Source of the DNA: a virus
Virus record (IMG/VR): IMGVR_UViG_3300046002_008066
Span: 1-26,868 of that record
Direction: 5' to 3' (one strand)
Length of the DNA stretch: 26,868 bases
A model generated the notes under the pieces. The model worked only from the letters and a program-made list of their open reading frames with translations. It made no database searches and was not told the DNA's origin. Positions 1-26,868 of this stretch are shown here, piece after piece (position 1 is the first letter of the stretch; every line of letters begins with the position of its first letter). The position numbers and the translations under genes were made by a program.

Positions 1-70
1 AATTATTAGGATCATTTAGAGTTAGGATACTGCGTCCAATAGAACAGCTTGATTTGAAGAGAGCGAGCAT
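1..70 (-). CDS. 5' end of an unassigned phage gene, cut by the window edge
   Basis: An ATG at 70 opens a frame that stays open to base 1 and gives about 23 residues beginning MLALFKSSCSIGRSILTL. The start is supported by an excellent promoter placed directly in front of it (TTGACT, 16 bases, TATCAT, 5 bases, ATG), the same arrangement seen before other genes here. From memory, an FKS-x-x-S-x-G-x-SILTL beginning occurs in some phage PHP/DNA polymerase-like proteins, but 23 residues are too few to assign a function. It follows the RecB-like nuclease on the same strand and probably belongs to the replication region. Confidence 0.5.
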   Translation of the reverse strand, partial: MLALFKSSCSIGRSILTLNDPNN

Positions 71-103
71 CTTCTATGATACTGCACCTTGAGAACAAGT
101 CAA
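71..103 (-). promoter_or_regulatory. Sigma70-like promoter placed for a leaderless start at 70
   Basis: Read on the minus strand, TTGACT (103-98) is followed after 16 bases by TATCAT (81-76), then 5 bases and the ATG at 70. The -35 box overlaps the stop codon of the nuclease gene. A start point about 6-7 bases after the -10 would fall on or beside the ATG. Confidence 0.65.
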
Positions 104-1140
104 GAGCGTTTTAGATGTGCGGGGCAACCTGCGTAGTATCTCTTCTCGAAAGAATGGTCGCTCTCCACTAGAGATTCATCAAAGTCTTTTTCAAAAAATG
201 ATTTAGTAACTTTTCCATCTTTTAAAATGACATAATAATGAAAGTCAAACTTCATGGAACACGCCCACTTGGGCTTTCCATCTTTTTTTAGTTCTCCTTT
301 GTATTTGGCAAATCCACATTGGAGCGGACCACTGAAAGATTTGTCTGTTGGAAATGGAAAGTTTTTAGCAAAATTAGATTTAGCATCAATTTCTGAAAGT
401 TCATCTATGTATTTTTGAATTGAAGTTAATTGATGCTCGAATCCATCCAAATCATCTTCGTTGATTCTTTCCATTACTACTGCTCCATCAGATTTTTGAA
501 GAAGCTTTTGATCTAGTTCAAACTTTAAAAAAAGAAATTCGCTAACCCTTTTTTTGAACTCTGGGAACATGTGGCGAACTGCAAGATTATACATGTAATC
601 CTGCAAGTTATCAGAGATTTCTTTTCCTTTAAATTTTTCTTTGCTAGTTTTAAAGTCGCGAATAATTGCTAAGTTTTCATCTTTGTATAAAAATAACTTA
701 TCAATGAATCCTTTGATCTTATAAGAAATTCCAGCTTTTTCATCTTGACGAACAATTTCAAAGTCTTTCTCTGAAAAAGATTCTGAAATCAATCCATTAG
801 CTCTGCCGTAGAAATCATACTTGAGTCCATTTAGAATCATAACTCTGATGGACTCTAAATTTTCCTCGTCAGCAACTTCTAATTTTAAAGCATGTTTTAA
901 TACTAATCGTTTAACTGCGCTATGAGAAAAGGGATCATTATTATCAATAATATATTGATGAATCGACTCTCTTCTTGGTTTGCCTAGAAGCTCAAAAATG
1001 AAGTGGCACACAGTACCACGTTTCGCGCCATCATTAGATGGATCTGGAAGATTTAATTTATACTTGCACCAATATAACCAACTACAACTTTGAAGAGTTT
1101 TAATTCTGCTTGCGGATAATGTAGTTTTAGGTTCAGTCAT
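100..1140 (-). CDS. RecB/Cas4-like PD-(D/E)XK nuclease
   Basis: A 346-residue protein with the RecB-type nuclease core. The N-terminal LSASRIKTLQSCSWLYW segment and His46 in RGTVCHFIFE fit the family's first motif. GFID (144-147, Asp147) and RDFKTSK (161-167, Asp162 and Lys164) give the metal-binding and catalytic residues, and Q180-x3-Y184 matches the QxxxY motif. These enzymes are metal-dependent DNA exonucleases or endonucleases. Cys19, Cys25, Cys275, Cys294 and Cys339 bracket the core, as in iron-sulphur members (AddB, Cas4), but the spacing is not the classical C-terminal triplet, so a cluster is only possible. The ATG overlaps the primase stop by 8 bases, so it is the last gene of the helicase-primase unit. 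It probably processes replication or recombination intermediates or degrades host DNA. Confidence 0.82.
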   Translation of the reverse strand: MTEPKTTLSASRIKTLQSCSWLYWCKYKLNLPDPSNDGAKRGTVCHFIFELLGKPRRESIHQYIIDNNDPFSHSAVKRLVLKHALKLEVADEENLESIRVMILNGLKYDFYGRANGLISESFSEKDFEIVRQDEKAGISYKIKGFIDKLFLYKDENLAIIRDFKTSKEKFKGKEISDNLQDYMYNLAVRHMFPEFKKRVSEFLFLKFELDQKLLQKSDGAVVMERINEDDLDGFEHQLTSIQKYIDELSEIDAKSNFAKNFPFPTDKSFSGPLQCGFAKYKGELKKDGKPKWACSMKFDFHYYVILKDGKVTKSFFEKDFDESLVESDHSFEKRYYAGCPAHLKRS

Positions 1141-2206
1141 AATGGTTCAAAATTTTCATCAAAGACTCTACATCTTTTTGTTTAAAGATTGTTTTATGAT
1201 TGTGAACGTAGTATTTTAAATTTTCAATATACTTTTTACGATCTATTTCTTGATTGCGCCAAGACTGCAAATTATACTTGTCTTGATGAGCATCTGAAAA
1301 ATCATTGTATGATTGTGGAGGAAGACGAATTTCAATCTGATCAAAGTTAAAGTACTTGATCAAGGAGAGTAGAATCTTAATTGCTCCATTGTATCCATGA
1401 TTGATGGACGATTCAAAGTCGTTGTTTGTAGATATAATTATTTTCTTTACTGGGAAAGAATTTAAATAACTAATAATCGCGGGACTCACTCCTAGTCCAA
1501 AAGTTACAAGGTTGTTGGGAATGTTGTTTTCATAAAGAGCCATGCTGTCTCCAATGCTCTCTACTAATATCACTTCTTCTTTTTCTTTTATCCAAGAATC
1601 TACTGTTTTAACTGCGGGAATGTGCGCTGGATAAATCCAGTTTTTTCTTTGTCCCAAGTGCTTCCATTTTGGAATCTTTTCAAAGTTATCAATTTTTCTA
1701 CCGCTGAATCCAATGATTTGACTGTTCTCGTTATAAATTGGAAACACCATGCGGCGATACATTTTGCCCTCGCCAGCAAATCCAGTTTTATAAAATTTAA
1801 GAGTTGATTCTTTATAATTCTTCTTCGTATAAAAAGAGTAATTAGGAAATAGCTTCTCTAATATTGAGTCTGGGTAAATTCGTTCCATTTCGATTAATTG
1901 TTTAGGCTCATAAAAAAAGTCTTCTGATTTATTTAAAGAATCAAGAATCTTGTTAAGTTTTTTCTTGTCTCCAGAGACTGTTAATTGTAGCAGTTTTTCT
2001 AGTGGAAAAGATTGAGAACCAGATACGAAATCCGTCCACACTCCAGTGTTTTTATATATTCTAATAGAAGTGGAATTGTCTCCACCTCTATAAAGAGCAC
2101 TAGTTCTCCAATGATTTCCAAAATCCATTAGCTTGTAGCCAACAGATTCTAGAGTGCTTTTGATCTGATTGGGATCAACGGAAACTTGGCAAGTCGTCAT
2201 CTTCAT
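1133..2206 (-). CDS. DnaG-type TOPRIM DNA primase
   Basis: A 357-residue primase that would make RNA primers for lagging-strand synthesis with the adjacent helicase. The TOPRIM core is visible: VESIGD (215-220, Glu216 and Asp220) corresponds to the E-x-x-x-D motif, STNNDFES (259-266) to the metal-binding aspartate motif, and NDFSDA (301-306) to the third acidic motif. MYRRMVFPIYNENSQIIGFSGR (149-170) is the RNA-polymerase-domain segment typical of DnaG proteins. The N-terminal part (about 24-75) has the spacing of the CHC2 domain but no zinc-ligand cysteines. The start overlaps the helicase gene by 32 bases; Met3, 6 bases downstream, is an alternative, and GGAG lies 12 bases upstream of the first ATG. 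The gene is shorter than bacterial DnaG because the C-terminal helicase-interaction domain is missing or reduced. Confidence 0.85.
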   Translation of the reverse strand: MKMTTCQVSVDPNQIKSTLESVGYKLMDFGNHWRTSALYRGGDNSTSIRIYKNTGVWTDFVSGSQSFPLEKLLQLTVSGDKKKLNKILDSLNKSEDFFYEPKQLIEMERIYPDSILEKLFPNYSFYTKKNYKESTLKFYKTGFAGEGKMYRRMVFPIYNENSQIIGFSGRKIDNFEKIPKWKHLGQRKNWIYPAHIPAVKTVDSWIKEKEEVILVESIGDSMALYENNIPNNLVTFGLGVSPAIISYLNSFPVKKIIISTNNDFESSINHGYNGAIKILLSLIKYFNFDQIEIRLPPQSYNDFSDAHQDKYNLQSWRNQEIDRKKYIENLKYYVHNHKTIFKQKDVESLMKILNHYD

Positions 2207-3683
2207 CGGTTTCTAGTTCTCCATTTGTATCCATTGAGTTAGCGATGTCTCGAAGATCACCCCGTTCACTAATGGAGAAGTTTTTAAAATCTAAATTGAT
2301 GAAGTTCTTTCTAAGAGTATCTCCGATTCTAATAGGCTCAACTGCCCCAGCAATATCTTGACCAAGATGTCGAGCTTTCACATTGATGAGTTTATGAGTT
2401 CCAAAGTTACGACCTTCAGACTCAATTTCATCAGCAGTTTTGTTTCTAAGAATAAACATGTGAGAGCAGAACTGAGTGATTCGATCAGAAAGAGAAACCA
2501 CGCTTTCGTCATCAATAACATTTGATGAGTTTCTATTGTTTGTAATTCCACTTCGGTTAGACTGAACTGATGTAATCATTGGAATGATGGGATTTCCATC
2601 ATGCAAGATTTCTTTCTGGACGCACTTTTTAAACTTGTCCACCATCTCACCAACAACTTGCCACTCATTCTTTCCTCCCCCAGATTCAGAAGTAGTTTTG
2701 ATATAGTCGAATGAGAAGATCATTCGATTGCCACGACCAACTTTTCCATAATAAAAACGCTTGAGAGTTTTAATCATAGAGTCAACATCCATACCGCCAA
2801 CATTGTAGTAATAGAATTGGAGATTTTTAATTTGGCTCCAGACTGATCTAATTTTGTCAACTACATCTTGTCCAGCTTTACGCCAGTTTCCAGTTTCAAT
2901 CAAATGCATGGGAACTCCAGAGAGTGCAGCGCATTGCCGCATAATGAGTTCTTCTTTGCTCATTTCTCCATTGTCGAAGTGTAATACTGGGATGCCATAC
3001 TTGACGGCAACCTTGGTGCTGTAATCCATGCAAAATTGAGTTTTACCAACACCACTTCTAGCAACGATCACAGTGATGTTGCCAGGGCGAAGAAGAGATC
3101 CATAGATTTGATTTACTTTTTTATGCGGACCCATCATGCCGAATTCGACAACTGGATTGTTTCCTCTCTCCTCAACGAGAGCTTCCATCTCTTCGTAGAT
3201 ATTTTCTGGAGTATCGTTTCCTAATTCATACAAATTAATGCGAGAATTATAAATTTGATCTGCTTGGGAAATGATGTCTGTGTAAGTAGAATCAGGACTA
3301 ATGCCCTTCATTTTCTTAGCGACTTCGCGAGCAGACTCGTAGATTTCTCTACGCACCGTGTATTTTTTTAACTCCTTAGCTGTTTTAATCAGGTTTCCTT
3401 TGGGAACTTTTCTCATTCCTAAAGACCGAATATAATCAGATGGATTAACATTATCCTCAAAAGATAATCCTAGAGAATTTACTCTTTGAGCAATGATAAC
3501 CTCATCCACCCCTTCGCTCTTATCAATAGCTTGCTTGATAATTGAAAAGATTGAAGAGTGTAAATTAGTATTGTCAGAGTAAAAATCTCTAGAGTTAATA
3601 AAATTAGAAATCTCACAATAATCATCTGGCTCTTTGATTAAAGCTGCAAGCAACTGTTTTTCTAATTCATAATCGTAGATCAT
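2175..3683 (-). CDS. Replicative DNA helicase (DnaB/T4 gp41-type)
   Basis: A 502-residue hexameric-type helicase that unwinds DNA at the fork and partners with the primase encoded next. Residues 1-150 form the helical DnaB-like N-terminal domain, beginning ELEKQLLAALI. The RecA-fold C-terminal domain carries Walker A ARSGVGKT (208-215), the DNGEMSKEEL segment (237-246) with the catalytic-type glutamate Glu240, Walker B MIFSFDYIKT (321-330, Asp326), and ITSVQSNRSG (370-379), the sensor/DNA-loop region. The C-terminus is very acidic (ETDEDDDLPSFR). It heads the helicase-primase-nuclease unit behind its own promoter, whose -10 ends 5 bases before the ATG. Downstream primase and nuclease genes overlap in series. 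Confidence 0.9.
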   Translation of the reverse strand: MIYDYELEKQLLAALIKEPDDYCEISNFINSRDFYSDNTNLHSSIFSIIKQAIDKSEGVDEVIIAQRVNSLGLSFEDNVNPSDYIRSLGMRKVPKGNLIKTAKELKKYTVRREIYESAREVAKKMKGISPDSTYTDIISQADQIYNSRINLYELGNDTPENIYEEMEALVEERGNNPVVEFGMMGPHKKVNQIYGSLLRPGNITVIVARSGVGKTQFCMDYSTKVAVKYGIPVLHFDNGEMSKEELIMRQCAALSGVPMHLIETGNWRKAGQDVVDKIRSVWSQIKNLQFYYYNVGGMDVDSMIKTLKRFYYGKVGRGNRMIFSFDYIKTTSESGGGKNEWQVVGEMVDKFKKCVQKEILHDGNPIIPMITSVQSNRSGITNNRNSSNVIDDESVVSLSDRITQFCSHMFILRNKTADEIESEGRNFGTHKLINVKARHLGQDIAGAVEPIRIGDTLRKNFINLDFKNFSISERGDLRDIANSMDTNGELETDEDDDLPSFR

Positions 3684-3717
3684 ATATATGTATAGGTGAG
3701 ACTAGTAGTTTTGTCAA
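3684..3717 (-). promoter_or_regulatory. Promoter of the helicase-primase-nuclease unit, leaderless placement
   Basis: On the minus strand, TTGACA (3717-3712) is followed after 17 bases by TATACA (3694-3689), 5 bases, and the helicase ATG at 3683. The -35 box is a perfect consensus match. The expected start point coincides with the ATG, leaving no room for a Shine-Dalgarno site, and none is seen. Confidence 0.75.
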
Positions 3718-3725
3718 TGGCAGAT

Positions 3726-4133
3726 TTATAGTTCAACTCCAAAATTCAAGAATAGCTCCCGATTGAGAACGTCTTTGGGGTAAATTTCTATTAAAACTAT
3801 TTCATTCACTTCGCAAAACTTTAACTTTTTGTCATCTCTTTTTAATTGTTTTAAGTATTGCAGTTTATTCCTATGAAAGAATTTAACATATTGAGTGTGC
3901 TGTAAACCTTGCACTTCAACAGCAACTTTTTTATTATAGTTGTAAAAGTCTAAAGACAAAGCTGTTCCAACAACACGCATTTCTTCAAACACTTTATCAT
4001 TTTGCCAATAAAGTTTTAAAAAGTTTTTAACAGTTGTTTGGAATTTGCTACGGCTATCAACTTCCCAATTGATCGCGTATTTCTTAGAGTTCTTTAAAAA
4101 CGATGGATTGCCATTGATGTTTTTAAACTTCAT
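3726..4133 (-). CDS. Small Vsr/PD-(D/E)XK-like endonuclease
   Basis: A 135-residue protein from the ATG at 4133; an upstream TTG at 4160 would add nine residues but overlaps uvsX further. The pattern LDFY (61-64, Asp62), VEVQGLQH (72-79, Glu73, Gln75, His79), then KRDDKKLKFCEVN (98-110) and IVLIEIY (112-118) matches the compact endonuclease fold of Vsr-like and phage homing-type nucleases, in which an acidic residue, E-x-K/Q, a conserved Q-H and a downstream R-D-x-x-K-x-x-x-C helix form the active site. It has no separate DNA-binding domain. It lies between uvsX and helicase, where T4 carries gene 40. It could be a free-standing homing endonuclease or a recombination nuclease working with the recombinase; the sequence does not decide. 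Confidence 0.65.
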   Translation of the reverse strand: MKFKNINGNPSFLKNSKKYAINWEVDSRSKFQTTVKNFLKLYWQNDKVFEEMRVVGTALSLDFYNYNKKVAVEVQGLQHTQYVKFFHRNKLQYLKQLKRDDKKLKFCEVNEIVLIEIYPKDVLNRELFLNFGVEL

Positions 4134-5259
4134 TATTGATGAGCTTCTTAAAGTATCCAATCAAGAAGGCTGCTAATTTAACATCGTTCTCAATGAACAA
4201 GAATAAATTGTCAGCCCCTTGAATTTTCTCAGGAATTATAATAGCAGTTTCTTCTAGCACTAATTGCCGAAACTCTTCTGAGATGTTGATCCAAGCTCCT
4301 TTGCGAGAGATGAACTCCCATGCATAAAGCATATCAACGATTTCTTTTTCGATCCAAATTGAATTGCCATTGCTTCTTCCATATTTAATAGGATATGGAA
4401 TTGTTAAGTTGGTCTTTTCATTTGGAGACTTCTTCACTGTGGCTTTTGCAAAGTGACCAATGATTGGATTATTGATTAAATCAATTTTATTATCGTTGGG
4501 ATTTTTGAGAATAAGATCTCCCTTGAATCTTGGTTCAAACTCAAGAATCCAGTTGGCAAAGTGAAGCAGAGCGTTGCCGCCAGTAGCAGAGGTTTGGCGC
4601 ACTGGAGCTTTGGAGTATGGATCAAGTTTGATATCTGCACGAACTTGACTGATAAAAATTGCCAAGTGACCCCTCTTGCACAGAGAGATTGACATTCGCT
4701 TCATAAAGTTACCAGCAATCACTGCTCCACCAGCAACCTTATTGCTATCCTCAAATCCCTTGTCCAAATCTCCTTTAGAGATGAGTCCATCCACAGAGTC
4801 TAAAAGGAAAAAGTAGAATTTATTTTCATCATTTTTACCCACTAGTTGTCGCATAGCATCAACAGCAGTTTCATAAATATTTGTTTCAAATACAAAACAA
4901 GTTCCATCAACCCATTCATCCGCAGAGAAAACAAATTTAATACCAGACCTTTCTCTCATTTGTTTGGAGAGGCGACCTTCAGCTTTGATGTAAAAACCTT
5001 TGCGATTAGCACCACCATCTAAAAAGCCCTTCATGAATGAGAGGGCGCAAGATGTTTTTCCAGTTTCATTTGGCCCGCAAAATCTGTGCAGTCCTGGTCC
5101 CAATCCGCCATCTAAATGCAAGTCCAATTGCAGAGATCCACTAGAAACTTTATAGTCAATTTCTTCTTCAAAATTATAGTGATCTTCAGAATTTTGCTTG
5201 AGGAATGATCCCAGAACATCGGATGATTTTACAAACTCTTTATCTTTAATTTTGCTCAT
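4123..5259 (-). CDS. uvsX: UvsX/RecA-family recombinase
   Basis: A 378-residue strand-exchange ATPase. Walker A is GPNETGKT (62-69), the catalytic glutamate lies in YIKAEG (90-95, Glu94), and Walker B is FFLLDS (150-155, Asp154). ISQVRADI (203-210) supplies the glutamine that senses ATP, and SATGGNALLHFA (224-235) corresponds to the RecA L2-region PGGRALKF motif. It forms filaments on single-stranded DNA for repair and recombination-dependent replication. The length is close to T4 UvsX (about 390) and longer than the RecA core, so the UvsX name is preferred, although the sequence is diverged. It starts inside the 3' end of the small basic gene at 5246 and overlaps the endonuclease gene by 11 bases, so the three are coupled. 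Confidence 0.85.
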   Translation of the reverse strand: MSKIKDKEFVKSSDVLGSFLKQNSEDHYNFEEEIDYKVSSGSLQLDLHLDGGLGPGLHRFCGPNETGKTSCALSFMKGFLDGGANRKGFYIKAEGRLSKQMRERSGIKFVFSADEWVDGTCFVFETNIYETAVDAMRQLVGKNDENKFYFFLLDSVDGLISKGDLDKGFEDSNKVAGGAVIAGNFMKRMSISLCKRGHLAIFISQVRADIKLDPYSKAPVRQTSATGGNALLHFANWILEFEPRFKGDLILKNPNDNKIDLINNPIIGHFAKATVKKSPNEKTNLTIPYPIKYGRSNGNSIWIEKEIVDMLYAWEFISRKGAWINISEEFRQLVLEETAIIIPEKIQGADNLFLFIENDVKLAAFLIGYFKKLINNEV

Positions 5260-5620
5260 TTAGAAAGTCTTTGATGGTTTTAGTTTTATTAATGATAGAT
5301 GCATCAGAATCACACTTATCGCCTAGATCATAACTCTCATACCTTGAAGTGTCAACGGTAAAGTTAAAAGCTCTGAACTTTTGATCTAACGTCTCTTTAA
5401 GCTTTTCGCTAACTAGATATGCTAAAGAATCAAACTGTTTATCAAAAGAAGCAACTTCCATAAACTCTTCAGAATATCTCTCGCATAAAATATTCAAAAA
5501 ATGCATTTCTCGCATATAAAAAAGGCGCTTATCCTTTGCGGGAATAAGCACCAATCTTATGAGGATTTTCTTTTTGTTGACTTTTTTTTGAGATTTTGGC
5601 TTAGTCTTTTTAGCAGGCAT
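5246..5620 (-). CDS. Small protein with lysine-rich N-terminus, first gene of the uvsX unit
   Basis: A 124-residue protein I do not recognise. Residues 1-19 are dominated by lysine (MPAKKTKPKSQKKVNKKK), and the remainder looks like a small mixed helix-strand domain with a more acidic second half. The basic tail could bind nucleic acid. It is the first gene of a unit with uvsX and the Vsr-like nuclease, its stop overlaps the uvsX start, and it has the best promoter of the window immediately in front of it, so a helper role in recombination is a reasonable guess. No signal peptide or membrane segment is visible. Confidence 0.7.
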   Translation of the reverse strand: MPAKKTKPKSQKKVNKKKILIRLVLIPAKDKRLFYMREMHFLNILCERYSEEFMEVASFDKQFDSLAYLVSEKLKETLDQKFRAFNFTVDTSRYESYDLGDKCDSDASIINKTKTIKDFLNEQN

Positions 5621-5653
5621 TCACCATTATACAATAGTCTTAAAGTTCGTCAA
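5621..5653 (-). promoter_or_regulatory. Promoter of the uvsX unit, leaderless placement, inside the end of gmd
   Basis: On the minus strand, TTGACG (5653-5648) is followed after 16 bases by a perfect TATAAT (5631-5626), 5 bases, and the ATG at 5620. The -35 box lies within the last codons of the upstream dehydratase gene (stop 5642-5640). It would let uvsX be expressed independently of the glycan cassette. Confidence 0.8.
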
Positions 5654-6755
5654 GGTCATTTTGTACCATCTTGCGAACGAGATTTTCAAAAGATGTTTTT
5701 GGAATCCAGTTTAGTTCTGTGCGAGCTTTTGTAGAATCTCCCCAAAGAAGTTCAACTTCGGCAGGTCGATAAAATTTAGAATTAATTGCTACTAATACTC
5801 TTCCGTTGTTTTCATCAACATACTTTTCATCAATACCGATTCCTTCCCAAATGCCATAAATTCCAACTTCTTTAAATGCCAACTCCACAAATTCTCTAAT
5901 AGAGTGTGTTTCATTAGATGATAAAACATACTCCTTGGGAAATTCTTGATTCAGCATAAGCCAAATTCCCTCTACAAAATCTTCAGCATCACTCCAGTCT
6001 CTTTTGGCATCTAAATTTCCAAGCTCAAGAATATTATAAGGCCCTTCATTATTAATAGCATTTTTGATACGAGCAACTGCTTTTGTAATTTTTCTAGTTA
6101 CAAATTCTTCCCCCCTGCGAGTGCCTTCGTGATTGAATAGCCAACCCTGTACTGCGTAGAGATTATAAGAGTCTCTCCACACCTTAACTAGCTGTCTAGA
6201 AGCTGTTTTAGATGCTCCATATGGACTTCTAGGGCGCAATGGGTGCAGTTCGTCTTGAGGGTTGTAAGCCACATCCCCGAACTCTTCTGAAGAGCCAGCT
6301 TGATAAAATCTGCAAGTTGGATGGTAGAGCCTAATAGCCTCTAAAACATGAAGTGTAGAAGTTGAGTTGGTCTCCCAAGTTTGATGGGCAAAATCCCAGC
6401 TACTACCAACAAAGCTCTGTGCAGCTAAATTAATAAAATAATCTGGTTTGATTTTTTCAATAATTCTTGCAATAGAATGGCTATCAATAAGATCGAAATT
6501 AATCAAATGAAATCGTTCATTATCGATGTGCGAAATGTTTTTATGATTATAAACGCTAAGCCTGCGAACGCATCCAAAAATTTCATAGTCCGTATTAGCT
6601 AAAAGATAATCAACCATATGACTGCCATCCTGACCAGTAACTCCTGTGACAATTATTGATTTTTTGTCAACTGATTTTTTTGCTGCGTCTTCGATGTTTA
6701 ATATGTCCATATGATCTATTTTTTTGCCTGTGTATTTTTCTTTAAGGTTGTTCAT
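5640..6755 (-). CDS. gmd: GDP-mannose 4,6-dehydratase
   Basis: A 371-residue NADP-dependent short-chain dehydrogenase/reductase converting GDP-mannose to GDP-4-keto-6-deoxy-mannose, the precursor of GDP-fucose, GDP-rhamnose and GDP-perosamine. Evidence: Rossmann TGVTGQDG (37-44), SSEEFG (155-160), catalytic YGASK (179-183, Tyr179 and Lys183), the family signature NHEGTRRGEEFVTRK (208-222), RDWSDAEDFV near 255, and YRPAEVELLWGD near the C-terminus. The first 35 residues are an extension before the core; Met16 is a possible alternative start. It is the last gene of the glycan cassette and overlaps the preceding methyltransferase by 14 bases. Its base composition resembles the replication genes rather than the strongly AT-rich transferases upstream, so it may have a separate origin. 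No GDP-fucose synthase is present in the window. Confidence 0.93.
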   Translation of the reverse strand: MNNLKEKYTGKKIDHMDILNIEDAAKKSVDKKSIIVTGVTGQDGSHMVDYLLANTDYEIFGCVRRLSVYNHKNISHIDNERFHLINFDLIDSHSIARIIEKIKPDYFINLAAQSFVGSSWDFAHQTWETNSTSTLHVLEAIRLYHPTCRFYQAGSSEEFGDVAYNPQDELHPLRPRSPYGASKTASRQLVKVWRDSYNLYAVQGWLFNHEGTRRGEEFVTRKITKAVARIKNAINNEGPYNILELGNLDAKRDWSDAEDFVEGIWLMLNQEFPKEYVLSSNETHSIREFVELAFKEVGIYGIWEGIGIDEKYVDENNGRVLVAINSKFYRPAEVELLWGDSTKARTELNWIPKTSFENLVRKMVQNDLDEL

Positions 6756-7419
6756 TATTTTTCAATATAAATTTTTCAGCCGTATTATTAAATTCGGGAT
6801 TCAAGAAAATATTAAATATGATTTCATCAATTTTATCTTTTTTTACATACCAATCTTCAAATGGTAGATCAATATCTGCATTGCAGATATCACCACCAAT
6901 TAATTCATATCCATTAGATTTAAAAATTTGACGAGATTCATTTCTAATTTCTATGGAAGAATTATGGTAATCTGTTTCATATGTAATAACTGAAAAATTA
7001 TATTTATCAAATGGTATTTTTTTAAGACATTCTAATGTGTTATGCGCTGGCTCAATATCTATTTGAAGATAATCAATATCAATGGGCATATTATTATCCT
7101 CAAATAATTTTTTATAATCAATTTCTAAAGCATTTTGAACAATTAATTTAGATTTTCTTTGAGATTCAAATCCATGAATATTATTGATATCAATTGATAC
7201 TCCACTCCATCCAAATTCATTTTCTAATAAAAAAGTATTACTGATTTCGGTTGGATGGAAGGTTCCTATTTCAACAAAATATCCGTTTCGTTTGCCGTCT
7301 AACATGCTCAATACGAACATATCTTGATATGCTTGAGAATAATTCTTATTTATTAATTTGCAATCTTTAAATTGAAATTTTAATTTATTTAATTTTGATA
7401 TATGGTAATAGTCATTCAT
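6742..7419 (-). CDS. FkbM-type sugar methyltransferase, first type
   Basis: A 225-residue SAM-dependent methyltransferase-like protein. YSQAYQDMFVL (27-37), GYFVEIGTFHP (46-56), NTFLLENEFGWSGVSIDIN (61-79) and DYLQIDIEPAH (around 114-124) follow the order seen in FkbM-family proteins: the SQ-x-x-QD entry motif, glycine-containing SAM-binding loop, GW-x-G-x-x-I strand and acidic catalytic-region strand. FkbM enzymes O-methylate sugars and polyketides. It lies between another FkbM protein and gmd in a chain of overlapping genes, so its substrate is probably the glycan made by the cassette. The overlap with the preceding gene is 8 bases. Confidence 0.78.
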   Translation of the reverse strand: MNDYYHISKLNKLKFQFKDCKLINKNYSQAYQDMFVLSMLDGKRNGYFVEIGTFHPTEISNTFLLENEFGWSGVSIDINNIHGFESQRKSKLIVQNALEIDYKKLFEDNNMPIDIDYLQIDIEPAHNTLECLKKIPFDKYNFSVITYETDYHNSSIEIRNESRQIFKSNGYELIGGDICNADIDLPFEDWYVKKDKIDEIIFNIFLNPEFNNTAEKFILKNNEQP

Positions 7420-8041
7420 GTTTTTTTAAGTAAAATGCATCTCCCCAAGGATGGTTTGAATAAAGATATTTTTCTTTTCTCTCAAAGTTGAATTTATTTA
7501 AAAATTCATCAATTTCATTTGTTTGCGAACAATTTTTATAAACTTCTGAATCATTAATTTCTATATAGATAGATTTAATAGAATCTAAATGATCCGTTAA
7601 ACCTTGTAAGGCTAATAATTCAGCTCCTTGAATATCTATATTTAGAAAATCAATTTTTTCTAAAAATACCTCTTCAGACAAGATTGAATTTAGTGTTTTC
7701 GTAAATCTTTTTTCTTCATGAGTGTAGTAAATATCTGGAAATAAATTAGAATGTTCGCCTAAATCTAAAATAGATGAAGATTGAGTGTTATTGGCTATTT
7801 TAAATATGACTTCTTTGTCGTCTTCATTAGATACTACAGCATTAGTAACTTTATGAATAGATGCATCTAAACGATCAGATAGTTTGTTAGCTAAATCGGT
7901 ATTGGCCTCTATCCAATGAATTTTTTTTGCTCCGCATTGAATATAATCATCTAGTTCTTGACCTTCGTGTGCGCCAACGTGTAGAATATTTGTTAGATTA
8001 AGATTATACTTTTCCTTTAAGTGATTTAATGGTATAAACAT
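7412..8041 (-). CDS. FkbM-type sugar methyltransferase, second type
   Basis: A 209-residue protein counted from the ATG at 8041, chosen because homology begins at MFIPLNHLKEKY and this ATG lies 5 bases after the preceding stop; a longer reading back to 8131 would overlap that gene by about 85 bases. LHVGAHEGQE (20-29) is the SAM-binding loop, HWIEAN (42-47) the acidic end of the second strand, and DFLNIDIQGAELLALQG (131-147) is the highly characteristic FkbM motif. LYSNHPWGDAFYLKK closes the fold. It probably O-methylates a sugar residue of the phage-encoded glycan. Its sequence is quite different from the other two FkbM proteins, so the three are not recent duplicates. Confidence 0.85.
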   Translation of the reverse strand: MFIPLNHLKEKYNLNLTNILHVGAHEGQELDDYIQCGAKKIHWIEANTDLANKLSDRLDASIHKVTNAVVSNEDDKEVIFKIANNTQSSSILDLGEHSNLFPDIYYTHEEKRFTKTLNSILSEEVFLEKIDFLNIDIQGAELLALQGLTDHLDSIKSIYIEINDSEVYKNCSQTNEIDEFLNKFNFERKEKYLYSNHPWGDAFYLKKHE

Positions 8042-8046
8042 GTTTA

Positions 8047-8730
8047 TTAATTTTTTATTGATACTTCTTTCCAGTTTAAAAATGGAAATATATCTCCATG
8101 CCATTCTCTGTATTCTTTTTGAACTGGGCAAATAACATTATTTTGATTTCCCAAAAATCCAATCCACCAACTAAATGTTCCTAAAGATAATATTTTATTT
8201 TCAAATTGAGATCCAAATATTATAGTTTTTTCGGGAGAGTTTTCAAAAATTTGTAAATTAAATTGATCACTAAGTTTTTTTATTATATCATTATTTGGAG
8301 AATCACTAGATATGTATCCACCACTTAATCCTTGCAAGGATTTTTGATAATATTCAATTTGACAACACCCTTTATCATTAACAATATCACCAAGTCGAAC
8401 ATGAACAAATGATCCTTTTTTTATTTTACCTTCATTAAGAAAAAAATGTTTATTAAATTTTAAAAACTCTAATATTACTCTATTTTGGAAAAATCCATCC
8501 AATATTATATTTTCATTTATATTTGTTTCTTTTAATAAATCGTATATATTATCATCATTTATTATTAAATTATTTTCATAAATATGACTATTTTTACTAG
8601 CATCGAATTTAAAAATATTATTTAATAACGGATTAGCAATTGATTGATTGAATTTTTTAGATAAAATTAATGATGCAAAATATTGAAAAAGATTATTTCC
8701 GAACCTTCCTTGATAATTTATATTTATCAT
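8047..8730 (-). CDS. GT11-like (alpha-1,2-fucosyltransferase-type) glycosyltransferase
   Basis: A 227-residue protein with the GT11 pattern: an N-terminal QGRFGNNLFQYFAS (7-20), the HVRLGD motif (110-115) that binds the GDP-sugar phosphate in fucosyltransferases, ISSDSPNN (140-147), and TFSWWIGFLG (185-194) near the C-terminus. The family is usually about 280-300 residues, so this is a compact member. The natural donor is GDP-L-fucose, which fits the GDP-mannose dehydratase at the end of the same unit, although a different GDP-6-deoxysugar cannot be excluded. It overlaps the next upstream gene by 4 bases (ATGA). The gene is strongly AT-rich with lysine, asparagine and isoleucine codons dominating. 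Confidence 0.75.
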   Translation of the reverse strand: MININYQGRFGNNLFQYFASLILSKKFNQSIANPLLNNIFKFDASKNSHIYENNLIINDDNIYDLLKETNINENIILDGFFQNRVILEFLKFNKHFFLNEGKIKKGSFVHVRLGDIVNDKGCCQIEYYQKSLQGLSGGYISSDSPNNDIIKKLSDQFNLQIFENSPEKTIIFGSQFENKILSLGTFSWWIGFLGNQNNVICPVQKEYREWHGDIFPFLNWKEVSIKN

Positions 8731-9590
8731 AATATGTATGAATTATTAAAAAATGGTTGGGATGGATACGTTTCTTCTAGCGAGGTATTTCTTAATTGAT
8801 ATTTTTTTGGTTGATAAATAATATCTTTATTAATACAAGCGGTTAAACAGAACGATGAGTTGGAAGATATTATATTTTTTGATAAATGTAAACATGTCCA
8901 ATCTATGTAGTATTCATTTTGAATAAATTCTACATTAAATAAACTATCAATTTTTTTAATAAATGAAACTAATTCTAAACCCTGTTTTGTATCTTCTGAA
9001 AAAATAAAAATATTTTTTATATTTTTATGATGCTTCTTCATGTGGAGAATACACTTTTCGTAATAATTAAAAGGCAATCTTAAATCATAACCTAAATGTC
9101 CATTAAAATCTGTTCCCCTATAATGTATGGATATAGAATCTTGATGTAAAACTTTTTTTAAATTTGATTCTATATAATTTATTATGGACTTTTTAATTTT
9201 TATTTCATCAAAAAAAGAATAATTAGGGTATAATGGAACATTATAAAACCAACCAGAAAAATATATGTTGCTAGGTATTAGCAAACTTTTATCATTAAGA
9301 ATTTGTAAAGATTTTTTTAAATTTGCTTCATCTGATATTTTTAATTCATGAATATCAGAACTGAAAGATTCAGAAAAATAATTGATTAAATTATCTTCAG
9401 GATTACTTTTAAAATCCTCTAATTCAAAAACTTCATCTAAATTGGATTGTGTGGTAATTTTTAAATTAAAATTTCTTTTTTTGCTGAAATTATAACAAAA
9501 TAATAAATGCGATAGATGGTTTCCAAACGATTGATTTGGGCCATGAATTTTTAAATTATCCGAATTAAGAAAGATATTTTTTAATGCCAT
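8727..9590 (-). CDS. Fucosyltransferase-like GT-B glycosyltransferase
   Basis: A 287-residue protein. NQSFGNHLSHLLFCYNFSKK (19-38) resembles the GT11 entry motif, IYFSGWFYN (109-117) the following conserved strand, SISIHYRGTDF (152-162) the H-x-R-x-(G/T)-D donor-binding motif shared by GT11, GT23 and GT65 fucosyltransferases, FIFSED (195-200) the next motif, and ISSNSSF (241-247) the late serine-rich loop. It is therefore probably a second deoxysugar transferase, only distantly related to the neighbour at 8047. It overlaps the following gene by 4 bases and the preceding methyltransferase by 10 bases. Acceptor and linkage cannot be told from sequence. Confidence 0.65.
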   Translation of the reverse strand: MALKNIFLNSDNLKIHGPNQSFGNHLSHLLFCYNFSKKRNFNLKITTQSNLDEVFELEDFKSNPEDNLINYFSESFSSDIHELKISDEANLKKSLQILNDKSLLIPSNIYFSGWFYNVPLYPNYSFFDEIKIKKSIINYIESNLKKVLHQDSISIHYRGTDFNGHLGYDLRLPFNYYEKCILHMKKHHKNIKNIFIFSEDTKQGLELVSFIKKIDSLFNVEFIQNEYYIDWTCLHLSKNIISSNSSFCLTACINKDIIYQPKKYQLRNTSLEETYPSQPFFNNSYIL

Positions 9591-10144
9591 TCTATAATTT
9601 CTTGATTTTTATTTTGGAACCTTTTAATTATATTCTGTTTTTCTATTTCATGATTTTGATTATGAACATGAAATTCACAATATATTTTTTTGAATTTAAT
9701 ATTATTATTTAATATTTGATTCAACACATCGTACTCCACGCCCTCGGCATCAAGCTTTAAAATACACTCTTCCGTGTCTATTTTAAATTCTTCAATGATA
9801 TCTAGTATTGTAGTTGTAGATATATTATAATAATTAAATTCATCAACTTTGATATTCCATCGACCCAAGCTATCATTCATGAATTTTTCTCCCATTATGG
9901 TAGCTCCAATACATTTATTTTCATCAGCTCTCGTCATTAAAGTGACATCTTTAACTTCTACATCAAGACCCTTTTTAATTAAAAAAGAATTTTTTATAGA
10001 CTTAATATCTTCCTCCAAATCTTGCCAGCATTCTGGGTTAGCTTCTACAAAAATTTTTACATCTTCATCATTTATAATTTCAAAGTTTTTTAAGAAATTA
10101 AATCCAGCCAAATTATTGCATCCTACATCTAAAATTGTTTTCAT
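9581..10144 (-). CDS. FkbM-type methyltransferase, third type
   Basis: A 187-residue SAM-dependent methyltransferase. MKTILDVGCNNLAGFNFL (1-18) holds the SAM loop, IFVEANPECW (31-40) the acidic second strand, and CILKLDAEGVEYDVLNQIL (127-145) the FkbM core motif; IYCEFHVHN follows as the closing strand. The middle TRADENKCIGATIMGE stretch corresponds to the substrate-side segment. It probably adds a methyl group to a sugar of the cassette's glycan. It is coupled on both sides (4-base and 10-base overlaps). Confidence 0.78.
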   Translation of the reverse strand: MKTILDVGCNNLAGFNFLKNFEIINDEDVKIFVEANPECWQDLEEDIKSIKNSFLIKKGLDVEVKDVTLMTRADENKCIGATIMGEKFMNDSLGRWNIKVDEFNYYNISTTTILDIIEEFKIDTEECILKLDAEGVEYDVLNQILNNNIKFKKIYCEFHVHNQNHEIEKQNIIKRFQNKNQEIIEWH

Positions 10145-11034
10145 TTATTTATTAATTTTTTTATGTAATTTTTAAAGTTATTTTGTCCAAATTGTCTATA
10201 AGCTTTTAAACAATTTTGTTTCATTAATTCTTCCTTGTCTTGAGGAATTTTATCAATAATATTAATTATATCTATATATGACAAATTATCAAATTCATCT
10301 TCTGGTATGGAAATTATTGTATTACTCCAATCCCATTCTGGTAAAACCCAATCATCTGAAATTAAAATAGGTATTGATCCAGCAGCTAAACTTTCCCAAA
10401 ATCTTACAGATGATGGTGATGATCCTCTTGGGCATAATGAAAACCTACTTCTTTCAAGAATATCTTTATACTCTTCTTCTTCTTTTTTTCTGTAATTTTC
10501 TATAGAGAATGAATTTGAATCTATATGGTAACTATCTCTGTAGATGATATTATTACCATTAATTTTATTTAGCATTCTTCCTCTAATTGGATGAGATGTA
10601 TAAGTTCCTACAAAAGATACTGGAATATTTTTATTTTTTGTATCATCAAAATTAAAACTACAGGTAAATGCTATTGGAATAATATTAATTCCTTTAGTAA
10701 TGAAATTATTTTTATCATGTAATGGAGAAAATACAGTATTAATATTTAAAAATTTAAAAATATCAATAAGTCGCATATAGTCATCATGTTGGCAAATAGT
10801 AAAATTATTTTTTTGTTCTATATTTAATTTTGAAATTTCATTAATATAGTACTGCATTGGTTGTTTATTTGGAAAATCTAGCCAATTAGAATTTAGTATT
10901 TGCGTCCAAGGAATAGCAATATAATTAATATCCCGTTCATCTTTAAGCTTTTGAAAACATAAATATTCAACGGGAAATTTATCATATGGAAAAATATCTT
11001 CAAAATAAGAGTAAATCATATATTTATATATCAT
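10141..11034 (-). CDS. Exostosin-like (GT47) glycosyltransferase
   Basis: A 297-residue GT-B type transferase. The strongest evidence is the nucleotide-sugar-binding segment at 186-224: YKDILERSRFSLCPRGSSPS followed by VRFWESLAAGSIPIL, where CPRG, R-x-x-E and AG-x-IP are hallmarks of exostosin-like proteins. FVGTYTSHPIRGRML (141-155) begins the C-terminal Rossmann half. The first ATG overlaps the previous stop as TAATG and is preferred for coupling; Met6 is an alternative. It probably extends the same glycan as its neighbours. Donor sugar unknown. Confidence 0.8.
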   Translation of the reverse strand: MIYKYMIYSYFEDIFPYDKFPVEYLCFQKLKDERDINYIAIPWTQILNSNWLDFPNKQPMQYYINEISKLNIEQKNNFTICQHDDYMRLIDIFKFLNINTVFSPLHDKNNFITKGINIIPIAFTCSFNFDDTKNKNIPVSFVGTYTSHPIRGRMLNKINGNNIIYRDSYHIDSNSFSIENYRKKEEEEYKDILERSRFSLCPRGSSPSSVRFWESLAAGSIPILISDDWVLPEWDWSNTIISIPEDEFDNLSYIDIINIIDKIPQDKEELMKQNCLKAYRQFGQNNFKNYIKKLINK

Positions 11035-11669
11035 TAAGCATTTAAAAAATCAAATACTTTTTGCATTAATTGTGTTTTGAGATTCAAGTTGGGAGAAAAA
11101 TTTGCATGGAAAATATTCAATTCTTTAGGAAGTGTTATTTCACAATCCTCACTATACATTTTATTTAACATTCCAATAGTAAAGCATTTATAGTCAAATA
11201 AATCCCATTTAAGATTTGCGAATTGATCAATTGATAATAAATGATTAGCGCAATATTGATCATCTTTATGCAAATCTATATTAGATAGCAGTTCATTGAA
11301 AAATCTTACTGTTAAATCATTTTTAAAACATGCGAAAAATCCCATGCACACCCCAGATGAATCCCATTGAAAAACTATATCTTTATTTAATAAAGATTCT
11401 TTAATATAATCTTGTATATTATTACATATCAATACATCGCAATCAGAATGAATCATGATTTCACCTTCATTACATTGATTTAAACTATCAATAATATATT
11501 GTATTTTGCTTACCATCGACTCTTTCCATCCATTTGAATGATAGTCACCAGAGCATTTTTGATCTATTTTTTTAATGATTAAATCTAAATTGCAGTTTTT
11601 AAAAAAAGATTTTAAAAAAATATCTAATAAATGTTTATGTGAATCACTATAGAATGTAAAAATTTTCAT
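11034..11669 (-). CDS. DxD-type (GT77-like) nucleotide-sugar transferase
   Basis: A 211-residue GT-A type protein. GEIMIHSDCDVLIC (69-82) has the metal-binding D-x-D (Asp76-Cys77-Asp78), preceded by WKESMVSKIQYIIDSL, where a lysine normally contacts the nucleotide sugar, and followed by VCMGFFACFKND and HKDDQYCANHLL, a pattern shared with nucleotide-diphospho-sugar transferases of the GT77/DUF271 type. FHANFS near the C-terminus supplies the late histidine-bearing motif. It is a likely chain-extending transferase of the cassette. It overlaps the preceding GT2 gene by 4 bases. Confidence 0.65.
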   Translation of the reverse strand: MKIFTFYSDSHKHLLDIFLKSFFKNCNLDLIIKKIDQKCSGDYHSNGWKESMVSKIQYIIDSLNQCNEGEIMIHSDCDVLICNNIQDYIKESLLNKDIVFQWDSSGVCMGFFACFKNDLTVRFFNELLSNIDLHKDDQYCANHLLSIDQFANLKWDLFDYKCFTIGMLNKMYSEDCEITLPKELNIFHANFSPNLNLKTQLMQKVFDFLNA

Positions 11670-12370
11670 TGATATTTTTTTCTAATTGATAATACCTCAT
11701 CTATTGCTTTTTGTAAAGTGTTTTTATCACTAGAAATCCCAGATGGATTTCTATAGTAAAGTCCAGAAATGATATTCATTTTACTTAATTTTCCCCCACC
11801 TTTTAACACTCTAAACCACATATCATAATCTGCACCAGAAAAATAGTTGATATCAAATACTCCAAATCTATCATGAATAGATTTTTTCCAAACTGGAAGG
11901 CAATGTGGCGAATTATGAATTAATTGGTTTTCAAAAGTTCCATCTAATGCTGGATGAATTGTTTTAGATTCGCAATATTCAAAAATTTCATTTTCTTTAT
12001 AACTAACTATAGTCTGTCCATAACAAACATCTGAATCTAAATTAGACTCTAAAAATTCAACTTGTTTTTGAAGTGAATTATAAGATCTTCTATCATCAAG
12101 ATTCCAATTGCTTAATAGATCTGATGAAGATAGCTCTATTCCTTTGTTCCAGGCTTCATACACAGAACATTTTCCAATATTAATATATTTAATATTATTA
12201 AAAGATAAATAAGGTTTTATCGCAGATACTTCATCATCTGGAGAATCCGCATCCAATAAAAGAAATTCACATTCGTGAAAAATAGATTGTCTTTTTATAT
12301 CAGTTAAAAAGCCATCAATAAATTTTCCACCTTTGAAAATTGATGTAATTATTGATGCTCTATACTTCAT
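11666..12370 (-). CDS. Family 2 glycosyltransferase, first gene of the glycan unit
   Basis: A 234-residue GT-A transferase. ASIITSIFKGGKFIDGFL (5-22) is the nucleotide-binding strand, LLLDADSPDDE (37-47) carries the uridine-binding acidic residue, NWNLDDRRSY (88-97) is the D-x-D equivalent, and SGADYDMWFRVL near 178-189 holds the catalytic-base E/D-D region with the GT2 pattern. KCSVYEAWNKGIEL is the typical C-x-x-A-x-N-x-G motif. It is the first gene of the nine-gene glycan cassette, behind a promoter with a perfect TATAAT. It is probably the transferase that starts or early extends the glycan. Confidence 0.85.
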   Translation of the reverse strand: MKYRASIITSIFKGGKFIDGFLTDIKRQSIFHECEFLLLDADSPDDEVSAIKPYLSFNNIKYINIGKCSVYEAWNKGIELSSSDLLSNWNLDDRRSYNSLQKQVEFLESNLDSDVCYGQTIVSYKENEIFEYCESKTIHPALDGTFENQLIHNSPHCLPVWKKSIHDRFGVFDINYFSGADYDMWFRVLKGGGKLSKMNIISGLYYRNPSGISSDKNTLQKAIDEVLSIRKKYQ

Positions 12371-12381
12371 GTCTATGCATG

Positions 12382-12409
12382 ATTATAAGCAATCTTCAAA
12401 AATCTTCAA
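12382..12409 (-). promoter_or_regulatory. Promoter of the glycan cassette
   Basis: On the minus strand, TTGAAG (12409-12404) is followed after 16 bases by a perfect TATAAT (12387-12382), then 11 bases and the ATG at 12370. The predicted leader is only about 4-5 bases. The -35 box lies in the last codons of the upstream gene. The sequence contains two copies of TTGAAGATT 11 bases apart, one of which overlaps the -35 box, so a bound regulator is possible. Confidence 0.6.
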
Positions 12410-13358
12410 GGCTTTCTTGAATATCTCTTAGCTCTGGAAGATGCGTAAACAATTCCTCTTGATCTACGAAAGTATCATCTAACCACTCGTCTTCATCTTC
12501 ATCAATATCATCATAGTCCTCAGAAGCTAAAGAAGACACTGGCTTGCTGCTCCAAAATTTACAACTCCAATAATTCGCTTTCCATTTTGGACCAACGTTA
12601 GTATCACATTGATGTCTTGCTCGATAATTTTTACGCCGAGCAGGATCATCGCGTTTGATTTCCATGTTAGGATCTCCAAACTTTACAACAACAATGTTTC
12701 CTTTGTCATTTTTAACATAAACTCCGAATTTTTTATTCGATCCACTTGGAAGTCTAAATGGTTTATTGAGAGTTTTCTTTTCAGCTTCAGAATAATCAAT
12801 ATCTGATAAATCGATATTTGCTTCGTCAAATAAATCTACTCCAGCTTTGATTAAATCAATTCGAGCGAGATCAAAATCAATTGAGTCAAACTTCCAGAAA
12901 CAATCCTCTGGTTTTTCTTCATAGTAAGCTTCACTTCCAGATGCAACGTCTTGATCAGCAGACCTATAGGAATCTTTAACTTTTTCTCCACGAAGCATTT
13001 TTAAAAACATATTAACTCTAGCCATTGCCCAACTGCTTCTACTTTGACCTGGACGATGAGAGAAAGAAAATGCCCCAAGACCTCTTCTATAGATTTTCTT
13101 CAGTTGAGATAAGGAAACTTTCTTATCATGATTTTCATTATGAAATCTTACTTTTTCCTGTAAAGAATTTATGATTTTTTCAGCAAATTCAATTTTACCA
13201 CCATCTTCTCCAGCTGATCCTTTAGGATTTTTAGACGATCCTTTTTTACGTTCATCTGGAAGAGATGGAGTTTGCGCTGCGCTTTTTGGTCCAGATCTTT
13301 TTGCTGATTCTGAAGTGTCAAAGAGTTGTTTAATTCTATCTGAAAAATCTATTTCCAT
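12396..13358 (-). CDS. Conserved phage protein with GDPNMEIKRDDP motif domain
   Basis: A 320-residue protein of unknown function with three visible parts. Residues 80-123 contain VSLSQLKKIYRRGLGAFSFS and RSSWAMARVNMFLKML, a pattern recurring in phage proteins. Residues 198-272 contain RLPSGSNKKFGVYVKNDKG, GDPNMEIKRDD (228-238), RARHQC (246-251) and YWSCKFW (263-269), a conserved domain I recall from phage structural or scaffold-associated proteins but cannot name. Residues 280-320 form a strongly acidic tail. His249, Cys251 and Cys266 could bind metal. The N-terminal 60 residues look disordered (Ser, Gly, Lys, Pro). It lies 39 bases after nrdA, with a TATTAA box 5 bases before the ATG but no good -35. 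The acidic tail recalls SSB and scaffold proteins, but no OB fold is recognisable. Confidence 0.7.
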   Translation of the reverse strand: MEIDFSDRIKQLFDTSESAKRSGPKSAAQTPSLPDERKKGSSKNPKGSAGEDGGKIEFAEKIINSLQEKVRFHNENHDKKVSLSQLKKIYRRGLGAFSFSHRPGQSRSSWAMARVNMFLKMLRGEKVKDSYRSADQDVASGSEAYYEEKPEDCFWKFDSIDFDLARIDLIKAGVDLFDEANIDLSDIDYSEAEKKTLNKPFRLPSGSNKKFGVYVKNDKGNIVVVKFGDPNMEIKRDDPARRKNYRARHQCDTNVGPKWKANYWSCKFWSSKPVSSLASEDYDDIDEDEDEWLDDTFVDQEELFTHLPELRDIQESLEDF

Positions 13359-13397
13359 AAATATTAATACACTTTTTTTTAAATAATTTAACTGGAA

Positions 13398-15092
13398 TTA
13401 TGCTTGGCATGATTCGCAGTTGAGAATGGATCTGGCTAATTCTTGTGCTGGGTTAGCGCTCTTTTGATAATACAAACCTTTGATTCCTTGCTCCCATGCA
13501 AAAATCATAAGTTGATTAACTTCTTTAGCGGATGCCGAAGGAGGAATCATGATGTTCAAACTCTGTCCTTGGTCGATGTATTTTTGACGCTGAGCAGCTT
13601 GAATGATGATTTCTTTTTGAGAGATTTCTCCAAAAGTTTTGAAAGTAGCTTTTTCATTTTCAGACAAGAAATCTAAATGAGCAACAGATCCACCTCTAAT
13701 TAAAATAGATTTCCAAACTTCTGCGGAGTTTTGATTTTTTTCAATTAGTAATTTTTCCAAATAGGGATTTTGATAGGAAAAGTCTCCCTTGGCTAGTCCT
13801 TTAACAAAGTAGTTTCCATTTAAAGGTTCGATGCCCTGAGACACTTGACCAAGAATGAAACTGGAGCTTACTGTTGGAGCAACAGCGATTGTAGTTACAT
13901 TGCGACGACCATAGCCTTCGAGTAACGCTGGTTCGCCATAGATCTCAGCTAATTGCTCAGTAGCCGCATCAGCACGATTTCTGATCGTTTTCCAAATTTG
14001 ATTATTTAAAATTTTAGCTTCCATTGATTCAAAAGGAATCATTTTAGATTGAAGCAGTGAATGCCAGCCAAGAACTCCAATGCCAAGCGCTCTTTGATTG
14101 ATTGCAAAGTTGCGAGCATGAGTCATGAATGCCATGTTTTCAGTTTTATTAATAAACTCTGTCATGACAGCATCCAAGAAAAACACCATTGTTTCAACAG
14201 CATCAGTATCTTTCCACTCTTCCCACTTATCAAGATTCAGAGATGATAAATTACAAACAAAAGATTCTGTTGGAGAATCAGCGAGCATAATTTCATTACA
14301 GAGATTTGAATGACTGATTTTTAAATTTTTATCTTTATAAACTTGAGGAGCTTGATCGTTAGCATTGTCAGAGAAAAAGATATACGGATATCCGCTTTCA
14401 AATCTCTTTTGAATCACAAGGCCCCAAATTCTTCTGTTCTCCTTGTTTCCATCAATCATATCCTGCATCCATTGATTAGAGACACAAACTCCAATTGAGA
14501 GTTCCTGAATGTCATTTCCTTCAGATTTAATCTTTAAGAACTCTTCAATATCACCATGATCAATTGGAAGGTATGTTGCGCAAGCTCCTCTTCTAGTGTT
14601 TCCCTGAGAAACAACAGTCATCATCTTATCGTAGAGTTCCATGAAATGAACTGAACCCGTTGATTCTCCACCAGATGAAATTTTAGATCCTCTAGGACGA
14701 ACATTGCCAAAGAATGCGCTAGTGCCTCCTCCAGACTTTGTCATCATGCTGATTTCAGCAAGTTTGTGACCAGTAATAGACTCTATAGAATCTTCTAGGT
14801 AAGTTCCAAAACAAGAAATTGGAAGACCTCTTTTTCTGCCAAGATTAGACCAATTAGGAGATGATAGTGAATAAAATCCACGCTCAACATAGTCAGCAAA
14901 CTTCTCAGCAAAGCTTTTGCATTTGAGGTAAGCATTAACTTTAGCAATGCAATCTCCGCTTACAGACAAAAGACTTTCTGCTGTTTGTGCAACATCAGAT
15001 ATTCTTTGCTCAGCAGTTTCGCCGTCCATCAAGTAGCCACTGCTTAAAAATTTGCGAGAATCTGCATTGAGCCAGTAAATATTTTTTTCCAT
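13398..15092 (-). CDS. nrdA: Class I ribonucleotide reductase, large (alpha) subunit, compact form
   Basis: A 564-residue reductase subunit making deoxynucleotides with NrdB. Visible catalytic residues: Cys94 in PISCFG (redox pair with Cys280 in VCNLSSLNL), SNLCNEI (262-268) giving Asn263, thiyl Cys265 and Glu267, the paired tyrosines Tyr541-Tyr542 in GLYYQK for radical transfer, and the C-terminal CESC (559-562) that passes electrons from thioredoxin or glutaredoxin. It is about 200 residues shorter than E. coli NrdA (761); the missing part is mostly N-terminal, including the ATP-cone, so overall activity control by ATP/dATP is probably absent. The ATG at 15092 lies 37 bases after nrdB and has TATAAC 4 bases upstream but no Shine-Dalgarno. 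Confidence 0.93.
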   Translation of the reverse strand: MEKNIYWLNADSRKFLSSGYLMDGETAEQRISDVAQTAESLLSVSGDCIAKVNAYLKCKSFAEKFADYVERGFYSLSSPNWSNLGRKRGLPISCFGTYLEDSIESITGHKLAEISMMTKSGGGTSAFFGNVRPRGSKISSGGESTGSVHFMELYDKMMTVVSQGNTRRGACATYLPIDHGDIEEFLKIKSEGNDIQELSIGVCVSNQWMQDMIDGNKENRRIWGLVIQKRFESGYPYIFFSDNANDQAPQVYKDKNLKISHSNLCNEIMLADSPTESFVCNLSSLNLDKWEEWKDTDAVETMVFFLDAVMTEFINKTENMAFMTHARNFAINQRALGIGVLGWHSLLQSKMIPFESMEAKILNNQIWKTIRNRADAATEQLAEIYGEPALLEGYGRRNVTTIAVAPTVSSSFILGQVSQGIEPLNGNYFVKGLAKGDFSYQNPYLEKLLIEKNQNSAEVWKSILIRGGSVAHLDFLSENEKATFKTFGEISQKEIIIQAAQRQKYIDQGQSLNIMIPPSASAKEVNQLMIFAWEQGIKGLYYQKSANPAQELARSILNCESCQA

Positions 15093-15129
15093 GTTAGTTA
15101 TAATGTCTTATTAATAAATCTCTAGTTTT

Positions 15130-16101
15130 TTAGAATAAATCGTTTTCATCGAAACTCTTATTGTCTTTAGAATACTCTACTGGAGTACTGTAAAAGAAAT
15201 CAGATGCTGTGTTTCCGTATAAACTCTCGTCAAACCATTTTGTTTTAGCAAGAAGTTCGTCGTCGATTGAGAAGGCTTTCTTGAATCCAATCAAACCAAA
15301 TGATTCATTGATTCTATTTTTCACAAATTCTTTAAGAATTGGGGCGGATAACAAATCTTCTTCGGCTCCATTAACAATCCAATCAATAATTTTAGACTCT
15401 GCAATCAGAGCTTCTTGAGCTTCGTGCAGAATTCTCGCCTCAAGTTCAGCATCAAATAATTCTGGGAACTCTTTTCTAATATCATTAATGATCTGAATCC
15501 CGATAAGACCATGAATCATCTCTTCGTTTTTAGTATATCTAACCTGCTGATTAGTATCTTTTAGTAAGTTATTTTTACCGAACCAGTTAATAACATAAAA
15601 CTGGCTAAACAGCGAAGCGTTTTCGACAAAGAGAGTGAATAGTATGATGCTATAAAGAAACTGCTTTTTAGAATCTTTGTAGAAACGATGAGTATACTTT
15701 TTCAAATACTTCACTCTTCCTTGAATCCAATCAAGCTTGAGGTTCTCCTCAAATACATCATTTAAATCAAGTATTGTTAGCAGTGCTTCATAAGCATTAT
15801 TATGAACAACTTCTGTATTTGCCATTACAAAACCAAGATCTTGAATAGCTGGATGCGGAAGATTATCTCCTAATTTTGCCCAAAATGTTTTAACAGCAAC
15901 TTCAATTTGCCCAATTGCAGACAATGTGCGAATGATGATTTCCCTGTCTCTCTCACTCAAGGAAACTTTAAAATCTTGAACGTCTGATTTAAAATTCCAC
16001 CTTTTATGAGACCACGCATTGTTATGCATAGCATCAATAAATTGCTCTGTCCAGGGATAAAGGTTGGGTTTTCTAGATACTTGTTCGTCAAAAATACTCA
16101 T
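15130..16101 (-). CDS. nrdB: Class I ribonucleotide reductase, small (beta) subunit
   Basis: A 323-residue radical-generating subunit. The start at 16101 (MSIFDEQ) is chosen over 16143 because family similarity begins there and a promoter ends 4 bases before it. Metal ligands in ferritin-like order: Glu67 in GQIEVAVK (an aspartate in E. coli), Glu97 and His100 in NTEVVHNNAY, Glu160 in LFVENASLF, Glu194 and His197 in KNEEMIHG. Tyr104 lies four residues after His100, where the stable tyrosyl radical forms in E. coli (Tyr122), so a classical tyrosyl-radical enzyme is expected. The acidic-aromatic C-terminus FDENDLF is the part that docks on NrdA. It precedes nrdA in one unit. Confidence 0.92.
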   Translation of the reverse strand: MSIFDEQVSRKPNLYPWTEQFIDAMHNNAWSHKRWNFKSDVQDFKVSLSERDREIIIRTLSAIGQIEVAVKTFWAKLGDNLPHPAIQDLGFVMANTEVVHNNAYEALLTILDLNDVFEENLKLDWIQGRVKYLKKYTHRFYKDSKKQFLYSIILFTLFVENASLFSQFYVINWFGKNNLLKDTNQQVRYTKNEEMIHGLIGIQIINDIRKEFPELFDAELEARILHEAQEALIAESKIIDWIVNGAEEDLLSAPILKEFVKNRINESFGLIGFKKAFSIDDELLAKTKWFDESLYGNTASDFFYSTPVEYSKDNKSFDENDLF

Positions 16102-16134
16102 GGCTAATATCTTACACCATAGTCTAGGAATCAA
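16102..16134 (-). promoter_or_regulatory. Probable promoter of nrdB-nrdA, leaderless placement
   Basis: On the minus strand, TTGATT (16134-16129) is followed after 17 bases by GATATT (16111-16106), 4 bases, and the nrdB ATG at 16101. The boxes are weaker than at other units, but spacing and distance to the ATG match them. Confidence 0.5.
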
Positions 16135-16168
16135 GAATAGCAAATGGAATTTTTCTTTAATTTTGCCG

Positions 16169-16197
16169 TTGACAGATTAAAATTTGATATACATAAT
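16169..16197 (+). promoter_or_regulatory. Rightward sigma70-like promoter running into the first hairpin
   Basis: TTGACA (16169-16174) is followed after 17 bases by CATAAT (16192-16197), five of six matches to the -10 consensus. The predicted start near 16204 lies inside the first hairpin. No gene begins within 280 bases downstream, so it either makes a long structured leader, a short RNA ending near the palindromes at 16262-16311, or serves another role such as origin transcription. Confidence 0.55.
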
Positions 16198-16234
16198 ACT
16201 GAGCGAAGCGAAGTATTACCGAGCGAAGCGAGGT
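16194..16234. repeat. Tandem GCGAAGC hairpins, unit A
   Basis: Hairpin 1 (16194-16218) has arms TAATACT and AGTATTA enclosing GA, GCGAAGC, GA. Hairpin 2 (16218-16234) has arms ACC and GGT enclosing the same GA, GCGAAGC, GA. In each, GC pairs with GC across a GAA loop, and the flanking GA steps face each other as tandem G-A mismatches, which can form stable sheared pairs. The two hairpins abut, sharing base 16218. Confidence 0.85.
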
Positions 16235-16261
16235 TGCCGTTAAATTTGTAGATGCTCTGAA

Positions 16262-16288
16262 TAATTAATTTGCTTCGCAAATTAATTA
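16262..16288. repeat. 12-bp perfect palindrome with TTC loop (GAA on the other strand)
   Basis: Arms 16262-16273 (ending AATTTGC) and 16277-16288 (beginning GCAAATT) are perfectly complementary around loop TTC. On the complementary strand the tip reads GCGAAGC, so the same mini-hairpin sequence is presented by the opposite strand. Confidence 0.85.
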
Positions 16289-16311
16289 AAGATTTTTGAA
16301 AAAAATCTTTA
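16287..16311. repeat. 11-bp perfect palindrome with GAA loop
   Basis: Arms 16287-16297 (TAAAGATTTTT) and 16301-16311 (AAAAATCTTTA) pair perfectly around loop GAA. It overlaps the previous palindrome by two bases. The stem is almost all A-T, and no uninterrupted T-run follows, so it is a poor intrinsic terminator. Confidence 0.75.
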
Positions 16312-16329
16312 TTCATTGCACTTTTTCAC

Positions 16330-16357
16330 TTGAATTGTGGAACTGCACTAATATAAT
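16330..16357 (+). promoter_or_regulatory. Rightward promoter whose -10 box is the arm of a hairpin
   Basis: TTGAAT (16330-16335) is followed after 16 bases by a perfect TATAAT (16352-16357). The TATAAT is the outer part of the left arm of hairpin 3. The palindromic right arm gives a TATAAT on the opposite strand (16380-16375), but no -35 is seen for that direction. It could drive the unit beginning at 16491-16497 with a leader of about 130 bases. Confidence 0.5.
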
Positions 16358-16395
16358 ACTGAGCGAAGCGAAGTATTATACGAGCGAGAGCGAGT
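16352..16395. repeat. Tandem GCGAAGC-type hairpins, unit B
   Basis: Hairpin 3 (16352-16380) has 9-base arms TATAATACT and AGTATTATA enclosing GA, GCGAAGC, GA. Hairpin 4 (16380-16395) has arms AC and GT enclosing GA, GC, loop GAGA, GC, GA. Bases 16353-16378 are identical to 16193-16218, exactly 160 bases upstream. Hairpin 4 differs from hairpin 2 in stem and loop but keeps the same architecture, with a GNNA loop in place of GNA. Confidence 0.85.
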
Positions 16396-16462
16396 TTAAA
16401 ATGAAAACGTAACGCTTTTCAACTACGTGCAAATATATTTTTACTTTATGTATAAATTTTAC

Positions 16463-16491
16463 TTGACAGCATACAATTCTATGCTTAATTA
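16463..16491 (+). promoter_or_regulatory. Promoter of the dut-dNMPK-sigma-ssb unit, with inner inverted repeat
   Basis: TTGACA (16463-16468) is followed after 17 bases by TAATTA (16486-16491) and then 5 bases to the ATG at 16497, the same geometry as the helicase promoter. The spacer holds an inverted repeat, GCATA (16469-16473) and TATGC (16480-16484), which could be a repressor site. Confidence 0.5.
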
Positions 16492-16496
16492 TGTTA

Positions 16497-16766
16497 ATGG
16501 ACGAACCACAACAAGAATATTTATGCTCTAGCGCTAACTGGGAGGTATCAGTATCGGCAAAATCTGCTGAAGAAGCAGCATCACTAGCAGTTCAAAAAAT
16601 AGTCGATGGTTCAAAAGTTGTAAACTTTCCAATTGGAGCTATGATTGTTGTTATACCAATTGTGAAAGATCTGGAAAATTTACACATGATTTATGCTCCC
16701 AAAATCTTGGCAGACGTTGGTCTTCATGAATTCTCATCAGATTTAATCAAATTTATAAATGAATAA
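16497..16766 (+). CDS. Small conserved phage protein, first gene of the rightward unit
   Basis: An 89-residue protein (91 if the ATG at 16491 is used). The start at 16497 is preferred because the upstream promoter has the geometry seen elsewhere only if this ATG is used; there is no Shine-Dalgarno before either. EYLCSSANWEVSVSAKSAEEAASLAVQKIV looks like a short strand-helix domain of a type common in small phage proteins: YLCSSANWEVSVSAKSAEEA reads as a strand followed by a helix and resembles domains that sense or bind small ligands, but no function can be assigned. Hydrophobic VNFPIGAMIVVIPIV is a buried strand rather than a membrane segment. Its stop overlaps the dUTPase start by 8 bases. 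Confidence 0.7.
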   Translation: MDEPQQEYLCSSANWEVSVSAKSAEEAASLAVQKIVDGSKVVNFPIGAMIVVIPIVKDLENLHMIYAPKILADVGLHEFSSDLIKFINE

Positions 16767-17262
16767 ACTTAAAGTCAATAACATTTCTTTGATTAGCCCT
16801 CCATCTAATGGAGATGTTGGCTATGATATTTTCGCAAATTCAGAGCCAAATATTGTTGGTGAATACACTGAATCACTAGGCTATACTCACATTGATTACA
16901 TTGAGTATGACTCTGGATTGATTATTGATCCAGGGTCTGAGTATCATACTTTGCTTTTTCCCAGATCTTCAATTTCAACTAAAAATCTTGCTCTCTGCAA
17001 TAGTGTTGGAGTTATTGATTCTAGCTATAGAGGAACTATCAAAGTAAGGTTCAAATACATTCCTTCTCCAGAAGATGTTAATAATATTGGACGATTCGTT
17101 GCTAGACACGCTATCGATGTTAATTCTCAGTATATTTATAAAAAAGGCGATAAAATCGCACAATTAGTTTTTCAGAAATCAAATTTCGTTGAGCTTGAAC
17201 AGTGTGATTCTTTTGAACCAACACAAAGAGGAGAGGGGGGCTTTGGTAGCACAGGAGTATGA
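16759..17262 (+). CDS. dut: Trimeric dUTPase
   Basis: A 167-residue dUTP diphosphatase converting dUTP to dUMP, which keeps uracil out of DNA and feeds thymidylate synthesis. All five family motifs are present in order: DVGYDIFA (19-26), PRSSISTKN (68-76), NSVGVIDSSYRG (81-92, catalytic Asp87, uracil-stacking Tyr90), KGDKIAQLVF (129-138), and RGEGGFGSTG (157-166), the glycine-rich arm that closes over the active site of a neighbouring subunit. It is about 15-20 residues longer than the shortest bacterial enzymes because of a loop at about 30-52 rich in Tyr and acidic residues. It overlaps the dNMP kinase by 4 bases. Confidence 0.94.
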   Translation: MNKLKVNNISLISPPSNGDVGYDIFANSEPNIVGEYTESLGYTHIDYIEYDSGLIIDPGSEYHTLLFPRSSISTKNLALCNSVGVIDSSYRGTIKVRFKYIPSPEDVNNIGRFVARHAIDVNSQYIYKKGDKIAQLVFQKSNFVELEQCDSFEPTQRGEGGFGSTGV

Positions 17263-17837
17263 ACGATAGAATTATTGGAATTTGTGGACCAGCTAGAAGT
17301 GGCAAAGATACTTTAGCTGATAGCTTCGTTGAAATTTTTAAAGAGTATAAAGTTAAAACTCAAAAATTATCTTTTGCTAAAGAATTGAAATATGAATGTA
17401 AAAGTTTTGTTAAAAAAACTTTAGGCATTGACATTTTTACAGAAGTTACAGAAGAAAAAGATATTATTCGACCGCTTTTAGTAACATGGGGAACTCACGT
17501 AAGGCGCAAATTAAATGATAACGTTTGGATTGATGCTCTTGAAAAAAGAATGCATTCTAATAAAATAGTAATCATTAGCGATGTTAGATTTGAGAATGAA
17601 TTTAATTGGGTAAAAAAACAAGGAGGAAAAATTATATTTGTTAATAGAACTCTTCCAGATGGAAGTTTAGTTCCAAATGCAAATGAAGAGGAGGAGAAAA
17701 ACAATTCTTTCTTACAGCAAAATGCTGATTCGGCTTTTACATGGGACACTATGAATGATGAAAGATGGATTCAAGCTATTTCTCATACAATTTTAACAGG
17801 GATCGTTCCTAAAGATTGGATTAACCGTGGACTCTGA
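17259..17837 (+). CDS. Phage deoxynucleoside monophosphate kinase
   Basis: A 192-residue P-loop kinase resembling T4 gp1, which phosphorylates dNMPs to dNDPs. GICGPARSGKDTLA (7-20) is the Walker A loop, with the K-D in place of K-S/T typical of this family. The IIRPLLVTWGTHVRRKL segment and KIVIISDVRFENEF with NWVKKQGGKIIFVNR match the substrate-binding and core-strand segments of phage dNMP kinases. Together with dUTPase and ribonucleotide reductase it completes a phage route to dNTPs. GGAG lies just upstream of the ATG. The C-terminus overlaps the sigma-factor gene by 11 bases. Confidence 0.85.
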   Translation: MNDRIIGICGPARSGKDTLADSFVEIFKEYKVKTQKLSFAKELKYECKSFVKKTLGIDIFTEVTEEKDIIRPLLVTWGTHVRRKLNDNVWIDALEKRMHSNKIVIISDVRFENEFNWVKKQGGKIIFVNRTLPDGSLVPNANEEEEKNNSFLQQNADSAFTWDTMNDERWIQAISHTILTGIVPKDWINRGL

Positions 17838-18393
17838 TTTATCTCTCATCAATAAAATTAAAGAGAATCGCGATGATGAAAGTTTAAAAGAACTCATTAA
17901 TCGCCACTCTGGGATTTATTTAGAAATGGTTAATCGTGTTATTCCAGACTACTCTGGCATTGTTAATAAGCACGATGTTTTGCTGGAAAAAGATTTTACA
18001 ATCTATTGTGCTGCTTTAAAATATGAGCCAGATAGAAATACAAAATTCTCAACTCACTTAGCTAACGAAACAAGATGGAAATGCTTGAATCTTTATAATA
18101 AAAATAAAAAGATGATGGAAGAGCCTCTTGATAAAATCATCGTCGAACCTTTTTGCGAAGACTTTACAAAGTCTATTCACAAACAAGAACTTATTCAAAG
18201 CATTCTTGATTATGCAAAAAAATATCCTGATGCTAGAGTAAGAAAAATGATTGACATGAGATACGACTCGATGTATAATAAAGTCGTTCCTTGGAAATTA
18301 ATTGCTAAAGAACTTGGAATGAGCATTCAAGGCTGCATAGATATTCACAATAAATTCATTATTAAAGCCAAAAAAGAACTAAATTATGTATAA
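17827..18393 (+). CDS. RNA polymerase sigma-like factor
   Basis: A 188-residue protein with GTG start. DFTIYCAALKYEPDRNTKFS (56-75) continuing through THLANETRWKCLNLYNKNKK resembles sigma70 region 2 (the core-binding helix followed by the F-S-T-x-x-x-x-x-x-R-W DNA-melting segment). Residues 153-185, with PWKLIAKELGMSIQGCIDIH and an Arg/Lys-rich helix, resemble the region 4 helix-turn-helix. The length is close to T4 gp55 (185), the late sigma factor, so a role in switching host RNA polymerase to phage late genes is a fair inference. It could also be an ECF-like middle-gene factor. It overlaps genes on both sides. Confidence 0.78.
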   Translation: MDSDLSLINKIKENRDDESLKELINRHSGIYLEMVNRVIPDYSGIVNKHDVLLEKDFTIYCAALKYEPDRNTKFSTHLANETRWKCLNLYNKNKKMMEEPLDKIIVEPFCEDFTKSIHKQELIQSILDYAKKYPDARVRKMIDMRYDSMYNKVVPWKLIAKELGMSIQGCIDIHNKFIIKAKKELNYV

Positions 18394-18811
18394 CAAAATC
18401 ATCGGAATTGGACACGTAGTAAAAGATCCAGAATCGCGAACAACCTCTACTGGCAAGCAAGTTTGCACGTTGAGAGTTTGCATTTCTGACTCTCAAGCAA
18501 AAAATAAATGTTTTATTGATTGCGAGTGCTGGGACAAGCTCGCTGAAATTTGCGTTAAATTCGTGAAGAAAGGAAAAGAAATTATGATTGAAGGCGAACT
18601 TAACATGTCATCTTGGACTGGAAAAGATGGCTCTACTCAAACTAAGCCATATATTCGCGCAGATAAAGTTAAGTTTTTGAATTCCGCTCCAAAGCAGGAA
18701 GCTGGATCTGAAGATGAAAGCTTCTCAGATTCAAAATCTGATGGAAAAAAGACATTTTCTAAACCCAAACAACAAGTTGAAGAGATCGACTCTGAAGACA
18801 TTCCATTCTAA
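18386..18811 (+). CDS. ssb: Bacterial-type single-stranded DNA-binding protein
   Basis: A 141-residue SSB. The OB fold spans 1-100, beginning YNKIIGIGHVVKDPESRTT, with CTLRVCIS, FIDCECWDKLAEICVKFVKK and GKEIMIEGELNMSSW as its strands and helix. A serine/lysine-rich linker leads to the C-terminal tip DSEDIPF, the conserved acidic peptide that recruits partner proteins to SSB-coated DNA. The phage therefore uses a bacterial-type SSB with its own partner-binding tip rather than a T4 gp32-type protein in this region. The stop overlaps the next start as TAATG. Confidence 0.92.
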   Translation: MYNKIIGIGHVVKDPESRTTSTGKQVCTLRVCISDSQAKNKCFIDCECWDKLAEICVKFVKKGKEIMIEGELNMSSWTGKDGSTQTKPYIRADKVKFLNSAPKQEAGSEDESFSDSKSDGKKTFSKPKQQVEEIDSEDIPF

Positions 18812-19884
18812 TGAAACTCCTAGTACAAGCAGCCCTTAATAATTTAAGTTTTGGAAACGTTAGTGTCAACATTCTTAAAGAATTTTTTAATAAAAATATT
18901 GAAATCGGCTTGTTTCCTTTTGGGAATATTGATTTGTCAGTTTTCAATTTATCTAACGAATTTAAAGATTTTCTTCAAAAGTCTATCAATCAAAGATTTG
19001 ATGCTTTAAAAAAAGATGTTCCAGCATTTAAGTTGTGGCATTTGAATAGCTCTGATGATCGCAAAAATCCTAATCAAAATCTTTTAACATTCTACGAGTG
19101 TAGTGAACCCACAAAAACAGAAGTGGCCATTGCGCAAGCTCAGGACAAAATCTTTTTTAGCTCAACTTATGCTCAAAATAAATTCATTGATCTTGGATGT
19201 GAAAATACTAGTTTTGTGCCTATGGGTTTCGATCCTGATCTTCACATCACAAATAAAAAGTATTTAGATGTAGTGCATTTCGGTTTGATGGGCAAATTTG
19301 AGCATCGAAAACACACTCAAAAAATCATTAAAACTTGGCTTAATAAGTATGGCAATAATAACGATTACCAGCTTTCTTGCTGCGTTACTAATCCATTCTT
19401 TAAGCCAGAGCAAATGCAAGCCATCATTAGCAATTTGTTAGATGGAAAGAGATATACTAATATTAATTTTCTTCCCTACTTACAAACAAATCAAGAAGTC
19501 AATGAATTTTTAAATGCTATTGATATTGATTTGACTGGCTTGAGTGGCGGCGAGGGTTGGAATTTACCATCATTCAATGCTACTTGCTTGGGCAAATGGT
19601 CAATTGTTTTGAATGAAACCTCTCATAAAGACTGGGCAACATCTGAGAATTCCATCTTGGTTGAATCAGATGGAAAAATTCCAGCGCACGACGGAGTTTT
19701 CTTCTTGAAAGGACACGAATTTAATCAAGGCGAATTTTACTCTTGGAGCGAAGAAGCTGTAGTTGCCGCTATGGACTCTGCTGTTAAAAAGTACAAAGTC
19801 TCCAATGTTTCTGGAATTGAAATGAGCAAAAAATTCTCGTATAAAAACACTGCTGAAATCATTTTAGACAAAGTTTTTTCTTGA
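18811..19884 (+). CDS. GT-B type glycosyltransferase outside the cassette
   Basis: A 357-residue transferase. FFSSTYAQNKFIDLGC (115-130) followed by FVPMGFDPD (135-143) is the linker into the second Rossmann domain of GT4-like enzymes, VVHFGLMGKFEHRKH (154-168) starts that domain and carries the phosphate-binding Gly and the Arg/Lys, and DLTGLSGGEGWNLPSF (near 240-255) is the E-x-G-x-x-x-P-type nucleotide-sugar binding motif. It differs from the five transferases in the cassette in fold details, strand and base composition. It is the last gene of the nucleotide/SSB unit, a surprising place for a glycosyltransferase, and could act on DNA, virion or host surface. Confidence 0.8.
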   Translation: MKLLVQAALNNLSFGNVSVNILKEFFNKNIEIGLFPFGNIDLSVFNLSNEFKDFLQKSINQRFDALKKDVPAFKLWHLNSSDDRKNPNQNLLTFYECSEPTKTEVAIAQAQDKIFFSSTYAQNKFIDLGCENTSFVPMGFDPDLHITNKKYLDVVHFGLMGKFEHRKHTQKIIKTWLNKYGNNNDYQLSCCVTNPFFKPEQMQAIISNLLDGKRYTNINFLPYLQTNQEVNEFLNAIDIDLTGLSGGEGWNLPSFNATCLGKWSIVLNETSHKDWATSENSILVESDGKIPAHDGVFFLKGHEFNQGEFYSWSEEAVVAAMDSAVKKYKVSNVSGIEMSKKFSYKNTAEIILDKVFS

Positions 19885-19909
19885 CTTTTAATTAAAAATA
19901 TATTATTAT
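19881..19909 (+). promoter_or_regulatory. Promoter of the Hsp20 gene, leaderless placement
   Basis: TTGACT (19881-19886) is followed after 17 bases by TATTAT (19904-19909), 6 bases, and the ATG at 19916. The -35 overlaps the last bases of the glycosyltransferase gene (stop 19882-19884). The expected start point falls on the ATG. Confidence 0.75.
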
Positions 19910-19915
19910 AACAAT

Positions 19916-20257
19916 ATGATTGAATCAAAAACTGAACAATATTTTAATAGCCTTCTATATCCAGAAAGCAATTGTTGCTTTAATGGAGCAGTTAAAATTA
20001 AGACTCTTGAAAATCATTATGAAGCATTGATGATTATGCCTGGCTCTGAAAAAACAGAGGTTAATATCACCGCATCTAGCAGTCTTCTTGAAGCAAAAAG
20101 CTCAAATGTTGATTATCCTTATGGATATCAAATCAAGCTTTCTAAACTGGTTGACGTTGAAAAGATTTCATCCTCTCTTAAAAACGGAGTCTTGAAAATT
20201 ACAATGCCTAAGCAAAAACTTCAAGCTTCTGACAAGTTTAAAGTTCCAATCTCGTAA
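19916..20257 (+). CDS. Small heat-shock protein (Hsp20/alpha-crystallin)
   Basis: A 113-residue chaperone-type protein. The alpha-crystallin domain is visible as NHYEALMIMPGSEKTEVNI (33-51), an internal strand pair YGYQIKLSKLVDVEKI, and the family signature LKNGVLKITMPK (88-99), in which G-V-L-x-I is nearly invariant. Compared with bacterial Hsp20 (about 140-150) the N-terminal arm is short. Hsp20 genes are common in large marine and freshwater T4-like phages, where they are thought to stabilise proteins during infection or virion assembly. It is expressed from its own promoter and is followed by a strong terminator, so it is a single-gene unit. Confidence 0.88.
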   Translation: MIESKTEQYFNSLLYPESNCCFNGAVKIKTLENHYEALMIMPGSEKTEVNITASSSLLEAKSSNVDYPYGYQIKLSKLVDVEKISSSLKNGVLKITMPKQKLQASDKFKVPIS

Positions 20258-20282
20258 GTCGGTTAATAAATAAACAAATAAT

Positions 20283-20313
20283 AAAACAGGTAGTGAAAAC
20301 TACCTGTTTTTTT
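20283..20313 (+). terminator. Intrinsic terminator after Hsp20
   Basis: Arms 20283-20294 (AAAACAGGTAGT) and 20299-20310 (ACTACCTGTTTT) form a 12-bp perfect stem closed by a GAAA tetraloop and followed by further T residues to 20313. This is the only classical intrinsic terminator I see in the window. Confidence 0.9.
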
Positions 20314-20323
20314 ATTATATAGT

Positions 20324-20713
20324 ATGCCCCTTTACATTTACCTCAATGAATCAACAAATGAATATCGCGAAATTCTCCAAGGAATGAATGACCCTCACGA
20401 ATACTTTGGAGAAGACGGTGAACTCAATGAGCCTTGGCAGCGCGTTTTTACTATTCCTAATGCATCTATTGATACGCAGATCGATCCATTTAACTCTAAT
20501 CAATTTGTGGACCGTACAGGATCTAAGAAGGGTTCCTATGGAGATATGCTCGACTATAGCTCAGAGATGAGCCAACGCCGCGCAGATCAAGCAGGAGGAG
20601 TTGATCCTGTTAAAGAAAAGTACTTTAAAGAGTATTCAAAAAAGAGAAAAGGAGCTAAACACTTTGAACAAATGAAAACATTTGAGAGTAAAGGAATTGA
20701 GGTTAAATATTAA
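20324..20713 (+). CDS. Small conserved phage protein, FmdB-like N-terminus without cysteines
   Basis: A 129-residue protein. MPLYIYLNESTNEYREILQGM resembles the start of FmdB-type zinc-ribbon proteins (MP-x-Y-x-F/Y), but the cysteines are absent, and the strand-turn-strand leads into EPWQRVFTIPNASIDTQIDP. The second half is highly charged with KEKYFKEYSKKRKGAKHF, suggesting a helical, basic C-terminus. Such proteins occur in large phages, often near virion genes; function unknown. It lies 10 bases after the Hsp20 terminator T-run, with TATTAT 5 bases before the ATG, and its stop overlaps the stop of the convergent fibre gene. Confidence 0.65.
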   Translation: MPLYIYLNESTNEYREILQGMNDPHEYFGEDGELNEPWQRVFTIPNASIDTQIDPFNSNQFVDRTGSKKGSYGDMLDYSSEMSQRRADQAGGVDPVKEKYFKEYSKKRKGAKHFEQMKTFESKGIEVKY

Positions 20714-22986
20714 AAAGAGGATAAGAAAACTCGACCCCACCCACTTCCAGCAGTTCCTGTGCAGATGTAAAGACCAGATCCACTAACTGCCATTTCTCCA
20801 AATTTTCCAGTTTGATTAGACGCTCCAGCAAAACGCGGAAGGCTAAAATAAGTTCCACTAGCGAAATCTAACGTGCAAGCTTGTGTAGCTCTTGATAAAT
20901 GAACTCTACTTTGACCATCAGCTATTACTGTAGATCCAGCGTGAGATGCTGGAATTTGAGCGCTTCTTCCGCCTAAAATACTCGCATACTCACCACTATT
21001 ATAATGATTTCCACCACCTAAAATACATGAATAATTTCCACTTATTAAATTAGTATCACCACCTCCGATTGTTGAAAATCCTCCAGAAATATTATTTAAA
21101 AATCCACCTCCAATAGAAGAGTAAATATTTCTAATTTTATTATTCGCTCCTCCTGCTATTGTTGAATAGGAAGATAAAGCTTCGTTTCCAACCCCTCCCC
21201 CTACAGCAATATAATTTCCACTAGCAATATTAGTGTATCCGCCTAATATTGAACAGTTAATTCCAATAGAAGTATTAACATTTCCTCCTACTATAACACT
21301 ATGATTTCCACTTATAATAGTATTAGTCTCCCCACCACCAATAAATGAATAGTTTGAATTTTGGGTATTCTCAAACCCACCGACAATACAGGAACCATCT
21401 GCACTTAAATTATTAAAAAATCCACCTACAACTAATGAAAGATTTCCATAACAAGTGTTTGTGTGGCCTCCAACTATTACGTCATGAGTTCCATTGGAGG
21501 TATTACTCTGCCCTCCACCAATTGCTGAATAATTTCCAGCTGCAATTGTATTAGCATCTCCACCCCCAAGAAATGAACTGCTTGCATTGCATTCATTACC
21601 TCCTCCTCCACAAACAATTGAAAGAGTCCCGTTTACACGGTTTGCCGTTCCACCATTAATTGATGAATATTGACCACTAACTTGATTATCTTCTCCTCCA
21701 TTAATATTACAAGTTGAAGATTTAATTATGTTGCCTATTCCACCTAAAATTGATGAATGCTCCCCACTAACTATATTGTCTTGACCACCACCAATGCATG
21801 AATAATTTGTATAAAGTTCATTTGCATTTCCTCCTCCAATAAATAAATAATCTCCACTGGAACTATTAGATGCTCCACCAGCTATAACATTACTTGGTCC
21901 ACCTTTAACGTGATTATCTTGTCCGCCACCAACAACTGAATAATCGCTACTTTCACTGATTGTATTTCCTGCTCCTCCATTGATATTTGAGTATGCAGTA
22001 GAAATTGAATTAGCGTATCCACCCTCTATGGCTGAGTAGGTAGCCCCAACTCCACTAATTACATTATCCCATCCTCCATCAATGTTAGAGTATGAATTAT
22101 AAATTTTATTATTTAATCCACCACCAATTGCTGAATAATTTCCACTGACTATATGATTTTGCCCTCCATTGATATTTGAGTATGGAGCTAAAATTAAATT
22201 ATTTAATCCGCCAATAATTGATGAGTGATTATTTCTAATTTTATTAGACTGTCCACCTCCAATAAATGAGTAATCTCCGCTAGTAATTCCACTAACTCCT
22301 CCAACTATACTAGCGTATAATCCACTATTTAAATTAAGATATCCCCCACCAATGAAACCATAATTTTTTATATTAAAGTTATTAAATCCTGCGCCAATAA
22401 ACGAATGTGTACCGCTTGCTTTGTTATATTCTCCATTACCAATTGCCGCAAAGTCAGAATATATAATATTAGAATATCCGCCACCAATAAACGACTGACT
22501 TCCATTTGTTGTATTAAATGCTCCAGCTGATATATATGATGATGCATTATTTTGCAAATTGTCATTTGCGGAGTTTTTAATTTGGCTTTGAAATGTTTTA
22601 ACTCCAGATATATTTTGAGCTCCAGTTACAACTACAACGGTAGATGTATTAACTGCAACCGCATTTGCTGAAGTTATAATTCCATATCCAGTTGCAACAT
22701 TAAATGTAAGATCATCATATAAAAACCCTCCTCCTACTAACCCACTTCCAGCAAATAACTGCCTATCTCCACGAACTGCGTGATAAATTCCATTTGCTTG
22801 AACATTTAATTCAAGCGCACTATGAAATCTTTTAATTCCGCTAATAACTTGATTTCCACTTTTGGCGACAACTCCCCCAACCTCCCAATCAACTGCCCCA
22901 TTATTCCCAAGAGTAATTAAATTAGCTCCACTTTGATTTAAAACAAATGGATATGTTAAGCTTACTTGTGTTGGTCCTAAGTTCAT
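20710..22986 (-). CDS. Tail fibre/adhesin with about 34 YadA-head-like repeats
   Basis: A 758-residue fibre. Residues 1-160 are an N-terminal attachment region holding two tail-fibre motifs G-x-Q-x-I-S-G-x-K-x-F (44-54 and 122-132). Residues about 164-690 are roughly 34 degenerate 15-16-residue repeats of the form Y-S-x-I-x-G-G-x-x-N-x-I-x-S-G, the left-handed beta-roll repeat of trimeric autotransporter heads (Hep_Hag/YadA). The last 70 residues form a different tip with SRVHLSRATQACTLDF and ending GSGWGRVFLSSF, probably the receptor-binding or trimerisation end. Repeats vary at nearly every position except the Gly, Asn and Ser core, so no recent slippage is evident. It is the last gene of the leftward virion unit. 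Confidence 0.88.
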   Translation of the reverse strand: MNLGPTQVSLTYPFVLNQSGANLITLGNNGAVDWEVGGVVAKSGNQVISGIKRFHSALELNVQANGIYHAVRGDRQLFAGSGLVGGGFLYDDLTFNVATGYGIITSANAVAVNTSTVVVVTGAQNISGVKTFQSQIKNSANDNLQNNASSYISAGAFNTTNGSQSFIGGGYSNIIYSDFAAIGNGEYNKASGTHSFIGAGFNNFNIKNYGFIGGGYLNLNSGLYASIVGGVSGITSGDYSFIGGGQSNKIRNNHSSIIGGLNNLILAPYSNINGGQNHIVSGNYSAIGGGLNNKIYNSYSNIDGGWDNVISGVGATYSAIEGGYANSISTAYSNINGGAGNTISESSDYSVVGGGQDNHVKGGPSNVIAGGASNSSSGDYLFIGGGNANELYTNYSCIGGGQDNIVSGEHSSILGGIGNIIKSSTCNINGGEDNQVSGQYSSINGGTANRVNGTLSIVCGGGGNECNASSSFLGGGDANTIAAGNYSAIGGGQSNTSNGTHDVIVGGHTNTCYGNLSLVVGGFFNNLSADGSCIVGGFENTQNSNYSFIGGGETNTIISGNHSVIVGGNVNTSIGINCSILGGYTNIASGNYIAVGGGVGNEALSSYSTIAGGANNKIRNIYSSIGGGFLNNISGGFSTIGGGDTNLISGNYSCILGGGNHYNSGEYASILGGRSAQIPASHAGSTVIADGQSRVHLSRATQACTLDFASGTYFSLPRFAGASNQTGKFGEMAVSGSGLYICTGTAGSGWGRVFLSSF

Positions 22987-23002
22987 ACTAATTTCTACAC
23001 GT

Positions 23003-24199
23003 TTATTCTAAAGATTGCCAATTAACATTAATTCCGCTCCATAAATTAGATATTGCACTCCAAAGCAATGGAGTTTTTACAGTTTTTCTATCAATCAAAA
23101 ATCCCGCAGAGTCATTAGTTTCTACTGAAAATTCTGCTGTAAAATTTAAAACATCATTAACTGCCATTGAATAATTAAAATTATCAAGTCTAGCATTAGT
23201 TATGCTATAAAATCCAGTGGCAAATTTTGTTGGCTCTGAAAATGATATGTCAAAATTATAACCGCTTTCGTTATACAGCATTCCGCTTAAAAATCCGCTA
23301 GAAAATCCAGATACTTGAGCGGATAAACTTACTGATCCATTGATGGGATATTCTAGTTTTCTATTGTAAACATAATTACTTCCCAGTCCATAAAGCGGGG
23401 TTCTTGGTAAGTCAAAATTTAAAGACAAACTTTGCAATATAGGCTTTGATTGTGTTGATAAAGACACTCCTCCCACTTGTAAATTTTGCAAAGAGAATGT
23501 GCAATAAGATGGAACAACTACTGGAGGATTATATTCTGTTTTGCCATTAGACGCTCCAGTAATAAAGCTTCCAGTTAATGAAGAATAAAATCCAGACAAA
23601 TTCAACGAACCAGCATTAACCGAATTTCCAACCATGCTATTAATGGCTGGAATAGTGATTGAGTTTCCAGTCAAAACATCAAATTTCATATTAGAAGCTT
23701 CAAATCCAACTGAAACTGTAGGAATTTCATTTAAACTAAAATTAACACTATATTTATTTAAATAGCAATTTCCAAAAGATAAAACATTAAATCCGCTATA
23801 GCTAGTGTTTGTAATAATTGGATTTTTAGGCTGATCGAATGCATCTCTAAGATCTTCTGGATCGATAACAATATAAAAATTATTATCTGTGTTTTTCATA
23901 TTAATAAACGCTCCCATGTTATCAACAGTTTTTTGCTGAAAGTTCATGGCTAATTCATTAGTAATATAAGGAGATAAATAATAATCAAAAGACAATTCTA
24001 CATTTGGCGCTCTTACTAGATCATTAACTGCGTAGCTTTTGTTTCCAATTTGTTTTAATTTTTGTCTCTCATTGCTAACTGAAAAATTACAGTTTTGAAC
24101 CAACGAAAATAATCGCGCAGAATCATTGCCAGTAGTCCACGATGGAGACTGACCAATAGCTACAAATGCTGAATTGCTTTTTAAAATTGTTCTGTTCAT
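23003..24199 (-). CDS. Tail protein with two tube-like domains, paralogue of the gene at 25134
   Basis: A 398-residue beta-rich virion protein. The first half ends with FGNCYLNKYSVNFSLNEIP and TVSVGF (142-166). The second half contains LNFDLPRTPLYGLGSNYVYN followed by YPINGSVSLSAQ and GFYSITNARLDNFNYSMAVN with LNFTAEFSVE. These match segments of the 25134 protein (YLTDYIVNCAVGSIPKVS, PIYILG, LSIPNASL), so both proteins appear to have two related halves. The halves have the small beta-barrel look of tail-tube or tail-tip domains. It overlaps the upstream tail gene as ATGA and is followed after 16 bases by the fibre, so it may sit where the fibre attaches. Confidence 0.6.
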   Translation of the reverse strand: MNRTILKSNSAFVAIGQSPSWTTGNDSARLFSLVQNCNFSVSNERQKLKQIGNKSYAVNDLVRAPNVELSFDYYLSPYITNELAMNFQQKTVDNMGAFINMKNTDNNFYIVIDPEDLRDAFDQPKNPIITNTSYSGFNVLSFGNCYLNKYSVNFSLNEIPTVSVGFEASNMKFDVLTGNSITIPAINSMVGNSVNAGSLNLSGFYSSLTGSFITGASNGKTEYNPPVVVPSYCTFSLQNLQVGGVSLSTQSKPILQSLSLNFDLPRTPLYGLGSNYVYNRKLEYPINGSVSLSAQVSGFSSGFLSGMLYNESGYNFDISFSEPTKFATGFYSITNARLDNFNYSMAVNDVLNFTAEFSVETNDSAGFLIDRKTVKTPLLWSAISNLWSGINVNWQSLE

Positions 24200-25137
24200 G
24201 AGCCTGTTGGTACTATTCCTAGCGGATCTTCAATTAAAGAAACATCAACATCGTGAGAATCAGTAAATTTCCATGAGTGATTCCAAGATGGAGAGTAAAA
24301 AACTTTTGTTTGATTGTAAACTGATGGAGGTTCACTATAGAATCTGCGATAGCCACCCTTATTCTCTAAGAAGTGAAGAATAGCTTTTGTTTTTTTAGTT
24401 GATGCGCTGGAAAATTTATAAGAAAATTCGGTTTGAGCAATATTTTTTCTATTTTTAATTCTTTGAATAAAAGAATTTTTAAATTCTATTTTATCTACTT
24501 TTAAAGATACATCATTCTGAAGCCCAACATCTGGTTCAAAAAAGAAATATTGAGACCACTTACTATCAGTTCCAGTGGGACCATCTAAGCTTTCAGATGA
24601 TGCGGCATGATCTCCAGAACAGTAGTAATAATTATTAAGTTTATTTTTACTAACTCCGCTATATATTATATCATATTTTTCATAAGAGTTCCCAGAGATC
24701 CAGTTAGCAAAAGTATTATTTACAAAATTCATTCCTGACCAGTTAAAAAGATTTGGCGCTTCATTTACAGAAAATGAAACTGCAACCTCATAATGATTTT
24801 TATTAACATGATTAATAGAATAAGAGTCTGAAACTCCACTTATTGTTTTATAAATTTGAGATGGATCTGTAAAAGTAAAAAGATTTATACCGCTAGAGTC
24901 TTCTATAAAATAAACAATTTTTTGAGCGTCAGTTTCATTTACGTCAAATCTTAATTGATACTCAGCATTTAAACTGTTTATTGATAATGGTATAGAATTA
25001 TAATATCCATTTTGAGTTTCATAATTATTAGAAAGACTACTGAAAGCCACCCTAGATCCATATGATGGAGAATAATTTAAACTAGTTATTGGCGTTACTC
25101 CACTAATGTTTAAATCTCTATTATAGAAAGCATTCAT
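24196..25137 (-). CDS. Minor tail protein with lambda-gpM-like end and carbohydrate-binding-like insert
   Basis: A 313-residue protein of three parts. Residues 20-127 form a first beta domain (SPSYGSRVAFSSL, FDVNETDAQKIVYFIED). Residues about 146-198 (NWISGNSYEKYDIIYSG, NNYYYCSGDHAAS, SKWSQYF) have the W-x-x-x-x-x-Y-x-x-x-D-x-x-x-Y, YYC, H and W-x-x-Y aromatic pattern of CBM5/12 chitin-binding-type modules. Residues 225-305 (TKKTKAILHFLENKGGYRRF, YSPSWNHSW) match the lambda gpM-type minor tail domain, with its F-L-x-x-x-x-G-x-x-R-F and late W-x-x-x-W pattern. It sits between the two paralogous tail proteins, overlapping both by 4 bases, and is probably part of the distal tail. Confidence 0.65.
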   Translation of the reverse strand: MNAFYNRDLNISGVTPITSLNYSPSYGSRVAFSSLSNNYETQNGYYNSIPLSINSLNAEYQLRFDVNETDAQKIVYFIEDSSGINLFTFTDPSQIYKTISGVSDSYSINHVNKNHYEVAVSFSVNEAPNLFNWSGMNFVNNTFANWISGNSYEKYDIIYSGVSKNKLNNYYYCSGDHAASSESLDGPTGTDSKWSQYFFFEPDVGLQNDVSLKVDKIEFKNSFIQRIKNRKNIAQTEFSYKFSSASTKKTKAILHFLENKGGYRRFYSEPPSVYNQTKVFYSPSWNHSWKFTDSHDVDVSLIEDPLGIVPTGS

Positions 25138-25919
25138 AAGTGGCCAATGTAGTTAAGCGTTAATTTTACACCTCCATCAGCACTACTAGAAAGACTTTCA
25201 GAAACTAAAGATGCATTTGGTATACTTAAAGTTTGAATAGTATTAGTTAATGTTTTATCTTTGATGGAAAACTCGACTGTTTTATATTGACGAATGGTTA
25301 AAAATTCAAAAGAATTTTGAAGAAAAGCATCATCAACATCAATCTGCACAGAAGCTGTATATTGTGGCGGCAAAATTGTGACCACTTCATAAGGATTTTT
25401 AGCTCCTAATATGTAGATTGGCTTTTTGCCAATTTTTATTGAATAATCAAATCCTACAACTCTGTTTGTTGAAGAGTAATCGCAAATCAAAGAGATGCTT
25501 CCCTGATTGGGAATATAAATATCAGTACTGCCTATTGGTGATGGACGATCTCTAGTAACAAGCTCATCAAATATAACAAAATTAGTAGAAACTTTTGGTA
25601 TCGATCCTACTGCGCAATTAACTATGTAATCAGTTAAATATCCATTTGAAAATCCGCAGGATTTGTTATTATAAACCAAGTCGGCACTTAATGATCTTCC
25701 ATCCACGTAAGAATAAATTGGATCATCATAAATTAAATTTCTAGAAACTGAAAGTTGTTGAGAAGCTGCACCTCCAATTGCTGTGAACGAAGAGCTTCTT
25801 CCCAGCATTTTTGAAACAACTGCTGAATTGCTATATGATACATCAATACTCTCAACTCCTAATATTTCTTGATTAAGAATGTATAATTGATTTTCGTAGT
25901 TGCTGGTAGAATTAAACAT
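25134..25919 (-). CDS. Tail protein with two tube-like domains, shorter paralogue
   Basis: A 261-residue beta-rich protein. GVESIDVSYSNSAVVSKMLG (21-40) begins the first half, which ends NGYLTDYIVNCAVGSIPKVS (92-111). The second half has GKKPIYILGAKNPYEVV (164-180), PPQYTASVQIDVDD (184-197) and LSIPNASLVSES (231-242). The same landmarks occur in the same order in the 398-residue protein encoded two genes downstream, so the two are diverged paralogues. It begins 1 base after the tape-measure-like gene and overlaps the next tail gene by 4 bases. Virion role inferred from context and fold. Confidence 0.6.
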   Translation of the reverse strand: MFNSTSNYENQLYILNQEILGVESIDVSYSNSAVVSKMLGRSSSFTAIGGAASQQLSVSRNLIYDDPIYSYVDGRSLSADLVYNNKSCGFSNGYLTDYIVNCAVGSIPKVSTNFVIFDELVTRDRPSPIGSTDIYIPNQGSISLICDYSSTNRVVGFDYSIKIGKKPIYILGAKNPYEVVTILPPQYTASVQIDVDDAFLQNSFEFLTIRQYKTVEFSIKDKTLTNTIQTLSIPNASLVSESLSSSADGGVKLTLNYIGHL

Positions 25920-25920
25920 A

Positions 25921-26868
25921 TTACATTCCTCTTCTTAATTGACCTCCAAGGCGTTTTTCATCTTGAATAACTTTTAAAACAACATCTTTAATGTTTTGAG
26001 CGAATTTTTGACGATCTTGCGTTGATCCAGCGCTTGATTGTGATGAACTTGTTGTTTTGTTATCTGTTGAATTTATGCTAATGCTAACATTCCCTTTTGA
26101 TTCGGAAGATGCTCCAACTAATTCGTCTAATTTTTTAATGAGCTTATCATTTAATTCTACAGATTTTTCTTCTGTTATCATGGAAGAAGATCCAGCATTC
26201 ATTGCTTGAAGAGGTCCAGCGCCAATGTTTTGAGCAGCAGCGCGATTCATAACAAACTCTCCACCAGATAACATTGTTGGAATAGTATCTATGCCAGGTC
26301 TTTCAGAAATAAGTCCACCAGTAGCTGCTCTTGATGCCTGTCTCCAAGCGTCAGAAAATGGAATCATTGGATCTTGAGCATCTGGTTTGGTTAAATCTAT
26401 TATACCAGGTGGAAATAAACCAGCATTAGGACCAGGCTCATAACTATTCTCCCTATAATTCATCATTGATGTTGGAGTTTCTGCTGTGGGTTTTTTAGTA
26501 AAAATTCCACTCAATCCAGACAACAAATTACTTCCAAAACTTCCGCTAGTAGCTTTTTTCGCCGCAACCGAAGAGTTTAGTTTACTAGCCCCAAATCCTA
26601 CTACCGTTGATCCAATGAGCATTAAAATAGAATTCATGATTTGCTTTTTCATGTCTTTTTTCTCAGCCTCTTCTTTCATTTTCAACTCTCTTGCAGCAGT
26701 ATCTTCTTGACTCATGATGCCAAAAGCTTGAGATTTAACTTCTTTAGTATAATCAGTTAAAGCCGTTTGTCTTCTACGGCCAAAGTTAGTTAAACGCATA
26801 CTTTCTGGCTCTAAAGCAATAGATTGAAATCCATTGCCAGAACGAATTTTATCTCTAGATCCACTAGT
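25921..26868 (-). CDS. C-terminal part of a tape-measure-like tail protein, cut by the window edge
   Basis: The frame is open from the stop at 25921 to the last base of the window, so the ATG at 26799 is probably internal and the gene continues beyond. The segment read upstream of that Met is codon-plausible (GNGFQSIALEPES). Features: a charged helix 30-50 residues after that Met, a hydrophobic membrane-like stretch (MNSILMLIGSTVVGFGASKL), and GGLISERPGIDTIPTMLSGG with EFVMNRAAAQ, the end signature typical of tape-measure and related tail proteins, followed by a Ser/Thr-rich linker and a basic C-terminus (RLGGQLRRGM). Tape-measure proteins set tail length and leave the tail first during infection. 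Only the C-terminus is visible, so an alternative tail or virion-internal role cannot be ruled out. Confidence 0.65.
   Translation of the reverse strand, partial: TSGSRDKIRSGNGFQSIALEPESMRLTNFGRRRQTALTDYTKEVKSQAFGIMSQEDTAARELKMKEEAEKKDMKKQIMNSILMLIGSTVVGFGASKLNSSVAAKKATSGSFGSNLLSGLSGIFTKKPTAETPTSMMNYRENSYEPGPNAGLFPPGIIDLTKPDAQDPMIPFSDAWRQASRAATGGLISERPGIDTIPTMLSGGEFVMNRAAAQNIGAGPLQAMNAGSSSMITEEKSVELNDKLIKKLDELVGASSESKGNVSISINSTDNKTTSSSQSSAGSTQDRQKFAQNIKDVVLKVIQDEKRLGGQLRRGM

Follow-up and report, generated by a model that had tools for sequence, protein, structure and literature searches.

What might an array of small hairpins be doing in the divergent gap between two phage operons of nucleotide metabolism and replication? 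The locus lies in a tailed-phage fragment of 26,868 bp from IMG/VR (the window), which belongs to a freshwater phage. To the left of the gap the ribonucleotide reductase small subunit gene nrdB (15130-16101, minus strand) points away from the element; its open reading frame is listed to 16143, and the ATG at 16101 is the likely start. To the right, on the plus strand, an operon begins with a 91-aa gene with no function assigned (16491-16766) and continues with dUTPase (16759-17262), deoxynucleoside monophosphate (dNMP) kinase (17259-17837), a sigma-like protein (17827-18393), for which a weak Sigma70_r2 match was obtained in the L038 homologue only, and single-strand DNA-binding protein (SSB; 18386-18811), after which inspection alone indicated a glycosyltransferase-like gene.

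The initial annotation described four GCGAAGC-type hairpins with tandem G-A mismatches, arranged in two composite units at 16194-16234 and 16352-16395, and their coordinates, arms, loops and spacing were all confirmed. On the plus strand unit 1 consists of hairpin 1 (16194-16218; TAATACT[GAGCGAAGCGA]AGTATTA, i.e. TAATACT-GA-GC(GAA)GC-GA-AGTATTA, with 7 arm pairs) and hairpin 2 (16218-16234; ACC[GAGCGAAGCGA]GGT, i.e. ACC-GA-GC(GAA)GC-GA-GGT, with 3 arm pairs), and unit 2, on the same strand, of hairpin 3 (16352-16380; TATAATACT[GAGCGAAGCGA]AGTATTATA, i.e. TATAATACT-GA-GC(GAA)GC-GA-AGTATTATA, with 9 arm pairs) and hairpin 4 (16380-16395; AC[GAGCGAGAGCGA]GT, i.e. AC-GA-GC(GAGA)GC-GA-GT, with 2 arm pairs). 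One base is common to hairpins 1 and 2 and likewise to hairpins 3 and 4, and the cores begin at 16201, 16221, 16361, and 16382. The sequence GAGCGAAGCGA (at most one mismatch) occurs three times vs 0.16 expected, a number reached by none of 100 shuffles. Two central hairpins sit between the units, C1 (16262-16288, minus strand; TAATTAATTTGC(TTC)GCAAATTAATTA on the plus strand, with the GAA loop on the minus strand) and C2 (16287-16311, plus strand; TAAAGATTTTT(GAA)AAAAATCTTTA, with the GAA loop on the plus strand), and both are identical in the related records L006 and G023.

The 160-base offset between the units (cores at 16201 vs 16361) and the identical 26-base block are present in the window as described, while the duplication as a functional feature turned out to be incidental. 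In L006, whose NrdB is 98% identical and whose arrangement recurs in the 120-kb contig G023/L097, there is one composite unit, at the place of unit 2, so the 160-bp spacing is non-essential. Similarity searches of phage and plasmid DNA using the unit as query returned weak, chance-level matches only.

Hairpins 1 and 3 are clear hairpins, and hairpins 2 and 4 taken alone fold no better than shuffles. The calculated energies of the long hairpins are modest, -3 to -4.5 kcal/mol, with standard DNA energy parameters that may under-credit the stability of GNA loops and sheared G-A pairs. The biophysical model is reportedly the d(GCGAAGC) mini-hairpin of Hirao and co-workers, with which the phage element shares the same seven bases and loop, while adding GA/GA and arms and being placed in a promoter.

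Two predicted sigma70 promoters of the plus strand overlap the hairpin arms. Promoter 1 (16169-16197) is composed of TTGACA (16169-16174), a spacer of 17 nt and CATAAT (16192-16197), agreeing with the consensus at 11/12 positions, and promoter 2 (16330-16357) of TTGAAT (16330-16335), 16 nt and TATAAT (16352-16357), agreeing at 10/12. The 5' arm of hairpin 1 covers the last 4 bases of the promoter 1 -10 box, and the 5' arm of hairpin 3 holds the entire -10 box of promoter 2. The L006 counterpart of promoter 2, which stands before the same hairpin, matches the consensus at 12/12 (TTGACA-16-TATAAT). By sequence the sites of the window and L006 are thus of the sigma70 type, which calls for hexamers after the pattern of TTGACA and TATAAT at a distance of 16-18. 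In the 2.2 kb from 15100 to 17300 the top two sigma70-like sites are those with -10 boxes overlapping hairpin arms, with a third site at 16463-16492 tying promoter 2 at 10/12. A transcript from this third candidate (TTGACA-18-AATTAT), which extends to the start codon of the 91-aa gene, would be leaderless. As a general class, inverted repeats covering -10 boxes show no significant excess in these loci (16 vs 10.2 expected); the GA/GA subset alone is conspicuous. Of the functions proposed at the outset, namely origin, packaging, recombination or promoter element, the last one is favoured, as it alone has direct support from the sequence in the overlap between hairpin arm and sigma70 -10 box.

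The position of the predicted start bears on whether the hairpins could act as RNA. The usual distance from the -10 box sets this start inside the GAGCGNAGCGA core, so that most of the 5' arm would be untranscribed and the promoter's own transcript could not form the hairpin. RNA that starts within the core shows no better folding than shuffles (z +1.4 and -0.05), and RNA with both arms gives -10.0 and -11.3 kcal/mol for the composite units (z -2.3 and -3.0). A role in the RNA leader, i.e. in mRNA protection, processing or attenuation, played by hairpins 2 and 4 in their own transcripts or by unit 2 in RNA from promoter 1, would profit from this stability of both units when both arms are present, and unit 2 would be contained in RNA reading through from promoter 1; however, the 5' arm of hairpins 1 and 3 lies mostly upstream of the predicted start, the core-started RNA does not fold in this manner, and L006 is without the upstream unit. 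Also, Rfam gave zero matches in the window at gathering score, and no intrinsic terminator pattern was found at the element, with no T run 3' of any of the four hairpins. According to these data the RNA leader is considered very unlikely.

The claim that the fold is kept while the letters change has few differences to support it within the window but was borne out in relatives. In L006 the counterpart of hairpin 2 is AAC-GA-GC(GGA)GC-GA-GTT vs ACC/GGT in the window, which is a compensatory C-G to A-T change, and the loops are GTA and GGA in the counterparts of hairpins 1 and 2, respectively. A set of 80 loci picked solely by NrdB similarity added GA/GA hairpins with different arms in L038 (TATATTATTAC-GA-AC(GTA)GT-GA-arm, in the same divergent region) and in L075 and L008 (abutting hairpins upstream of the sigma-like/SSB operon). 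Hairpins of this geometry with at least 4 arm pairs numbered 8 for GA/GA in this set, near-identical L004 and L005 included, vs 0 for six other mismatch pairs.

Another set, picked by the sigma-like protein, added L576, L589, L571, and L573, of which L576 and L589 differ by one compensated arm pair. The L571 site reads TTGACA-17-TAATAT-CT-[GAGTGCAACGA]-AG-ATATTAA, and the L706 site, obtained from a scan, TTGACA-17-TAATAT-CT-[GAACGCAGTGA]; in both the hairpin promoter is located between co-directional genes, with a homologue of the 91-aa gene just upstream and the dNMP kinase directly downstream. Their cores are doubly compensated (GT(GCA)AC vs AC(GCA)GT): the hairpins agree at 25/29 bases and the four differing ones form two compensated pairs, whereas identity is 37.5% (ungapped) over the 80 nt that follow and 44-59% for the flanking proteins. 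The scan for TTGACA followed by the core produced 11 matches in which at least 4 arm pairs go together with pairing of the inner stem. The gap is 23-24 in five of them, the rest being scattered; in four of these five (window, L006, L571, and L706) the -10 box is in the arm. In L038, L576, and L589 the hairpin lies close to the same genes, and on inspection its arm contained no recognisable -35/-10.

When eight hairpins were compared, 8/9 pairs were changed on both sides and the covariation was 0.865 vs 0.279 in shuffles, with no slid version coming near; the pairing of 100% is inflated, partly by construction, because many of the eight sequences were found via a paired-arm search. The unbiased items are hairpin 2 of L006, the inner pairs of L571/L706, and the scans of the wider motif with their arm and mismatch counts. 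Complementarity of the arms, whose breakdown in relatives was looked for, is unbroken in those found. The compensatory changes in arms and inner pairs together with the kept GN(N)A loops and the unique site support the conclusion that the structure is under selection, and the element is real, conserved, and more specific than the initial annotation could see.

By its sequence, one strand of the start region of the promoter before the nucleotide-metabolism genes can form a small hairpin of unusual stability, which would hide part of this promoter. The fold kept under changing letters suggests a structural on/off switch in an ordinary bacterial-type promoter. The reading preferred here, tentatively and at a probability slightly short of even, is a DNA hairpin built into an early-type sigma70 promoter as a regulatory switch. 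All or most of the predicted -10 box is enclosed in the 5' arm, the GA-GC-GNA-GC-GA core extends across the predicted start, and the 3' arm would be the first transcribed DNA. We infer that under negative supercoiling or transient single-strandedness the non-template (plus) strand would fold in vivo by means of its tandem G-A pairs and GN(N)A loop and would sequester the -10 box, turning the promoter off, or alternatively would be presented to SSB or another phage factor, while in relaxed duplex the promoter may be readable by host RNA polymerase. In such a manner the divergent nrd and dUTPase/dNMP-kinase/sigma-like/SSB operons could be tuned to template topology or replication. Extended to a whole family of tailed phages, whose nucleotide-metabolism and replication operons would be driven by sigma70 promoters with the -10 box in a DNA-specific non-template hairpin, as a topology- or SSB-sensed switch operating with host RNA polymerase and without a phage RNA polymerase, the idea is possible but doubtful. 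If true, it would mean that phages control host RNA polymerase through folds in the DNA, and short exact sequences are at hand for testing supercoil-driven extrusion as a natural switch.

The nrdB-side promoters of relatives bring in the main rival of this hairpin switch. In many relatives near-perfect promoters, at a distance of 58-72 nt from the start of nrdB, carry short start-site palindromes, among them ACCGT(GAA)ACGGT, ACCGT(ATA)ACGGT, AGTAC(GTA)GTACT, and TAACGTTAACGTTA. Palindrome arms of at least 5 were present in 10/28 orthologous promoters vs 3.9 in shuffles (fraction 0.004), and several relatives have a plain short palindrome in place of the GA/GA hairpin, some of them without a GNA loop. 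An inverted repeat at the start seems to be characteristic of the family, and the GA/GA hairpin would be its elaborate version. These palindromes keep alive the explanation by a double-stranded operator, where a dimeric phage or host repressor bound to the arms over the -10 box and start would block RNA polymerase with no hairpin involved; the varied palindromes fit it equally well, and the -10/start position is classic for repressors. The kept GA/GA mismatches, the compensating inner stem, and the GN(N)A loops are, however, unexplained by a duplex, the arm sequence and half-site spacing (3, 4, and 11) vary among relatives, and no adjacent repressor gene was identified, so that the operator is judged unlikely.

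To our knowledge, DNA hairpins as natural parts of promoters are established essentially only for phage N4, where they are read by a dedicated phage polymerase. The N4 early promoters P1-P3 resemble the present element in having a short stem, a GC-rich heptamer, and a GNA loop; in N4 the loop has a sheared G-A pair and the hairpin is extruded by supercoiling, as is proposed here (PMC4496689). The GNA hairpin of N4 P1 placed between the -35 and -10 boxes of the rrnB promoter abolished its activity, which was restored by gyrase inhibition (PMC4496689). It could be proposed that the element is itself an N4-type promoter, i.e. a template-strand hairpin read by a phage virion RNA polymerase (vRNAP) leftward toward nrdB, as short-stem GC-GNA-GC heptamers are a hallmark of N4 early promoters (PMC4496689) and the GGA loop of L006 hairpin 2 and the GAA loop of the window fit the requirement for A/G at -11. 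This is extremely unlikely, since the loop centre is T in L006 hairpin 1, L038, and L576 and C in L571/L706, not A/G. The element differs from N4 promoters in its tandem G-A mismatches and outer arms, in residing on the non-template strand, and in belonging to a sigma70-type promoter with the -10 box in its arm. Among the long ORFs inspected in the 120-kb relative, which encode the tail tape measure, terminase, helicase, DNA polymerase, and protease, none was a vRNAP of about 3,500 aa, the tape measure had no match when compared with vRNAP in PDB, and the tail genes are unlike those of podoviruses; in the PF00940 search for a phage polymerase the control gave no match.

The surroundings of the array also recall replication structures. 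An AT-rich divergent gap beside SSB and replication genes, six GN(N)A-type hairpins in an array with the exact conservation of C1 and C2 in L006, and folding on the non-template side of the predicted promoters would suit a replication origin with an R-loop, in which the promoter transcript would stay on the template and the displaced plus strand would fold, opening the duplex for helicase or primase. This explanation seems quite unlikely, as the GC skew of the 120-kb relative reflects gene direction at this place without a further switch of the origin type, neither iterons nor a known origin motif turned up, and the L571/L706 hairpin lies between co-directional genes. In Streptomyces telomeres abutting DNA hairpins with GNA (GCA/GGA) or CTTG loops are kept by compensatory change (PMC7205883), and the third hairpin of L075 has a CTTG loop, as in those arrays (PMC7205883). 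The phage element differs from them in being internal and promoter-linked and in its outer GA/GA mismatches; a telomere of this type is an array at the end of a linear replicon, and the element was found at 80 kb of the 120-kb contig.

A separate question is how far the motif extends beyond these phages. As for copies scattered through the genome, the initial annotation's concern does not apply to the phage: in the 120-kb relative G023 GA/GA hairpins occur at this site only, and close phage records have 2-3 core matches each, all at this site. The core GAGCGNAGCGA taken alone, however, is a common interspersed motif in bacteria and their viruses and is therefore not phage-specific. In this wider family, 36/127 matches that were constrained to CT/AG had arms of at least 5 (chance expectation about 2%). 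Across unrelated viral contigs, when the arms and the loop stem were fixed, the mismatch step proved to be GA/GA in 109/131 and the unconstrained arm pair co-varied in 124/131; when arms and GA/GA were fixed, triloops were GNA in 78/93 and tetraloops GNNA in 14/21, with 1 of these 14 being GNRA. RNA tetraloops would favour GNRA, so the loop rule is DNA-like, which is a further argument against the RNA leader. The loop statistics and the GA/GA preference suggest that selection acts on the single-stranded DNA form of the common bacterial GAGCGNAGCGA repeats.

This abundance raises the possibility that the element came to lie beside a promoter as a passenger, copied from an interspersed hairpin repeat (REP/Bpu-like) widespread in bacteria. 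Bacterial and viral contigs commonly contain CT-GAGCGNAGCGA-AG hairpins whose arms vary, in L204 as arrays, an identical TAATACT hairpin is present in the unrelated phage contig L094, and the Bpu consensus of Cycas mitochondria contains the same core CCTGAGCGTAGCGAAGG (PMC8297867). Bpu-like elements of Cycas and Ginkgo mitochondria and the bacterial GAGCGNAGCGA repeats also share the inner arm CT/AG (PMC8297867), but they are dispersed in many copies, whereas the phage element is a single site per genome tied to one promoter, as G023 illustrates. The same gene neighbourhood in diverged phages, the compensated core of L571/L706, the promoter spacing fixed at 23-24, and the absence of the flanks of the GTC...CT repeat likewise speak against a passenger, which is highly improbable.

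Several observations on the wider motif were made on the way. A scan of viral and bacterial contigs for TATAAT-NNN-GAGCGNAGCGA gave mostly unrelated sites, indicating that TATAAT beside the core is not diagnostic by itself; some of these matches we take to be attC-like sequences and another a Bacteroidales repeat. The Bacteroidales MAG G010 (L125 and sister loci) contains GAGCGNAGCGA 148 times, whereas the reversed control occurs 4 times; many copies have the form TTATAATTTTGAGCGNAGCGACC, presumably placed after a Bacteroidetes -7 box, with GGCC(GTA)GGCC instead at some sites. In the bacterial MAG locus L204 (726-3174) intergenic arrays comprise up to about nine CT-GAGCG(N/NN)AGCGA-AG hairpins approximately 30 nt apart, whose arms vary and whose loops are GAA, GTA, GCA, GATA, and GTTA. 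The repeat GTC-ATYCT-GAGCGNAGCGA-AGRAT-CT is distributed across many unrelated viral contigs (L288, L310, L315, and L414 among them), sometimes as facing pairs; a literature search found no name for it, and a search on motif strings returned nothing informative apart from the Cycas paper (PMC8297867). GA/GA hairpins in arbitrary viral contigs had no clear gene-position preference by rough ORF calls. In the T4-like contigs L094 (1472-1520) and L286 (minus strand) the same TAATACT/ATACT GA/GA hairpin precedes a GATGAGC(GAA)GCTCATC hairpin with a T run behind it, which is a terminator-like place.

Some additional features of the window and related genomes were recorded. ARAGORN indicated a tRNA-Asp (anticodon atc) at 4463-4554 of the window, inside a recA-like gene on the opposite strand, which is probably false. 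The DNA polymerase is split into two genes in L715:6375-9579 (G023) and G002:16338-20216, where the second gene starts with MQATRIKSFK...LITSNSH and looks like a C-terminal intein half. Inserted inteins are also probable in NrdA of G023 (82425-85202; 925 aa vs 564 aa in the window) and in its DnaB (100305-102899; 864 aa vs 502 aa in the window). In the same contig L710:15122-19965, continuing to about 21 kb, contains repetitive ORFs (EFCRGFC... and YRIPYRI...); the GC skew of the 15-20 kb bin is 0.32.
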